From the NCBI GenBank assembly GCA_025358885.1, contig JANYHW010000223.1, positions 1 to 64,000 on the forward strand: a stretch of DNA of 64,000 nt. The letters run 5' to 3'. Positions 1 to 64,000 of the stretch are shown piece after piece. A model generated the notes under the pieces. That model saw nothing but the letters and a program-made list of their open reading frames with translations, made no database searches and was not told where the DNA came from. The translations under genes were made by a program, and so were the position numbers. Each line of letters starts with the position of its first letter. Within the stretch, counting starts at the first letter, position 1. The DNA comes from Cytophagales bacterium (GTDB taxonomy: Bacteria; Bacteroidota; Bacteroidia; Cytophagales; Cyclobacteriaceae).

Positions 1-1
1 A

Positions 2-1060
2 AGAAGTGATTTTAGCGACCAGGGGCTATATTTTGTTGCCAGCATTCCAATTGCCTATGACCAGCATGGTGATATCCGCTGGTATTACTCGGGTGACTTC
101 AGCTCTCTCTATCAGAAGCTTAATAATGGCAATGTATTAATGACCATTAATGCTGGCGCCACTGCCGTTGGCACAAAGTCCTTCAATGAGGTTTCCATGC
201 TTGGCCAGGTGATCAAGAAATACATTGTTCCAAACTTTCAGCATCATGAAATCATTGAACTCCCGAGTGGCAATTTTTTGGTCGGATCAAACAGTCATCC
301 GGAAGCAACTCCACCCAAAATTGAAGATCTGATTGTCGAGTTAGATCGTTCCACAGGAGCAGTTGTCAAATCATGGGACTTTAATCAAATTCTGGATCCG
401 GGTCGTCCACCATTGCCAGATGCCGGCCCGGGAGATTGGATGCACCTGAACTCCATTTACTTCGATAAAACTGACAACAGCCTCGTGGTTTCATCCCGAA
501 GTCAATGTGCCGTAGTGAAAGTTGACTATGCAGGCGGAGAAATTAAGTGGGTCCTTTCAAATCACAACGGCTGGTCAGATAAGTTCGCCAACGTGCTGCT
601 TCAGCCCGCCACGGACAGCCTTGGCTCCCAACAATTTCTCAAAGATTTCTGGACCTATGGTCAGCATTCTGCCAGGAGGATTGCGAATGGAAATTTGTTA
701 TTATACGATGATGGTGACTTTCGTGAATACTACGATGATCCTCAATCACCTGAGGCAAGCTATACCCGGATCGTTCAGTATAAGATCAATGAGAACGAGA
801 AGAGCGTCGACCTTGTGTGGCAATTTAGTAATGACAAGTCCGTTTTCACGCAATACACCGGGTATACGGACTATCTGCCCAACGGAAATTATCTTGTTGC
901 CTATATGTTTGGACCGGGGCCGAACACGCCGAGGGTCATAGAGGTAAATGAATCAGGGTTCGTGATGTTTGAATCCACTATCAATCCTTCTGCGAACTAC
1001 TACAGAACGTACAAATACGATATTTATAAGAACGTAACCGAAGGGTCATCCTCTCTTTGA
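2..1060 (+). CDS. Arylsulfotransferase (ASST family), 5' end outside window
   Basis: The frame is open from base 2, so the true start lies left of the window; only the C-terminal part is seen. It resembles the ASST (arylsulfate sulfotransferase) beta-propeller family, which transfers sulfate between phenolic compounds. Numbering from the in-frame ATG at 140, the residues expected at the active site are visible: a His pair at 35-36 (QHHEI), His102 and Asn104 in DWMHLN, Arg120 in VSSR, and His176 in GQHSAR. Substrate is unknown. The stop codon sits inside a 9-bp inverted repeat shared with the convergent downstream gene. The family call is fairly firm; the length of the missing part is unknown. 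Confidence 0.8.
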   Translation, partial: RSDFSDQGLYFVASIPIAYDQHGDIRWYYSGDFSSLYQKLNNGNVLMTINAGATAVGTKSFNEVSMLGQVIKKYIVPNFQHHEIIELPSGNFLVGSNSHPEATPPKIEDLIVELDRSTGAVVKSWDFNQILDPGRPPLPDAGPGDWMHLNSIYFDKTDNSLVVSSRSQCAVVKVDYAGGEIKWVLSNHNGWSDKFANVLLQPATDSLGSQQFLKDFWTYGQHSARRIANGNLLLYDDGDFREYYDDPQSPEASYTRIVQYKINENEKSVDLVWQFSNDKSVFTQYTGYTDYLPNGNYLVAYMFGPGPNTPRVIEVNESGFVMFESTINPSANYYRTYKYDIYKNVTEGSSSL

Positions 1061-1067
1061 TGACCCT
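1042..1067. terminator. Possible bidirectional hairpin between convergent genes
   Basis: A perfect 9-bp inverted repeat, AGGGTCATC at 1042-1050 and GATGACCCT at 1059-1067, encloses an 8-base loop and overlaps the stop codon of the arylsulfotransferase. It lies 15 bases from the stop of the convergent dienelactone hydrolase gene. There is no good T-run on either side, so termination activity is an inference from position and symmetry. Confidence 0.4.
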
Positions 1068-1081
1068 CCGGTTTGTGTTGG

Positions 1082-1927
1082 CTACTTTATCCTTGCTTTA
1101 AAAAAATCCAGGGTATTCTTGTAAGCGTCTTCGGTCGCGACCTTATCATAAATCGGATTACTGGGATTTGCAAAGCCATGGTCTGCATCATATTTCTTGA
1201 CAGTAAGATTTTTACCGGCCGCCTTCATGTTGCCTTCAAACTTTGTGATCACATCCTGATTGATGAATTTATCTTTCGCTGCAAAAATATTAAGGACATC
1301 GGTGTTCAGGGTTTTAAGACGGTCTACATTGTCTTCTGGCATTCCATAGTACATCACACAAGCAACGGCCTGCTTCTCTGCAATCAGCGTGGCCTGAAGT
1401 GACCACCCGCCGCCGAAACACCAGCCCACCGTTCCGATTTTCGCGTTATTTCCCGCATAAGCTATGGCTCCCTTCACGATGGAAACCCCACGGTCCTTCT
1501 TGAATTCACCCATATACTTTCCCGCAGTCTCGCGGTCGGTGGCAAGTTTACCATCGTACATGTCCAACGCAATGACATTCACATTTCCCATATCCTTGAA
1601 AAGGCTTTCTGACACACCTTTGATGTTGTCGTTCAGACCCCACCATTCCTGAAATACAAAGATCCAGTTGTTTGTCTTCTTCTTTGATTCGATGAGGTAT
1701 CCATTGGCTTCCTGGCCATCTTGTGTTTTGAACTTAATCATTTTTCCACCCTCATTGCTCACATGCACATAGACCCTCGGATTGAGATGCGCTTTGTTAA
1801 ACTCTTTGCTGGAGGCAAACATGGCAAATTTGTCCACGGAGGAAGTGTGACACTCCGTAACATCATTTTGTGCAAAGCCAACGAAGGCCAACGATACTGA
1901 TAACAGCGACAGTACTAATTTTTTCAT
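1082..1927 (-). CDS. Exported dienelactone hydrolase family protein
   Basis: A 281-residue alpha/beta hydrolase with an N-terminal signal peptide (about residues 1-19, ending GFAQ). The nucleophile is Cys170 in GWCFGG, as in dienelactone hydrolases rather than serine esterases. The other triad members are probably Asp219 (AAKDKF) and His250 (DADHGF), and Glu94 in QEWWG matches the Glu conserved near the nucleophile in this family. The mature protein is somewhat longer than classical cytoplasmic DLH because of an N-terminal extension of about 60 residues. Bacterial relatives act on lactones or small esters; the substrate here is unknown. The DinB gene lies 79 bases upstream on the same strand. 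Confidence 0.85.
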   Translation of the reverse strand: MKKLVLSLLSVSLAFVGFAQNDVTECHTSSVDKFAMFASSKEFNKAHLNPRVYVHVSNEGGKMIKFKTQDGQEANGYLIESKKKTNNWIFVFQEWWGLNDNIKGVSESLFKDMGNVNVIALDMYDGKLATDRETAGKYMGEFKKDRGVSIVKGAIAYAGNNAKIGTVGWCFGGGWSLQATLIAEKQAVACVMYYGMPEDNVDRLKTLNTDVLNIFAAKDKFINQDVITKFEGNMKAAGKNLTVKKYDADHGFANPSNPIYDKVATEDAYKNTLDFFKARIK

Positions 1928-2006
1928 ATGGTTTTAAGATTTAAAGTGTTCTAATACCCTCTGGCTCCATGAGTTGTTTATGATTCTCCCCATTTCGCTT
2001 ACTCAT

Positions 2007-2474
2007 CTACTTTATTTGTCCGCGAACCTCCCTGTCATAGGTAATGAAATCCGTACCCACCGGATCCAATCCCTTTTCCCTCATTAAGCGAGCAATTTGG
2101 CCTCTGTGATAAGTCCCGTGATTGACAACATGGATCATAATCATCTCCACATTATTTACAAATGGCTCTCCCGCAAAATTTGTGTAACTCAATTCCCTGT
2201 TGAAGTTATCATTATTATCCACAAAATCCATCCACAGTTTCCCGGCCTCGCTTGCCATTGAAGATAATATTCCGGGCGTATAGACTCCCCAAAGCTTGAC
2301 ATCGGGCGGGGCCATTCCCTTTACTCGGTGAATCCAAACAAGCTGAGCAGCCAGAATATGACCCATCAAAGTCAGGATTTTCTCGTCATTTACCCCCTGC
2401 TTTTCGAATGCCTTGATTATCCTGGCATTTGACCAGTCGTTGTATGTATAAAGTTTAAGGAAATAGTCCTTCAT
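2007..2474 (-). CDS. DinB family protein
   Basis: A 155-residue protein of the DinB/YfiT four-helix-bundle fold. The three likely metal-binding histidines are His39 (GHILAAQ), His119 and His123 (NHGTYH). DinB-like proteins in Firmicutes include thiol transferases such as BstA; in Bacteroidota most members have no assigned reaction. There is no signal peptide, so it is probably cytoplasmic. It is divergent from the amidase gene, sharing a 74-base intergenic region, and precedes the dienelactone hydrolase on the same strand. Confidence 0.8.
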   Translation of the reverse strand: MKDYFLKLYTYNDWSNARIIKAFEKQGVNDEKILTLMGHILAAQLVWIHRVKGMAPPDVKLWGVYTPGILSSMASEAGKLWMDFVDNNDNFNRELSYTNFAGEPFVNNVEMIMIHVVNHGTYHRGQIARLMREKGLDPVGTDFITYDREVRGQIK

Positions 2475-2548
2475 ATCTGTTTTTAAACTAAATCACAAAC
2501 ATTTATTTACACAGCTTTTTGAATATTTACCGAACCAATTTGAACTGT

Positions 2549-4214
2549 ATGATAACCATCAAACCACCAAGTTATAATGTTTGCTGCATTGTTGCTATAG
2601 TTTGTGCGACAACAAGCTTGTCATTTTCACAACAATTCAAATATCCGACTGTTGAAATCGAGCCATACTATGACCTGCAATTCACGACGGCTGAACGCGA
2701 CTCACTCTTTTCCAACTTGCAGAATTATCAAAAATCCATTCAAGCTATCCATCAATACAACTTGAACAATGCCACGCCGATGTCGTTGATTTTCGATCCT
2801 ATCCCTCCCGGATTTTCCCTGGAGGTCGCTCAAAAGCGCATCGATTGGGGCTTCCCAAAGGATGTAAAATTGCCAGTCGACAAAAATGAACTGGCATTTT
2901 ATCCTGTTTACAAACTAGCCGTGTTGATAAAATCAAGAAAGATAAGTTCTACCGAGCTCACTAAACTCTATATAAGTCGGCTGAAAAAATATTCTGACAC
3001 CTTGCAGTGTACCATTTCGTTGCGCGAAGAAGAGGCGTTGCGTCAGGCAGCGACCGCCGATGATGAGATATCAAAAGGGAAATACCGTGGCCCTCTCCAT
3101 GGTATCCCATATGGAATAAAGGATCTATTGGCGGTTGAGGGTACACAAACCACCTGGGGTGCAAGTCCCTTCAAGGATCAAACGATACATGAAACAGCGT
3201 CTATCGTAAAAAAACTGCAGTCTGCGGGCGCTGTTCTTATCGTCAAGTTGACTCTTGGCGCGCTGGCTATGGGAGATATTTGGTACGGTGGCGTAACAAA
3301 AAATCCTTGGAATTTGAGCCAGGGTTCCAGTGGTTCATCAGCTGGTCCGGCAGCAGCCACCGTGGCGGGCCTGGTTGGATTCAGTATCGGAACGGAGACA
3401 TTGGGCTCCATCGTCTCTCCTTCGACTCGTTGTGGTGCTTCAGGGCTGAGACCAACCTTTGGACGCGTGAGTCGACATGGTGCCATGGCATTGAGCTGGA
3501 GCATGGATAAGATTGGTCCCATTTGTAGAAGCGCGCTGGACTGTGCATTGGTATTTGAAGCTATCCGGGGCGAGGATGGTCTCGACCATCACGTGAGGAA
3601 TGCAGCATATAACTACAATGCACGGGCAGATTTGAAAAAACTTAGGGTGGGCTACCTTAAGAATCTGTTTGAAGCTACCTATCCGGGTAAAGAAAATGAC
3701 ATGAAGTCACTCGAGGTATTGAAATCCCTTGGTGTTGAATTAAAGGCTATCGACATCAGTTCAAAGATTCCCGTTGGCGCAATTCGGTTAATGCTCCACG
3801 GCCGAGGCAGCAGCCGCCTTCGATGAACTTACCCGCTCAAACCGCGACAGCCTTCTCACCGACCAGAGCAAAGGTGCATGGCCCAACTCATTCCGTGCGG
3901 CGCGATTCATTCCTGCCGTGGAGTATATTAACGCTTCGAGAATCCGGTACGAACTGATAAGAGAATATCATGAGATGACCCATGATTTCGATGTGATTGT
4001 GTCGCCGAGCTTTGGTGGAACACAATTACTCACCACGAACCTAACCGGCAATCCTTGCGCAGTTGTTCCCAATGGATTTAATGACAAGGGGAGTCCCACC
4101 AGCATTTCATTTCTCGGCAAACTGTATGGAGAAGCTTCCCTTCTGTTCTTTGCAAGGGCATATCAAGAGGCGACAGAATGGGATAAGAAAGTACCGCCGC
4201 TTTTTAAGCCATAA
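2549..4214 (+). pseudogene. Amidase (amidase signature family), one-base frameshift
   Basis: Two reading frames together encode one amidase of about 554 residues. The first runs from ATG 2549 to a stop at 3826; the second continues to 4214. Removing one C at 3796-3797 restores a continuous protein reading IRLML then TAEAAAAFDELTR. Residues 1-28 form a signal peptide. The catalytic Lys/cis-Ser/Ser triad of the family is intact upstream of the break: Lys191 (GIKDLL), Ser263 (GSSAGP) and Ser287 (TLGSIV), with the expected 24-residue spacing between the serines. The C-terminal part keeps normal codon structure, so the break is recent or a sequencing error. A TTG at 2519 is an alternative start in the same frame. 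The 3' end overlaps the convergent DUF418 gene by 11 bases. Confidence 0.8.
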
Positions 4215-5433
4215 CTCTGGACTCTATGACTTTAGATTTTCTGAAGGGTTGAAGCTTGAAGTACGTGAGGCTTCGCCAAAGCCACTCAACTGGTCCATAT
4301 TGAAAATGTTGAAGCCAATAGTTGCTGAAGAGTATCTGGAGAATGAATATGCCTGCACCTATGAGTGCGGAAATAGCAGCACCTACTTCTCCCAACAAAT
4401 CAAACCCAATGGAAAAGAAGATCAATACACCTGCCAATGCCTGCATGAGATAAGTTGTAAGACCCATTCGGCCCACAGAATAGAAGACCATCAACCGATC
4501 TTTCCATTTGTCTTTCTGAAAAAGAGTCAAGATCAAGGCAACATAAATAGCTGCCAGACAGGCATTAAAGACATCCTGAATGGCACCTCCAACCAGCCAT
4601 TGCACAGACTGGGGCACCTTTATTCCCGCGAGTTCAACGCCTCCCAAAATACCCACAAACAGGAGCACGGATCCCAGAATAGTCCACAGCGCATAGCGAA
4701 TCAGTTTTCTGAAAAATGTAATATCCCGGAAGATATTCTTTTTGCCGGCATATAAACCTAGCAAGAACAGGCCCATGGTGATGTATATTCTTCCCGATTC
4801 AACCTGAAAGTCAAATTTTCCTTTCATTTCATGATAATTGGCCTTCAGGATTGACAAGTAAGTGCCCGACTTTACGGTGTTGTAATAGGCGTCAAGTGCA
4901 TTCTGATCGGGGTTGAAAAAAGATGGCCCCGCCGCCGGTTGAATCACATCGATGGCACGGGCGATAATTGACGGGACATTGAATACCAGCAAAAGCGCAA
5001 GAATCAGTAATGCTCTATCGGGCAGCCTAAAGGCAATCAGCAACCCAAATCCGAGAATAGCATAGATAGTCAGGATGTCACCGCGATAATGCAGTTGATG
5101 TACCATACCAATCATGAACAGTACAATCAGGCGCCACATAAAACGGGCAACAAATTTTACTGAACCATCACTTTTATCCAGCTGAAGAAAGAAACTCAGT
5201 CCGAACAGGAAGGAAAATATCATGAAGAACTTTCCTGAAATGAAAATCCCAACAAAGACCGAGACAATTTTGTCCGCTATTCCATGATTCATGCTTTCCG
5301 CAAGCCGCTGTGGCATCATGCCTGCATAATATTGTTCCGGAAAATGAACCAGGGCAATACCCAACAGAGTGAAGCCGCGGATTACATCAATTACTTCTAT
5401 CCGTCCGGTCTTTTTTTGTAGAATTTCCTGCAT
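4204..5433 (-). CDS. DUF418 family (YeiB-like) membrane protein
   Basis: A 409-residue integral membrane protein with about ten hydrophobic segments. It opens with the family's typical IDVIRGFTLLGI segment (about residues 14-25) and closes with a DUF418-like C-terminal region containing YGPVEWLWR. The DUF418/YeiB family is widespread; it is related to acyltransferase-type membrane proteins and its transport or enzymatic role is unsettled. The gene follows the TPR gene by only 16 bases on the same strand and is probably co-transcribed with it. Its last 11 bases overlap the broken amidase gene in the opposite direction. Confidence 0.85.
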   Translation of the reverse strand: MQEILQKKTGRIEVIDVIRGFTLLGIALVHFPEQYYAGMMPQRLAESMNHGIADKIVSVFVGIFISGKFFMIFSFLFGLSFFLQLDKSDGSVKFVARFMWRLIVLFMIGMVHQLHYRGDILTIYAILGFGLLIAFRLPDRALLILALLLVFNVPSIIARAIDVIQPAAGPSFFNPDQNALDAYYNTVKSGTYLSILKANYHEMKGKFDFQVESGRIYITMGLFLLGLYAGKKNIFRDITFFRKLIRYALWTILGSVLLFVGILGGVELAGIKVPQSVQWLVGGAIQDVFNACLAAIYVALILTLFQKDKWKDRLMVFYSVGRMGLTTYLMQALAGVLIFFSIGFDLLGEVGAAISALIGAGIFILQILFSNYWLQHFQYGPVEWLWRSLTYFKLQPFRKSKVIESRVMA

Positions 5434-5449
5434 GGGCTTAGTAAACGAA

Positions 5450-6406
5450 CTATTTGGAAGTTCGTTGCAGCCCTTCCTTAGCTTCTTTCAGTCCGGCATC
5501 CAATTTCAAGGCCACCTCGTAAAGCTTCTTTGCCTCGGTCTTATTTCCGCGCTTTTCACTGATCTGGGCCAACCGCATATTGGCTCCGGCATGCGAAGGT
5601 TCGTTTTGCCTGGGGGTATAGGTCAGATATCTCTTCAAGCAATCCTCTCCCCTATCAAGTCTTTGACCAGAAAGGGCACTGGTCTTACCAAGCTGATAAA
5701 TGGCTGCAAAATCATCCGGGTTCTTTTTAAGTGCCACCTCAAATAGCTCAAAAGCTTTGTCGAATTGTTTCTGGCCAACATAAAAATTGGCAAGGTTGGT
5801 TGTATAGACCGGATCAATCCTGACCATTTGTATGAATTCATTCTCGGCCTCGGTAATTTTCTTTTGTGAGACATAAATATTGCCCAATTGGAAGTGCCCC
5901 TGCGCAGGGTTCAGTTTCAGGATCTGATTTGCTATTTCCTTGGCCTTGTCGATACTCCCTCCCATAAAGCCAGGTGCCTGGGTGTAGTATTGGATGAGCG
6001 AAATTCTGGCTGGAATATCCTCTGGATCCAGGGTAATGGCCTTCTCCCAGGCATTTCGCATTTTAGGCGCCAGCATTCCTTGCTTCAATACATTGGCATC
6101 CTGTGCGATGGTCCCATAGGTATTCCCCAGCCAATCAAAATACTCCGCCACATTGTCATTGGCCTCAGTAGCCTCTTCGAAAAAGTCAGCGGCATCATCA
6201 TATTCTTTTTGATCAAATGCAACTCGACCCAAGTAAAATCGAGCCTCTGCAAAGGACTTGTCTTCCTCTTCCACGGATTCCAGCAGTTTGATGGCTTCAG
6301 TATATTTTTTTGATTCATACAATTTTTTTGCCTGATCAATCCGCGTAGACTGAGAATAGCTATAAAAAGTGAAGCAGCAGAAAACAAGAATGGTGCGAAT
6401 TGGCAT
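5450..6406 (-). CDS. Exported TPR-repeat protein
   Basis: A 318-residue protein with a signal peptide (about 1-18, ending SYSQ) followed by consecutive tetratricopeptide-like helical pairs over nearly the whole mature length, for example LYESKKYTEAIKLLE and ELFEVALKKNPDD. TPR arrays bind peptides or partner proteins; this one has no catalytic domain. It is the first gene of a two-gene unit with the DUF418 protein downstream. A 16-bp dyad sits 27 bases upstream of its start. The specific role is unknown. Confidence 0.8.
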   Translation of the reverse strand: MPIRTILVFCCFTFYSYSQSTRIDQAKKLYESKKYTEAIKLLESVEEEDKSFAEARFYLGRVAFDQKEYDDAADFFEEATEANDNVAEYFDWLGNTYGTIAQDANVLKQGMLAPKMRNAWEKAITLDPEDIPARISLIQYYTQAPGFMGGSIDKAKEIANQILKLNPAQGHFQLGNIYVSQKKITEAENEFIQMVRIDPVYTTNLANFYVGQKQFDKAFELFEVALKKNPDDFAAIYQLGKTSALSGQRLDRGEDCLKRYLTYTPRQNEPSHAGANMRLAQISEKRGNKTEAKKLYEVALKLDAGLKEAKEGLQRTSK

Positions 6407-6432
6407 AGGGTCTTACGGCTAATGACTGTTAC

Positions 6433-6448
6433 CAACGTTCAAACGTTG
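6433..6448. promoter_or_regulatory. 16-bp inverted repeat, operator-like
   Basis: CAACGTT and AACGTTG form perfect 7-bp arms separated by 2 bases, 27 bases upstream of the TPR gene start, in the 214-base region between that gene and the divergent gene at 6621. The compact symmetry suits a dimeric regulator. No candidate regulator is nearby, so the role is only inferred. Confidence 0.35.
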
Positions 6449-6620
6449 CAAGTGACCTCCCGGTTTTCTGTGAGCTCCTTCAGCTTGTAATCAGCAAAGG
6501 TCCGGTTTATCGCATTCCAAATAAGAAATCTGCGTAATTTTCGTTCAAGTGACATATATCAGCCGTAACTAGATCTGGGCCGATGAATTTCTTATGTACC
6601 TTCATTTAACAATTTAAGTT

Positions 6621-7160
6621 ATGAAACATATCGTTCTGTCTCTTTCATTTTTGTTTTTCATGGACACCCTCAAGGCACAAGTGATTGGTAAAATGTTTCC
6701 TGCCATGACAGCAGAAACGGTGGAGGATGTCAAAGTGAACCTTCCTGAGGATGTCAAAGGAAAGTATACGTTGCTAGGGCTCGCGTATTCAAAAAAGTCC
6801 GAGGATGAACTCAATACCTGGTTCGAACCGATCTTCAGCAAGTTTGTGCAAAAGACTAGCGGACTGATGTCAGGAATGGGATATGATGTGAATGTTTATT
6901 TTGTTCCCATGTTTACCGGCATTAACGCGGCGGCGACAGGAACCGCAAAGCGCAAAGCGCTGAAGAACGTCGACCCACAACTCCTCCCCTACATTCTTTT
7001 CTATAAGGGTGAATTGAAGAGCTATAAAGAAGCTCTTGATTTTGAACGTCGCGACATTCCATACTTCTTTGTGCTGGACCCATTTGGAAAAATTGTCTAC
7101 GCTACGTCTGGGTCCTTCAGTGAAGATAAAATGGACAAAGTGGAAGAGGTAATTGAGTAG
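6621..7160 (+). CDS. Small exported protein, thioredoxin-like fold without CxxC
   Basis: A 179-residue protein with a signal peptide (about 1-19, ending LKAQ). The order of segments, beginning with GKMFPAM, then KYTLLGLAYS, then the C-terminal IPYFFVLDPFGKIVYATSG, resembles thioredoxin/redoxin-like proteins, but no cysteine pair is present, so it cannot be a classical disulfide oxidoreductase. I do not recognise a named family with certainty. It stands alone, divergent from the TPR gene and convergent with the ompH end of the bamA operon. Confidence 0.65.
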   Translation: MKHIVLSLSFLFFMDTLKAQVIGKMFPAMTAETVEDVKVNLPEDVKGKYTLLGLAYSKKSEDELNTWFEPIFSKFVQKTSGLMSGMGYDVNVYFVPMFTGINAAATGTAKRKALKNVDPQLLPYILFYKGELKSYKEALDFERRDIPYFFVLDPFGKIVYATSGSFSEDKMDKVEEVIE

Positions 7161-7227
7161 TGCCTTAAAGACATCTTGAATCCGGTGTGGTCGAATACGG
7201 AACGAGTCATGCCGATGCTCCACACAA

Positions 7228-7260
7228 TAAAAACCCTACCCCGATGTTTCGGAGCAGGGT
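7228..7260 (-). terminator. Intrinsic terminator of the uppS-bamA-ompH operon
   Basis: On the minus strand the RNA forms a 12-bp stem (ACCCUGCUCCGA with UCGGGGUAGGGU) with a short loop, followed by a U-run (7229-7233). The two non-Watson-Crick positions are G-U wobbles only in the minus-strand RNA, which fixes its direction. It lies about 20 bases after the second ompH stop codon. Confidence 0.85.
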
Positions 7261-7282
7261 CTTATCTAGTAACAATAATCTT

Positions 7283-7831
7283 TTATTTCGGTAATGTAGC
7301 CGTTGCCCCTGCTCCTGCACCCATCTTCTTCAGCACAAGTCCGGAGATATCATATTTATCATCCGTGAACAGCAGGATATCGTTGCCGCCCAATTGTGCA
7401 TTGATAATGAACGAAAACGCATGTTCTTTGGCTACTTCCTTGATGGCCTTTCCGATCTTTCTAATGAGAGGCTCCATCAAGTCAGCTTCCTTCTTTTGCA
7501 CGGAAGTCTGAGCATCCTGCTGGAACCTTTGGATATTCTCCTGCAGTTGAGCCAGCTCACTTTCTTTGTCTTTTCTTACCGCATCCACCATGGTGGCTGC
7601 TGCTGCCTGGTATGCTTTATATTTTGTTTCAAATTCCTGGCTCTTTGCCTTGAATTGAGCTTCCAGTTGGGCGGTATGGGCCTTCAGATCACTGGCAACC
7701 TGCTTGTACTGGGGCAGTTGGCTGAATATTGAGTCCATGTCGACATAGCCGATTTTTTGTGGCTGTGCAGTGACCTGGGCAAACGCGCCTGCGGAAACAA
7801 GGGTGAAAAGAAGGATTACGAGGGTTCTCAT
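7283..7831 (-). CDS. OmpH/Skp-family periplasmic chaperone (distal copy)
   Basis: A 182-residue exported protein with a signal peptide (about 1-18, ending AFAQ), then KIGYVDMDSIF, the typical beta-strand start of OmpH/Skp proteins, and a long charged, Gln-rich helical hairpin (about 40-135) that would form the Skp tentacle. Skp trimers hold unfolded outer-membrane proteins on their way to BamA. It is the second of two OmpH genes directly after bamA, 11 bases from the first, and the last gene before the terminator. Confidence 0.88.
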   Translation of the reverse strand: MRTLVILLFTLVSAGAFAQVTAQPQKIGYVDMDSIFSQLPQYKQVASDLKAHTAQLEAQFKAKSQEFETKYKAYQAAAATMVDAVRKDKESELAQLQENIQRFQQDAQTSVQKKEADLMEPLIRKIGKAIKEVAKEHAFSFIINAQLGGNDILLFTDDKYDISGLVLKKMGAGAGATATLPK

Positions 7832-7842
7832 GTTCAGTTTAT

Positions 7843-8376
7843 TTATTTGATTTTATCATTTGGGTCTCCTAAACCAAGTTCTTCAAGGACAAAGTCGGTG
7901 TAATCATGACGAGGATCAGTGTAGATCATCACCAGCTCCCCGGATTTATCGAAAATAATGGCCAATCTGTTTTGTTTAGCAACTTTTTCGACGGCCTCAA
8001 AGACTTTATCCTGCAAAGGTTTAATCAATTCTTGTTTTTTCAAAAAAAATAGCCCGCCAAATCCAAAAACTTTCCTTTGGTACTCTTTCAGTTCACCCTC
8101 CTTTTTATGGATGGCATCCATCCTTTCACCCTTCATTTCATCCGTGAGCAGTACTTCTTCGGCCTTTAGAGAAGAATACAGGGTTTCAACGTTCTTTGAC
8201 ATCTCTTCAACTTCCTTCTGCCAGCCACTGGAAAGCTGGTCTATTTCGCTCTGCGCCTTGGCATATTCCGGCATTTTATTGAGGATAAAATTGGAGTCGA
8301 TGTATCCAAACTTCTGACCTGCGGCAAAATTCAAGCCGAAGACCAATAGGCACGATATGGTTACAAAAAGCTTCAA
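7843..8376 (-). CDS. OmpH/Skp-family periplasmic chaperone (proximal copy)
   Basis: A 177-residue exported protein: signal peptide to about residue 20, then QKFGYIDSNFIL and a helical, Lys/Glu-rich central region, ending in a C-terminal beta segment (LAIIFDKSGELVMIYTD). It resembles its neighbour in layout but is clearly diverged in sequence, so the two are an old tandem pair. It lies 3 bases after bamA and is certainly co-transcribed. In this phylum a pair of OmpH genes after bamA is usual. Confidence 0.88.
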   Translation of the reverse strand: MKLFVTISCLLVFGLNFAAGQKFGYIDSNFILNKMPEYAKAQSEIDQLSSGWQKEVEEMSKNVETLYSSLKAEEVLLTDEMKGERMDAIHKKEGELKEYQRKVFGFGGLFFLKKQELIKPLQDKVFEAVEKVAKQNRLAIIFDKSGELVMIYTDPRHDYTDFVLEELGLGDPNDKIK

Positions 8377-8379
8377 ATT

Positions 8380-11100
8380 CTAGCGGATTTGCTGGCCAAT
8401 GGTAAAGTGGAATTGAGCCCCACTAATGTGGGTTGCCCCTGGTAATTGGTCAAAACCATAGGCCCAGTTCAGACCAATTAATCCAAACGCCGGCATGAAT
8501 ATCCGCGCTCCGAAGCCCGCCGAGCGATAGGATCTAAACGGATTAAACTCATAAAAATTATTCCAGTTATTGCCGGCTTCACCAAAACCCAGCGCATAAA
8601 TCGTTGCCGTTTGACCCGTGGTGATGGGATAACGCAGTTCCATCACAAATTTGTCATACACAATACCGCCTTCAATGGATGTGGCATTCTGGGAATTGCG
8701 CAAGGCATACAAGGGTGGTGTCACCAGGTTATCCGGATAACCACGCAGACCAACTATCTCCTGGCCCAATACATAAGAATTAAATCCGCCTGCAAGCCCG
8801 GCCCCTCCCATGAAGAATCTTTCAAAAGGACCGGTAGGCAAGTTCTTGTTATACTGACCAATGAAGCCCATATGCGCACGGGCTTCCAATACCAGGCTTC
8901 TTCCGGTTGGCTTGCTGCTGCCGAGAAGTTTCAGGTAGAATTTGGAATCAAACATAACCTTGTAGAGCTCCAGCCACTTATACCGCTGGTTAACATCCTG
9001 AAGGTATGCGGGATCACGGAAGAGAGAATAGGGAGGTGTCAATGACAAACTGAGGGAAACAGAAGACCCTGCTGTTGGGAACATCGGGTTATCAATACTG
9101 TTGCGCGCTAGCGTCGTGTTGAAAATGAAACTATTTGTTTGTCCCACAGGTGGCAAAGCGGTGGAACCAACCAGATAGTTGCTGTAGTTGTAGACGAGGA
9201 ATGCCAATGAATTTGTAAGTGTAAAATAATTGTCCGGCCACTCTAGCCTGCGACCAAGAGAAAAAGTAACACCGCTTTGCCTTAGAGAGAAATCATTGGT
9301 GTACTCATAATTACTGTTTGGCCTTCGTGAAATGGAGTGAGAGAGACTGACGGTAAATGAGTTTGGTTTCCTACCTCCGAGCCATGGTTCGGTAAATGAC
9401 ATGTTGTAGCTCTGAAAGGACTTTCCATTTGCCTGTGCAGTAATGGAGAATCTCTGACCATCTCCGACCGGTAGTGGTCTCCATTTGTCGAGGTGCGTCA
9501 GGTTACGCATTGAAAAATTGTTGAAAGTGAGACCGACCGTTCCAACAAATCCATAGTAACCTCCCCATCCACCCGACAGCTGCACCTGGTCATTGGATTG
9601 TTCCTGAAGTCTCCATTCAATATCTACAGTGCCATCGGCAGGGTTGGGGCGTATATCCTGCTCAATCTTCTGAGGGTTGAAATATCCCATGGATGAAAGC
9701 ATTTGCTGTGTTCGGATAATATCGGACCTCCTGAATTTCTGACCCGGAACGGTATTCAATTCACGGCGAATGACGTGGTCGCTTGTCCGTTCATTTCCGC
9801 TAATGATCACTTTGTCAATCGTTGCCTGCTCACCCTCAAATATTCGCATTTCGATATCGATAGAGTCCCCGGCGATGGCAACTTCTATGGGTGTAACCCT
9901 GAAAAAAAGGTACCCGTCATCCATGTACAATCCGCTGATATCTGCTCCTTTGGGGTTAAAAGAGGTCTTTCTGACCAATAGGTCATTGTTATATACATCT
10001 CCCTTATTGATATCGAGGATCTTGTTCAGGGTCGCCGAAGAATGTAAATAATTTCCGGTCCAGATGATGTTGCGGAAATAATACTTCCTGCCTTCATACA
10101 CTTGAAAAACAATATCTATGCTGTTGCCACTATGCCTCACAAGGCTATCGGATACAATTTCCGCATCGCGGAAGCCTTGTGTATTATAGTATTCAATGAT
10201 ATTCTTTTTGTCCCCTTCAAATTCAGCTTTAATGAACTTAGATCCATTCAGGAAGTTCAATTTCACATTCCTGTTAATGAATTGCATAACATCATTCTTG
10301 GTGGTCTTTCGGCTGGAATCAAGGGCTTCCAAATACTTACTTGGGGGTGTGCCAAGCACTGCGCTCAGGATGGCTCTGTGCAAGGAGATACGGGCATGCT
10401 CGTGCGTTTTTTTCATCTTCTTCTTCAGTGGTCCGTCTGCTACTGCCGTATTACCGTTGAAGATGATTTCATTGATTCGAACTTTCTGTTTGAGGTCTAC
10501 TCCTATGCGGAGGCGAACTCCGCCCCGGTTGAGCGTATCAAGTTCCTGGACCACTTTTACTTCCGTGTTCAGGAATCCTTTTTTCGCAAAGTATTTCTTC
10601 ACGGTCAATTCCGTGTTACGAACAACAGCATCATTGACAATTTTACCCTTGATAAGTTTAAGATCATCTTTCAATGAGGATTGTCTTGATTTGTTAATCC
10701 CTATGAAATAAAAATCAGTAAGTCTTGGCCGCTCAGCGAGGGTTACGATGAGAAATACATTCATGCCTTCAATCCGATCCACACTGATGGTGACATCTCC
10801 CACCAATCCATGTTTCCATAGTTTTCGGATGGCTGAAGCAATTTGATCTCCCGGGATTTTGATCTTGTCGCCAATCTTCAACCCGGTAAGGGATACCATG
10901 GCGTTCTTGTCTAATACATTGAGGCCTGTAATATCAATGCCCGCAATGAAATACTCGGATGGGCTCGCATAATTAAGGGTTGCTTCCGAAGTGGGAGCTT
11001 CCGGGGTTGTTGACGGTTTGCTCTGACTCTTCCGGAATTGGGCTGTGCTAGAAAAACCACATATCACCAGTGTCCACAAAATGAAAATCCTTCTCATCAT
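8380..11100 (-). CDS. bamA: Outer membrane protein assembly factor BamA
   Basis: A 906-residue Omp85 protein: signal peptide (1-20), a Thr/Ser/Pro-rich linker, five POTRA-like repeats (about 50-440) and a 16-strand barrel in the C-terminal half. It is the central insertase that folds beta-barrel proteins into the outer membrane. It ends FTIGQQIR rather than with the common terminal aromatic residue. It follows uppS by 4 bases and precedes two OmpH chaperone genes, a layout that couples lipid-carrier supply and outer-membrane biogenesis in Bacteroidota. Confidence is high. Confidence 0.95.
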   Translation of the reverse strand: MMRRIFILWTLVICGFSSTAQFRKSQSKPSTTPEAPTSEATLNYASPSEYFIAGIDITGLNVLDKNAMVSLTGLKIGDKIKIPGDQIASAIRKLWKHGLVGDVTISVDRIEGMNVFLIVTLAERPRLTDFYFIGINKSRQSSLKDDLKLIKGKIVNDAVVRNTELTVKKYFAKKGFLNTEVKVVQELDTLNRGGVRLRIGVDLKQKVRINEIIFNGNTAVADGPLKKKMKKTHEHARISLHRAILSAVLGTPPSKYLEALDSSRKTTKNDVMQFINRNVKLNFLNGSKFIKAEFEGDKKNIIEYYNTQGFRDAEIVSDSLVRHSGNSIDIVFQVYEGRKYYFRNIIWTGNYLHSSATLNKILDINKGDVYNNDLLVRKTSFNPKGADISGLYMDDGYLFFRVTPIEVAIAGDSIDIEMRIFEGEQATIDKVIISGNERTSDHVIRRELNTVPGQKFRRSDIIRTQQMLSSMGYFNPQKIEQDIRPNPADGTVDIEWRLQEQSNDQVQLSGGWGGYYGFVGTVGLTFNNFSMRNLTHLDKWRPLPVGDGQRFSITAQANGKSFQSYNMSFTEPWLGGRKPNSFTVSLSHSISRRPNSNYEYTNDFSLRQSGVTFSLGRRLEWPDNYFTLTNSLAFLVYNYSNYLVGSTALPPVGQTNSFIFNTTLARNSIDNPMFPTAGSSVSLSLSLTPPYSLFRDPAYLQDVNQRYKWLELYKVMFDSKFYLKLLGSSKPTGRSLVLEARAHMGFIGQYNKNLPTGPFERFFMGGAGLAGGFNSYVLGQEIVGLRGYPDNLVTPPLYALRNSQNATSIEGGIVYDKFVMELRYPITTGQTATIYALGFGEAGNNWNNFYEFNPFRSYRSAGFGARIFMPAFGLIGLNWAYGFDQLPGATHISGAQFHFTIGQQIR

Positions 11101-11104
11101 TACT

Positions 11105-11878
11105 TCAGGTATTCGGTTCTAACACTTTTCCAAATCTTCTCTCCCTATGCTGATATGAATAGATGGCTTCATATAAGTCTTCCTTCCTGAAATCGGGCCA
11201 TAACGTTTGAGTGATGTACAGTTCTGTATAGGCAATTTGCCAAAGCAGGAAGTTGCTAACCCGCATTTCCCCGCTGGTGCGAATCAGTAACTCAGGGTCA
11301 GGAACACCTGCTGTCTCCAAATGACGAATGAACAAATCTTCATTGATATCCTCCGGATGGAGTCTCCCCTGATTTACTGCTTCAGCCAACCTCTTCACGG
11401 CATTCATAATTTCCCACCTCCCGCTATAATTCAGTGCCAGCAAAACAGTAAGACCTGTATTGCTTTTGGTTGCCTCCTTTGCCTCTTCCAGGTTTCTCTG
11501 ACAAACCTTTGGAAGGTACGATATGTCACCAATGGTTTGAAGTCTAACCTGGTTCTCCATCAGGTTACTGATCTCCTTCTTAATCGTGTTTACCAATAAC
11601 TCCATCAATCCATCAACTTCAGCCTTGGGCCTTCCCCAGTTCTCAGTACTAAAAGCATACAGCGTAAGGTATTTAATACCCAATTCTCCACAGCCTTCAG
11701 TAACGTCTGTCACCGCCTGAATAGCATTGCGGTGTCCAAAAATCCTGGCGGCACCCTTTCTTTTGGCCCATCGTCCATTGCCATCCATGATAATTGCTAC
11801 ATGGAGTGGCAGATTGTTAAGATCTATTTGGTCTTTGAAGGAAGCCACAAGACCGCAAAAGTAGCCTATTTTCGACAT
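11105..11878 (-). CDS. uppS: Isoprenyl transferase (undecaprenyl diphosphate synthase)
   Basis: A 257-residue cis-prenyltransferase that makes the undecaprenyl-diphosphate carrier for peptidoglycan and surface polysaccharides. Visible signatures: MDGNGRWAK with the catalytic Asp32, FSTENWGRP, and the C-terminal block RTSGEMRVSNFLLWQ with TLWPDF. The chosen ATG gives a slightly longer N-terminus than usual (MSKIGYFCGL before the conserved part); a GTG at codon 11 is an alternative start. The gene follows the second DUF6089 gene by 80 bases and overlaps nothing. Confidence 0.94.
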   Translation of the reverse strand: MSKIGYFCGLVASFKDQIDLNNLPLHVAIIMDGNGRWAKRKGAARIFGHRNAIQAVTDVTEGCGELGIKYLTLYAFSTENWGRPKAEVDGLMELLVNTIKKEISNLMENQVRLQTIGDISYLPKVCQRNLEEAKEATKSNTGLTVLLALNYSGRWEIMNAVKRLAEAVNQGRLHPEDINEDLFIRHLETAGVPDPELLIRTSGEMRVSNFLLWQIAYTELYITQTLWPDFRKEDLYEAIYSYQHRERRFGKVLEPNT

Positions 11879-11958
11879 TTACATAACTATCAGGCATATG
11901 TCAAACCATGTAGTCAGCAGATGGTGTTTACTGCAAAATAGTTGCGGAAAAGTATCCC

Positions 11959-12666
11959 CTACTTATAGGGATTTGTTGGGCAGGGGATGTCGTAAAATGT
12001 ACGTGTCAGGGTCACTCCAAGGAAGTAATAGGTGTCGTAATCGAATTTATTACCGTATTGGTAATTCTTGAACGACGGGTCTCCGTTGGAAATATTATCC
12101 AGATAGTCAAAGAAGGTCTTTCTTACACCAAATTCAAGGGCAATGTAGTACTTGGGATTGAGTATGTATTTTATTCCCCCGCCAAATGGTATGGCCAATT
12201 GCACATTGCTGTATTGGGCGGTCTTCGTAGGAACACCCGTCATATTGAACAGTGCCAACCCGGCGAAGAGATAAGGGGTAAAACGCAGGCGTCTTCTGTC
12301 ATCGCGCCAGTCCAGGAAATGGTATTCATACACTCCGGAAATTTCGCTTAGGAAAATATTGAAGGAAGCGTTTCGCTTGACAGCAAAGGCATCAATAGGT
12401 ACCCTGGTGTCGCTGGCACCCAGTTTACCAGCCGTAAGCGATGCCCTAAAACTTACTACTTTACTGATGTTTGCACGGTAGAAAACTGTTACCGCGGGTT
12501 TCGAAAAAGTAAAGTTGTAGGTGCGAACCAGATCACCGGTATAATTAAATGTGCCGAGTCCAAAACCAACTTCAGAGCGTTGCGTAATTTGGGCATTGCC
12601 GGTCGTGCAGGCAAGCGTAAGAAGGAGGCCAACATGCAGAGCGGAGAATTTTCCCAACAAGGTCAT
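11959..12666 (-). CDS. DUF6089 family outer-membrane barrel protein (second copy)
   Basis: A 235-residue exported protein with a signal peptide (about 1-25, ending GNAQ) and alternating beta strands typical of a small outer-membrane barrel, including EVGFGLGTFNYTGDL and TPYLFAGLALF. This family is found upstream of uppS and bamA in many Bacteroidota; its function is not established. Its start overlaps the end of the preceding paralog by 4 bases, so the two are translationally coupled. Confidence 0.8.
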   Translation of the reverse strand: MTLLGKFSALHVGLLLTLACTTGNAQITQRSEVGFGLGTFNYTGDLVRTYNFTFSKPAVTVFYRANISKVVSFRASLTAGKLGASDTRVPIDAFAVKRNASFNIFLSEISGVYEYHFLDWRDDRRRLRFTPYLFAGLALFNMTGVPTKTAQYSNVQLAIPFGGGIKYILNPKYYIALEFGVRKTFFDYLDNISNGDPSFKNYQYGNKFDYDTYYFLGVTLTRTFYDIPCPTNPYK

Positions 12667-13718
12667 CTGAATTTCGCGCGGTGGAACGATGGAGCGAAAA
12701 TGTACGTGAGCTTAATGCTCGTAACCATATAAATATCGTTGTAGGTTTTTGTTCCTCGCTTGTTTGTCGGGGCTTCTGATCCATAGCCTGCCTCGACATT
12801 TACGCCTGGAATTCCTGATGGAGTAGGATTAGGTGGAGCGCCATTGTAAAGCTCATTGGTTCTGTAAGACATTGCTTGTGCTAACGGGCTTTTCAATTTT
12901 GAAAGGTCTACATAATTGCCGCTCACATCATCCAGATAATCGGTGAATGTGTAACGGAAACCTATGTCAGCAGAAAGATCCATAACTTCATTGAGCCGAA
13001 ACCTTGCACCAAACCCAAACGGGACGGCTACCTGAAGAAGGGAGTATGGTTTTAGACCATAATTTACGTCTGTTGAACTCAGTGTGGAGTATTGACCTTC
13101 GGTTCCCAACGGTCTGAGATCTACCCATTGCCCTGCTTGTGGCAAAGGATTGCCTTGGAGATCTTTGGCAGGGGCCTGTGCCTGTGGATTGTGCAGGAAG
13201 GCTGCAAGCCCTGCATAAACATAAGGAGTCCACTTCACGCGACTCATATACGTTGACGGATTATCAAACAAATCAAAAACCGCCACCACAGAAAGTTCTT
13301 TAATATGGTTTCTGAACGACAGATTCCTCTTATACCGGTAAACGCCATTGTTCAGATCATTCTTGTCGGCTGATTCAGCATCTGATCCGCTGATGGTTCC
13401 ATACATGAATTGTGCCTGCAAGGTATAGCGAGGTCCAAGCCGGCGCGCATAGGAAAGCCCGAAGCCAGGCTTGGTAAAGGAAATGTCCGTACTAATCTTT
13501 TTTGCAGATGGAGAAAGATCTCCATAGTAATTAAGTGCATTGAGGGATAATCCAACTGAAGTATAGCCTTTCGTCTTACTAAATGAAGCTTTCCCGCCCT
13601 TGTAAGTCCCCACCCGCTTATTGCTGCTCTTTATACCTTTTCTGTTAAACTGGGCATAGCTTTCACTTATACTGAGTGTCAGCAAGAGTAGGGGTAGCAG
13701 AATAAATAACTTTCTCAT
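12663..13718 (-). CDS. DUF6089 family outer-membrane barrel protein (first copy)
   Basis: I chose the ATG at 13718 because MRKLFILLPLLLLTLS begins a normal signal peptide; the longer frame back to 13826 would add an unlikely 36-residue leader and overlap nadK. The mature protein (about 330 residues) has the barrel-like repeats of its downstream neighbour (GLSLNALNYYGDL, TPYVYAGLAAF, DLSADIGFRYTF) plus a Gly/Pro-rich insert near residue 300. A TACATTTG element lies 24 bases upstream of the start. The function of the family is unknown. Confidence 0.8.
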   Translation of the reverse strand: MRKLFILLPLLLLTLSISESYAQFNRKGIKSSNKRVGTYKGGKASFSKTKGYTSVGLSLNALNYYGDLSPSAKKISTDISFTKPGFGLSYARRLGPRYTLQAQFMYGTISGSDAESADKNDLNNGVYRYKRNLSFRNHIKELSVVAVFDLFDNPSTYMSRVKWTPYVYAGLAAFLHNPQAQAPAKDLQGNPLPQAGQWVDLRPLGTEGQYSTLSSTDVNYGLKPYSLLQVAVPFGFGARFRLNEVMDLSADIGFRYTFTDYLDDVSGNYVDLSKLKSPLAQAMSYRTNELYNGAPPNPTPSGIPGVNVEAGYGSEAPTNKRGTKTYNDIYMVTSIKLTYIFAPSFHRAKFR

Positions 13719-13741
13719 CACGAAAAGCTTTCGAAGAACAA

Positions 13742-13749
13742 CAAATGTA
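13742..13749 (-). promoter_or_regulatory. Bacteroidota -7 promoter element (TACATTTG)
   Basis: An exact match to the TAnnTTTG consensus on the minus strand, in the 104-base gap between nadK and the first DUF6089 gene. No TTTG is seen at the usual -33 distance, so it may be a weak or regulated internal promoter for the barrel-uppS-bamA genes. Confidence 0.4.
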
Positions 13750-13822
13750 TAAAATAATAGACTTTTAACTACGTCATAGATTCCTGGAGGGGGCTTTTGG
13801 TAATCACCAAACCCATGTTTAG

Positions 13823-14692
13823 TCAATTCCGGAGGTCAAGACCCCAGTTAAGTTTCTGGCGCAAAGTCTTGAAATAGTGCTGACCAGGGAGTTGGATCAG
13901 ATGGGCTTTGAACCGTTCCTTCTTGATTTTAAGCTTCACACTATCGTCAACCGTTTCAAACCGGGAATCCAGGGAAACCAGGAATTTCTTGCTCCTGCCC
14001 TCAATTTTGAAGGTCAATTCTGACTTATCAGAAAGCACAATCGGGCGTACGGTAAGGTTATGTGGACTCACCGGCGAGATGATAAAGCTTTCTGATTCCG
14101 GAAAAACCAAAGGTCCGCCGCAGCTAAGGGAGTACCCTGTCGAGCCTGTGGGTGTAGAAACGATTACACCATCCGCCCAATAGGAGTTCAGCAATTCACC
14201 ATCTACCGAAACATGCACTGTGATCATGGACGATGTGTCCTTCTTCATAATGGTGAAGTCATTCAAGGCAAAGCTCATCCCCGAAAACAGCTTGGGGTCC
14301 GATACAAGCTTAAGCATAATCCGTTGGTCAACTGAATAGTTTCCCTTAAACAGATTATCAAATGCATTTTCGGTTTCTTCACGACTTATGGTGGCAAGGA
14401 ATCCCAGCCGTCCTGTGTTCACTCCCAAAATTGGAGTCTCATTCTTCCCGATGTAGGTCATTGACTCCAGCAGTGTCCCGTCGCCTCCCAGGGAAATAAA
14501 GAAATCCAGGTTTTTCAGATTGTCACCATGATCAAAAACCTTTGTCTTGAAGTTATGTTTGGATCTGAAGTGCTTTTGAAACTTTGAGGAGACATACATC
14601 TCCGCATGGTAATGGGTTAACCACGTGAGTAATCGCTCGATAAAACGAGAGGACTTTTGTTGGAAATCCCTTCCATGTATGCCAATGCGCAT
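13823..14692 (-). CDS. nadK: NAD kinase
   Basis: A 289-residue cytoplasmic enzyme that phosphorylates NAD to NADP. The diagnostic GGDGT is at 69-73 (Asp71 catalytic), followed by NTGRLGFLA (92-100), NDF (144-146) and the Gly-rich ADGVIVSTPTGSTGYSLS (173-190). Length is normal for the family. It sits between rluB and the DUF6089 genes, matching the common order in Bacteroidota. Confidence 0.95.
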   Translation of the reverse strand: MRIGIHGRDFQQKSSRFIERLLTWLTHYHAEMYVSSKFQKHFRSKHNFKTKVFDHGDNLKNLDFFISLGGDGTLLESMTYIGKNETPILGVNTGRLGFLATISREETENAFDNLFKGNYSVDQRIMLKLVSDPKLFSGMSFALNDFTIMKKDTSSMITVHVSVDGELLNSYWADGVIVSTPTGSTGYSLSCGGPLVFPESESFIISPVSPHNLTVRPIVLSDKSELTFKIEGRSKKFLVSLDSRFETVDDSVKLKIKKERFKAHLIQLPGQHYFKTLRQKLNWGLDLRN

Positions 14693-14747
14693 GCACCAAT
14701 CAGATTAGAAGTGATGTTACAAAAAAAACCGGAATTACCCAGTGTCT

Positions 14748-15968
14748 CTATTGAAAATGCTTTAGACGGATGACTTCGTCCTGTCTGAGAAACCGCCAGT
14801 GGCCGCGGGGCAAGTCCTTTTTGTCCAGGGTGGCGTAGACAGACCTGTCCAGTTTTACAACATCATAGCCCACGGCTTCAAAAATTCTTCTCACAATCCG
14901 GTTCCATCCAATATGAATCTCAAGTCCCACCGTCTTCCCATCATCAGATACAATCGCAAGATCATCCACCACCGCTTTTCCTTCTTCCAGCCGAACGCCG
15001 TCGAGGACTTTTTGAAAATCATTCTTGGTCAGGGGCCGATCAAGTTCGGCTTTGTAGATTTTCTTTATGTTGTATGATGGGTGGGATAATTTCTCAGTAA
15101 GGTCTCCATCATTGGTAAGCAGGAGAAGTCCTGAAGTGTTGCGGTCCAAACGCCCAACCGGATAGACCCTTTCCTTGCAGGCACCTGCAACAAGCTGCAT
15201 GACCGTGTTGCGTTCCTGTGGATCATCCGTTGTAGTAATAAACCCTTTGGGCTTGTTCAGTAAGATGTACACTGGCATTTCCGCTTTCAATCGCTTGCCA
15301 TCGTGTCGAACGTCATCAGTTGGTTTTACTTTGTAGCCCATTTCCGTGATGGATTTTCCATTCACGGTGATGAGGCCCATCTTAATCAGATCATCTGCTT
15401 CTCTGCGGGAGCATACACCGCTGTTCGATATGAATCTGTTCAACCTTATCAGACCATCTTTTGGTGTATCTGGAATTTCATTTTCAATTGGTCGCACCTT
15501 CCGTTGACGGTCTAGTCTCGACTCAATAAATGATTTTTTTTCCTTCAGGGGCAGGCCTCCTGGCTTGGGTTCATCATATTTTTTTCTGTCGGATTCTCCC
15601 GACTGCTTTGGTTTCCCTCGCTTGCCCACATAATTTGATCCGCCACCTGCATGAGGATTAGACCTCCCCTCTTTTGAAAAAGAGCGAGGTTGCCTTTCGG
15701 CAAATTCCTTCGATCCACTGTCGCCTTTGACGCCTTTGGGTTCAGATGTTTTATGAGACGATTCGCGTTTCTGAAAAGGTTTGCCCTTCTCTAGGGGTTT
15801 CGGTGAGGACTGCTTAGAGGTAAATTTTCGTTCCTTATAAGGTCTTTTGAACTCCTCTCTTGTTCCCGAGGATGGCGACCCTTTGTCCTTCTTGAAGGAT
15901 CGTTTTTTGTCTGAGGGTCGGTTGGAGGATGGACCAGAGGTAGTCTGGAAACGACTGTTGCGTGCCAT
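14748..15968 (-). CDS. rluB: rRNA pseudouridine synthase, RluB/RsuA type, with long basic N-terminus
   Basis: A 406-residue protein. Residues 1 to about 165 are low complexity and rich in Lys, Ser, Arg, Gly and Pro. An S4 RNA-binding domain follows (about 173-230, RLNRFISNSGVCSRREAD), then the catalytic domain with Asp275 in GRLDRNTSGLLLLTND. RluB modifies 23S rRNA and RsuA 16S rRNA; the site modified here cannot be read from sequence. The basic disordered tail is much longer than in E. coli RluB, though such tails are common in Bacteroidota homologues, and is probably extra RNA-binding surface. Confidence 0.9.
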   Translation of the reverse strand: MARNSRFQTTSGPSSNRPSDKKRSFKKDKGSPSSGTREEFKRPYKERKFTSKQSSPKPLEKGKPFQKRESSHKTSEPKGVKGDSGSKEFAERQPRSFSKEGRSNPHAGGGSNYVGKRGKPKQSGESDRKKYDEPKPGGLPLKEKKSFIESRLDRQRKVRPIENEIPDTPKDGLIRLNRFISNSGVCSRREADDLIKMGLITVNGKSITEMGYKVKPTDDVRHDGKRLKAEMPVYILLNKPKGFITTTDDPQERNTVMQLVAGACKERVYPVGRLDRNTSGLLLLTNDGDLTEKLSHPSYNIKKIYKAELDRPLTKNDFQKVLDGVRLEEGKAVVDDLAIVSDDGKTVGLEIHIGWNRIVRRIFEAVGYDVVKLDRSVYATLDKKDLPRGHWRFLRQDEVIRLKHFQ

Positions 15969-16020
15969 GGTGTTTACAAGTTAGGCACAAATGGCCTCGA
16001 ATAGAAATAAAGGAAATGTC

Positions 16021-16587
16021 TTATTGGTTTTCCGGACTGTCACCAATGGTGTTGATTTCCTGTGAAAAATCTTTTGGGGTGGGCAATTCACTCAGGTCAC
16101 TTATGCCAAAGTATTCCATGAACTTTGGGCTTGTCCCATAAATCAAAGGACGGCCGACCGTCTCTCCCTTGCCCTGGATTTCAACAAGACCTTTTTCAAG
16201 AAGTTTTTGAACGGCGTAGTCGCAGTTTACGCCACGGATGGTTTCGACTTCTGTTTTGGACACAGGTTGTTTGTATGCAATGATGGAAAGCGTTTCCATA
16301 GCCGAAGTAGAGAGTCTCTTCTTCGACTGCTGCTTGAGCATGATCCCTATGCTGGCCTGGTAGGCTGGCTTTGTAAGAAATTGATAACCTCCCGCCGACT
16401 TATTCAATTGAAAGGCAAAATCCTCATGCAGGTATTTGTCCATTAATCTTTGAATAGCTCCATGGATATCCTCCTCGGGGACATCTGCATTGAACATCTC
16501 TGTAAGGCATGATTTTAGGTCGGCCAGTTTGATGGGAGAAGGCGAGCAAAAAATCAGCGCCTCAATATGGTTTTGTAAGAAGTCCAA
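16021..16587 (-). CDS. scpB: Segregation and condensation protein B
   Basis: A 188-residue protein made of two winged-helix domains, with the family blocks IEALIFCSPSPIKLADL near the N-terminus, LSTSAMETLSIIAYKQPVSK (about 93-112) and GRPLIYGTSPKFMEYFGI near the C-terminus. ScpB forms the SMC-ScpA-ScpB condensin complex that organises newly replicated chromosomes. scpA and smc are not in the window. It lies between the DksA-like gene (34 bases upstream) and rluB (52 bases downstream). Confidence 0.93.
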   Translation of the reverse strand: MDFLQNHIEALIFCSPSPIKLADLKSCLTEMFNADVPEEDIHGAIQRLMDKYLHEDFAFQLNKSAGGYQFLTKPAYQASIGIMLKQQSKKRLSTSAMETLSIIAYKQPVSKTEVETIRGVNCDYAVQKLLEKGLVEIQGKGETVGRPLIYGTSPKFMEYFGISDLSELPTPKDFSQEINTIGDSPENQ

Positions 16588-16621
16588 AAGTTTAGTTTGA
16601 TCTGTATATGTTAATTCTGAA

Positions 16622-17344
16622 TCAGTCGTGCTGCATCATTTTTGCCTCGATCGACTGCGTTGTGTGCGGAACGGCTATTAATCTTTCTTTAGGGATAAGT
16701 TTACCGGTGACCGTACAGATACCATAAGTTCTGTTCTTGATTCTCACCAGCGCATTTTCGAGATTGGTAATATATTTCAGTTGACGCGCAGCCAGTTGGC
16801 TGAGATTTTCCTTCTCAGCGGTTTCTGCACCATCTTCCAACACTTTGGTGTTGCCTCCGGATGTGCTGTCTGTTCCAGCATCGTTATTGCGATTCAATGT
16901 CTCTTTCAAGATTTTGAATTCCTCTTTTGAGGTTTCCAGCTTCCCTTTGATCAGGTTTTCAAACTCTTTCAGTTCATCATCGCTGTATCGCGTCTTATCA
17001 TCGGCCATGGCTGACTTTGCCGGCTTGTGGGCGATGGGGCGTTGGGTGAGGGCAGGAAAAATATTCAGTTGATGTTGTGGCTTCGGTGATGGTAAAAAGG
17101 TCTTGGGTTCGCTTTTCTTCCGAACAGGCGCTGGCTTGACGGAAATCTTCTTTTCAACCAGCGGTTTCTTCTGAATCGGCTTGGGTGCTTCTTTCTTCGC
17201 AACAACCTTCTTAATTGCCTTTACAGCAGGCTTCTTTGCTGGTGCCTTGGCTTTCGGGGTTTTCTTGGCTTTAAGGGTAACTTTTGCTTTTGCCACAGGC
17301 TTTTTCGATGCTTTCACACTAGATTTTTTCGCTGATTTCGCCAT
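16622..17344 (-). CDS. DksA/TraR-like regulator with histone-H1-like N-terminal tail
   Basis: I start at ATG 17344, preceded by a GGAGGA ribosome site 10 bases upstream, giving 240 residues; the frame extends to 17425 but without such support. Residues 1 to about 75 are Lys/Ala/Pro-rich repeats resembling a histone H1 tail. Residues 115-235 resemble DksA/TraR proteins: a charged helical hairpin, then NRTYGICTVTGKLIPKERL. Only one cysteine (Cys210) remains of the usual zinc finger. DksA acts through the RNA polymerase secondary channel; the basic tail suggests nucleic-acid contact. The function of the combination is inferred. Confidence 0.8.
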   Translation of the reverse strand: MAKSAKKSSVKASKKPVAKAKVTLKAKKTPKAKAPAKKPAVKAIKKVVAKKEAPKPIQKKPLVEKKISVKPAPVRKKSEPKTFLPSPKPQHQLNIFPALTQRPIAHKPAKSAMADDKTRYSDDELKEFENLIKGKLETSKEEFKILKETLNRNNDAGTDSTSGGNTKVLEDGAETAEKENLSQLAARQLKYITNLENALVRIKNRTYGICTVTGKLIPKERLIAVPHTTQSIEAKMMQHD

Positions 17345-17384
17345 AATGCTTAGTCCTCCAGGACAGGGATTAGAAAAAGATGCG

Positions 17385-17413
17385 CAAAAATACGCGGCCT
17401 GACCTAAAACAAA
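17385..17413 (-). promoter_or_regulatory. Bacteroidota promoter (TTTG-N17-TATTTTTG) of the DksA-like gene
   Basis: On the minus strand TTTG (17410-17413) is followed after 17 bases by TATTTTTG (17385-17392), an exact TAnnTTTG match. The predicted transcription start leaves about 34 bases of leader carrying GGAGGA. Both elements and the spacing fit the Bacteroidota/Flavobacterium consensus. Confidence 0.65.
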
Positions 17414-17473
17414 AAATATAGCCAAATTAATTCCCTGTGGTGAGGGAGTGAGGTTATCTTGGTCCTGATGCCC

Positions 17474-20062
17474 TCATTGACGTGATGAGACAATTACCCT
17501 TTTGAGGTACATTCTTACTGATCCATCCGATTTGAATGTCTCAAACTGGATAACATAATATCCCATCCTGGCTTTGGTACCATCATCGCGGTCACCATCC
17601 CAGCGAAAAAATCCCTCAGGCCCGATCGTCTCATTGACTGCAATGGTTTTGAGGTGACGGTGTTGCTGATCAATGATGTCCACGTTGGCAACCCAGCCAC
17701 CCTGATCAAAATGATACTCAATTCTTGCAAACTCATTTCCCACATTGTCCGGCGAAAAAATTTCAGGTATTACAAGGACTTCTCCTTCAGGAGATTCAAC
17801 ATTTCTTGCAAATTGAGAATTGACATAGCCAGGTGTCGCGTAGCCTGCCGCTGAAGCCGCTGATGTCCAATTCACCTGATTGTTGGACGGGCCTTGGGGC
17901 TCTATTCGTTCCAATGATATCCCTTCATTATTCTTCACAAAAACTGAATGCCAGGATTGGGAATAAGAAACATTATCAATTTGCTTCCCCCTGTTATCCA
18001 GAATTACTACAGCACCCTTATCATCCTGAAGTGAGGGCAACGCTATTTTGAAGAGGTCTCGTTCAATACTTTGAGGATATTGTAACTTAATAATATCCGG
18101 ACCTGGGGTAAAAACGGCATACCCTGATGGAGAGAGCATTGTATTGCCTGGAAATAACTCAACTATGTCGGTGGGTGTTTCATTCAGGGAAGTACCAATC
18201 TTCCATTGACTAAGATTTAAGAATTTGGTCGTGGTGTTATATATTTCTACAAAGTCAACTCCACCTGATTTTGGATTAAATAGAATTTCATTGATGACGA
18301 CATCCAGGCTATCGGGATCCTCTGGAAGTCCGAAGGAGAGTGAGACCGGCACCATTTCATTTCCTGCGCAATCACGAACCCCTTTAATAGTTAGGGAGTA
18401 CAATCGCCTTTCTTTGAGACTATCCTCCAATATCAATCGAATGGTTCTCAGACTTCCATCGCCGAATAAGGCCCGTGTGACCTGTACTGCGGGATCAAAT
18501 ACATAATTCTGCACACCCAACGATTCGTTACCCAGCTTTTCGCTAAAAGTAAGCGCGAGCTTCACCGCATTCTCAGGAAATACGCTGAGAACCTGGGGTG
18601 GGGTCAGGTCCGGCTTGTTTGCAAAGACCGAATTCTTCTTGCCTGGTGTGCCTCCCCTGGGATCCGTGGAGGCTTGCCAATTGTCAGCCTCTCCGCAAGG
18701 ATTGGCCGGGTCGATCAGTTCTATTGTCCAACCACCTTCCTGTTTGTCAACATCGCGATACCATTCAATTGTATAATTAATAGAGTCAATGGTCTGGTTG
18801 CTTGCATTCCTTAGGGTGATGATGTCTCCTCCATTATTTAGTGTTGGAAAATTCGAAAGGCCAAGGGTCTTACCAAAATTTGAAAATAAAATTGAAGAGG
18901 AGCTGGCGCATACAATCCAGTATTCTCCAGGCAAGATAATTTGTGAAGGAAAAATGCCGGTGGAACTTCCATCCGAAAGTTTCCACCCATTGATGTTGAA
19001 GGGATCCGGGCCTCGGTTATAGACCTCTACAAATTCTGCATTTGGCAATCCAATTTGAGGCGATGGATCAGGAAAGATTTCCGAGAATACGATATCCTTT
19101 TTCTTGCTCGGCACAGATTGAAAGTACATGATAGGTAATTTTGTCGAAGTGATCGGGTTCCCTACAAGGTCTCTAACTCCATCAACTTGCAAGGTGTAGC
19201 TTACGCCATTGATCAACGGGGAAGAAAAATGAATGCGAACGGTTTTCTGGTCGAGCTGCAGTTGGGCCTGGTCCGATACCCCTATCGAGGCGACCTGATA
19301 ATTGCCAGCACTCTCTGATGATGAGCGTTCCAGTGCCTCTGAAAATATGAGCGTTGCGTTTCTTGAATCGGAGGCATTTGCGCTTATAAGGGATGGTGGG
19401 GTAGTATCTGGTACAGAGGTGCCTGTCACAACGAAATCGTCAAACCAGAACTTATCTGATCGCGTGGAGGTATAAGTACAATTGAAACCAAAATAAGATG
19501 ATGTTACAAAGGTGTTGTCGGTCACCGTTCCCTCCAGATTGTACGAGCCCGACGGTCCAATATCAGAATACACCTGCCAAAGTCCCGAGGCATTTCGCGT
19601 TACCTTGATTCTCAGTTTAACAATGGCCTGATTAACGCGGTCATCAAGTCCATCAATAATCTTGACCTCTGTGGTACCCGATTGCCGGTAAAGACTCACC
19701 TCCCGCGTGGTGTTTCCGATTTTGATCGAGTAACCATTTAGTGGGCCGGCTAGATTGGATTGATCGGATACGAGGTAAATCCTTGCATAGTTGGTGCTAC
19801 TGGGGGTGAAGTCCATTTGAAGATAAAATTCCCATGAGGCAAGATGAATGGCTTGACTCGCCGTGAACAAAGACGCTGATTCTGATACCGCCGGGGCCTG
19901 TAATTTTAACTTCCCTGCATTAATGGCAAATTTCGAATTATCTCCCGACCAAGCCGGGTTATTGGTGAAGTCGCCATCAGAGAAATTATCCGTAAACTGA
20001 GCATAGCAATCGCTTGCGATGAGAATTGACATCAGTATTGCGGTGATTTTACCCGTCTTCAT
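17474..20062 (-). CDS. Exported lamin-tail-domain / SbsA-like surface protein
   Basis: An 862-residue secreted protein: signal peptide (1-21), an N-terminal beta-sandwich beginning FTDNFSDGDF (about 22-215), an SbsA Ig-like domain (about 218-310, TPPSLISANASD), a first lamin-tail domain (about 322-450, IVFSEIFPDPSPQ), a second SbsA-like domain (about 480-575), a second lamin-tail domain (about 580-690, VVINEILFNPKSGG) and a C-terminal FlgD/gliding-type Ig module. Lamin-tail domains in bacteria occur in surface and extracellular proteins and mediate binding. No catalytic module is visible. The gene is divergent from asd across about 53 bases. Confidence 0.8.
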   Translation of the reverse strand: MKTGKITAILMSILIASDCYAQFTDNFSDGDFTNNPAWSGDNSKFAINAGKLKLQAPAVSESASLFTASQAIHLASWEFYLQMDFTPSSTNYARIYLVSDQSNLAGPLNGYSIKIGNTTREVSLYRQSGTTEVKIIDGLDDRVNQAIVKLRIKVTRNASGLWQVYSDIGPSGSYNLEGTVTDNTFVTSSYFGFNCTYTSTRSDKFWFDDFVVTGTSVPDTTPPSLISANASDSRNATLIFSEALERSSSESAGNYQVASIGVSDQAQLQLDQKTVRIHFSSPLINGVSYTLQVDGVRDLVGNPITSTKLPIMYFQSVPSKKKDIVFSEIFPDPSPQIGLPNAEFVEVYNRGPDPFNINGWKLSDGSSTGIFPSQIILPGEYWIVCASSSSILFSNFGKTLGLSNFPTLNNGGDIITLRNASNQTIDSINYTIEWYRDVDKQEGGWTIELIDPANPCGEADNWQASTDPRGGTPGKKNSVFANKPDLTPPQVLSVFPENAVKLALTFSEKLGNESLGVQNYVFDPAVQVTRALFGDGSLRTIRLILEDSLKERRLYSLTIKGVRDCAGNEMVPVSLSFGLPEDPDSLDVVINEILFNPKSGGVDFVEIYNTTTKFLNLSQWKIGTSLNETPTDIVELFPGNTMLSPSGYAVFTPGPDIIKLQYPQSIERDLFKIALPSLQDDKGAVVILDNRGKQIDNVSYSQSWHSVFVKNNEGISLERIEPQGPSNNQVNWTSAASAAGYATPGYVNSQFARNVESPEGEVLVIPEIFSPDNVGNEFARIEYHFDQGGWVANVDIIDQQHRHLKTIAVNETIGPEGFFRWDGDRDDGTKARMGYYVIQFETFKSDGSVRMYLKRVIVSSRQ

Positions 20063-20115
20063 CCAACCAAAATACCATTTGTGCTATTTTTACGGTTCCA
20101 TAAAATGAGATGGTC

Positions 20116-21108
20116 ATGAAAATAGTTGTGGTGGGTGCTACCGGATTGGTGGGACAGGAGATTTTGAGGGTAATGGAAGAGCGAAACTTTCAGTTTGATG
20201 AGTTGTACCTGGTGGCTTCTCCCAGGAATGTTGGCAAGGAAATCAGTTTCAAGAATAAGAAGTATACCATCATCGGCATGCAGGCCGCGTGCGACCTGGC
20301 AGCGGATGTCGCGATCTTTTCGGCTGGTAGCGGTACTTCACTGGAGTGGGCTCCAAAATTTGCCGATAAGGGGACCATTGTAATTGATAACTCCTCCGCC
20401 TGGCGCATGGATCCGGATAAGAAGCTCGTTGTGCCGGAAATTAATGGACATGTACTTCGCATTGATGATCGCATCATAGCCAATCCCAATTGTTCCACCA
20501 TACAAATGGTGATGGCCCTTGCACCACTTCATGTTAAATACAAGCTGAAGAGAATTGTTGTCTCTACTTACCAGTCGGTCACGGGTACTGGCAAGGATGC
20601 TGTTCAGCAAATGATGGATGAACGCAAGGGGGTAGAAGGATCGAAAGTCTATCCACACCGCATCGACATGAATACGTTACCACACATTGACGTATTTCTT
20701 GACAACCTGTATACCAGGGAAGAAATGAAAATGGTGAACGAAACACACAAAATTCTTGGTGACCATTCCATTGGCATAACGGCCACCACTGTCCGTGTAC
20801 CCACTGTTGGAGGTCACGCTGAAGCCGTTAACGCAGAATTTCACAAAGAATTCGATTTGGGCGAAGTGCGCGAAATTCTGGAACATACCCCTGGCGTAAT
20901 TGTGATGGACGATGTTAAAAACAATGTTTATCCCATGCCCATTCATTCACAGGGTAAAGATGAAGTGTTTGTCGGCAGGATTCGCAGGGACGAATCTCAG
21001 TCAAAGACCCTGAACCTGTGGATCGTGGCGGATAACCTCAGAAAAGGCGCAGCAACCAACGCAGTGCAGATCGCAGAGTTTATGATGGAGAAGAATCTGG
21101 TTTACTGA
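20116..21108 (+). CDS. asd: Aspartate-semialdehyde dehydrogenase
   Basis: A 330-residue enzyme (from the ATG at 20116; an in-frame ATG at 20110 adds two residues) that reduces aspartyl phosphate to aspartate semialdehyde for lysine, diaminopimelate, threonine and methionine synthesis. The NADP site is GATGLVGQEIL (7-17), the catalytic Cys126 lies in ANPNCST, TGTGKDAV follows at 156-163, and the active-site His234 lies in VGGHAEAV. Length is normal. It is convergent with the S9 peptidase gene, 16 bases away. Confidence 0.95.
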   Translation: MKIVVVGATGLVGQEILRVMEERNFQFDELYLVASPRNVGKEISFKNKKYTIIGMQAACDLAADVAIFSAGSGTSLEWAPKFADKGTIVIDNSSAWRMDPDKKLVVPEINGHVLRIDDRIIANPNCSTIQMVMALAPLHVKYKLKRIVVSTYQSVTGTGKDAVQQMMDERKGVEGSKVYPHRIDMNTLPHIDVFLDNLYTREEMKMVNETHKILGDHSIGITATTVRVPTVGGHAEAVNAEFHKEFDLGEVREILEHTPGVIVMDDVKNNVYPMPIHSQGKDEVFVGRIRRDESQSKTLNLWIVADNLRKGAATNAVQIAEFMMEKNLVY

Positions 21109-21124
21109 TACCGTTGGGGAGGGA

Positions 21125-23305
21125 TTATTTAGATCCCGCAGGTACCGGCTCCGGATGCTTCACATACCTTTCGAAGAATTCTATCACGCGAAGCATGTGA
21201 TCCATCATTCTTCCCGGATTTCCGCTTCGTGTTAGTTCGTGACCTTCTTTCGGATAGCGAATATATTCCACAGGCTTGTTGAGTACTTTCAGACTCTTGT
21301 AAAGCATTTCAGATTGAATTACTCCTGTCCGTAAATCCTGGTCCCCATGAATAATCAGCAACGGGGTATCAATGTTTTTTACATAAGAATAGGGTGATTC
21401 GGAATCCAGCAATTTCTTAGTTTCCGGTTCCCATGGAAATCCACCAAAATCATCGGGAACAAGGGACCAGGCATTGCCTTCACCCATAAACGTAGTAAGG
21501 TCATAGACGCCGCGCTGCGCATTGGCTGCCTTGAAGCGATTATCATGGCCGACCAGCCAGGCCACCATGTATCCCGCATAGCTTCCCCCCTCCACAACGA
21601 GTTGATCTTTGTCGATCCATGCATTCTTGGCAATGGCATCTTCCAGGGAAGAAAGGATATCTGAAGCGGGTCCATTCCCCCAATTTTTGAAGTTTCCTTT
21701 CTTGAACTTATCACCATAACCACCACTGCCCCTCGGATTGCAATACACCAGGCCGTAGCCCCAGCTATTCTCCAGTTGATACTCATGCCACATCGAAAAA
21801 ATGCCCGGTCCCCACATGGCAGCGGGTCCGCCATGAATATTTAATATGGTAGGGTACTTCATTCCATCTTTTTTACCAACTGGTTCCATTACCCAATACT
21901 GCACTTTTGATCCATCCGGCCGATCAATCCAGTATTCCTTAGGGGCAATCACTTGCTTGTCCTTCATCCAGCCCTCATTCAGTTTGGTCAGCTGCCGGCT
22001 ACTCTTGTCTTTCAAGCTTAGCAGGTAAACTTCCCAGGGGTTCTTTGTCTCCGTAAGGGCATAGACCAGTTTGTCTCCGCGCAGATCCAAGTCATTAATC
22101 CCATTATCATTCCCAATTATCTTGCTGATTGTCCCTCCTTTTGCAGGCACGGAGAAAAGCGGAATGTCTCCGTCTATTTGAGCTGCGAAATAAATTGTCC
22201 TGCTGTCTGCCGACCACTTGGCACCATTCACATCCCGGTCAAGGCTTGTTGTCAGTATTTGTGGCTTACCACCGGTGGCTGCAATGACTGCCAATTGGTT
22301 TTGTGAAGCATGTCGGTTTTGAATCGGTTGGGCATAAAACAAAATCTGAGTTCCATCGGGAGAGTAATAGGGATTGGAAATGCTGTAGCCAGGCCAGGTT
22401 AAAAGTTCTTTCGCTGTTTTAGATTCAACGTCAATAGTCCATAAGTCGCTATCACGCTCGCGATCCGGATGAATTTTGTAAACACGGGAATCACAGATAA
22501 TCGTTTTCCCGTCATTCGACCATTCTGCACTTTGGAAATCCTGAAAACCGCTAGTTAGTTGTATTGCTTTTTCATCGGATCCCACTGTCTTCACAAACAG
22601 GTGTGAAAATTCTTCGTCCGGTTGAAGATTTAGTTCTCCCTGCAGATTCTGGCGGTTCAGAACACGGGGATTGCTTTCGCTGGTATTCTTGGCCAACCAT
22701 GCGCGCACCTCATCAAGGGTTCCATCCGGAGTAGTAGATGTTTTCTTTTTCTCATCCGCCTTCATCGATTTGAAGTTAGGCTCATCTCCTTGAGTACGCC
22801 CGGGTCGTTCATAGGTCCAGGGTGTTTTACCATTGATGGCATAGAACGGAAAATTGGACGAGTACAGTATCTTCTTTCCATCCGGCGACCACCGTGGTCG
22901 TCCTGCTCCGTAGTCATCTTTCGTGATGGCATGGGCCTCACCACCACTTAGTGGCAGTAACCAGATCTGCGATTTCTCGCCATCCACACGAACAAAGGCC
23001 AGCTGTTTTCCATCCGGTGACCATTGTGGTTGTCCGTCATTCTTATCGCCAAACGTAAGCTGCGTAGGCTCGGTGTTGCCCACCAGATCCAACAGGTAAA
23101 GATGGTGCGTGTAATAGTATTCGTTTTCATTTTTTACGGCCTTACGATTAACAACCATCACAGCTTTGCTTCCGTCAGGGGATATTTGAATTTGATTCGT
23201 CGTTGCAATCTTCATCAGATCGGATGCAACAATTGGCTTCTTGGTCTGGGCCCATGCTCCCGTGACAAGCAGGATGAGGATGGAAATTCGAAGTGTGCTT
23301 TTCAT
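21125..23305 (-). CDS. Exported S9 family peptidase
   Basis: A 726-residue serine peptidase with a signal peptide (1-20, ending AWAQ), a WD40/beta-propeller region rich in WSPDGK-like repeats (about 40-440) and a C-terminal alpha/beta hydrolase domain. The triad is Ser575 (GGSYAGY), Asp657 (HGDQDLR) and His689 (KEGHEL), with HGGP (491-494) forming the oxyanion region. S9 enzymes cleave short peptides, and this layout fits acylaminoacyl- or dipeptidyl-peptidases acting in the periplasm. It follows a second S9 gene by 83 bases on the same strand. Confidence 0.9.
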   Translation of the reverse strand: MKSTLRISILILLVTGAWAQTKKPIVASDLMKIATTNQIQISPDGSKAVMVVNRKAVKNENEYYYTHHLYLLDLVGNTEPTQLTFGDKNDGQPQWSPDGKQLAFVRVDGEKSQIWLLPLSGGEAHAITKDDYGAGRPRWSPDGKKILYSSNFPFYAINGKTPWTYERPGRTQGDEPNFKSMKADEKKKTSTTPDGTLDEVRAWLAKNTSESNPRVLNRQNLQGELNLQPDEEFSHLFVKTVGSDEKAIQLTSGFQDFQSAEWSNDGKTIICDSRVYKIHPDRERDSDLWTIDVESKTAKELLTWPGYSISNPYYSPDGTQILFYAQPIQNRHASQNQLAVIAATGGKPQILTTSLDRDVNGAKWSADSRTIYFAAQIDGDIPLFSVPAKGGTISKIIGNDNGINDLDLRGDKLVYALTETKNPWEVYLLSLKDKSSRQLTKLNEGWMKDKQVIAPKEYWIDRPDGSKVQYWVMEPVGKKDGMKYPTILNIHGGPAAMWGPGIFSMWHEYQLENSWGYGLVYCNPRGSGGYGDKFKKGNFKNWGNGPASDILSSLEDAIAKNAWIDKDQLVVEGGSYAGYMVAWLVGHDNRFKAANAQRGVYDLTTFMGEGNAWSLVPDDFGGFPWEPETKKLLDSESPYSYVKNIDTPLLIIHGDQDLRTGVIQSEMLYKSLKVLNKPVEYIRYPKEGHELTRSGNPGRMMDHMLRVIEFFERYVKHPEPVPAGSK

Positions 23306-23388
23306 AAGATATTGTTTTCTTTAGGCTTCACGTTTGATTTATGTGGTAAGGAGGGCTTTGATCCCTTATAGTTTTCTGGATTTGTTCG

Positions 23389-25446
23389 CTATTTCTTTTT
23401 TTCACCCACTGGCAACTCTACGTTCTCTCCCCACACGTATTTGTTAAACCACTGCCAGTTGTGCCAAGTGGCGGCCAAACGTTCTTTGGGTTTGTTAATT
23501 CCATGCCCGAATCCCTTGTAGATTACAAGTTCCGTCTTCACCCCTTTGTCACGCAGACCCTGCACCAACTGGTACGCATTGGAGATGGGCACCCGGCGAT
23601 CGAACTCTCCATGCTGTATGAGCGTCGGGGTTTTTGCCTGGTTGATATAATTCATTGGTGACGTCTTCTTGTAAATGGCTTCATCACTCCAGGGCGTTGC
23701 CTTGAGATATTGACGTGTAAAAGGATGGATGTCTGTACTCACATAATAAGTCATCCAATCGGAGATGCCCGCCCCTACAGAAATAGCCTTGAAGGCATCG
23801 CTGGTGGTGGTGAGAAATGCAGAGATATAGCCTCCCTGGCTCCAGCCCATACAACCCATCTTAGACTTGTCGATCATCCCTTGTTTGTCGAGATAGTCAA
23901 CACCGGAAAGCACGTCCCAAGCATCACCCACACCGAGGTTCTTCACATTAAGTGATCGGAATTTCTCCCCATATCCGGCGGATCCGCGATAGTTGGGTCG
24001 CAATACAAGGCATCCTTTGTCGAGCCATTGAAGAATGGGGTAGACGTAAACCGGAACAGGCGTTGGCGTATCAATTCCGGTAGGACCTCCATGTATCACT
24101 ACCAGGAGCGGATACTTTTTTGAAGGATCATAATTTTTTGGTTTGTGAAGTACACCTTCGATGACTGCGCCATCTTTGCTCTTCCAACTGATCACTTCAC
24201 TCTGCGCCACTCTCCATGAACTCACCTGACCGGTCATGTCGGTTATTTTCATCGGCTGCCCCGACGCCGTAGTGGTCACAAAAATCTCCGTCAACTGATC
24301 GCCATTCCTTCCGGAAAATGCAAGTTTGTCGCCTGCCCTCGAAAATGCAATCCCAAATATCTGGTCGGGACTGTTCTGAAATATGGAGACATTGCCTGTC
24401 GACGCATCAATTTTATAGAGTGGCCGCTTTGTCTTGTTCCAGGCCGTGCAATATATGCCCGAAGATGTCCATTCAAATCCAGACATGTTTTCGTCAAAAT
24501 CCTTGCCCAACCGTCGCGAAGTTTTGTCCGCCAATTTGATACTGAACACTTTTGAGTTCATATAAAAATTCGACGTCGTGTCTGCGAGGTTGGTAGAGTA
24601 TATTAGTTCCTGTGAATCCGGTGACCACTCCTCCAGGCCGTCTGCACTTGGATTGTTCACCAGCGAAGAAATTTTCTTCGAAGCAAGTTCCAGTAAAGAT
24701 ATTTCCGATTTGAGGGATGAGTTGATAAGTGGGTCTGGCTGTTGGTTGAACGCGATCTTGCTCCCATCAGGCGAAGTGAGAAAGGAAGTGACGGTAAATT
24801 TTCCTTCCGTTAGCCGTTTTGCCTTTGGCCATTCAATGCATCCTGCCCTTGCCTTGAGTGAATCTGTTGCCTCATAGCAAGGCAATTCCGAAGGATCGAG
24901 CGGGTCCGGTTTGAAATCGATCTGCCATAAATGCGACAAGTTGAATTCTCGGTCATCTGTTTCGAATCCGCCATATCGCTTTTCAATTTCCTTTTTTGAT
25001 TTGTCCTCCTTTTCGGGTTTTAGAAAAATAAAACTGTTACCCGAAGGATGCCATTCATATCCGCTGATGGCCTCCTCTTCGCGGGTGGCAGGTCTGGCCT
25101 CCCCTCCCTCAACGCGCATAACGAAGATTTGGGTCTTGTTTCCGCGATCGGCCATGAAGGCCATCCACTGCCCGTCTGGTGAAAACGAGGGGCTCGTGCT
25201 GCTTCCTTTGGATGTATTGGTGAGTTGCACTGGCTTTTTACCATCCCTGGAAATCCAAATCTCTGTATCAAACCTGTTCTCGTTCCAATCTGTCGCCTGT
25301 CCCGTAAATGCTACAAGTTTGCCATCCGGTGACAGGGTCGGGCTACCTACACTTCTAAGAGAGAGCACTTGTTCAAATGTGGGAACGGACTGTGCTCCTA
25401 CCTGAAGGGCTAAAGTGCATAAAAGGAAAATGATAGTGTTTTTCAT
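23389..25446 (-). CDS. Exported S9 family peptidase (second)
   Basis: A 685-residue serine peptidase with a signal peptide (1-19), a propeller region with LSPDGK and FSPDGQ repeats (about 35-400) and a C-terminal catalytic domain. The triad is Ser536 (GWSQGGY), Asp616 (HGEFDRR) and His648 (GFGHG). The Ser motif GWSQGG, not GGSYAG, shows it is a different S9 lineage from its neighbour, not a recent copy. The exact specificity is unknown; a periplasmic exopeptidase on oligopeptides is most likely. A terminator-like hairpin separates it from the upstream M20 genes. Confidence 0.9.
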   Translation of the reverse strand: MKNTIIFLLCTLALQVGAQSVPTFEQVLSLRSVGSPTLSPDGKLVAFTGQATDWNENRFDTEIWISRDGKKPVQLTNTSKGSSTSPSFSPDGQWMAFMADRGNKTQIFVMRVEGGEARPATREEEAISGYEWHPSGNSFIFLKPEKEDKSKKEIEKRYGGFETDDREFNLSHLWQIDFKPDPLDPSELPCYEATDSLKARAGCIEWPKAKRLTEGKFTVTSFLTSPDGSKIAFNQQPDPLINSSLKSEISLLELASKKISSLVNNPSADGLEEWSPDSQELIYSTNLADTTSNFYMNSKVFSIKLADKTSRRLGKDFDENMSGFEWTSSGIYCTAWNKTKRPLYKIDASTGNVSIFQNSPDQIFGIAFSRAGDKLAFSGRNGDQLTEIFVTTTASGQPMKITDMTGQVSSWRVAQSEVISWKSKDGAVIEGVLHKPKNYDPSKKYPLLVVIHGGPTGIDTPTPVPVYVYPILQWLDKGCLVLRPNYRGSAGYGEKFRSLNVKNLGVGDAWDVLSGVDYLDKQGMIDKSKMGCMGWSQGGYISAFLTTTSDAFKAISVGAGISDWMTYYVSTDIHPFTRQYLKATPWSDEAIYKKTSPMNYINQAKTPTLIQHGEFDRRVPISNAYQLVQGLRDKGVKTELVIYKGFGHGINKPKERLAATWHNWQWFNKYVWGENVELPVGEKKK

Positions 25447-25486
25447 TGGCTGGAACTTCTACTAATAAACCCGTTGAATTTTAAAA

Positions 25487-25521
25487 GTAGAAAACCCGTA
25501 ATAAGAATCCGGGTTTTTTTT
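25487..25521. terminator. Hairpin terminator between M20 and S9 genes
   Basis: AAAACCCG at 25491-25498 pairs with CGGGTTTT at 25510-25517 around an 11-base loop. On the plus strand it is followed by T's to 25521; on the minus strand by TTTT-C-TACTTTT. Since genes on both sides are on the minus strand, it probably ends the M20 operon or attenuates readthrough into the S9 genes. Confidence 0.55.
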
Positions 25522-25527
25522 GATGAA

Positions 25528-26979
25528 TCAATTCTTTGGCGTTTCATTCGGTAAAGGTGGTGGTCCATCGGGGATGTACGGTTTGAACACATGACCATTC
25601 CTGCGCTGTTCGAATTCGGCGCGTACATCTTTGCGCAATTGTTCATTTTCAAAGACATCAACCATTGTCATGCCCATTGCTTTTGCGGCAAACATCATTC
25701 CCTTATGACCAATGGACATTCCGGCACAAGCCACTTCGGCCCACGCATGCCAGGGTGCTCCTTTGGCACCGGTGGTTACCCTCAAGCGGATTTCGGGAAC
25801 GATCCAGCTCACATCACCCACATCGCTTGATCCACCGGATGGATCCTCATTGGTTGGGATTATTGGGTATATCTTCCCGTCAAGACCGGTAGCAGGCACC
25901 TGACTCACATCCTGAATTTTCTTTGCAAAAATATTTTCCTCCTCGGTATATATAATAGGGCCAAGCTGTTCAAGATTTTTTTGCATTGCCTCTGCACCTG
26001 TTCGGTTAACAAGGACTTCATAGTCTCCACTGATAACACTGACTATTGACTCCACTCCTGCAATTATTGCGGCGCCTTTTGCTATTTCCTTTACCCGTTC
26101 AAATACTGATTGCACTCCGTCTCTTCTGGAGTCACGAATCCACATCCAGATTTTGGCATACTCGGGGACAACGTTAGGCACATCACCTCCGGCCACGATG
26201 GCGTAATGCATGCGCACCGTGGGCTTTACATGCTCTCGAAGCATGTTCACACCATCCGTAAATGCTTCCAGGCCGTCAACTGCACTTCGTCCGTTCCATG
26301 GATCTGCCGCCGCATGCGCTGCTTTGCCTTTGAACTCTACAATAAAGTCCACCATGGCCCTAGAACTTTGCGTGCCCGATTGAATATCTGTTCCCGGATG
26401 CCAGTCAAAGCAAACATCAAGATCGTTGAACAGCCCATCACGGGCCATGTAGATTTTACCACCCACAGCTTCTTCTGCGGGTGTGCCATAGAAACGAATG
26501 GTGCCCCTGAGTTTTCCCTGTTCGATTAACTCTTTGATACTAATGGCCGATGCAAGGCTGGCGACACCAAAAAGATTATGACCACAACCGTGACCAGCAG
26601 TACCCGCCACCAATGGTTCTTTGGTTGGCTGTGACTTTTGCGAAATCCCGGGCAAAGCATCGTATTCTCCAAGAATTCCAACAATTGGCCGACCGGATCC
26701 ATAACTTGCAATAAACGCGGTGGGCATACCTGCTACGCCGCGTTCAACTTTAAAACCTTGAGACTCTGCATAGTCAGCCAATAGTTTGGCAGACTGCCTT
26801 TCTTTTAAGGCAGTCTCTGCATATGCCCATATCTTGTCGCTCATGGCGACCATTTCGGTTCGTCTTGAGTCTACCGACCTGGTAACCGCATCTTTGTTGG
26901 AAATGCTTTTCTTTTGGGCCATCAAGAGATTACCTGAAAAAATAAACATCAGCAACAAACCTGTCTTTATGACTCTCAT
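25528..26979 (-). CDS. M20 family amidohydrolase, AbgB-like (distal copy)
   Basis: A 483-residue exported M20 metallohydrolase with a signal peptide (about 1-21). Metal-site features: GHGCGHNLFG (Cys132, His134), TPAEEAVGG (Glu169/Glu170) and the following FDWHPG (His194). The closest named relatives are p-aminobenzoyl-glutamate hydrolase subunit B and related acyl-amino-acid amidohydrolases, but AbgB is cytoplasmic and this protein is exported. It lies 12 bases after a close paralog that shares long blocks including the NVVPEYAKIWMW region, so the pair is a tandem duplication. Confidence 0.87.
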   Translation of the reverse strand: MRVIKTGLLLMFIFSGNLLMAQKKSISNKDAVTRSVDSRRTEMVAMSDKIWAYAETALKERQSAKLLADYAESQGFKVERGVAGMPTAFIASYGSGRPIVGILGEYDALPGISQKSQPTKEPLVAGTAGHGCGHNLFGVASLASAISIKELIEQGKLRGTIRFYGTPAEEAVGGKIYMARDGLFNDLDVCFDWHPGTDIQSGTQSSRAMVDFIVEFKGKAAHAAADPWNGRSAVDGLEAFTDGVNMLREHVKPTVRMHYAIVAGGDVPNVVPEYAKIWMWIRDSRRDGVQSVFERVKEIAKGAAIIAGVESIVSVISGDYEVLVNRTGAEAMQKNLEQLGPIIYTEEENIFAKKIQDVSQVPATGLDGKIYPIIPTNEDPSGGSSDVGDVSWIVPEIRLRVTTGAKGAPWHAWAEVACAGMSIGHKGMMFAAKAMGMTMVDVFENEQLRKDVRAEFEQRRNGHVFKPYIPDGPPPLPNETPKN

Positions 26980-26991
26980 AGAGTTAGGATT

Positions 26992-28431
26992 TTACTTCTG
27001 AATGGGTAAGGGTGGCGGTCCATCGGGGATATATGCTTTGTACACGTGACCACCCTTGCGTTGATCAAACTCCGCACGGATATCACTTCTGAGTTGTTGG
27101 TTTTCGAAAAGGTCAACCATCGTCATTGCAAGTGACCTGGCCGCAAGCAGCATTCCCTTATGACCAATTGACATGCCACCACACGCCACAACCGACCATC
27201 CATGCCATGCTGTATTCTCTGGAGCAGTCGTAGCCTGCAAAGTAATCTCCGGAACAATCCAGCTGATATCACCTACGTCAGTAGAGCCACCTACCGGATG
27301 TTCCAAGGTTTCCCTCAAGGGATAAATCTTACCATCCAATCCTGTCTGTTCGCCACCTTGCACCTCCTGGATTTTTTTTGCAAAAACAATTTCCTCGGGT
27401 GTATAGACAATGGGTCCCAGAATCTCCAGATTCTTTTGCAGTGCACCCGCACCCGTGCGGTTAATCAACAATTCATAATCACCTGTTTGAACTGTGACCT
27501 TTGATTCAACACCTGCCACCATGGCTGAACCTTTGGCGATCTCTTTGACCCGTGCAAATACTTCTTCGACTCCGCTTCGTTTCGAGTCCCTCACCCACAT
27601 CCATATTTTTGCATACTCCGGAACTACATTTGGCACATCACCCCCTGCAACAATGGCATAATGCATCCGTACACTTGGACGGACATGTTCACGCAACATG
27701 TTCACACCATCCGTAAAAGATTCGAGTCCATCTACTGCACTTCGGCCATTCCATGGATCCGCAGCAGCGTGTGCGGCTTTGCCCTTGAACTCAACAACAA
27801 AATCCACCATGGCCTGCGAGCTTTGTGTGTTCGCAGCATTCTTTGCGTCTGGGTGCCAGTCAAGACACACATCGATGTCATTGAACAGGCCATCACGCGC
27901 CATGTATATTTTCCCACCCACCGCCTCTTCTGCGGGGGTTCCATAAAAACGTATTGTGCCCTTTAATTTTCCTTGCTGAATTAATTCCTTAATCGCCACA
28001 GCCGCTCCAAGGCTGCCGGCACCAAATAGATTATGACCGCATCCCTGGCCAGCAGCGCCCGCTTCCAGTGGTTCGCGGGTCGGCTGAGCCTTTTGTGATA
28101 TCCCTGGTAAGGCGTCGTATTCGCCCATGATTCCAATGACTGGCTTACCGGATCCATATTCAGCTACAAATGCGGTGGGCATTCCCGCCACACCCCGGGT
28201 CACCCTGAAACCTTGGGCCTCAGCATAGTCAGCCAACTCTTTGGATGATTTATATTCCTTTAGCGCCGTTTCTGCATAGGTCCAGACCTTATCGCTGATA
28301 GAAATGAGTTCCTGCTGATGCTTATCGACGGACTTGATTACTGCATCTTTGTTGGGATTGGACTTCTGCTTTTGTGCGCTTGCTTGAACGAACAAGAGGC
28401 AAACCAGCGAGGCGACTATAGAATATTTCAT
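26992..28431 (-). CDS. M20 family amidohydrolase, AbgB-like (proximal copy)
   Basis: A 479-residue exported M20 enzyme: signal peptide (1-20, ending ASAQ), GQGCGHNLFG (Cys131, His133), TPAEEAVGG, and a CLDWHPDA metal-ligand region. It is a near copy of the downstream gene; most differences are conservative. Its start overlaps the stop of the preceding DUF2157 fragment as ATGA, so translation may be coupled. Substrates are probably N-acyl or peptide-linked amino acids; the sequence does not say which. Confidence 0.87.
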   Translation of the reverse strand: MKYSIVASLVCLLFVQASAQKQKSNPNKDAVIKSVDKHQQELISISDKVWTYAETALKEYKSSKELADYAEAQGFRVTRGVAGMPTAFVAEYGSGKPVIGIMGEYDALPGISQKAQPTREPLEAGAAGQGCGHNLFGAGSLGAAVAIKELIQQGKLKGTIRFYGTPAEEAVGGKIYMARDGLFNDIDVCLDWHPDAKNAANTQSSQAMVDFVVEFKGKAAHAAADPWNGRSAVDGLESFTDGVNMLREHVRPSVRMHYAIVAGGDVPNVVPEYAKIWMWVRDSKRSGVEEVFARVKEIAKGSAMVAGVESKVTVQTGDYELLINRTGAGALQKNLEILGPIVYTPEEIVFAKKIQEVQGGEQTGLDGKIYPLRETLEHPVGGSTDVGDISWIVPEITLQATTAPENTAWHGWSVVACGGMSIGHKGMLLAARSLAMTMVDLFENQQLRSDIRAEFDQRKGGHVYKAYIPDGPPPLPIQK

Positions 28432-28730
28432 GCGGCGAGGTTATAAAATAAAGAGTAAATCAAGGTAATAAAAGATTGTTCAATAATCTCCACTGGCACC
28501 GTAATGCAGCTCAAAGCAATAATACTCAGTACATGACCCCGTGTTCCAATATTCTGATAGATAAGAATCCCCAAACCACCTGTGAATAACATGACTCCGA
28601 GGTAGAGCATGGATCTCAGTTCATAAAACACCGAAACTGTTTTTCCGGATGCGATGGCCTCAATCTTCTCGAACTGCTCCTCTGTGATGAGTCCTCTATT
28701 GAAGAGTTCTTTGGGTACTTCCCTTGTCAT
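28428..28730 (-). CDS. Truncated DUF2157-like membrane protein
   Basis: A 100-residue frame. Residues 1-70 look like the N-terminus of DUF2157 membrane proteins (LFNRGLITEEQFEKIEAI, then LRSMLYLGVMLFTGGLGILIYQNIG); full members are usually several hundred residues with many membrane segments. After about residue 72 the sequence no longer looks like the family, and the frame ends exactly at the next gene's start. Both ends overlap M20 genes as ATGA, so it is cleanly placed in the operon. It may be a decayed remnant or a small retained membrane protein; I cannot decide. Confidence 0.55.
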   Translation of the reverse strand: MTREVPKELFNRGLITEEQFEKIEAIASGKTVSVFYELRSMLYLGVMLFTGGLGILIYQNIGTRGHVLSIIALSCITVPVEIIEQSFITLIYSLFYNLAA

Positions 28731-30031
28731 TTCTGCGGCATGTACATATAATCCACAGCCACATTCAACATGGCTTTAAGACCGGTCAAAAATCCCCGTT
28801 CATCAATGTAGAAATCAGGAGTATGGTGTGAGGCGACTGTAGCCGGATCAACATCTGGCGGCATGGCCCCCACAAAGAAAAAGAAACCGGGAACCTTCTT
28901 TTGATAATAGGCAAAGTCCTCCGCCCCGGTTACAGCATCGATGCTGACTACGTGATCGGCGCCAGCTGCCTTGTTGAGACTGGGGATCATCTTCAAGGTT
29001 AGTGCAGGATCATTGAACGTAACCGGCGTTCCCCGCCTGATAGAAACTTCTGCTGTGGCACCACCGCTCTCTGCAATCTTGGTTGCTGTAAGCTTTATTT
29101 TCTCATGGATCTTGTCCTGCATCCCTTCATCCAGGGTCCTTATGGTCCCGGCAAAAAAGGCCTCTTCCGGTATGATGTTTTCACGAATACCCGATTGAAT
29201 ACGGCCAACGCTGATCACTGCGGCTTCTTTGGTTAACTCTGTCTGCCGGCTGATGATCGTTTGCAGTCCATTGATTATTTGTGCTGACACAACAATTGGA
29301 TCAACACCCATCCATGGTGCAGAACCATGCGATTGTTTTCCTTTCACAGTGATTGAAAAATTGTCTGCTGCCGCCATCATTCCTCCTGATTTGTATCCAA
29401 TAGCACCAATAGGTCGCATGGATTGTATGTGCAGTCCAAAAATTGCCTCCACTTTGGGGTTTTCAAGGACCCCCTCCTTCACCATCAGGTTAGCGCCTCC
29501 TTCTTCACCGATCGGGGCTCCCTCCTCCGCTGGCTGAAAAATAAATTTGATAGTACCCTTCAGGTCATTTTTGTTCTTCGAGAGAATTTCCGCAACAGCC
29601 ATCATAATGGCGATGTGCGAGTCATGTCCACACGCATGCATCACGCCAGTCTCCTGGCCATTAAAATTGGTTTTCACCTTAGATGCAAAAGGCAAGTTGC
29701 CGCGCTCTACGACTGGAAGCGCATCAATATCAGCACGCAGTGCAATGACCGGCCCAGGCTTGGGGCCTTTTAATATGCCCACAACGCCTGTCTTTGCCAC
29801 CGGGTACTGGACATCTATCCCAAGACCCTTCAGAAAATCGGCAATGTATTTTCCCGTATTTGTTTCTCTGTTAGATAATTCGGGAAACTCGTGGAAATGT
29901 CGTCTCCATTCAATGACTTTCGGCTCCATCTCTTTCGCTTGCTGCTCCAACTTTGCCTGAAGCTTGGGGTTCATCTGCGAGAAGCCGCTCACGGTTATGA
30001 GGGAGAGAAGCAATACAGATAATTTCTTCAT
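28727..30031 (-). CDS. M20 family amidohydrolase, hippurate-hydrolase-like (distal copy)
   Basis: A 434-residue exported M20D-type enzyme with a signal peptide (about 1-19). Visible: WRRHFHEFPELSN (42-54), MHACGHDSH with Cys134 and His136, FQPAEEGAPIGEEGG and FGLHIQSM carrying further metal ligands, and a C-terminal VTGAEDFAYYQ. This is the family of hippurate hydrolases, N-acyl-L-amino acid amidohydrolases and IAA-amino-acid hydrolases. It lies 13 bases after a close paralog and overlaps the DUF2157 fragment by 4 bases. Confidence 0.9.
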   Translation of the reverse strand: MKKLSVLLLSLITVSGFSQMNPKLQAKLEQQAKEMEPKVIEWRRHFHEFPELSNRETNTGKYIADFLKGLGIDVQYPVAKTGVVGILKGPKPGPVIALRADIDALPVVERGNLPFASKVKTNFNGQETGVMHACGHDSHIAIMMAVAEILSKNKNDLKGTIKFIFQPAEEGAPIGEEGGANLMVKEGVLENPKVEAIFGLHIQSMRPIGAIGYKSGGMMAAADNFSITVKGKQSHGSAPWMGVDPIVVSAQIINGLQTIISRQTELTKEAAVISVGRIQSGIRENIIPEEAFFAGTIRTLDEGMQDKIHEKIKLTATKIAESGGATAEVSIRRGTPVTFNDPALTLKMIPSLNKAAGADHVVSIDAVTGAEDFAYYQKKVPGFFFFVGAMPPDVDPATVASHHTPDFYIDERGFLTGLKAMLNVAVDYMYMPQK

Positions 30032-30044
30032 GGTCGTGGTAATT

Positions 30045-31352
30045 CTATTTTTTTTTCAGATACGCGTAGTCCATCGTCAATGTCAGCAGGGACTTTACTC
30101 CGGTTACGAATGACTTTTCATCCATCATGAAATCCGCTGTGTGATGGACCGGCCTCTTGGTAAGTTTCATATCGGCAGGATAGGCTCCAAGAAAAAAGAA
30201 GAAGCCAGGGATTTTCTGCTGAAAGAAAGAAAAATCTTCGGCCATGGTCACCGGTTGTGTAATCTTGACGTTATCAACACCAGACACTTTAGCTAAACTT
30301 GGGGCCATCCTGTTTGTAAGGTCCGGATCATTATATGTCACTGGGTACATGATCTGGATGTCGACGTTTGCAGAAGCGCCGGAGGCCTCGGCAATTCTTG
30401 TGGCCGTGATTTTTATTTTTTCATGCACTTTCTTTTGCATGTCAGGATCAAACGTGCGAATGGTGCCCTCCATGTTCACTTCTTCCGGGATGATATTTCT
30501 CCGTATACCGCCGTGCAGACTTCCGATGGTTATCACCGCCGGTGCTTTAGTCAATTCGGTCTGCCTGCTGACAATGGTCTGAAGACCACTGATGATCTGG
30601 CTGGATACAACAATAGGGTCCACACTATCCCATGGCGTTGCGCCATGGGAGCCTATCCCCGTAACCTTGATGTTAAACCCATCAACTGCTGCCATCAACC
30701 CTCCGGACCGGTAAGCCAATTGTCCTGAAGGCAACAACGCCTGGATATGCAAGCCAAATACCGCTTCCACTTTGGGATTTTCAAGCACTCCTTCTTTAAT
30801 CATCAGGAATGCACCTCCTTCTTCGCCGGCTGGCGCGCCTTCTTCTGACGGTTGAAAAATAAATTTGATGGTGCCCTTCACATCGGCTTTGTTCTTCGAC
30901 AGGATTTCTGCCACACCCATCAGGATGGACATGTGACCGTCGTGCCCACACGCATGCATGACGCCTGTTTGAATTCCTCCTACACTTGATGTTTCTTTTG
31001 AGGCAAAGGGCAAGGTGTTTCTTTCATTTACAGGAAGGCCATCCATGTCAGCGCGAAGGGCAATCACAGGACCAGGTTTAGCTCCCTTCAGGATTCCCAC
31101 AACGCCTGTCTTTGCTATCGGATACTGAACCTCCATACCGAGCGTCTTCAGGTGTTCCGCTATAAATTGACCGGTCTTAAACTCACGGTTAGATAGCTCG
31201 GGGGTCTGGTGGAGGTGCCGGCGCCATTCAATAAGTTTTGGTTCAAGGTCTGCTGCTTGTTGGTAAAGATTTGACAAAACTTTAGGGTCAACCTGCGCCC
31301 AGGCCCCCTGGGCAGATAACAAGAGGAGGAGGACGCGCAAGAGATTCTTCAT
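30045..31352 (-). CDS. M20 family amidohydrolase, hippurate-hydrolase-like (proximal copy)
   Basis: A 435-residue exported M20D enzyme: signal peptide (1-20, ending AWAQ), WRRHLHQTPELSN (43-55), MHACGHDGH (Cys135, His137), FQPSEEGAPAGEEGG, FGLHIQAL and VTMAEDFSFFQ. It is a tandem duplicate of the next gene and probably first in an operon running to 25528. A TACATTTG element lies on the minus strand at 31444-31451, about 90 bases upstream, overlapping the start of the divergent Rieske gene. Confidence 0.9.
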   Translation of the reverse strand: MKNLLRVLLLLLSAQGAWAQVDPKVLSNLYQQAADLEPKLIEWRRHLHQTPELSNREFKTGQFIAEHLKTLGMEVQYPIAKTGVVGILKGAKPGPVIALRADMDGLPVNERNTLPFASKETSSVGGIQTGVMHACGHDGHMSILMGVAEILSKNKADVKGTIKFIFQPSEEGAPAGEEGGAFLMIKEGVLENPKVEAVFGLHIQALLPSGQLAYRSGGLMAAVDGFNIKVTGIGSHGATPWDSVDPIVVSSQIISGLQTIVSRQTELTKAPAVITIGSLHGGIRRNIIPEEVNMEGTIRTFDPDMQKKVHEKIKITATRIAEASGASANVDIQIMYPVTYNDPDLTNRMAPSLAKVSGVDNVKITQPVTMAEDFSFFQQKIPGFFFFLGAYPADMKLTKRPVHHTADFMMDEKSFVTGVKSLLTLTMDYAYLKKK

Positions 31353-31410
31353 GGGGTTTTGGCTGGATTTTGTTTGGAAGATACTAGGCTGAAATGAAAT
31401 GTCGGTTGCC

Positions 31411-31440
31411 TTTGGCGGAAAATCAAATTCTGTAACTTGG
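31411..31440 (+). promoter_or_regulatory. Promoter candidate for the Rieske gene (TTTG-N18-TAACTTGG)
   Basis: TTTG at 31411-31414 is followed after 18 bases by TAACTTGG at 31433-31440, one mismatch from TAnnTTTG. The predicted transcription start falls within a few bases of the Rieske start codons (ATG 31447 and 31451), so the transcript could be nearly leaderless. Confidence 0.4.
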
Positions 31441-31443
31441 AAT

Positions 31444-31451
31444 CAAATGTA
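31444..31451 (-). promoter_or_regulatory. -7 element TACATTTG for the M20 operon
   Basis: An exact minus-strand TAnnTTTG match about 90 bases upstream of the first M20D gene, overlapping the start codon of the divergent Rieske gene. No -33 TTTG at the expected distance. Confidence 0.35.
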
Positions 31452-31771
31452 TGGAATGGATAAAGATCTTTCCTGGCCTCGCCGAAGCAAGAGTCAGGCT
31501 TGTGCAAAACAAGCCGCAATTGTTGTTGATCCGCAACCTTAGGATTTGTGTTGTGCAAACCCATGATGGCTTGCTTGCCGTAGCAGATACTTGTCCTCAC
31601 AACGGAGAATCTCTTAGCAAAGGGCACGTAAACTTTCTCGGCGAGATTGTTTGCCCGTGGCATGGACAGCGGTTCCATCTTAAAACTGGCCGTGAATGTG
31701 CGGAGCGCTCCCCCGACCTCCTTACTTACCCTGTGAAGGCTGGTGATGAGGGTGTTTTTATTGGGATATGA
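31451..31771 (+). CDS. Small Rieske [2Fe-2S] protein
   Basis: A 106-residue single-domain Rieske ferredoxin without signal peptide. The cluster ligands are Cys48/His50 (CPHNG) and Cys68/His71 (CPWHG), with normal spacing between the two motifs. Stand-alone Rieske proteins of this size are electron carriers for oxygenases or members of nitrite-reductase-small-subunit-like groups. No partner oxygenase is in the window. It is divergent from the M20 operon and followed 67 bases later by an uncharacterised exported protein. Confidence 0.88.
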   Translation: MEWIKIFPGLAEARVRLVQNKPQLLLIRNLRICVVQTHDGLLAVADTCPHNGESLSKGHVNFLGEIVCPWHGQRFHLKTGRECAERSPDLLTYPVKAGDEGVFIGI

Positions 31772-31838
31772 AGCACGTGTGGCCCAGGGGAAATTATAGA
31801 TAAACAAAATACTCACCTTGGTTCTTCGTTTGTACAGG

Positions 31839-32849
31839 ATGACATTCGGTTCAATAGAAAAAGGAAGCCCCGGGTTTAGCAAGGTCATTTTGGCGCTCGT
31901 GCTTCTAATGCCGTGTGCACTCCTATCGCAAACTCCCCCTCCAACCTCAGCTACTTTCACTGAGACGGTTCCGGGTGACCTTCTTGTTTCACGCGCTGTA
32001 GTTTTATATGATCCTGCATTTACCCGCAATGAACTGGAGGAGGTTCAGAAATCATTTCAACAAATCGGGATTGATGCCGTTGCCTACTTTGAAAAGGATG
32101 TAGTGAACGCCGGCAAGGACGTCACAAAGGCATTTGCAGAATACTTTATATCTCGTCAAATCAAATACCTTTTGTATCTGGATAAAACATCCAAAGGGTT
32201 TCAGTTGACAGGTCCGGTGTTTAACCAGAAGAACAACCTCTTTGATCCACTCCCAACCTGGCGGGTACAGAATGAGAGACTGCCGGAGCTCCTGCGCACC
32301 GTTTTTCAGGATTCCTGGCGGAGTCAAAAGAAACAGAATTTTCTCGTCAACGAATATCCCGAAACGGACATCGTGATAGACCCCATCAAAGGGAAGCGGC
32401 AGGAGTTCTATGCCATTGATCTCAAGGTTGATGAGTTGGCCGTGCCCAAATTTGGAAATGATGCCATGGACAAGGAATTGGAGCAGTTCTTCGCGTCCAA
32501 CTATCCCTGGAAATATAAAATTACCGAAGCCGGCATCGATGAACGGGAACTTCGTAAACAGGGATTTTCTTATGTGTTGTGCTATATAGACACCCGTGGA
32601 GTTGCTGCCAGAGAAATTCTTGGATACGATATGACAAAATCCGAATCCGCTTATGCATCCATCACTTTTCCGGGCGGGCAGCTGCAATTAAAAACCATTC
32701 CAGCGGACAAGCCGGTTTATAAATTTTACTTCCGGCACATAGACAATGGAAATGTCTTCCTGGGAAATAAATGGGATGCTGATATTACCTGGCAGGATGC
32801 CTTGCGCAACCATGTCCTTGGCTTCAAATCCGAATTGAAAATAAATTAG
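31839..32849 (+). CDS. Exported protein of unknown function
   Basis: From ATG 31839 the protein has 336 residues with a signal peptide-like N-terminus (hydrophobic VILALVLLMPCALLSQ). A TTG at 31818 would extend it by seven residues. I recognise no family. The mature part is mixed alpha/beta, with a segment RAVVLYDPAFTRNELEEVQ and a C-terminal half that looks beta-rich; it has no obvious catalytic motif and only one Cys in the mature part. Its stop lies two bases from that of the convergent membrane protein gene. Confidence 0.6.
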   Translation: MTFGSIEKGSPGFSKVILALVLLMPCALLSQTPPPTSATFTETVPGDLLVSRAVVLYDPAFTRNELEEVQKSFQQIGIDAVAYFEKDVVNAGKDVTKAFAEYFISRQIKYLLYLDKTSKGFQLTGPVFNQKNNLFDPLPTWRVQNERLPELLRTVFQDSWRSQKKQNFLVNEYPETDIVIDPIKGKRQEFYAIDLKVDELAVPKFGNDAMDKELEQFFASNYPWKYKITEAGIDERELRKQGFSYVLCYIDTRGVAAREILGYDMTKSESAYASITFPGGQLQLKTIPADKPVYKFYFRHIDNGNVFLGNKWDADITWQDALRNHVLGFKSELKIN

Positions 32850-32850
32850 A

Positions 32851-33162
32851 TTATTTTCTTCCCCTGACGATCAGGGCCGCTACCAGGATAACCCCAACGA
32901 GTAAGAATCCATGATGGTGAAAATGGGGGAACCAATGCCAGTCCCAGTCACCATGGCCCCATCCGTACAATAACTTGAAGGGCAGGAATATCAGACCAAT
33001 CATTACTCCAAAGATTGCGGCCACCACACCGATCAATGCCCCGAATATCCCAGCGGCCACTCCAAAAAGTGCTGCCCCAATGGAAACCCAAAGTGGAAAA
33101 GTGAGGATGAGAATGATCGCGAGCAATACATTGGAGGATGATGTGGTATTGCGGGTTGCCAT
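32851..33162 (-). CDS. Small Gly/Ala-rich membrane protein with His/Trp-rich loop
   Basis: A 103-residue membrane protein. Residues 12-65 form two or three hydrophobic segments with Gly/Ala/Ile repeats (GAALFGVAAGIFGALIGVVAA), followed by an unusual aromatic and histidine-rich loop (GWGHGDWDWHWFPHFHHH, about 67-84) and a last membrane segment (LLVGVILVAALIV). The His/Trp loop might bind metal or sit at the membrane surface; this is inference. No family is recognised. It is followed on the upstream side by a 273-base gap. Confidence 0.65.
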   Translation of the reverse strand: MATRNTTSSSNVLLAIILILTFPLWVSIGAALFGVAAGIFGALIGVVAAIFGVMIGLIFLPFKLLYGWGHGDWDWHWFPHFHHHGFLLVGVILVAALIVRGRK

Positions 33163-33435
33163 TGTGTTTGTGTTTGGCGTTTATGAATCAAAAATCGTTC
33201 AGAGTTTTGAAAAGCGGCGAATTGGCCTCAAATTCGATGATTCACGTCAGTCGGGGGGAGGGCCAGACGACCATAATTGTCAGGAAATGAACAGCTCTGG
33301 AACAAAAACGTACACTATGATCGTTCCTAAACCAAGGCTCCTAAGTTATGGTCACCAGGCCAAGTTCCTCTTTCAGTAATTCCTAGCCGGTTCGATTAAC
33401 ATGACCTGGCATCGTTGACTGAAATGTATTTCCGT
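33163..33435. other. Intergenic region, no gene seen
   Basis: This 273-base stretch between the membrane protein start and the acyl-CoA dehydrogenase stop holds no convincing reading frame, tRNA or strong hairpin. It should contain the promoter of the membrane protein gene and the end of the beta-oxidation transcript, but no clear TAnnTTTG element or T-tailed stem was found. Confidence 0.5.
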
Positions 33436-35238
33436 TTAGAACGGATACTCGCCCTTTTCGATTACGTGGTTGGCCAATCGTCTCCGGGCTTCTTTCAGAT
33501 TGTAAGGTTCTATTTTGGTGAAGCGCTTCAATCCCAAAAGCATGAGCCTGAGTTCATCTCCCACGGCAAAGGCATAAATGGCTTGTCTCCCCGCTGACGC
33601 CGCTTTCTCAATCGCATAGTGAAGATAAATCAGAGCGATTTCCTTCTCCATGGCACATGCTTTCTCTCCACGAATACCAATAAGTTTTTCCACTCGCAGC
33701 AAACATGACTCTGCCACATATCCTTCGATCAGCATATCGGCAAGATTCATTAACACTTCCTGTTCATCAGAAAGTTTCATCATGAATTTCTGTACCGCCG
33801 CACCAGACACCATCAGCCCTGCTTTTTTCAGGTTCGCCAGTGCTTTCTTCTCTTTGGCAAAAGGTGCTGAGTCGTCATTTCCACCGAAGTCAGGTATTCC
33901 CATCAACTCTTTCTGTACAGCCATTGCGGGGTTCATTAGATCAAGCGTTCCCTTCATTGCCCGCTTCATCAACATGTCGATGGTAAGCAGCCGGTTGATT
34001 TCATTGGTGCCCTCAAAGATTCGGTTTATTCTTGCATCGCGGTAAGCCCGGTCCATGGGACCTTCAGCAGAAAAGCCCATCCCGCCATAAATCTGTACGC
34101 CTTCATCCACGGCAAAGTCAAGCACTTCGGAGCCATGTACCTTCAGGATGGCGCACTCTATGGCAAATTCTTCGAGGGACTTTAGTCTGGCCTGCGCAGA
34201 ATCCATGCCTCCCGTCATCAGCGCATGATAGGCATCATCAATGTTTTGAGCAGCACGGTAATGGGCAGATTCACTGGCAAAGATTTTCGTGGTAATCTCC
34301 GCAATTTTATGTTTGATGGCGCCGAAGTTCGAGATGGGGGTGCCAAACTGCTTTCGCTCCTTGGCATATTTTGTGGCGGCCGTGACGGTCATCTTGCTTC
34401 CCCCAACGGCTGCGACACCGAGTTTGATCCTTCCAATGTTGAGAATATTGACGGCGATCTTAAAACCGTTTTCGCGGTCACTCAACAAATTCTCTATCGG
34501 TACCTTGCACTCATTAAAGAAGATTTGACGCGTGGATGAACCTTTAATCCCCATCTTCTTCTCCTCTTCATTCATGGTTATACCTCCAAAGCCCTTCTCC
34601 ACAATAAAGGCGCTGAGGTTTTTGTCATTGTCAATTTTCGCGAAGACAATAAAGATGTCCGCAAATCCACCATTTGTGATCCACATCTTCTGACCTGTGA
34701 TGGCGTAGTGTTTGCCATCGGCTGTTAGCACGGCCTTTGTTTTTCCGCTGTTGGCATCCGATCCGGAATCAGGTTCAGTAAGGCAATAAGAGGCCTTCCA
34801 TTTTCCCGATGCCAGGTTGGGGATGTATTTCTTCTTCTGGGCATCATTACCGTAATACAATATGGGTAGTGTCCCAATACCGGTGTGCGCAGAGATGGCT
34901 ACTGCAAATGAATAACCGGCGCCTAACGTTTCTGCAACAAGCATAGTAGTATTGAAATCCATGCCAAATCCACCAAGTTCCTGTGGCACTGAAGTACCCA
35001 GCAAGCCGAGTTCACCCGCCTTGTCGAGTAATGAGGGCATCAGGTCAGGATCTTTTTGTGAATCTATTTCATTGAGCTTTGGATATACTTCTTGCTTCAA
35101 AAAATCTTTGCAGGTCTGAGCAATCATCCTCTGCTCTTCATTGAATTCCTCCGGAATGAATACTTCATTCGCTTGTGTCTCACGGATGAGAAACTCTCCA
35201 CCCTTAATTGCTTTCTTCGTCTGTGTTTCTGTTGCCAT
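33436..35238 (-). CDS. Acyl-CoA dehydrogenase
   Basis: A 600-residue flavoenzyme for the first oxidation of fatty acyl-CoA. The core ACAD domain spans about 30-420: YCLTEPDSGSDA (151-162), MWITNGG (185-191), KERKQFGTPI (293-302) and the catalytic Glu409 in IFEGTNEI. A C-terminal extension of about 170 residues makes it resemble long/very-long-chain members (VLCAD-type) rather than short 380-residue enzymes. No signal peptide. It is the last gene of the MarR-fadB-fadA-acd unit, 153 bases after the thiolase. Confidence 0.93.
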   Translation of the reverse strand: MATETQTKKAIKGGEFLIRETQANEVFIPEEFNEEQRMIAQTCKDFLKQEVYPKLNEIDSQKDPDLMPSLLDKAGELGLLGTSVPQELGGFGMDFNTTMLVAETLGAGYSFAVAISAHTGIGTLPILYYGNDAQKKKYIPNLASGKWKASYCLTEPDSGSDANSGKTKAVLTADGKHYAITGQKMWITNGGFADIFIVFAKIDNDKNLSAFIVEKGFGGITMNEEEKKMGIKGSSTRQIFFNECKVPIENLLSDRENGFKIAVNILNIGRIKLGVAAVGGSKMTVTAATKYAKERKQFGTPISNFGAIKHKIAEITTKIFASESAHYRAAQNIDDAYHALMTGGMDSAQARLKSLEEFAIECAILKVHGSEVLDFAVDEGVQIYGGMGFSAEGPMDRAYRDARINRIFEGTNEINRLLTIDMLMKRAMKGTLDLMNPAMAVQKELMGIPDFGGNDDSAPFAKEKKALANLKKAGLMVSGAAVQKFMMKLSDEQEVLMNLADMLIEGYVAESCLLRVEKLIGIRGEKACAMEKEIALIYLHYAIEKAASAGRQAIYAFAVGDELRLMLLGLKRFTKIEPYNLKEARRRLANHVIEKGEYPF

Positions 35239-35391
35239 ATTTTGTCAAGATTATTTCTGCTTAAGTTTCAAGTGTCTTCATTGATTGGTGATTGGCTGTT
35301 GCTCGCTTGTTTGTGATTGGAAAGACCAGCTATTCTGCCTGGAAAATTGTCCGGAAGCTGATAATCTCTTTACCGATCAACCAACAACGGG

Positions 35392-36567
35392 CTAGTTCAA
35401 GAACTCATAAATCCCGGCTACTCCTTGTCCGCCTCCTACACAAGCCGTCACCATTCCATATTTCTTTTTCTGTCTTCTCAGTTCGTTAAAGAGTTGCACA
35501 GACAACCTCGCGCCGGAAGACCCCAGTGGATGACCTACCGCTATTGCACCTCCGTTGGGATTCAACTTCGTTCTGTCAATCCCAAGTTCCCTGACCACCG
35601 CCAGAGATTGTGCTGCAAATGCTTCGTTTAATTCAATCAAATCAATATCATCCAGCTTTTTACCTGCAATTTTTAATGCTTTGGGAATAGCGGCTACAGG
35701 TCCAATCCCCATGATGCGTGGATCTACTCCTGCGGTGGCATAACTCAGCATTCTGGCGATGGGCTTCAGGTTGAGTTGCTTCACCATGAGCTCGCTCATC
35801 ACGGCCACGAACGCCGCTCCATCGGATGTTTGCGAAGAATTTCCTGCCGTAACACTTCCTCCAGCTACAAAGACGGGCTTAAGTTTTGATAGTCCTTCCA
35901 CTGTGGTTTCCACTCGAATGCCTTCATCTTTGTCCACGATATATTCACGTGTCTTCTTTTTCATGTTTTCATCGACATATACTTCTTTGACCGTGATCGG
36001 AACAACTTCAGCTTTGAATTTACCTTCCTTCCAGGCAGCGGCTGCTTTCATATGCGACTCGTATGAAAATTGGTCCTGGTCTTCCCGTGAAATCTTGAAT
36101 TGTTTTGAGACCTCTTCAGCAGTTAGTCCCATGCTTGTATAATAAGTCGGATTGTCCTTGGCGATTGTATAATTCAAGGCTGTCTTAAAACCCATGACTG
36201 GCACAAGGGACATTGATTCTGTTCCTCCTGCTATAATAATATCCGCCTGACCCGAATGGATACGCGCACTGGCAATCGCAATGGCTTCAACACCCGAACC
36301 GCAATACCGGTTGATCACCAACCCGGGAACATCAATGCCCAGCGCCAACAAGGAAATCATCCGTCCCATCTGCATGCCCTGTTCCGCTTCAGGTACAGCA
36401 TTGCCTACGATGAGGTCATCCACCATCTTGTTCTCCAATCCGGGTATTGACTTCACAAGGTGTTTGATCACATCCGAGGCCAGGTCATCGGGTCGGACAA
36501 ACCGGAACCCACCTTTTTTTGCTTTGCCGACTGCGGTGCGAAATCCTGCAACAATGTATGCATCCAT
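35392..36567 (-). CDS. fadA: Acetyl-CoA acyltransferase (thiolase)
   Basis: From ATG 36567 (MDAYIVAGFRT) the protein has 391 residues, the normal thiolase length; the frame runs back to 36636 but those residues do not look native. Catalytic residues are all present: Cys89 (NRYCGSG), His346 (VGHPLGSSG) and Cys376 (TACVGGGQG). It performs the last beta-oxidation step, releasing acetyl-CoA, and pairs with the fused hydroxyacyl-CoA dehydrogenase/hydratase gene 80 bases upstream. Confidence 0.93.
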   Translation of the reverse strand: MDAYIVAGFRTAVGKAKKGGFRFVRPDDLASDVIKHLVKSIPGLENKMVDDLIVGNAVPEAEQGMQMGRMISLLALGIDVPGLVINRYCGSGVEAIAIASARIHSGQADIIIAGGTESMSLVPVMGFKTALNYTIAKDNPTYYTSMGLTAEEVSKQFKISREDQDQFSYESHMKAAAAWKEGKFKAEVVPITVKEVYVDENMKKKTREYIVDKDEGIRVETTVEGLSKLKPVFVAGGSVTAGNSSQTSDGAAFVAVMSELMVKQLNLKPIARMLSYATAGVDPRIMGIGPVAAIPKALKIAGKKLDDIDLIELNEAFAAQSLAVVRELGIDRTKLNPNGGAIAVGHPLGSSGARLSVQLFNELRRQKKKYGMVTACVGGGQGVAGIYEFLN

Positions 36568-36647
36568 AACTTTTGGGTTGTTCGATTTTAGTTGTTGTTT
36601 GTTCGGTGCTGGCGTCAAATCACGGACAACCAACAACGAACTCCGAA

Positions 36648-39047
36648 TTAGTTTCTCAATGGTTTTCCGCCTGTCAAAATCGCCTGAATTCTCTCTAGTG
36701 TTTTCTTCTCTCCGGTAAGGGATAAGAAAGCTTCTCTTTCCAGGTCAAGCAAATACTGTTCACTCACTTCCTGAGGCGAGGTCAGGTCTCCACCGCACAT
36801 TACGTTGGCGACCCACTTCGCCACCTTGGCATCGTGTTCCGAGATGTATTTTCCCATCAGCATTCCCTGGAGGCCGGCGAGAAAGAGCGCCTGTCCTGTA
36901 CGGCCCTGCACTTTGATATTTCTTGCCTGCTGTGGCATTGTGTAGCCTGCCTGCGCCAATTCGAGGACAGCTTCCTTTGCATCCGTAATCTGACGGTCCT
37001 TATTCATCGACACCCGGTCTAGTTTCTTGAGGATGCCAAACTCCCGCGCCTCTTCCGACGAGGTAGCTACCTTGGCTGTTGCAATATTCATGAAAGCGTT
37101 TTGAAGGGCATTAAGTTCCACGTCCCCCTCTTCCATCGCATCACTTACCCGCTTGGCAAACTCTTTCGTTCCACCACCTCCGGGAATAAGTCCAACGCCA
37201 ACTTCCACCAGTCCTATATAGGTTTCGGCAGCTGCTTGTGCGATGTCTGCATGCATGGTCATTTCACAACCGCCACCCAGCGTTCGTCCTTGAGGGCAAA
37301 CCACCACGGGGACAGATGAGTACCGGATGCGCATCACAGAGTTTTGAAATTGTTTGATCATAAAATCAATTTCATCATACTCCTGCTCAATGGCATACAT
37401 AAAGACCAAACCCAGATTGGCACCCAATGAAAAATCAGGGCCCTGGTGTCCGATCACAAGACCGCGGAAATCTTTTTCTGCCAGGTCGATTGCTTTATTC
37501 AGCCCCTCTACCACTTCGCTTCCTAAAGTAAAACTCTTGGTGTACCACGAGAAGTTGAGTACGCCATCGCCCAAGTCGTGAATTTTTGCGCTTGCGTTTT
37601 TCCAAACAATGTTTTCGCTCTTGTTCTCAAGAATAATAAAGCTTTCCCGACCGGGAATCGACTTGTAGCTCTTCGCTGGAATGTCATAATATTTTCGCTG
37701 ACCGTCCTCCGCTTTATAGAATGATTTGTTGCCTACCGCCAGCATATCATATACCCATTGAGCTGGTTTGTAATGAGCGGCCTCCATGAGTGGAATACTT
37801 TTTTCCAGGCCGACGGCGTCCCAGGTTTCAAATGGCCCAAGATCCCATCCAAAGCCACCACAAACTGCATCATCGATCCTGAATAATTCGTCGCTGATTT
37901 CAGGTATGCGATTGGTTACGTACTGAAACAAGCCATAAAAGGCATCGCGATAAAAATCGCCCGCTTTGTCTTTTCCCGCCAGCAATACCTTGAAGCGATC
38001 TTTGAGGTTATCAATGGTCTTGGTAGACTCGAGCGTAGCAAATTTTACCTTGGTTTTTGGCTTGTATTCCAATGTTTTCAAGTCCAGGGTAAGAATCTCT
38101 GTCTCGCCTTTGGAACCTTTTGTCTTCTTGTAAAATCCTTGGCCTGTCTTGTCACCGAGCCATTTATTTTGTTCCAACTTGGTCACAACCTCCGGCAATT
38201 TGAACATCTCACGGCCTTCATCCTTTTCCAGTCCTGCATACAAGTTATTAGATACCTTCACCAGGGTATCAAGACCCACTACATCAGATGTTCTGAAGGT
38301 TGCCGACTTAGGTCTTCCGATAATTGGTCCGGTGAGCTTATCGACCTCATCCACATTCAAATCAAATTTGCGCATGGAATCAATCACCTTCAACAAGCCA
38401 TAGATCCCAACCCTGTTGCCAATGAATGCTGGTGTGTCTTTGCAAAGCACGGTCGTCTTGCCCAGAAAAAGATCTCCGTAAAGCATCAGAAATTTGGTGA
38501 CTTCCGGATCTGTTTGGGTGGTGGGAATAATTTCCAGCAACTTCAAATAGCGGGGAGGATTAAAGAAATGGGTTCCGCAAAAATGTTTTTGAAAATCATC
38601 GCTCCTGCCTTCTGCCATCAGGTGAATGGGAATGCCGGAGGTGTTCGATGTAATTAATGTTCCTGGCGTACGGTGCTTTTCTACTTCGGCGTACACAATC
38701 TTCTTCACATCAAGGTTTTCAACCACCACTTCTATCGTCCAATCGCATAACTTGATTTTCTGCATATCATCCGTGAAATTTCCAATCTTCACGCGGGATG
38801 CAAATTTCTTGCTGAACAATGGAGCGGGGTTTGACTTCAGTGTGCTGTCAAAGGAGCCTTGCACGATTCTATTCTTCACCGCTGGATGATCAAGGGCAAG
38901 TCCCTTTTTCTTTTCATCTTCATTCAGTTCTTTGGGAGCAATGTCCAGCAGGAGGACATCACAACCAATGTTGGCGAAGTGGCAGGCAATACGGGAGCCC
39001 ATGATACCCGAACCCAATACGGCGACTTTGCGGATGGTGCGATTCAT
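36648..39047 (-). CDS. 3-hydroxyacyl-CoA dehydrogenase/enoyl-CoA hydratase fusion
   Basis: A 799-residue bifunctional beta-oxidation enzyme. The NAD-binding dehydrogenase half comes first (LGSGIMGSRIA, 11-21; KDTPAFIGNRVG near 210-220), followed by a second dehydrogenase C-domain repeat, then the hydratase at the C-terminus (about 490-720), with GGGCEMTM and VEVGVGLIPGGGG holding the two acid residues of crotonases. This order is reversed from E. coli FadB, where the hydratase is N-terminal. It lies 41 bases after the MarR gene. Confidence 0.93.
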   Translation of the reverse strand: MNRTIRKVAVLGSGIMGSRIACHFANIGCDVLLLDIAPKELNEDEKKKGLALDHPAVKNRIVQGSFDSTLKSNPAPLFSKKFASRVKIGNFTDDMQKIKLCDWTIEVVVENLDVKKIVYAEVEKHRTPGTLITSNTSGIPIHLMAEGRSDDFQKHFCGTHFFNPPRYLKLLEIIPTTQTDPEVTKFLMLYGDLFLGKTTVLCKDTPAFIGNRVGIYGLLKVIDSMRKFDLNVDEVDKLTGPIIGRPKSATFRTSDVVGLDTLVKVSNNLYAGLEKDEGREMFKLPEVVTKLEQNKWLGDKTGQGFYKKTKGSKGETEILTLDLKTLEYKPKTKVKFATLESTKTIDNLKDRFKVLLAGKDKAGDFYRDAFYGLFQYVTNRIPEISDELFRIDDAVCGGFGWDLGPFETWDAVGLEKSIPLMEAAHYKPAQWVYDMLAVGNKSFYKAEDGQRKYYDIPAKSYKSIPGRESFIILENKSENIVWKNASAKIHDLGDGVLNFSWYTKSFTLGSEVVEGLNKAIDLAEKDFRGLVIGHQGPDFSLGANLGLVFMYAIEQEYDEIDFMIKQFQNSVMRIRYSSVPVVVCPQGRTLGGGCEMTMHADIAQAAAETYIGLVEVGVGLIPGGGGTKEFAKRVSDAMEEGDVELNALQNAFMNIATAKVATSSEEAREFGILKKLDRVSMNKDRQITDAKEAVLELAQAGYTMPQQARNIKVQGRTGQALFLAGLQGMLMGKYISEHDAKVAKWVANVMCGGDLTSPQEVSEQYLLDLEREAFLSLTGEKKTLERIQAILTGGKPLRN

Positions 39048-39088
39048 AGATATAATATAATGTGTCGTTTTATTTTCAATGGATGCCT

Positions 39089-39538
39089 TTACCGGGCAAC
39101 CGTTTCGTAAATCTCATTTTTTTCAATCAGTTTGCTGATGTCTTTCACCACTTCAAAGAAGACATTCAATTTGTGTTCTGATATTTCATCGCGAATTGCT
39201 TCATTGAAACGAAGTACCGTCTCCTTGGCTTTCACTTTATTCTTCTTCCCAGCTTTTGTCAGGAATATGCGCACTGACCTCCTGTCATTCTTGTCTGATT
39301 CCCTGTAAATAAGCCTTTTTTCTTCCATAGATCTAAGGAGTCGAGTCAGGCTGCGAGTCTCCAGTCCCATCATAGGTCCAATCTTGGTTGCGGGTGTCCC
39401 CTCCTGTGAATGGATGTTGAGCAACGCAAAACCGACGGACATCGTCCCGCCATACTTTATCGCTTGCTGGTTATACATTCTGGCGATGGCGTGCCAGGCT
39501 GCTTTGATATTAAAGTCGATAGTTTCTTCGCGTTTCAA
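39089..39538 (-). CDS. MarR family transcriptional regulator
   Basis: A 149-residue winged-helix regulator with a MarR fold: TIDFNIKAAWHAI helix, the recognition region LETRSLTRLLRSMEEKRLIYRE (about 78-99), the wing KNDRRSVRIFLT (102-113) and a C-terminal dimer helix. It heads the beta-oxidation genes, so it most likely responds to acyl-CoA or fatty acid and controls them; this is inferred from position. It is divergent from the YceI gene across 245 bases that carry two dyads. Confidence 0.87.
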   Translation of the reverse strand: MKREETIDFNIKAAWHAIARMYNQQAIKYGGTMSVGFALLNIHSQEGTPATKIGPMMGLETRSLTRLLRSMEEKRLIYRESDKNDRRSVRIFLTKAGKKNKVKAKETVLRFNEAIRDEISEHKLNVFFEVVKDISKLIEKNEIYETVAR

Positions 39539-39683
39539 ACGGTAGTGAAGGTAAATAAAATTTGTTATGCATGCAGAGTATGTCGGATTATTTATGGAAA
39601 AAGAAATGCCTCAGGCACAGCAGCAATATAATGTCACTTTCTCCTGAATGTAGGACTTCACAGGCTGGAAGTATTACTAACAA

Positions 39684-39728
39684 CAACACCATATATGTTG
39701 ACTACAATCATGTTTTTATATGAAAACA
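39684..39728. promoter_or_regulatory. Two dyads in the marR-yceI intergenic region
   Basis: CAACA/TGTTG arms with 7 bases between (39684-39700), and TGTTTT/AAAACA arms with 6 bases between (39711-39728). Both have the 17-18 bp size of MarR-type operators and lie between the divergent MarR and YceI genes. Which gene they control, and whether MarR binds them, is not known. Confidence 0.3.
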
Positions 39729-39783
39729 GTCATTCTTTTAGCTCCCCACTCAAATCAATTTTACACCGCTAAAGGCACTCATT

Positions 39784-40377
39784 ATGAAAAAAACACAATC
39801 AAATGCCATCGTTTCAATCGGTTTAAAACTCATTGTCCTTGTGTTGTTGGGGATTTCTATTCAGACACAAGGGCAAACGACCTATAAACAAACTGCAGAA
39901 TCCTACCTCGTCGTAGCGGGCACCTCAACGCTCCACAACTGGACGATGACCTCCAAGGAAATGCAATTCCAGACCTCGTTTGAAAATGGATCTGACGGCA
40001 TCCCCCTTAAGGTTAAATCACTCTCCCTTTCATTGAGCCCTGAGAGTTTGAAGAGTGAGCATAAGGCTATGGATAAAAATGCCTACAGCGCATTAAAAAC
40101 AGATAAATTCAAGACGATCACTTTTGCTATTACCACAGCAACTGTACAAAAGGATATTATTACCTGCTCAGGCAACCTCACTATTGCCGGTGTAACGAAG
40201 CCGGTGAGCATCGAAGCCACCTGCAAACTTAATCCCACAGGAACCTTGCGCTGCACAGGAAGCAAGACAATCAAGATGAGCGAATTTCAGGTAGAGCCCC
40301 CCACTTTCATGTTTGGCTCTGTTAAAACAGGGGATGAAATCACTATCAGCTTCAACATGGAATTAGTTAAGAATTAA
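39784..40377 (+). CDS. YceI family protein (first)
   Basis: A 197-residue exported protein: signal peptide to about residue 31 (QTQGQ), then a YceI-like lipocalin barrel with VAGTSTLHNWTM, SLSPESLKSEHKAMDKNAYSAL and the closing MSEFQVEPPTFMFGSVKTGDEITI. YceI-like proteins bind isoprenoid-type lipids. The gene is 34 bases upstream of an outer-membrane barrel gene, and a second, diverged YceI gene follows that, so a lipid or quinone-like substrate may link the three. This last point is inference. Confidence 0.88.
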   Translation: MKKTQSNAIVSIGLKLIVLVLLGISIQTQGQTTYKQTAESYLVVAGTSTLHNWTMTSKEMQFQTSFENGSDGIPLKVKSLSLSLSPESLKSEHKAMDKNAYSALKTDKFKTITFAITTATVQKDIITCSGNLTIAGVTKPVSIEATCKLNPTGTLRCTGSKTIKMSEFQVEPPTFMFGSVKTGDEITISFNMELVKN

Positions 40378-40411
40378 TTGTAGAGTCAATCAACCTTAAA
40401 ACCAGTTCAGT

Positions 40412-41962
40412 ATGAAAACAAAAATCAATCAATCAAACTATCTGATGGTCTTTTTGCTGCTGTGCACCGCGACAGGTGCGTTGGCGCAACAGCCGGCCAT
40501 CCAGTTTTTCCGCCCGTACGATCAAAGGGGTGTGAATGTATATGAAGCTCCCAAGCATAACGATACCGTTGTTTATGACGGGTTCAAACTCCGCATCGGC
40601 GCCAACTTTACTCAAGGTTATCAAAGCCTCTCCAACAGCAATTCATCCAGGGCCATCCTGACAGGTGCAGGCAACTTGTATGAAACCGGGGTTGGCACTG
40701 GTGTGTTTAATACAAAATTTGATGGCACCGGAGCAAATGTTCCAGGCGTGGTCCCGGATCCCAATGTATTTGGTGGCTATATCAATACAAACACCAATGC
40801 ACTCTATTCAAACACTAACCAGGTGTATCAACAAGCGCCCGGCTTCCCTTTGGCCATGGCAAACCTTAACCTGGATGTCCAACTGGCTGACGGTGTGCGG
40901 TTGAATCTAGTTTCTTACATGTCTGCTCACCACCACAATGAATTCTGGGTAAAAGGCGGATACCTGCAAATAGACAAGGTTAAATTCCTCGGAAGCGAGA
41001 TGATGAACAACCTTTGGAAAAACCTTACTTTAAAAGTTGGTCACATGGAAATCAACTACGGTGATGCACACTTCAGGAGAAGTGATGGTGGAAACGCGAT
41101 GTGGAACCCCTTCATGGAAGGAAATATCATGGACTCCTTCACAACTGAAATAGGCGGTGAATTGTACTGGCAGAAAAATGGCATCATTACCATGTTGGGC
41201 ATGACCGATGGTGAAATCCAGGGGAGCGTCTCCAAACCCGATGACAGGAAGCCATCCATCTACGGTAAGGTTGGTTACGACAAGAATTTTGGCAACAGGA
41301 AAAGGGTTCGTTTAACGGGATCATTCTACACAACCAAATCTTCTATCAGCAACACCATCTATGGTGGCGACCGCACGGGTTCAAACTATCAATATGTGAT
41401 GGAGCCTACCACGGCAACATTAACAGGCAATCCTTTCTCTGGCAGGTTTAATCCTGGCTTCAAAGACAATGTAACTGCGATAATGATCAACCCATCTGCT
41501 AAAGTAGCTGGCTTGGAGTTCTTCGGAACCTATGAAATGAGTCAAGGTAATTCACAGGTTGAAAACGGTGAGGTGAAATACAGCAACCCCACATTGTTTT
41601 ACAACAACACCCCAGGGCTTACGACCATCAGCAAACAGGATAATAGGAAGTTCACACAAATTGAAGCTGATCTCGTTTATCGTTTTGGAAAAGGCGAGAA
41701 GTACTATGTAGGTGCCAAATATAACAGGGTCTCCGGAACTGCCGTATTTGGTCAAAGTACAACAGCTAGCAGCATTGTTCAGGGAACGCGTCAGGATATC
41801 TCCATTGACCGCACCTGTTTCGGTGGTGGCTGGTTTGTTACCAGAAACGTACTCATCAAAGCAGAGTATGTATCACAGAAATACAACGATTTCCCTACAG
41901 ACAATATTCTGAGTGGCGGTAAATTTAACGGCTTTGTCATTCAAGGCACGATTGGGTTCTAG
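40412..41962 (+). CDS. Porin-like outer-membrane beta-barrel protein
   Basis: A 516-residue exported protein with a signal peptide (about 1-25, ending ALAQ) and alternating beta strands with short turns through to the C-terminal strand ending in Phe (GFVIQGTIGF), a typical outer-membrane insertion signal. It looks like a porin-type barrel, but I recognise no named family. It is co-transcribed with the upstream YceI gene (34-base gap) and ends at a strong terminator. Confidence 0.75.
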   Translation: MKTKINQSNYLMVFLLLCTATGALAQQPAIQFFRPYDQRGVNVYEAPKHNDTVVYDGFKLRIGANFTQGYQSLSNSNSSRAILTGAGNLYETGVGTGVFNTKFDGTGANVPGVVPDPNVFGGYINTNTNALYSNTNQVYQQAPGFPLAMANLNLDVQLADGVRLNLVSYMSAHHHNEFWVKGGYLQIDKVKFLGSEMMNNLWKNLTLKVGHMEINYGDAHFRRSDGGNAMWNPFMEGNIMDSFTTEIGGELYWQKNGIITMLGMTDGEIQGSVSKPDDRKPSIYGKVGYDKNFGNRKRVRLTGSFYTTKSSISNTIYGGDRTGSNYQYVMEPTTATLTGNPFSGRFNPGFKDNVTAIMINPSAKVAGLEFFGTYEMSQGNSQVENGEVKYSNPTLFYNNTPGLTTISKQDNRKFTQIEADLVYRFGKGEKYYVGAKYNRVSGTAVFGQSTTASSIVQGTRQDISIDRTCFGGGWFVTRNVLIKAEYVSQKYNDFPTDNILSGGKFNGFVIQGTIGF

Positions 41963-41981
41963 GTTTGATTTTTGTTGAATG

Positions 41982-42018
41982 GTTCCGGCTGGCCCTCAAG
42001 GCTGGCCGGAACTTTTTT
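41982..42018 (+). terminator. Intrinsic terminator of the yceI-barrel operon
   Basis: A 13-bp stem (41982-41994 with 42000-42012, two positions being G-U wobbles in the plus-strand RNA), a 5-base loop, and six T's immediately after (42013-42018). It lies about 20 bases downstream of the barrel gene's stop codon. Confidence 0.9.
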
Positions 42019-42028
42019 ATTGTATTTG

Positions 42029-42036
42029 TATATTTG
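42029..42036 (+). promoter_or_regulatory. -7 element TATATTTG of the second yceI gene
   Basis: An exact TAnnTTTG match 32 bases before the ATG at 42068, directly after the preceding terminator. It gives the second YceI gene its own promoter. No -33 TTTG at the right distance is seen. Confidence 0.45.
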
Positions 42037-42067
42037 CTCTGGGATAAGACTAACGGTTAATCTATAG

Positions 42068-42682
42068 ATGAAGCGTACCATTATCTTTTTTTCTTTGCTT
42101 GTCATTACTTCCGCATTTGTTCAGCGGCGTAATTCCAGTATGCTGATACACCGCCTCATTGTTCAGCCGACCAGCACCTTGACCATTGATGGAAAAACCA
42201 ACGTCAACACCTTTAAGTGTGCCATCCCGCAATACATTGGGAAAGACACCCTCGTCCTGCACGAAGGTGGGCACAACGTGAGGCCGGTTTTTGTCAAGGG
42301 GTCGGTAGGGCTTGATGCATCCAGTTTTGATTGCGGGATTGCTATGATGACATCTGATTTCAGAAAAACAATAAAATCAAAGTCATACCCTGCCATCATT
42401 ATTGACTTTATTTCTTTTGAACGCGCTCCGAGCTACACGTATGGTGAGGAAAAATTCAAAGGGATCATCAAGATTTCGCTGGGTGGTACAACAAAATTAT
42501 TTGAAATGGACTGTACGATTGAAGCAAGTCCTTCCGGAATCATACACTTAAAGGGAGGTCGGGATTTTACCTTTTCCGACTTCAACCTGGAACCACCAAA
42601 AAGAATGATGGGAATGGTGAAAGTCCAGCAGGGATTGAACGTAAGTTTTCACCTGCAGCTCAAGCTCGACACGAACTCTTAA
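42068..42682 (+). CDS. YceI family protein (second)
   Basis: A 204-residue protein with a signal peptide-like N-terminus (MKRTIIFFSLLVITSAFVQ) and a YceI-like body: DGKTNVNTFKCAI, a central IDFISFERAP, and the closing FSDFNLEPPKRMMGMVKVQQGLNVSF that matches the family end (compare FQVEPPTFMFGSVK of its neighbour). It is clearly more diverged than the first copy. It probably has its own promoter at 42029. Confidence 0.75.
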   Translation: MKRTIIFFSLLVITSAFVQRRNSSMLIHRLIVQPTSTLTIDGKTNVNTFKCAIPQYIGKDTLVLHEGGHNVRPVFVKGSVGLDASSFDCGIAMMTSDFRKTIKSKSYPAIIIDFISFERAPSYTYGEEKFKGIIKISLGGTTKLFEMDCTIEASPSGIIHLKGGRDFTFSDFNLEPPKRMMGMVKVQQGLNVSFHLQLKLDTNS

Positions 42683-42751
42683 GGCTAACAAATTCAGGGA
42701 AGTTATTCTCCGGTGTGATAGTTCATGATTAAGATTTTCTAAAAACAGAAA

Positions 42752-43558
42752 TTATCTCCTTTGACGTGCCAGTGCCGCCGCCTGTCCGATCCAGTTGTCG
42801 CGGCCAATTCGGTCGGGAAAAAATTTGATGGTCTTCGTGATTCGGCTAACCATGTCCGGGGTCAGCTCGCTGATCTGCTGAAAAGAATAGATTCCCAACT
42901 CATTTAACTTGCGCTGAATAGCTGGTCCAATGCCACTAATGAGTGTGAGGTCGTTCTTGGTTTGCCAGGAGGATGGGGTGAATCGTGATCGGGAAGGGTC
43001 AGGACTTTCGTCGTTGGCCTTACTGATCTGACGTTCCTTCAACTCTACTTCCATTTTCGCTTCCCTGGTCCGTTCCGCCTCCAGCTCATTCTTGAGACGG
43101 GTTGCCGTATCACGGATTTCATCTGTCTCCTGCTTCAGGTTATTATATCGCCTTTGGTATTGTTGCAGCTCATTCTCCAGCGCACTGACTTGCGTCTTCG
43201 CCTCCATCAATAATGGCTCTGTCACTTTCTTCACTTGGGCTAGTAGGGAAACCTGTTGTTGCCATTCAGACACATGCTTTCGTGCATCTTGATTTTCCTT
43301 TTCCAACAAGTGGACCTGGTCGTAAAGGTTTGATCTCTCTTTTTGGATCCCTCCCAACTGAGCCCTTAGGAATCGGAATGTCTTTTCGCTCAGAAGCCAG
43401 GATCCTGCCATTCCGATAACAAATGCCGTAAGAATCATGGCCAGTATCTCTAGGTTAGCGGCTGTTTCACACAGGCTCCTAACCTCGCACAGGTACCAGC
43501 GGGTAAAAAATACACATAAGAGTAAAAAAACCGCGATGAGTCCGTAAACGGAGCGCAT
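42752..43558 (-). CDS. Membrane-anchored coiled-coil protein with helix-hairpin-helix domain
   Basis: A 268-residue protein with two N-terminal membrane segments (about 4-27 and 37-60), a long heptad-rich coiled coil (about 68-175) and a C-terminal helix-hairpin-helix module (about 203-265) with DLTLISGIGPAIQRKLNELGI. The C-terminal module occurs in many Bacteroidota proteins of unknown function and usually contacts DNA or protein. A membrane-tethered HhH protein could hold nucleic acid near the membrane; this is speculation. Confidence 0.75.
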   Translation of the reverse strand: MRSVYGLIAVFLLLCVFFTRWYLCEVRSLCETAANLEILAMILTAFVIGMAGSWLLSEKTFRFLRAQLGGIQKERSNLYDQVHLLEKENQDARKHVSEWQQQVSLLAQVKKVTEPLLMEAKTQVSALENELQQYQRRYNNLKQETDEIRDTATRLKNELEAERTREAKMEVELKERQISKANDESPDPSRSRFTPSSWQTKNDLTLISGIGPAIQRKLNELGIYSFQQISELTPDMVSRITKTIKFFPDRIGRDNWIGQAAALARQRR

Positions 43559-43652
43559 GAAAGTAGGTCAGTGGATAGGTGAAGATACGATTTTCTGATG
43601 GGATGCGAGAAAATCCGGTATTCCCTGCAACTTATACCAGGCTGCTGGCGTC

Positions 43653-43677
43653 TTATGCATAATTCTCTTATGTATTA
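43653..43677 (+). promoter_or_regulatory. Candidate PadR operator
   Basis: A perfect palindrome TTATGCATAA (43653-43662) and a similar TTATGTATTA (43668-43677) lie 5 bases apart, just upstream of the PadR start codon. PadR-type regulators commonly bind AT-rich ATG/CAT dyads near their own promoter. The match is suggestive only. Confidence 0.35.
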
Positions 43678-43681
43678 GCCT

Positions 43682-44014
43682 ATGCACTCACCTGAATTAC
43701 TGAAGGGCACACTTCAAACCATCGTACTTAAAGTATTGAAAGACCATGGCAAGATGTATGGGTATGAAATCACCCAGCGCGTTAAGGAACTTTCAGAAAG
43801 CCGGCTTCTCCTCACAGAAGGAGCTCTTTACCCAACCCTTCATAAACTTGAAGCTGAGGGTTGTCTTAAAACAGAAACTGTGATGATGGGAAAGAGGATG
43901 AGGAAATACTATGCACTTACTTCAGAGGGGCGCTCCACAGCAAGGGATCGGGTGGTTGAATTTGTCGATTTCATAAAGACGATGTCCAATGTGTTACAGG
44001 TAGAGATGAACTAA
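43682..44014 (+). CDS. PadR family transcriptional regulator
   Basis: A 110-residue winged-helix protein with the typical start LLKGTLQTIVLKVLKDHGKMYGYEIT and the wing region EGALYPTLHKLEAEGCL, a short variant (about 110 residues) that usually pairs with transporter genes. The next gene starts 34 bases downstream on the same strand and encodes a permease, so it probably regulates the two-permease unit and itself. Confidence 0.92.
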   Translation: MHSPELLKGTLQTIVLKVLKDHGKMYGYEITQRVKELSESRLLLTEGALYPTLHKLEAEGCLKTETVMMGKRMRKYYALTSEGRSTARDRVVEFVDFIKTMSNVLQVEMN

Positions 44015-44048
44015 CACCAGGACTGAATCGCGACCTATTAATTCCAAA

Positions 44049-46766
44049 ATGGGGAGATTAACTGCCAACCATATTGACCACATCACGAAGGACCTGAACC
44101 GAAGAGGTATCATCGATGATGAAATTCAGGCGGAACTGCTGGATCACGTGTGCAGCAGTGTGGAGCTTGAAATGATGAGGGGTATGAATTTCATGGAGGC
44201 ATATCATAAAGTCCTTCACTCTTTTGGTCACAACACGGGTTTGAGACAAGTACAAAAAAGCATTTTACAGACAAGAAATAAACCACCAGAAGTCATGATT
44301 CGAAATTACATCATCCTGGCCATTCGCAACCTGAAGAAACACCGGTTCTATTCATTCATTAATATTGCCGGGCTCGCAACCGGCATTGCAGCCTGCCTCA
44401 TTATTGCTTTGTTCGTAATCCACGAATTAAGCTATGACCGCTACAATGTAAATGCCAGCAGAATTTTCAGGATCAACTCGGAAATAAAATTTGCTGGAAA
44501 TCATGTGATGGTCGCTTCTGTAGGGGCTCCCATGGCGGAAATCCTGACACAGAATTATCCTGAAGTCGAGTCTTACAACCGATTCAAGGACTGGGGGCCG
44601 CGTTATGTAAGGAGGAACGGATCTACCGACCGATTTAGAGAACCCGATGTCATTTGGTCCGATAAGTCCTTTTTTAGCATTTTCACTGTCAACGTTTTGT
44701 CTGGCAGTCCGGCCACAGCCCTCCAGGAGCCTAACTCTATCGCCATTAGTCAAACCATGGCAGAAAAGTATTTTCCAGGAGAAGATGCTCTTGGAAAATC
44801 GCTTATACTTGATGAGGACAATGACTGCAAAGTGACTGCAGTTTTCGAAGACATCCCTGTCACCAGCCACTTTCACTTCCACTTCATTCTCTCCATGGCA
44901 GGCCTGGAAGAAGCCCGCTCAGTCAATTTACTTGGCGGCGCTGACTTGCAAACATATCTGCTATTACATCAGCCCGGAGATAGAGAAGCCCTCGAGAAAA
45001 AGTTTCCCGAATTCATCGATAAATATATCGGTCCTCAAATGGCGGGTGTGTTAGGTGCTGATTTCACCATGACCAAATTCAGGTCGACCGGGAATATGTT
45101 TGAGTATTCACTCATGCCGCTCACCGACATTCATTTGTACTCTGACCTCCTTGGCGAGTTTGAACGCAATGGAAGCATAACCTACGTTTTCCTTTTCTCT
45201 ACGATTGGTATTTTCATCCTTGTCATTGCTTGCATCAACTTTATGAATCTGTCAACGGCCCGATCCTCCAACCGTGCCAAAGAAGTTGGCATCCGAAAAG
45301 TCTTGGGATCCCTCCGGACTCATCTTGTACGACAGTTCTTGATGGAGGCATTCTTATTGAGCGTTATCTCCTTTCTCCTTGCCACTGGCCTTGCCTGGAT
45401 AATCCTCCCTGTCTTTAATGATCTCGCCCAAATTCAAATTTCTCTGCCCCTGAATGATCTTTCCTTCTACGGAATTTTATTATCTGCTTCTATGGTGGTT
45501 GGTCTCCTTGCCGGACTTTATCCTTCCTTTTTCCTTTCCGCATTCAAGCCTATTAATGTATTGAAGGGTCACATCACCCTTGGGATGAAAAGCGGCATCA
45601 TCCGCAGTTCGCTGGTCGTGTTTCAGTTTGTGATTTCTATCTTTCTGATCATCGCCACCCTGACCATCCAAAAGCAATTGGGTTATATTCAAAACAAAAA
45701 ACTGGGTTTTGAAAAAGACCAGGTGCTTGTGGTGAATGAGGCAAGTGCCCTGGGCAATAAGATTGAGTCATTCAAAGAGGATCTCTGTAAGAATAGCTTT
45801 ATCCTAAGCGGAACCATCTCGAGTTACCTTCCAGTAGCCGGTACATGGAGGAGCAATGACACTTTCTGGGGAGAGGGGACACAACCTACCCCCGAAAACA
45901 TGGAAGGGTTTGTCCATGTGCAAAAATGGAAAATTGATTGCGACTACATAAAAACACTCGGGATCACCCTAAAAACCGGAAGGGGGTTCATGCCTGGATC
46001 CCCGGCCGATTCGACAGCGGTTATCCTGAATGAGTCCGCCGTGAAACAATTTGATTTTGGCGACAATCCGCTTGGCAAAACAATTAGCCACTTCAACGGG
46101 GAGAACCAGGATGGAAGTGTTGATCCCAAAAACATCAAGACCTGGACTGTCATCGGTGTAGTGGAGGATTTTCATTTTGAATCCTTCAAGCAGACCATTG
46201 CTCCATTGGGCTTCTTTCTTAGCCCTAGCAATGCGAATGTGAGCTTTCGCTTTGAAGCAACCAATACGCAGGAAGTCATTAAGACTATTGAAAAATCCTG
46301 GAAGGAACTTGCTCCCGGTCAACCTTTCAAATACTCTTTCCTGAATGATGACTTCGGAAGAATGTATTCTTCGGAACAACGCCTCGGAAAGATGTTCGCC
46401 ATCTTCGGTGGGCTGGCCATCCTCATTGCCTGTCTGGGATTATTTGGGCTGAGCGCATTTACGGCCGAGCAGCGGACAAAGGAAATCGGGATCAGGAAGG
46501 TTCTCGGCGCAACCGTAATTGGAATTGTTGTTCTTCTCTCCAAAGAGTTTGGAAAGCTTATTCTGTTTGCTTTTCTGCTCACCTTGCCCCTGGCGTGGTA
46601 TGCCGTGCATTGGTGGTTGGGCAACTATGCTTATAAGGTAGAGATAGGCTTCATGGTATATGTTGCTGCCGGGGCATTGGCATTGATCATTTCATGGCTG
46701 ACCATGGGATACCAATCCATAAAAGCAGCCTCTGCGAATCCTGCAAGTTCCCTTAGAAGTGAATAA
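44049..46766 (+). CDS. FtsX/MacB-type ABC transporter permease with prefix domain (first)
   Basis: A 905-residue permease. Residues 5-77 form a helical permease-prefix domain (HIDHITKDLNRRGIIDDEIQ) also seen in proteins that sit next to PadR regulators. Membrane segment one (about 103-127) precedes a large periplasmic MacB domain; FtsX-like segments follow near 380-500, then a second periplasmic part and three C-terminal segments (785-900) with AEQRTKEIGIRKVLGA. No ATPase is encoded here, so the energy-supplying subunit must come from elsewhere. It is translationally close to its paralog (2 bases). Confidence 0.9.
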   Translation: MGRLTANHIDHITKDLNRRGIIDDEIQAELLDHVCSSVELEMMRGMNFMEAYHKVLHSFGHNTGLRQVQKSILQTRNKPPEVMIRNYIILAIRNLKKHRFYSFINIAGLATGIAACLIIALFVIHELSYDRYNVNASRIFRINSEIKFAGNHVMVASVGAPMAEILTQNYPEVESYNRFKDWGPRYVRRNGSTDRFREPDVIWSDKSFFSIFTVNVLSGSPATALQEPNSIAISQTMAEKYFPGEDALGKSLILDEDNDCKVTAVFEDIPVTSHFHFHFILSMAGLEEARSVNLLGGADLQTYLLLHQPGDREALEKKFPEFIDKYIGPQMAGVLGADFTMTKFRSTGNMFEYSLMPLTDIHLYSDLLGEFERNGSITYVFLFSTIGIFILVIACINFMNLSTARSSNRAKEVGIRKVLGSLRTHLVRQFLMEAFLLSVISFLLATGLAWIILPVFNDLAQIQISLPLNDLSFYGILLSASMVVGLLAGLYPSFFLSAFKPINVLKGHITLGMKSGIIRSSLVVFQFVISIFLIIATLTIQKQLGYIQNKKLGFEKDQVLVVNEASALGNKIESFKEDLCKNSFILSGTISSYLPVAGTWRSNDTFWGEGTQPTPENMEGFVHVQKWKIDCDYIKTLGITLKTGRGFMPGSPADSTAVILNESAVKQFDFGDNPLGKTISHFNGENQDGSVDPKNIKTWTVIGVVEDFHFESFKQTIAPLGFFLSPSNANVSFRFEATNTQEVIKTIEKSWKELAPGQPFKYSFLNDDFGRMYSSEQRLGKMFAIFGGLAILIACLGLFGLSAFTAEQRTKEIGIRKVLGATVIGIVVLLSKEFGKLILFAFLLTLPLAWYAVHWWLGNYAYKVEIGFMVYVAAGALALIISWLTMGYQSIKAASANPASSLRSE

Positions 46767-46768
46767 GG

Positions 46769-49492
46769 GTGCTGCTCCACCATGACCATATTGACTACAT
46801 CATTAAGGACCTCCACAAACGTGGCATTGTGGCTGATGGAATCCAGGAGGAACTGATTGATCACATTTGTTCGGCCGTCGAAATACAAATGAGTCGCGGC
46901 ATCAAATTCCTGGATGCTTATCATACCGTGTTGCATTCTTTCGGACACAACGCCGGGCTACAGAATACCCAGCAACAGTCATTGCAAGTAAAAAATCAAA
47001 ACATCAAACTCATGCTCAGAAACTACCTGACCATTGCTATCCGGAATCTCCGCAAGCAAAGTTTCTATTCCATTATCAATGTTGCTGGACTCGCCGTGGG
47101 TATCGCCGCCTGTCTTGTCATCGTACTGTTCATAATCGATGAACTTGGCTACGACAAGTACAACACGAAAGCCGGCCGCATTTACCGGATAAACAGTGAA
47201 ATAAAGTATGGTGGAAACTATTATCACATGACAACAAGTGCTGCACCAATGGCAAGCGCTCTTCGCGAAGACTATCCAGAAATTGAATCTACGGTGAGAT
47301 TTCGAACCTATGCCCCGTACCTTGTCAAGACGGCAGAAGGAGTTGAGAACATAAAGGAGGAGAATGTTTGGTGGACCGACAGCACCTTTTTTGAAATTTT
47401 TTCGGTACGGGTTTTAGAGGGGGATCCACGCACTGCCTTGAGAGACCCTGCCAGCATTGCCATCAGCAAGCGGACAGCCGAAAAATACTTTCCTCAACGC
47501 AGTGCCCTCGGGCAGTACCTGATTCTCGACAATAACTATCACGCCAAGGTCACCGCGGTTTTTGAAAATATGCCCGCGGCATCACATTTCCATTTTGATA
47601 TACTTATTTCTGTGGTGGGTAACTGGGCGCCGGTTGCCAAAGAAGCGAACTCAACGGTTTTTTTTAGCAACAACTTCACGACTTACGTCTTGTTGCGTGA
47701 GGGCGCCGACCCAAAAGCCTTTGAAGCTAAACTTCCGGGATTCCTCAAAAAGTATGTCGGGCCGCAACTGGCCAAGGTGGTTGGGGGTGATTTTACAATG
47801 GAAAAATTCAAGGCAGGCGGAAACATGTGGGAGCTTTCTTTAATGCCCTTATTGGATATTCACCTGCATTCCGACCTCAAGGGTGAATTTGAACAGAACG
47901 GAAGTATGACGTATGTATATCTGCTCGGCACCGTGGCGTTATTTATCCTCACTATTGCTTGCATAAATTTCATGAACCTATCCACTGCCAGATCCAGCAA
48001 TCGCGCGAAAGAAGTTGGAGTGCGTAAAGTCATGGGCTCTCTGAGGATTCACCTCGTGCGACAATTCCTCACGGAGTCTATTTTGGTCACCCTTTTGGCT
48101 TTTATACTCTCCGTGGGGATCGCTTTACTCTTCCTGCCTCTTTTCAATGACCTTGCGCTCAAGCAGCTCAGCATCCCGTTCACATCCGCCACTTTCTATC
48201 TTAGTCTTGCTGCCGGAGTACTGGTGATCGGAATTCTGGCCGGTGTCTATCCTTCCTTCTTCCTATCCGCATTCAAACCGGTTAATGTTTTGAAAGGAAG
48301 GTTTGTTCCGGGAACAGGAAGCGGATTCACAAGAAGTGCATTGGTAGTCTTTCAGTTCGTTATATCAATTTTTCTCATCATCGGCGCCACAACCATTAAC
48401 AGGCAACTAAAGTACATCCAAAACAAAAAGCTTGGGTTCTCCAAAGACCAGGTAATCGTGGTTCATGATGCTTATGCCCTTCGTCCCAATAAAGTACAAA
48501 CTTTCAAGGAGGAGGTTCTAAAGAATAGCAATATCAAGACAGGTACAATCACGGGCTTTTTACCCGTAGAGGGCAATTCATACCGGAACGACAATCCCTT
48601 TTGGAAAGAAGGTGCCATGCCGGCCATGGAAAACGCTGTAAGCCTGCAGGAGTGGGCCGTTGACAATGACTACGTCGAAACTCTTGGGATGAGTATCAAA
48701 CTTGGACGCGGCTTTTCCGCTGATTTTCCCTCTGACTCGTCTGCCGTTGTTCTCAATGAAGCAGCTGTACAACAGTTTGAATTCGGGACCAATCCTTTAG
48801 GAAAAAAAATCTGTACGATAAATGGGAGGCGACCTGATGGTTTACCTGATCCGGACAAAATTAGATCCTGGACCGTGATCGGTGTGGTGGAAAATTTTCA
48901 TTTCTCCAACATGCGCGAGGGCATAACCTCACTTGGTCTATTTCTGAATGAAAGTGATGGCAATGTTTCGTTTAGATTCAGTGCCAAAGACACTCAAGAA
49001 ATCATTCTGTCCATTGAAAAGGTGTGGAATGGGCTCGCCCCCGACCAGCCTTTCCAATACTCGTTCCTGGACGAAGACTTTGGAAGAATGTATGCTGCCG
49101 AACAGCGTCTTGGAAAAACATTTGCCTTCTTCGCCGGATTGGCCATCGTGATTGCTTGCCTGGGTTTGTTTGCGCTAACTGCCTTCACCGCAGAACAACG
49201 CACCAAAGAAATCGGAATCAGAAAAGTTTTGGGTGCCAGCGTGAGCAGCATCGTGATGCTCCTGTCGAAAGAGTTCGGAAAGCTCATTCTCATCGCCTTC
49301 ATCCTCGCCAGCCCGATTGCATGGTATGGCATTGATTGGTGGCTAAAGAGTTATGCCTACAAGACTGAAATAGGGATCACGGTGTATGTTCTTGCAGGGA
49401 TATCTGCTCTCATAATTGCCTGGATCACAATGGGGTACCAATCCATCAAGGCAGCAACATCAGATCCTGTAAAGTCCCTTCGCAGTGAATAG
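46769..49492 (+). CDS. FtsX/MacB-type ABC transporter permease with prefix domain (second)
   Basis: A 907-residue paralog of the preceding gene: prefix domain (DHIDYIIKDLHKRGIV), TM1 after FYSIINVAGLAVGIAACLVIVLF, MacB periplasmic domains and the C-terminal AEQRTKEIGIRKVLGA. I accept the GTG at 46769 as start because it aligns with the paralog's ATG; the only nearby ATG (46782) is out of frame. The gap is two bases, so translation is coupled. Its last base directly abuts the stop of the convergent M20 gene. Confidence 0.9.
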   Translation: MLLHHDHIDYIIKDLHKRGIVADGIQEELIDHICSAVEIQMSRGIKFLDAYHTVLHSFGHNAGLQNTQQQSLQVKNQNIKLMLRNYLTIAIRNLRKQSFYSIINVAGLAVGIAACLVIVLFIIDELGYDKYNTKAGRIYRINSEIKYGGNYYHMTTSAAPMASALREDYPEIESTVRFRTYAPYLVKTAEGVENIKEENVWWTDSTFFEIFSVRVLEGDPRTALRDPASIAISKRTAEKYFPQRSALGQYLILDNNYHAKVTAVFENMPAASHFHFDILISVVGNWAPVAKEANSTVFFSNNFTTYVLLREGADPKAFEAKLPGFLKKYVGPQLAKVVGGDFTMEKFKAGGNMWELSLMPLLDIHLHSDLKGEFEQNGSMTYVYLLGTVALFILTIACINFMNLSTARSSNRAKEVGVRKVMGSLRIHLVRQFLTESILVTLLAFILSVGIALLFLPLFNDLALKQLSIPFTSATFYLSLAAGVLVIGILAGVYPSFFLSAFKPVNVLKGRFVPGTGSGFTRSALVVFQFVISIFLIIGATTINRQLKYIQNKKLGFSKDQVIVVHDAYALRPNKVQTFKEEVLKNSNIKTGTITGFLPVEGNSYRNDNPFWKEGAMPAMENAVSLQEWAVDNDYVETLGMSIKLGRGFSADFPSDSSAVVLNEAAVQQFEFGTNPLGKKICTINGRRPDGLPDPDKIRSWTVIGVVENFHFSNMREGITSLGLFLNESDGNVSFRFSAKDTQEIILSIEKVWNGLAPDQPFQYSFLDEDFGRMYAAEQRLGKTFAFFAGLAIVIACLGLFALTAFTAEQRTKEIGIRKVLGASVSSIVMLLSKEFGKLILIAFILASPIAWYGIDWWLKSYAYKTEIGITVYVLAGISALIIAWITMGYQSIKAATSDPVKSLRSE

Positions 49493-50938
49493 TTACCTGG
49501 TGTTTCTCATCAATTGCTCGAAAAACCACATGGCCGACTGGTAGCTATCCAAAGAAACCCGCTCATCGATGCCATGAAAACCAATAGGATCTACCATGGG
49601 ACTGAACTTGATAATACCGCTTGATACCTCTCCGAAGTAACGGGAGTCTGTACCTCCAATCATAAGAAAGGGAGATGTAATTGTATTCGGAAATGTTTGC
49701 TTGATTGCTTCGTCCACCTTTTTGTAGGCAAAACTATCTCCTGGTGTAACCGGTGATGCTTCCGCAATGAACGACCTGGTCGGTGCTATCTTGACTCGGT
49801 CATCGTGAATTCGATCCTTCACTTCAGCTATAATTACCTCGCCCTTGTCACCAGGTAATAACCTGAAATTCACGGTAACCTTAGCAACCGTGGGAATCAC
49901 GTTGTCTTTCACACCCGCCTTGAAAATGGTTGGAACTGCCGTGGTTCTAATGATTGCATTTCCAGATCCCGTCCTGGAGTATATGCCGATGATTATGCTT
50001 TTGAACAGCCACGGATTGGCGAATACAAGTTTTTGAAGGAAAGGTAGCTCTGGCCCGATGTGTTCCATGAATTCCATGGTCGACTCCGAAAATTCCGGAT
50101 GAAATGGTTCTTTCCGGAGATTCACAAGTGCTTTTGCAAGAATATCAATTGATGTTTCAGATTCCGGCATCGAAGAGTGTCCACCGCTCTTTTCAACTTC
50201 AAGTTCAAGGGATAAATAACCTTTTTCCGAAGTTCCAATAAGGGCCACTGGCTTGGTCATCCCGGGTACTTTGTCTTTGGTGATAATCCCCCCCTCATCG
50301 AGAACGAGGTCAGCCTTAATTCCCCTGGTCTGCAATAATGCGGCAATGGCTTGCGCGCCGGTCCCTCCCATTTCTTCATCATGCCCAAAGGCGAAGTATA
50401 ATGTGCGTTCAGGCTGATACTTCTCACCCAACAGCTTCTCCGCCGCTTCCATAATGCTGATCAGGTTGATCTTATCATCCGTGGTTCCGCGTCCCCAGAT
50501 AAAATCATCTTTCACGACTCCTTCAAAAGGATCGACAGACCACATCTTTTTTGTTTCCTCCTCAATGGGGACTACGTCCTGGTGGGCCATCAGGATAATG
50601 GGCGGAAGTGCAGGGTTGGTGCCCTCCCATTTGTAAAGCAAACTGTATTTGGCTACGGACTCATGGGCGAGCGTGGAATGTACACGTGGGTATGTATGCT
50701 CCAGAAATTTATGGAAACCAAAAAACTGTGCTGAGTCCAGGTGAGAAGAATCACCATCCGATATCGTCTGGTACTTGATGGCATCCTTGAAATGCTGGAG
50801 GGCGGAGGTTGGCATTTCCGGTGCCGGTAACGCAGCAACAGAAAGTTGTTTGGATTTGAAGTTTAAGGTATTGAAAATCAGAACAGCTGCAAGCACAAGA
50901 ATCACAAGCAGCAGAAAAAGAAGAATTCGTTTGATCAT
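49493..50938 (-). CDS. M20 peptidase, PM20D1-like
   Basis: A 481-residue M20 metallopeptidase with a single N-terminal membrane anchor (about 5-24) and no cleavage site, so it is probably membrane-tethered and faces the periplasm. Ligands: His119/Asp121 (AHQDVV), Asp154 (GTTDDK), Glu188-Glu189 (HDEEMGG), Asp214 (DEGG) and His455 (GFHGID). The layout resembles PM20D1, which hydrolyses or condenses N-fatty-acyl amino acids. It follows the amidohydrolase gene by 20 bases. Confidence 0.87.
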   Translation of the reverse strand: MIKRILLFLLLVILVLAAVLIFNTLNFKSKQLSVAALPAPEMPTSALQHFKDAIKYQTISDGDSSHLDSAQFFGFHKFLEHTYPRVHSTLAHESVAKYSLLYKWEGTNPALPPIILMAHQDVVPIEEETKKMWSVDPFEGVVKDDFIWGRGTTDDKINLISIMEAAEKLLGEKYQPERTLYFAFGHDEEMGGTGAQAIAALLQTRGIKADLVLDEGGIITKDKVPGMTKPVALIGTSEKGYLSLELEVEKSGGHSSMPESETSIDILAKALVNLRKEPFHPEFSESTMEFMEHIGPELPFLQKLVFANPWLFKSIIIGIYSRTGSGNAIIRTTAVPTIFKAGVKDNVIPTVAKVTVNFRLLPGDKGEVIIAEVKDRIHDDRVKIAPTRSFIAEASPVTPGDSFAYKKVDEAIKQTFPNTITSPFLMIGGTDSRYFGEVSSGIIKFSPMVDPIGFHGIDERVSLDSYQSAMWFFEQLMRNTR

Positions 50939-50958
50939 TTTTATTTCCCCTCAGAAAA

Positions 50959-52284
50959 TTATTTGTACTGTTTCCCTTTCTTGATCACCACATTAACATT
51001 CTGTAATAAGTCGATGTGCCGCAACACATCTCCTTTCACGGCGATAATGTCGGCATACTTTCCTTCAGACACCGTTCCAAAGTCCTTATCTACACCTAGC
51101 GCCACAGAGGGCCAATAGGTGGCCGCTCGAATTGTATACATGGGATCAAAACCAAATTTGTTCACCCATACATCAAGTTCATTCCATGTGCTTTGGCTGT
51201 GAAACTTCATGGGGATCCCGCTGTCTGTTCCGATCAGTAACACAACACCAGCTTCCTTTAACTGCTTAACCTTCTTTTCCAAAGTGGGCTTGCGAATAGG
51301 GTTAAGTTGAAAATATGAAAGCTGCCCCGGCTTTTCAATTGAGTGTTTAATGTCTTTCACGATTGAGTCCGGAAGATCAAGATGCCACGAATCATTATCC
51401 AGGTGCTCCGGGTTGTCTCGAACATATTCAAAATTATAAAGGCCTTCAACCGTCGGCGTCCAGAACAATGGACCAAGGCTCATTTGTGCCGTGCGTTCCT
51501 TGATCATGGCAATTATATCATCCGGATACTCAGGTGCGGCGGCAAGTCCTGTATGTTCAAAACAATCGACGCCCGCTTTCATGCCCCTGCGGATTTCTTC
51601 CGGTCGGTGAGAGTGCCCAACCACTTTTAAGCCGCTCTTATGCGCCTCATCAACGACAGCCATCACTTCAGGCAAAGTCATTTGGTCCTGGTCAATCAAT
51701 TTAATGCAGTTCACCCCGGCCTTTGCAAGCTGTTTCACCTTTGCCCTCGCATCCGCTTCTCCGTTTACTCCCCATCGAAAGGATTCTGTTCCCGGATAAG
51801 GTGCATGCTGAATGAAAGGTCCGGACATGTACATCGTTGGACCAGGAATTTCTCCCTTATTGATCCTGTCGCGCACCGATAAACTTGCTTCCAGAGGCCC
51901 GCCCAGGTCGCGGGCGCTCGTGATGCCCGCCAGGAGCAATTGATGCGCTGAGGCCGGCATAATAATATTCTTGGCTGAACCGAGGTATGTCTTATCCCAA
52001 TGTGGATAGTCGCTATGACCATTGATGTACAAGTGCACGTGCATATCCCAGAGACCGGGCAGCACACTCATGCCTTCTGTCGAGATGATTTCTGCTCCTT
52101 TCGGAATTTCCATCCGACCAATCTGGCTTATGGCCTTTATTCGTTCACCCTCCACAATGATGATGCTGTTTTGCAGTGGCTTTCCTCCAAAACCATCAAT
52201 CAGGGTACCTCCGACCAATGCTTTTAACTGGGCGCGACCCTCAACGGCAACAGCCAAAACGAGCACAAGGAATATTTTTCTCAT
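50959..52284 (-). CDS. Exported amidohydrolase (imidazolonepropionase-like)
   Basis: A 441-residue amidohydrolase-superfamily enzyme with a signal peptide (1-19, ending GRAQ). It has HxH (DMHVHLY, His82 and His84), a probable bridging Lys in NCIKLIDQ, GHSHRPEE and FEHTG histidines, and the catalytic Asp in GTDSGIPM. Secreted members of this type are often annotated as imidazolonepropionase-like and may act on dipeptides or cyclic amides; the substrate here is unknown. It is co-directional and close to the PM20D1-like gene. Confidence 0.87.
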   Translation of the reverse strand: MRKIFLVLVLAVAVEGRAQLKALVGGTLIDGFGGKPLQNSIIIVEGERIKAISQIGRMEIPKGAEIISTEGMSVLPGLWDMHVHLYINGHSDYPHWDKTYLGSAKNIIMPASAHQLLLAGITSARDLGGPLEASLSVRDRINKGEIPGPTMYMSGPFIQHAPYPGTESFRWGVNGEADARAKVKQLAKAGVNCIKLIDQDQMTLPEVMAVVDEAHKSGLKVVGHSHRPEEIRRGMKAGVDCFEHTGLAAAPEYPDDIIAMIKERTAQMSLGPLFWTPTVEGLYNFEYVRDNPEHLDNDSWHLDLPDSIVKDIKHSIEKPGQLSYFQLNPIRKPTLEKKVKQLKEAGVVLLIGTDSGIPMKFHSQSTWNELDVWVNKFGFDPMYTIRAATYWPSVALGVDKDFGTVSEGKYADIIAVKGDVLRHIDLLQNVNVVIKKGKQYK

Positions 52285-52396
52285 GGTGATAGTATTAGAA
52301 GCCTCAAAGTAAAACTTATTGCTGAAAAAAAACCTTCCGGTAAGCTGGTACTGCTGAAATTAATGAAGAATGGAACCGGACTAGATCAGTCTCAAG

Positions 52397-54358
52397 CTAT
52401 TGGTTGGGGCGACCGTCAAAATCGCCACGCAAGGTTCTGTATCGCTTTCTTGCTTCTGCGGCATACACGCTGCCTGGAAATCTGTCCAGAAAGGCACGAT
52501 AAATCTCCATCGCCTTATCCTTATTTTTTAGATACCGCTCATAAGTGTCTCCTTCAGTAAAGTAGGCATCGTCGGCCAGTATATCCTGGCTAAACTCGTT
52601 TACAATTTTTTCTAAAAGTCCGATGGCCTGGTCAAACTCTCCGCGCCTGATTCTGAGATTTGCCTCAAGCCAGTACACATCATCTTTAATAGCAGACGTA
52701 ATCTGAGAATCAACCTCTACCCAAACAGAATCCGCAGCAGTATCCTTGTCTTTTGGCAACAGGCTCCTCGCCACAGCTTCCTTACGGCTCATTTTTACTT
52801 TTCCCGAAACGGAAAACTTCTGGAGTCGGTCAAGTGCCTCATTAGTCTTGTTTTGAACCAACAATAATTCAATCGCGGCATACTCCTTGAGGGCGGCACC
52901 AACAGAGTCAAAGGCAGTATTTTCTTTGATCCGCATGCTGAGCTCCATGGCATCATTTGCAATCTCCCGCGTCGTAGCCTGCTTAAGTATGTCGAGGTGT
53001 TCCTGTGCCAGTCTGAAATCACCTTTGTAATAGGATAGCTTTGCGTTCCGAAGCTTGGCTTCGTATCCCAAAGGAGCATCGCGCTGGCCTTTTTCCACTT
53101 GTGAATAAAGCAGCGTTGCCTCCCAGGGTTCTTCTTTGAGGAGATAAATATCCCCTAATTCCAGTTTGGCCCTTGCTTTCAGGTAGGCCGGAACGCGAGG
53201 ATGCATCGACAAGGCAGTAAGCTTATTTACCGCTGAATCCATTTCATCCAGGTAATACGCATGCAACAAGGCCTCATTCAAAATAGCCTCATAGCTATTT
53301 GCATTATCCGGATACCTCGAAATAAATGATTGATATTCCTTAGTCAAGTACCTGACAGAATCTCTGTTCACAGGAAAATTCCTCTTGACTTTGGCTTCCC
53401 TCGCACGGATGAGTCCAAGACGGGCAGGCAAGTAATTATCCGTGTTAGGAAATTCCCTGATCACATAAGAAAAACTCTTGTCGGCATTTTCATAGTCCTT
53501 GTTATTGAGGGCTATCTGGGCTATCTCAAGGGTTTTGGAACTTTCCTTGCGGAAACGTTTGTCATAGGCACGTGATTGAATAAAGGCGCCATAGAAATTT
53601 TTCTGTTGAAGGTTTACCCAAATCAACAGATCGGCAAAGACTTCCGAATCCGGATATTGCTGTACCTTATCGTACAACATTCGTTCAAGACTTTCAAGCT
53701 CATCTGGTTTATTCAGGAAAAGTTGAAGAAGGTTCTTCACGTAGTTGATGTTCGACGGAGATTGTGTGATGTAGTTCAGGTATTCCTGAACCATTTCGTC
53801 CCGTTTGCCTTGCATGCGGTAGAGATTAGCCATCTCAAGGGTAAAGGCACTTGGATTGTTCAGCGACTGGCGTAATTCCTGCAAGGTCAAAACAGCATAG
53901 TCAGGCAAGTTGTGGGCAGCCAAGTAATCTGAAATAGACTTGGTGCGGTATACATCTGGCAGTGAATTCTTGATTAACGCCTTGAAATATTTGTCAGCCT
54001 TTGTAATGTCCCCTGATCTCACGTACACTACCCCCAGGTCAACACGGTAGGACACCCGGTCATCTACCTTCCGCAATACCCTTTCGACATAATCTTCGGC
54101 CTCCTTATACCGACCCATATCCAGCAACAGCGTTATGTAGTTGTTGTGAATGGCCGGGATATTGTCAACATTCTTTGCCAGGGACTGGTACATCGCCAAC
54201 GCTTTTTCCTTGTCACCTTTCAAGAAATATTCATTGGCTATCCTGATTTCAGAATCTTGGGCAAAGGCCGCAGTATTCATAATTATCCCCAATGCACAGG
54301 ACAGTATTAATGTATTAATCTTTAATAATGAGTAATAAGAGTAATAAGGGTTGTGCAT
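52397..54358 (-). CDS. Exported TPR-repeat protein
   Basis: A 653-residue protein with a signal peptide (about 1-34, ending AAFAQ), then tetratricopeptide-like repeats along the whole chain (NEYFLKGDKEKALAMYQSLAK, DLGVVYVRSGDITKADKYFK). It resembles Bacteroidota TPR proteins thought to scaffold envelope complexes. Its first codons are unusually AT-rich, and the upstream region carries DnaA-box-like sites. The biological role is unknown. Confidence 0.8.
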   Translation of the reverse strand: MHNPYYSYYSLLKINTLILSCALGIIMNTAAFAQDSEIRIANEYFLKGDKEKALAMYQSLAKNVDNIPAIHNNYITLLLDMGRYKEAEDYVERVLRKVDDRVSYRVDLGVVYVRSGDITKADKYFKALIKNSLPDVYRTKSISDYLAAHNLPDYAVLTLQELRQSLNNPSAFTLEMANLYRMQGKRDEMVQEYLNYITQSPSNINYVKNLLQLFLNKPDELESLERMLYDKVQQYPDSEVFADLLIWVNLQQKNFYGAFIQSRAYDKRFRKESSKTLEIAQIALNNKDYENADKSFSYVIREFPNTDNYLPARLGLIRAREAKVKRNFPVNRDSVRYLTKEYQSFISRYPDNANSYEAILNEALLHAYYLDEMDSAVNKLTALSMHPRVPAYLKARAKLELGDIYLLKEEPWEATLLYSQVEKGQRDAPLGYEAKLRNAKLSYYKGDFRLAQEHLDILKQATTREIANDAMELSMRIKENTAFDSVGAALKEYAAIELLLVQNKTNEALDRLQKFSVSGKVKMSRKEAVARSLLPKDKDTAADSVWVEVDSQITSAIKDDVYWLEANLRIRRGEFDQAIGLLEKIVNEFSQDILADDAYFTEGDTYERYLKNKDKAMEIYRAFLDRFPGSVYAAEARKRYRTLRGDFDGRPNQ

Positions 54359-54359
54359 T

Positions 54360-54613
54360 TGTGGATAGCCGTGTAGTGAGGATTATGTTGAAAGAATGTG
54401 TTTTGCTATGTTGATGACTATAGAGCTTAATTGGCTGGATTGGCTGATTTAACTTGTTTTGAACATGTGAAGAGTTAGGGCTTGTAGCTGAATTCAATCA
54501 AAGAACGGTGGATAAGTTGTTTTGGTTTGTTGGCAGCGATGAAATTTGGGTGCTGATCATGAGTTTTTGTTAAAAATACAATAGGTTGAGGGAGTTGGAA
54601 GAAGTTGTCCACA
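54360..54613. other. Cluster of DnaA-box-like sites, possible origin-related region
   Basis: In the 260-base gap between the TPR gene and the lipoprotein gene are three 9-mers, each one mismatch from TTATCCACA: CTATCCACA (54360-54368, minus), TTATCCACC (54507-54515, minus) and TTGTCCACA (54605-54613, plus). An AT-rich block (about 54300-54355) adjoins the first. No reading frame is supported. The cluster is unusual for the window but weak by itself; see findings. Confidence 0.35.
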
Positions 54614-54618
54614 AGTTA

Positions 54619-56358
54619 TCAGAACTTGATTACCAGCGGTCCATTTTCCCAATTTGCCCGCATCGCGAAGTTTTGTAGTTTTTTTGGCGTGAGATAAAAT
54701 GCCACCTTTTCGGGTTCTTGTCCTAAATAAAAATTGCCCGGATCCCATTTGCCATTTTCGTTGGAGTCGATAACGATCCGGATTTGGTAATCCATGGGAG
54801 GCAGATTTTTGAAGGTTTGTTTAAAGACATTTCGGGCACTCGCCACAACTTTGCCTGAAGGATCAAGCAACTGGATTATGAAGCTCTTTTCTTTTGTAAT
54901 TACTTCGATTAATACAATTCCAGTGTCTTCTGGCCAGAGTATGGGGATGTTGGTGGATAGGACCTTGCTCGTATCCTGGTCAATGGAATAAACAAAGGCG
55001 CTCCTGGCTACGAGCGAGAGGGTCGGGTCTTTTTTCAGCTTAAAGATCTTCATGTCCAGTTGTTTGACAATGGTTAGGTCTTTTGTCTTTGGGTTATAAG
55101 TAATATCCTTTTTCGAAACGGAGAGTATCCAGGGTTTTTCAATCCTTTTTGGAATGCTGTCTGTTTGAACGCTGTCTTGTACGATTGTATTCTGACTGGT
55201 ATCTGTAGACCCTTTGTCTTTCGGTTCTTGCTTGGGGGGTGGAGCAGCACTGGCGGTGTCTATTTTTATATAAAGACTGTCAAAGTCAATATCGATGATG
55301 GGCTTGTTAAAGGAGAGTGTAGTTTTAAAGTTTCCGGTTTCGGACTCCACGATAGGAGCGCCAAGTGACCACTTAAAAACTTCCTTGGGACTTTTGGTTA
55401 ACGTCTTTTTGAGATAGAATAAAGTGTCTGCGTGGTTGGAAAGACTATCTGTTGCAGTAAGGTGCAGCCGTAGACTGTCTCCGGTTGTTGATGGATTCCA
55501 GAAAATGACCTCTGATCGGTTGTCACCAAACGCGTGAACGAGATTTGAATCCTGGGCAATGGTGTAATCCGTTATCGGTTTGTTAAAACGAATGCGTGTG
55601 GTTGTTCCCGCATTGCGGATGGTGGATACTTTTAGCCGGCGAGAGTCAAGCATTATCAGACCCAATCCGAGTGAATCCAAATTTTTCTGAAGGAGTATTG
55701 GTTTTGACTGGAACCCAAATCTCTCTGTTTGACTTTCAACCCGAAGGTTCTTGTTTTTGTCATCGAACGCATAAATCTTGTAGGAGCCCGCTTTAATATT
55801 GTCCAGTTTATATTTCCCCTTCTTGTCGGTTTTGGTGAAGTAGCGTGCGGTGTCGGTGAAGATATCAAAGGTGTCGGAATCGTATAGTCCAACAGTTATC
55901 TTGTCGGCAATGCTGCCTTTCAACAAGTTCTTAATTTTTCCGGTGATGTGCAGGGTGTCTATCAGTGGTCCGGTACTAAAGGCAAGTTTGAGATTAATCG
56001 GAATGTTGCTCTCTGTTATGTCTTGAATTGCTTCGCGGAACTGTATGCTGTATGTGGTGCTGTCACGCCATGGTTTTTCGGGGGCAATCGTGACTTTGGT
56101 TCCTTTGACTTTGATCTCAACATTTTTTCCTGCTGATGGACTGATGATTATTTCTTCCCGTGGATTGTTGAGTTTTACCGGCTCGTTGAAGGTGAGTTCT
56201 ATTGCCTTTCCTTTAAAGTTGATTTGATTAGCCGAGGGTATTGAAGATATGAGCCTGGGAGGCTTGAGATCTTTTGGCCCCCCGGATGGAGTGGTAAGGC
56301 TGGCGCATCCATTAAGCAGCAGGATGAATGTGAGAAGGAAGTGATGGCGCCGGATCAT
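54619..56358 (-). CDS. Lipoprotein with SbsA-like Ig domain
   Basis: A 579-residue lipoprotein: signal with lipobox ending LLNGC at Cys18, then a big-5/SbsA-type Ig domain (about 33-130, LISSIPSANQINF), a carboxypeptidase-regulatory-like fold with KKGKYKLDNIKAGSYKIYAFDD, a Pro/Lys-rich disordered stretch (about 365-400) and a closing segment with DSNENGKWDPGNF. The family is usual in Bacteroidota downstream of mnmG and probably sits in the outer membrane. Its start overlaps the methyltransferase stop by 4 bases. Confidence 0.82.
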   Translation of the reverse strand: MIRRHHFLLTFILLLNGCASLTTPSGGPKDLKPPRLISSIPSANQINFKGKAIELTFNEPVKLNNPREEIIISPSAGKNVEIKVKGTKVTIAPEKPWRDSTTYSIQFREAIQDITESNIPINLKLAFSTGPLIDTLHITGKIKNLLKGSIADKITVGLYDSDTFDIFTDTARYFTKTDKKGKYKLDNIKAGSYKIYAFDDKNKNLRVESQTERFGFQSKPILLQKNLDSLGLGLIMLDSRRLKVSTIRNAGTTTRIRFNKPITDYTIAQDSNLVHAFGDNRSEVIFWNPSTTGDSLRLHLTATDSLSNHADTLFYLKKTLTKSPKEVFKWSLGAPIVESETGNFKTTLSFNKPIIDIDFDSLYIKIDTASAAPPPKQEPKDKGSTDTSQNTIVQDSVQTDSIPKRIEKPWILSVSKKDITYNPKTKDLTIVKQLDMKIFKLKKDPTLSLVARSAFVYSIDQDTSKVLSTNIPILWPEDTGIVLIEVITKEKSFIIQLLDPSGKVVASARNVFKQTFKNLPPMDYQIRIVIDSNENGKWDPGNFYLGQEPEKVAFYLTPKKLQNFAMRANWENGPLVIKF

Positions 56359-57242
56359 TTTTGAACCACGTATATAAGGCTGGAGTGGTTAGTGGTTTTG
56401 CGGGCTGCACGATTTGACCGTAGCCCCTGAACAATTGCACGAAGGATTCCAACCATTGTAAGATTACCTCCTGCCCCATATTTCTCGCTAAGCATACTAA
56501 CATAATATGCGTCAAGCTTCATTGGAATAATGTTCTTGATCCTAAGCCCGTGTTGCTCCAGGAGCTGGGTCATTGAAGATTTGGAAAAATGCCAGATGTG
56601 ACGCGGCACATCATAACCTGCCCACGTTTGTTGATAGTGCATTGAATCTGGTGACTGCCAATTGGGTACAGCTATAAAAATGGTGCCACTTTCTGCGAGC
56701 AACGACTTTAGTTTTTGAATGGTCTCAGTCAGGGGGTATACGTGTTCCATGACATGCCACAGGGTGATAGCATCGTACGTTCCTACTGGCAAGCCTGACA
56801 AGGAGGGATAGGCAATGGTGGCACTGGCATTGGCGATACTTCTTGCCTCTTCCGAGGGTTCGACGCCGACTGCTTCAAACCCTTTTTCTTTGCAATGGAG
56901 TAGAAAGGCCCCGGTTCCACATCCATAATCGAGTAATTTCTTTCGGTGACCGTGATGGTTAACAAGTCGGGACTTCCAATTTAGCGTGAAGGACCTGATT
57001 ATCAGATATATATGATCAAATATACCGGTGGCTTTGGATTGATGCGATATGTATTGAGTTGATTTGTAATATGAAGTGGAGTCAGTTTCTCTTGGCCGTG
57101 GATTGGTAAGGAGGAGTTGGCAACCGTCACATTGTTCCACATGAAACACCTGACCTGTAGACGTAAAGTCTTTGCAGGTTAGATGATGGTGAAAGGACTT
57201 TCCATTACATAGTGGACAGACTTCGAGATTTTCCAATGACAT
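56355..57242 (-). CDS. Class I SAM-dependent methyltransferase with zinc-ribbon N-terminus
   Basis: A 295-residue protein. Residues 8-40 hold a CxxC pair of zinc-ribbon type (CPLCNGKSFHHH, then CDGCQLL), followed by a Rossmann methyltransferase core with LLDYGCGTGAFLLHC (about 103-117) and the WHVMEHV loop. The target is unknown; related proteins methylate sugars or small molecules. It overlaps mnmG by one base (TAATG) and the lipoprotein by four, so all three are coupled. A parS-like sequence lies inside it at 57133. Confidence 0.85.
   Translation of the reverse strand: MSLENLEVCPLCNGKSFHHHLTCKDFTSTGQVFHVEQCDGCQLLLTNPRPRETDSTSYYKSTQYISHQSKATGIFDHIYLIIRSFTLNWKSRLVNHHGHRKKLLDYGCGTGAFLLHCKEKGFEAVGVEPSEEARSIANASATIAYPSLSGLPVGTYDAITLWHVMEHVYPLTETIQKLKSLLAESGTIFIAVPNWQSPDSMHYQQTWAGYDVPRHIWHFSKSSMTQLLEQHGLRIKNIIPMKLDAYYVSMLSEKYGAGGNLTMVGILRAIVQGLRSNRAARKTTNHSSLIYVVQK
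57133..57148 (+). other. parS-like site inside the methyltransferase gene
   Basis: TGTTCCACATGAAACA differs from the parS consensus TGTTNCACGTGAAACA at one position (G to A in the centre). It encodes VFHVEQ of the methyltransferase on the minus strand, so coding constraint is an alternative explanation. Confidence 0.45.
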
Positions 57243-59107
57243 TATTTGCCAAGATAGACGGTCATGATAGATACATCTGCAGGGGAAACCCCGCTGATGC
57301 GCGACATCTGACCAATGGTTGAGGGTTTCTGCTTTTTCAGTTTCTCCCTGGCTTCTGAGGAAAGTGCATTAACACGATCATAATCGAAGTCTGGTTGAAT
57401 TGCATAATTGTCCAGGCTCTCAATTTTTTCGGCCATTTTTTGTTCGCGATCTATGTATGGCTCATACTTTACGACAATCTCAGCCTGTTCAGCAACATCA
57501 GTTGAGAATTTTCCTATGAGGCTGGCTATGGAGATGTGCAATTTCTGAACTTCTTTAACGCCAATTTCGGGCCTTTTCAACAAGGTTGTAATGGAGTTTT
57601 TTTCCCGAATGGGAGATGAATTAATTTTTGCCAGTCCTTCGTTGATTTCTTCTGGCATTAGTTTGGTTGATGACAATTCATTTAGAAGAGTGGCCAAACC
57701 GCTCTTCTTTTCTTCAAGTGCTGCCAGTCTTTTGTCACTGGCCAATCCTAATGCATGTCCCTTTTCAGTAAGTCGTAAGTCTGCATTGTCCTGACGAAGC
57801 AAAATCCTGTACTCAGCCCTGGAGGTAAACATCCGGTAAGGTTCAATGGTGCCCTTGTTGACGAGGTCATCTATCAATACACCAATGTATGCCTCCGACC
57901 TTTTCAGTATGAATGCATCCCGATCATTGATCTTGTTGTGGGCATTGATGCCAGCCATCAGACCTTGACATGCCGCCTCTTCGTAGCCTGTAGTTCCATT
58001 AATTTGCCCTGCAAAGTACAGATTATCAATTAGTTGTGTCTCAAGAGTTGTTTTGAGTTGAGTCGGGGGAAAGTAATCGTATTCTATGGCATAGCCAGGC
58101 CTGAACATCCGTGCATGTTCGAATCCTGGGATCATTGTCATGGCTTTGTATTGAACCTCCTCAGGTAATGAAGTTGAAAAGCCATTGACATAAATTTCAA
58201 CTGTGTTCCATCCTTCGGGCTCTACGAATATTTGGTGGCGATCTCTTTCAGCGAATCGATTGATTTTGTCTTCAATAGATGGGCAATAGCGGGGGCCAAC
58301 TCCTTGTATTCTTCCCTGAAACATGGGGGATTTGGAAAAACCCTTTTCCAATTCTTCGTGGACCATTTCATTCGTGTAGGTAATCCAGCAGCTCAATTGC
58401 CTGGAAGGAGGTTGTGTAGAATCAAGAAATGAGAATTTTCCGGGATTTTCATCACCTCTTTGTTCTTCCATTTTGGAATAGTCAAGAGAGCGTCCATCCA
58501 CTCTCGGAGGGGTACCGGTTTTCATTCTTCCAGACTCAAAGCCTAGTGCAACTAGGCCTTCTGTAAGTCCTGTTGCAGCCTTTTCTGCCGCACGGCCTCC
58601 TCCAAAGCTTTTTTCTCCAATATGAATCTTTCCGTTCAGGAAGGTTCCATTGGTGAGTACAACAGACTTTGCCTGTATTTCAATGCCAAGGGCTGTCTTC
58701 ACGCCAATGGTGCGTCCATTCTGAACAAGAATTTCTGTCACCATTTCCTGCCAGAAGTCAACATTAGGAGTTCTTTCGAGCATAAGGCGCCATTCCTCAG
58801 AGAAACGCATCCGGTCATTTTGTGTCCTAGGACTCCACATCGCTGGGCCCTTTGACCGATTTAGCATTCTGAATTGGATCATTGATCGATCAGAGACTAT
58901 TCCGGAATATCCGCCAAGAGCGTCTATTTCCCTTACAATTTGTCCCTTCGCTACCCCGCCCATGGCAGGATTGCAACTCATTTGTCCAATGGTGGTCATG
59001 TTCATGGTAACCAGGAGAACCTTGGAGCCCATATTGGCTGCTGCTGCCGCTGCTTCACAACCGGCATGGCCCGCACCCACAACAATGACATCGTACTTTT
59101 GAAACAT
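57242..59107 (-). CDS. mnmG: tRNA uridine-5-carboxymethylaminomethyl modification enzyme MnmG
   Basis: A 621-residue FAD protein (GidA) that, with MnmE, installs the cmnm5 group on U34 of tRNAs. FAD site GAGHAGCEAA (11-20); CNPAMGG (45-51) and AKGQIVREIDALGG follow; TGTPPRVDGRSLDYSKM and a YCPSIEDK region are canonical. The C-terminal helical part (about 450-621) binds tRNA and MnmE. mnmE is not in the window. The next gene downstream is a methyltransferase, not rsmG as in many phyla. Two parS-like sites lie immediately upstream. Confidence 0.95.
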   Translation of the reverse strand: MFQKYDVIVVGAGHAGCEAAAAAANMGSKVLLVTMNMTTIGQMSCNPAMGGVAKGQIVREIDALGGYSGIVSDRSMIQFRMLNRSKGPAMWSPRTQNDRMRFSEEWRLMLERTPNVDFWQEMVTEILVQNGRTIGVKTALGIEIQAKSVVLTNGTFLNGKIHIGEKSFGGGRAAEKAATGLTEGLVALGFESGRMKTGTPPRVDGRSLDYSKMEEQRGDENPGKFSFLDSTQPPSRQLSCWITYTNEMVHEELEKGFSKSPMFQGRIQGVGPRYCPSIEDKINRFAERDRHQIFVEPEGWNTVEIYVNGFSTSLPEEVQYKAMTMIPGFEHARMFRPGYAIEYDYFPPTQLKTTLETQLIDNLYFAGQINGTTGYEEAACQGLMAGINAHNKINDRDAFILKRSEAYIGVLIDDLVNKGTIEPYRMFTSRAEYRILLRQDNADLRLTEKGHALGLASDKRLAALEEKKSGLATLLNELSSTKLMPEEINEGLAKINSSPIREKNSITTLLKRPEIGVKEVQKLHISIASLIGKFSTDVAEQAEIVVKYEPYIDREQKMAEKIESLDNYAIQPDFDYDRVNALSSEAREKLKKQKPSTIGQMSRISGVSPADVSIMTVYLGK

Positions 59108-59120
59108 GCTGATTCAGGAG

Positions 59121-59136
59121 TGTTTCACGTGGAACC
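59121..59136 (-). other. parS-like site A (ybeY-mnmG gap)
   Basis: On the minus strand it reads GGTTCCACGTGAAACA, one mismatch from TGTTNCACGTGAAACA, the ParB-binding centromere consensus. It lies 13 bases upstream of the mnmG start codon. Confidence 0.7.
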
Positions 59137-59158
59137 ATTGTCCCAGAGGACGCTAGTC

Positions 59159-59174
59159 TGTTTCACGTGAAACT
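59159..59174 (+). other. parS-like site B (ybeY-mnmG gap)
   Basis: TGTTTCACGTGAAACT matches the parS consensus at 15 of 16 positions, with a perfect 14-bp palindrome GTTTCACGTGAAAC at 59160-59173. It abuts the ybeY stop codon and is 38 bases from site A. Confidence 0.8.
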
Positions 59175-59593
59175 TATTTCCACAAAGATAGGCAAGCTTC
59201 CTCTTTGATTCGCATTTGGGCCCTTTGAGATGGTTTCTTGTCCTTGTATCCAAGGAAATGGAGGAGACCGTGGGCTAGGACCCGCCGTAGCTCCGTCTCA
59301 AACGACTGGTTATACTTTCTGGAATTTTCTATTACCCTCGGGATGCTGATGTAGATCTCACCTTGAATCTCGTCGGACTCGGAATAGTCGAAGGAAAGTA
59401 TGTCGGTCAGGGCAGAATGATTGAGGTATTGCTTATTCATTTTCCCCAATCGGGAATCAGAACAAAACACGTATGTAATTGAAGCTATAGATCTTCTTTC
59501 CAGGCGGGCAACAGCAATTAGCCATTTTGCAGTCTTGGTAGGATTTGGGAGCTTAAAGGAGATTCTTTCGGAGTGGAACAGGATCTGAGGCAT
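59174..59593 (-). CDS. ybeY: Endoribonuclease YbeY (rRNA maturation)
   Basis: A 139-residue metalloprotein required for 16S rRNA 3' maturation and ribosome quality control. The hallmark motif reads HGLLHFLGYKDK: His108 and His112 are present, but the usual third His of HGxLHLxGyDH is Asp118. As far as I recall this Asp form is usual in Bacteroidota, so the enzyme is probably active. Its start overlaps the upstream HATPase stop by one base (TGATG). Confidence 0.93.
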   Translation of the reverse strand: MPQILFHSERISFKLPNPTKTAKWLIAVARLERRSIASITYVFCSDSRLGKMNKQYLNHSALTDILSFDYSESDEIQGEIYISIPRVIENSRKYNQSFETELRRVLAHGLLHFLGYKDKKPSQRAQMRIKEEACLSLWK

Positions 59594-60003
59594 CAGGCAT
59601 TCATGTAAAAGCTAAGCTCTACAACCCGCCCGCCCTCTTTGAAATCAACCTCATCAGAGAGGTGTTTCATGAGAAAAATGCCCCGCCCACCAGGTTTTTC
59701 AATATTCTCGGGGGCTGTAGGATCCGGAAGGTTCGCATAATTGAATCCACCACCCTGGTCTTCAACCCTAAATTTGATTGTCGCCTTATCCAGGGAAAGA
59801 GAGAGTGCCACATTCTTAGAGGAGTCATTGCGACTTCCATGCCTTATGGCATTATTAACAGCCTCTGTGACGGCAATCATGATGTTCCCGTAGATATCGT
59901 CGTCCAGTTGAAATTCATCCTTTACATTGTCAATAAAGCTTTCGATCATCCTGATATTCTCTGACAAAGCAGGTACCTCAATCCGGATGTTCTTCATAAT
60001 CAT
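59593..60003 (-). CDS. HATPase-domain protein (RsbW/SpoIIAB-like)
   Basis: A 136-residue GHKL ATPase domain with the N-box (TEAVNNAIRHGS, about 46-57), the G1 box (DQGGGFNY, 82-89) and the G2 box (KPGGRGIFLMKHL, 103-115). Single-domain proteins like this act as anti-sigma-factor kinases or serine kinases. No anti-anti-sigma (STAS) or phosphatase partner is in the window. It overlaps DUF4175 and ybeY by one base at each end (TAATG, TGATG), so it is translationally coupled to both. Confidence 0.85.
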   Translation of the reverse strand: MIMKNIRIEVPALSENIRMIESFIDNVKDEFQLDDDIYGNIMIAVTEAVNNAIRHGSRNDSSKNVALSLSLDKATIKFRVEDQGGGFNYANLPDPTAPENIEKPGGRGIFLMKHLSDEVDFKEGGRVVELSFYMNA

Positions 60004-63000
60004 TACTTCTGGTTGCCAAGTCTCTTAAAGTACTCACTAACCTCTTTCCTGTAATAGGGATACAGCTTTGGAGGCATGGTCTTGAGCAATTCTACTTCTT
60101 TTTCCTTTAAACGTAAATACTCCTCAAATGCACGGGGTATTTCTTTTTGATAGTCTTTAGCCGTTTCACCCTTGCGCTCTTCATCCAATTCTTGTTCCCG
60201 CATGGATTTTTCTGACTCCAGCAGTCGTGTCAATATTTCTTTCTGCCTTCTAATCGTTTGCTCGGTCAACTGTTTATTCACAAGGTCCATTTCTGTCTGC
60301 TCCATCTTTCCAGGCAGATCTCCTCCAGGCGACTTCCCTCCTTCCTGTTTCAATTTGTCCTGCATCTCCTGTAAGGCTCTTCTAATGCGCTCCTGTTCAG
60401 CTGCCATCTTTGCCAACTCCTCTGACAGTTGCCGTCCACTCTTTCCGCTATTCTTGATTTGCTCCATTTGTTGATTGAGCTGTTGCTGCATCTCTCCAAG
60501 ACTTTGCTGACCCTTTTTCTTTTTTCCTTTTCCCATCGAAGGCATTGCATTGGACATCATGTCCATCATCATTTCAAAATGATCATTAAGCATGAGCGCA
60601 AGGTTATTGATGCCCGTCATGGAAAATTGCATATCGGTACTTGCATTGCTCTTCTTGCGCTCCTTGATATTCTCCACCGCTTTATCCAGGTGACCATTCA
60701 GTTCTCCAACTTCCCTTGTCACCACAGATCCCATGAAAGCATCCTTCTTGGCTAGAGCTAACAAGCTGTCCTCCAACACTTTAGAGTCATCTTTTATCTT
60801 TAGTTGATTCTGAGAAAGTTGCACATATTTCGGATCGCTCTGCTGGATGGCATTGAAATCCTTGATCAGTGACTCCTGGTCGAAGGAGAGTTTGATAAGG
60901 CCGTGAATGATTTGACGCAGGGACTCAAGGTTCTGCTGATCAATCTCCATCTCCATCGAATTCTGCATACCCTCAAGCTGCTGTTGCATTTGTTTCATCT
61001 TTTCAACTGACTTTTTCTGCGGGCCTGAAGCTTTCTTGGGGTTGCCTTGCTCAAGAGATTGCTTGCTCTGCTCTTCGAGTTCCTTCATTTCATTGATTTC
61101 CTGCTCTTGAGGTCCATCATTTTGCTGCTCAACCTCTTCTCCCAACTTGTTGAGTTCATCAATTGTCTTCTTGAATTCATCCGCTTTCTCTTTAAGCTCG
61201 TCCTGCTCTTTCGCCAACTGATCCTCAGTTTTGCCCTTTTCTTCACTCTCCTTTTCCTTTTTTCGGGTATCCGGCTTTTCCCCTGCCAATTCCTGCGTTT
61301 GCTCCAGAATGTCCTGCTGCTTCTCCTTTTGTGCCTTTATCTCTTCGATGGCCTGGTCAAGTTTGTAATCATACTGGAGCTGCTTGAATAGCTCAAGGGT
61401 TCTTTCCAATTCTTTTTCAATGTTGATTTCCTGCCTGTCCATCTTCTCCAGCATTTTCTGAATTTGGGATGGGTCCTGGTTTTCTTTTAACATTTTCTCA
61501 AGTTCTTCGAACATCTTTTTGGTCACATCGTCCAGCAATTCATTCATGAGCTTTTGAATTTGTTCGGACTTTTCCTTAATCCGCTCGTTCTGTTCCGCAT
61601 ATGAATCCTTTTTCTCTTCGAGGAGTTTGTTTTCGTCTTGCAATTGTTTTACCAACTGATCCAGGCTCTTTCGCTGTTGAATTAGATCCTCGAGCATCTT
61701 CTTATCCTGCCAGTTAAGCGATTGCTTGCCCTTGAGTTGTTGCTCCGCCTCTTCGATAGCATCTTTTAGGGACTTTGCTTTCGTGAGGCTTTTTTCAATG
61801 TCACTTTCTGTTGATGATTGTGAGCGTTTGATTTCTGCCTTGAATTCTTCCGAACCTGGTAATTCGAATTGATAAGAAGATGATTTGGTTGACTTCCTTC
61901 CGTGTACACCATCATTATCCCAGACCTCCAGGTTGTATTGAAGATGGTCACCCGCAACCAAATGGAGCGAGTCCAGCATCCAGTTGTAAAAAAAGTTCTG
62001 TTGTGACTGATTTGGATCAATGATGATGTTTATGGTACTCGATTTCTCCTCCTTGTCTTTGCTGATCACCTTGTAGTGAATATCCAATTGTGATAGACCG
62101 TAATCATCCTGAATATTTCCGGCCAGGACAATGGACTTGAACAAGATTGAGTCTTTCAGATGATCAACAACAATTGATGGATACTGGTCTTTGATAACGT
62201 CAATCCGGTACGCAATCCGATCTCTATTTTTGCTATTTTCATTTTCCAGCGTAATGGCGTACTCGTCAGGATTAAAGAAATTCTTCTCGAATCCAAAGAT
62301 TTGATTATCAGCCTGTTGCATGCCATTATCGCCCGATTTTGATGAAAAGGAAATATGGGCTGATTGAGCACTTGAGGCATTCACCCTCCATTGAACACGC
62401 GTGCCCTCCGGTATTTCAAGATTGCCAGCATTTCTCAGCTCCTGGACTGGCCTTCCGATGTAGCGAGGGAAATTAAGTTTCACATTAAGGCTCAGCAACT
62501 CAGGCCGGTTCACCAACTTGATAGTGAAGGCGGATGAATAGAATCCAGCAGCCTCCAACTGAAAGGGAAAATCTTGCTGCAGTTTTTCAAAAGTGTATGA
62601 GAATGTTCCTGCCTTTAGCGTTTCCATTTTTAATCGCTGTGGACCAGACACCAGGTACACAGCCTCGGGAATAGCCTCTCCTTGTAACCGGACACTCAGC
62701 ACAAAATCCTCATTTGGGTAGGAGACAAGACGTTCATTTTGCACAACGAACTCAAAAGGAGCCTGTGGAGAAAACTCCTGGTTGAAGTGGATAATTCTGT
62801 CGGCACTTTGTGTAAAAATATTCTGATTGACAGCGAATATCAGCGCTGAAAGAATGAGTGGAATGAAAAGATACTTGAGGTAGCGTTTATTATCCGAAAG
62901 ATCAACACTGCGCTCAAAGGAAAACCCTTCAAAAGATGATGCTTTCTGTTCAAGGCTGGCCTCGAGCAAGACACTTGGCCTGGAGGTCATGGCGGCAAGC

Positions 63001-63338
63001 TGAAGAAAATTCAATAGCCTGTCCTGGATAGTCGGGAAATAGCTTCCAATCATCCGGGCACTCTGCTCCTTCCCGATTCCTCTCCCAGCCAACCACCAAG
63101 CCAGGGGAAGGCGCAAGAAGCGAGACAGACAATACAGCACGGTAGCGAAGAAAAAGATGAAAAGGGAAAGCCGAACCCCCTTCCCTAGCCAGAGATTGTA
63201 CTCAATGATTGTAGCCAGAAGGAGATAGGCAAGGATTAACGTTGTGGAAATGATTGCTCCCCGGATGAATAAATTCAAATAGTATTTCTTCCGAAAAGAG
63301 GCAATTTTTTCATCGACAGACTTTACCTGATTCCCCAT
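60003..63338 (-). CDS. DUF4175 family membrane protein, 1111 residues
   Basis: The largest gene here. N-terminal membrane segments (about 25-75, and near 155-172) anchor a periplasmic beta-rich region (about 200-500). The last half (about 510-1080) is almost entirely charged and Gln-rich: QQLKGKQ, EEKGKTEDQLAKEQDELKEK, KKGQQSLGEMQQQLNQQMEQ, predicted as long coiled coil. The family is common in Bacteroidota and uncharacterised. It heads the operon HATPase-ybeY-mnmG-methyltransferase-lipoprotein. A palindrome lies upstream. Confidence 0.85.
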   Translation of the reverse strand: MGNQVKSVDEKIASFRKKYYLNLFIRGAIISTTLILAYLLLATIIEYNLWLGKGVRLSLFIFFFATVLYCLSRFLRLPLAWWLAGRGIGKEQSARMIGSYFPTIQDRLLNFLQLAAMTSRPSVLLEASLEQKASSFEGFSFERSVDLSDNKRYLKYLFIPLILSALIFAVNQNIFTQSADRIIHFNQEFSPQAPFEFVVQNERLVSYPNEDFVLSVRLQGEAIPEAVYLVSGPQRLKMETLKAGTFSYTFEKLQQDFPFQLEAAGFYSSAFTIKLVNRPELLSLNVKLNFPRYIGRPVQELRNAGNLEIPEGTRVQWRVNASSAQSAHISFSSKSGDNGMQQADNQIFGFEKNFFNPDEYAITLENENSKNRDRIAYRIDVIKDQYPSIVVDHLKDSILFKSIVLAGNIQDDYGLSQLDIHYKVISKDKEEKSSTINIIIDPNQSQQNFFYNWMLDSLHLVAGDHLQYNLEVWDNDGVHGRKSTKSSSYQFELPGSEEFKAEIKRSQSSTESDIEKSLTKAKSLKDAIEEAEQQLKGKQSLNWQDKKMLEDLIQQRKSLDQLVKQLQDENKLLEEKKDSYAEQNERIKEKSEQIQKLMNELLDDVTKKMFEELEKMLKENQDPSQIQKMLEKMDRQEINIEKELERTLELFKQLQYDYKLDQAIEEIKAQKEKQQDILEQTQELAGEKPDTRKKEKESEEKGKTEDQLAKEQDELKEKADEFKKTIDELNKLGEEVEQQNDGPQEQEINEMKELEEQSKQSLEQGNPKKASGPQKKSVEKMKQMQQQLEGMQNSMEMEIDQQNLESLRQIIHGLIKLSFDQESLIKDFNAIQQSDPKYVQLSQNQLKIKDDSKVLEDSLLALAKKDAFMGSVVTREVGELNGHLDKAVENIKERKKSNASTDMQFSMTGINNLALMLNDHFEMMMDMMSNAMPSMGKGKKKKGQQSLGEMQQQLNQQMEQIKNSGKSGRQLSEELAKMAAEQERIRRALQEMQDKLKQEGGKSPGGDLPGKMEQTEMDLVNKQLTEQTIRRQKEILTRLLESEKSMREQELDEERKGETAKDYQKEIPRAFEEYLRLKEKEVELLKTMPPKLYPYYRKEVSEYFKRLGNQK

Positions 63339-63366
63339 GTTTGATGAAAACGAAAGTAAGGTATGG

Positions 63367-63380
63367 TTAGTTTAAACTAA
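63367..63380. promoter_or_regulatory. 14-bp palindrome upstream of the DUF4175 gene
   Basis: TTAGTTTAAACTAA is a perfect palindrome 29 bases upstream of the DUF4175 start. Next to it on the minus strand is TATCTTTA (63385-63392), one base from TAnnTTTG. It may be an operator for the large operon. Confidence 0.35.
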
Positions 63381-63430
63381 TCATTAAAGATAAGAAGGTG
63401 CACCTGAATTCAGCAGAGAATTACGCCGAT

Positions 63431-63811
63431 TCAGGAAATACCACTATCCGGATGAGGGGCCCAATGGAGTTCCTTTTCAAAGTACTCCATGACATGCATC
63501 CTGAGTAATTTCTCCTGTTCCAGAAGATCAAACCTTGGAAGCTTTTTGATCATCTTCCAGTGGGGCCATCCATCCTTATCGAGCCCTTCCAGGGTGTAGT
63601 AACCAGAGTAGCTGAGGACTTTGCAAATCGCTATATGCATGAGATCCTGTTTCTGTTCCTTGGTGAATAGTTGATGCCCTTTGCCCAACTCCTGAACACC
63701 AATAAGGAATAGGACCCCGTTCAGGTCCTTGGGTTTTTGTCCCAGAATCCGTTCAATCTCCTTGAGGAGAGATTGCCAATTTCTTTCAACTTCGAGGTCC
63801 CGTTTAAGCAT
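63431..63811 (-). CDS. Small conserved protein of unknown function
   Basis: I start at ATG 63811, because that start overlaps the stop of the upstream gene (ATGCTTAA) and MLKRDLEVERNW begins a typical cytoplasmic protein; this gives 126 residues. It is mostly helical, with segments KEIERILGQKPKDLNGVLFLIGVQELG and DLMHIAICKVLSYSGYYTL, and no recognisable catalytic motif. It looks like a conserved Bacteroidota protein but I know no function. It is coupled to the AhpD-like gene. Confidence 0.7.
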   Translation of the reverse strand: MLKRDLEVERNWQSLLKEIERILGQKPKDLNGVLFLIGVQELGKGHQLFTKEQKQDLMHIAICKVLSYSGYYTLEGLDKDGWPHWKMIKKLPRFDLLEQEKLLRMHVMEYFEKELHWAPHPDSGIS

Positions 63812-64000
63812 GACCCAACGCCTCCCAAAACTCAAAAGCCCTTCTGAGGTGGGGAATTACAATAGTTCCTCCAATCAGGGTAGCGACGCCCATTGCCTCG
63901 TTGATCTGTTCGGTGGTCATGCCGATTTCTCTGCATTTTCCGAGGTGATATTTAACGCAGTCATCACAACGCAGAACGAGAGAACAGGTAAGGCCTATCA
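63804..64000 (-). CDS. Carboxymuconolactone decarboxylase (AhpD-like) protein, 5' end outside window
   Basis: The minus-strand frame is open to the window edge and stops at 63804. The visible C-terminal part contains CDDCVKYH, the CxxCxxxH redox motif of AhpD-like proteins, then GMTTEQINEAMGVATLIGGTIVIPHLRRAF. Such proteins are peroxidase partners with a thiol-disulfide centre. Its last eight bases overlap the next gene's start, so the two are coupled. Confidence 0.85.
   Translation of the reverse strand, partial: IGLTCSLVLRCDDCVKYHLGKCREIGMTTEQINEAMGVATLIGGTIVIPHLRRAFEFWEALGHA

Follow-up and report, generated by a model that had tools for sequence, protein, structure and literature searches.

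We found that region 54283-54618 of the window (the whole 64,000-nucleotide stretch of Cytophagales DNA analysed) is predicted by its sequence to be a DnaA-dependent chromosomal origin of replication (oriC), with a probability that we put at roughly 0.9. The initial annotation had proposed a possible origin region near mnmG; that proposal was supported by box-rich gaps recurring in relatives, by clustered parS-like sites and by the GC skew of one relative. The predicted oriC is ordinary in kind, apart from its overlap with the start of a gene.

Gene order around the predicted origin

The intergenic part of the predicted oriC lies in a run of minus-strand genes, with a methyltransferase gene between the Ig-like gene and mnmG:

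52397-54358, minus strand: TPR protein gene; N-terminus signal-peptide-like by eye; start codon inside the predicted origin
54359..54618, no strand: predicted oriC, intergenic part, between the Ig-like and TPR genes
54619-56358, minus strand: Ig-like (Big_5, DUF2141) protein gene, flanking the predicted origin
57242-59107, minus strand: gene that we take to be mnmG (gidA); synteny

We searched 58 same-genus genomes, the present one among them, with the Ig-like protein and found a match in 54, one of them weak; the gap was read in 31. The order mnmG, methyltransferase, Ig-like, TPR was kept in all 31 of these, with a gap mostly about 240-270 bp long. The shared orientation of the genes had been raised as an argument against an origin. 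It is true of the window but weighs little, since the flanking genes are co-oriented in relatives as well. Two other reading-frame groups in the window were also noted. A protein of 1111 aa with a DUF4175 match is encoded at 60003-63338, three genes past mnmG, and two tandem reading frames of ~905 aa at 44049-49492 look by eye like FtsX-type ABC permease paralogues.

DnaA boxes in the window

Five sites resembling the DnaA box TTATCCACA were located in and beside the gap:

54605-54613, plus strand: DnaA box, TTGTCCACA, one mismatch; inverted relative to the others; just past the Ig-like stop codon
54507-54515, minus strand: DnaA box, TTATCCACC, one mismatch
54360-54368, minus strand: terminal DnaA box, CTATCCACA, one mismatch; one base off the TPR start codon
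54352-54360, minus strand: weak tandem box, AAATGCACA, three mismatches; contains the TPR start codon; a similar block is present in the gap alignment
54283-54291, plus strand: DnaA-box-like site, TTATCCCCA, one mismatch; within the signal-peptide codons of the TPR gene, past the AT-rich tract

The first three of these had already been reported as one-mismatch 9-mers in the gap, and all three were recovered. The assembly of 3,840,715 bases contains 1128 one-mismatch sites, and 637 for the reversed pattern used as a control. At the assembly density 0.076 sites are expected per 260 bp; the earlier figure for the gap was about 0.05. Shuffles of the gap contained 0.127 sites on average, and three sites were reached in a fraction of 0.0004 of 5000 shuffles. 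By Poisson arithmetic on the assembly density, about one chance triple is expected among ~14,800 windows of the genome. The box count alone is thus not diagnostic, and this genome by itself does not decide the matter; taken alone, its sequence offers modest evidence for oriC.

Two further sequences were also followed. For TATCCACAAATGCACA, at the place of the terminal box, the assembly has a single match when one mismatch is allowed, and the same holds for its reversed control. The 16-mer TATCCACAWATGCACA, again at up to one mismatch, has a single place in the assembly, namely the predicted origin. It was found at the origin locus of three relatives (G009, G020 and G046), in G020 with a second place, and had no match in G024 or G041; its reversed control matched once in the present assembly and once in G024.

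Conservation of the boxes in relatives

We then compared the gaps of the genus, whose sequences are not independent of one another. The 31 same-genus gaps, counted with two incomplete loci (L015 and L017) left out, contain 93 sites with no more than one mismatch, including 23 exact ones. In 300 dinucleotide shuffles of the same gaps 3.9 +/- 1.9 sites were found (largest 11), with 0.19 exact. Among all 6605 9-mers of the gaps, TTATCCACA ranks first in number of one-mismatch sites. Counted from the Ig-like stop codon, box positions recur at offsets near 5-16, 103, 134, 216 and 255. An inverted box is found again at offset 2-23 in relatives, often as exact TTATCCACA, and a box in the direction of 54507-54515 at offset ~93-103. 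A box one base from the ATG, either one-mismatch or exact, is present in 17 of 30 same-genus genomes. Inverted box-like sites at offsets 322-334 in G042, G029 and G020 can be compared with 54283-54291. Box counts per gap are uneven: three in the present genome and one each in G024, G053, G019 and G040. The lack of an exact box, put forward earlier as a counter-argument, holds for the window but carries little weight, since relatives have exact boxes.

The comparison was widened to 80 loci kept from named public records, of which three were dropped for too short an upstream sequence. In the remaining 77 Cytophagales loci we counted 372 sites, of which 103 are exact, whereas the sequence elsewhere in these loci predicts 17.6. 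Many of the loci repeat same-genus genomes, so that the counts of 93 and 372 are not independent. At least two sites were found in 68 of the 77 loci and at least three in 60. Records titled Cesiribacter, Nafulsella, Dyadobacter and Xanthocytophaga have 5-12 sites and those titled Fulvivirga 3-8, while a locus without the neighbouring genes (L258) has one site against 2.1 expected. A genome of another family (G061) has 13 sites in its gap region together with an exact inverted box pair.

The cluster of DnaA boxes is beyond chance and conserved in place. It is this comparison with relatives, not the genome itself, that carries the case for oriC and, at the level of sequence, appears to settle most of it. 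That the window merely holds a chance cluster of degenerate 9-mers would fit the expectation of about one such triple per genome and the fact that its boxes are all inexact. We nevertheless regard chance as scarcely credible, as the conservation in 31 gaps and 77 loci refutes it as far as sequence can.

Two further loci were observed during this comparison. In G065, of another family, three exact inverted DnaA-box pairs surround the Ig-like gene (C7:251674-253550), which suggests that there the origin flanks or includes this gene. In L244 (LS999829.1) a TPR gene and eight box-like sites are found on a record of 0.62 Mb whose title names it chromosome IV of a Cytophagales bacterium. Such a location is odd for a main origin and may be a matter of assembly naming.

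parS-like sites and GC skew

Three parS-like sites were found near mnmG:

57133-57148, plus strand: parS-like site, two mismatches
59121-59136, plus strand: parS-like site, two mismatches
59159-59174, plus strand: parS-like site, one mismatch

With up to two mismatches, these three are the only ones in the assembly. They lie within ~2 kb of each other and 2.5-4.6 kb from the gap, which agrees with the distance first reported for the parS sites (57133-59174) and mnmG (57242-59107). A control pattern matches the assembly three times as well, so it is the clustering within 2 kb, not the number of sites, that counts. At up to one mismatch, parS-like sites were present in 5 of 12 relatives. In G024, G041 and G066 they are near the same locus as the site at 59159-59174; in G061 the site is far from the gap and in G086 ~24 kb from the Ig-like gene. 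The other 7 of the 12 have none at this threshold, and the control pattern has no matches in the 12 at up to one mismatch. Origin-proximal parS-like sites are present at the locus, though the control count in the present assembly is equal. Linkage of parB to the parS-like sites was also considered and dropped: parB is on another contig here (G000 C14:7055-7570), and in G024 (C1:31261-31758) it is ~1.7 Mb from the parS-like sites around the circle.

The GC-skew check proposed in the initial annotation was run in relatives. In G024, which is a single 4.26-Mb contig, the sign flip of the sampled skew falls between the samples at 2.451 Mb and 2.558 Mb, and the gap is at 2.5746 Mb; the skew maximum is at the 0.43-Mb sample, with the exact opposite of the gap at 0.443 Mb. 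Two overlapping samples at the gap were both summed in this sampled curve. The fine cumulative curve is free of the double count and has its minimum at 2,545,373, 29 kb from the gap. The skew of G041 is a noisy plateau with a minimum 0.41 Mb from the gap and a maximum at 0.87 Mb, not far from the opposite position (1.0 Mb). The check thus came out in favour of the gap in G024 and not in G041; as the latter curve is uninformative, the skew support comes from one genome, G024. A skew minimum far from the gap, one of the two results named at the outset as refuting the proposal, did not clearly materialise. The present genome, in 246 contigs, is too fragmented for the check; its 86.9-kb contig has a cumulative skew of -1125 at 54 kb and a minimum of -1212 at 82.5 kb.

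These data bear on another explanation of the boxes, namely that they serve DnaA in controlling the TPR promoter and that the real origin is elsewhere. DnaA acts as a transcription factor too, the gap is the upstream region of the TPR gene, and one box is a single base from its start codon. The number and spread of the sites (up to 13 in G061) exceed the needs of a promoter, however, and the gap is favoured as the origin by the skew of G024 and by the clustering of the parS-like sites. We consider the promoter explanation very unlikely. A scan of 54200-54700 for sigma-70-type promoters gave one match against a shuffle mean of 1.3, nothing above chance.

Candidate origins elsewhere

Other parts of the genomes were scanned for a better origin, the scan covering sampled sequence from G024 and G041 plus a list of places in the present genome. 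The dnaA gene is on another contig in the present genome (G000) and far from the gap in G024. Its neighbourhood was rejected as an origin, a box cluster upstream of dnaA being absent: three one-mismatch boxes are inside the present dnaA gene and none just upstream, G024 has two scattered sites in 4 kb around dnaA and G041 none in 6 kb. In G041 the gap is the densest box cluster (4 sites) in the sampled 1.2 Mb. The densest cluster in the sampled sequence of G024 (3 sites) is near 3.62 Mb, not at the gap.

An exact inverted DnaA-box pair with a 10-base spacer was detected at two places of the present assembly (C205:507-534 and C230:34-61; L172 and L173), within a 104-base stretch common to both contigs. 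The flank of the pair on C205 is presumably the start of a 16S rRNA gene. As a better origin the pair was set aside, for it looks like the leader of an rRNA operon and occurs in 1 of 35 other same-genus genomes (G034); it could tie rRNA transcription to DnaA. In the places scanned, a better origin elsewhere, also named at the outset as what would refute the proposal, did not clearly materialise: nothing was found upstream of dnaA, and the exact pair is a probable rRNA-operon leader.

An AT-rich tract overlapping the start of the TPR gene

The AT-rich block described earlier at the start of the TPR gene was confirmed, and a repeated triplet motif was found within it:

54303-54362, no strand: AT-richest 60 bp, presumed DNA unwinding element; GC 0.23; overlaps TPR codons 1-19
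54324-54347, no strand: DnaA-trio-like tract; an unbroken run of eight triplets, NTN as read on the minus strand and NAN as read on the plus, preceded by a 12-base spacer

The AT-richest 60 bp begins 4 bases upstream of the TPR start codon, so that the block is mostly inside coding sequence. In 29 of 30 same-genus genomes it begins between -16 and +11 of this codon, the exception being at -119; L014, which has no usable start, was left out. In the window this AT-rich element adjoins the terminal DnaA box, and 29 of the 30 genomes have the element in the matching position. In more distant relatives (23 hand-picked loci with TPR proteins 37-52% identical, starts set by the nearest ATG) the AT-richest 60 bp starts upstream of the codon throughout, at -46 at the nearest (median -69). 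TPR codons 2-21 have a GC content of 0.206 in the 30 same-genus genomes versus 0.368 in these 23 loci. As a control for AT-rich gene starts in general, the neighbouring genes gave 0.431 (Ig-like, 26 genomes) and 0.416 (methyltransferase, 30 genomes). Y, N, I, K or F make up 57% of the residues at TPR codons 2-21 in the 30 genomes.

TPR start calls may be wrong in some genomes, and the predicted origin could be right while the gene starts at another codon, leaving the melting tract non-coding. The ATG does shift by some codons among relatives (MH.., MDN.., MT..), and G023 has none at this place, its first in-frame ATG being further upstream. Against this, an in-frame ATG is at or near the same place in 30 of 31 same-genus genomes, and the window offers just one other in-frame ATG ahead of the mature protein, at codon 27; a start there would do away with the signal peptide. 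A different start is unlikely in our view. Overlap of the predicted oriC with a gene start appears to be unusual and specific to this genus, and its simplest reading is that either the start of the gene has shifted into the unwinding element or the element has shifted into the gene. We tentatively suggest that origin and gene have merged: the predicted unwinding element would be translated as the start of the signal peptide of an exported TPR protein, its N-terminus (rich in Y, N, I, K and F) would be dictated by origin function, and DnaA at the start codon would couple expression to replication initiation. This extended proposal is possible, although we would sooner bet against it.

The tract was also compared with the basal unwinding system (BUS). 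According to PMC8287927, the rule for this module is a DnaA box with up to two mismatches, a spacer of up to 16 and at least three NAN triplets. The window has a box with one mismatch, a spacer of 12 and eight triplets, and thus fits the rule; none of 300 shuffles reached a run of eight. As in the module outlined there, a DnaA box, a weaker tandem box, a 12-base spacer and eight NAN triplets occur together, but here the tract is protein-coding and the module is not consistent across the genus. At least three triplets were found in 20 of 33 genomes, with a mean run of 3.3 versus 2.2 in shuffles, and the run was at P 0.05 or less in just 6 of the 33, in a survey whose script probably missed the terminal box in some genomes, e.g. 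G040 and G041. Trios were dropped as a genus-wide feature on the strength of the 6 of 33, whereas AT-richness is conserved.

The arrangement of tract and boxes also helps to judge whether the cluster is instead a datA- or DARS-like site, one that titrates or reactivates DnaA close to the origin. A DnaA-box cluster in an apparent origin region is what such a site would look like. The AT-rich tract directly after the terminal box speaks against it, as do the conserved order beside mnmG and the parS-like sites in some relatives, and we find a site of this type even less probable than a promoter.

With the locus read as oriC, DnaA would bind the spaced boxes in the gap and assemble from the terminal and weak tandem boxes onto the adjacent AT-rich trio-like tract. 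It would then melt this tract for helicase loading, and ParB at the nearby parS-like sites would move new origins apart. As the predicted melting tract in this genus also encodes the start of the TPR protein (its first ~20 codons), DnaA binding may in addition repress or time the TPR gene.

Comparison with known origins

In E. coli, oriC is beside gidA/mnmG and has DnaA boxes and an AT-rich element, all of which the window resembles; the E. coli unwinding element is intergenic, unlike the one predicted here. A replicative oriC of Cytophaga hutchinsonii, which belongs to the same order as the present host, was reportedly described by Xu et al. 2012 and used in plasmids.

Origins adjoining mnmG have been predicted in Flavobacteriaceae with Ori-Finder, on the basis of GC skew and DnaA boxes (PMC12843772 and PMC11278836). 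The predicted oriC shares their mnmG-adjacent position. It differs from those origins, likewise predictions, in having a methyltransferase gene and the Ig-like gene between mnmG and oriC, and in an AT-rich tract that reaches into the TPR gene. In PMC11278836 dnaA did not fit the skew, and a figure legend has oriC and ter reversed relative to the text. PMC4755523 describes oriC as commonly far from dnaA in Bacteroidetes. Origins near mnmG and distant from dnaA are thus already in print as predictions for Bacteroidota, and what is unusual here is the overlap with a gene start. Among the literature matches listed (titles and starts of abstracts), there was no origin whose unwinding element is a gene start and no Cytophagales origin adjacent to a TPR gene, which is weak evidence of absence.

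Ori-Finder 2022 describes itself as scoring intergenic sequences, and on that description it would lose the melting part of the predicted origin. Should the overlap be true, a single stretch of DNA is constrained by both replication and protein coding, and initiation may be linked directly to an exported protein. The locus also provides a testable oriC candidate for a mostly uncultured Cytophagales group, and the order mnmG, Ig-like, TPR can serve as a landmark for origins in draft genomes where skew is unusable.
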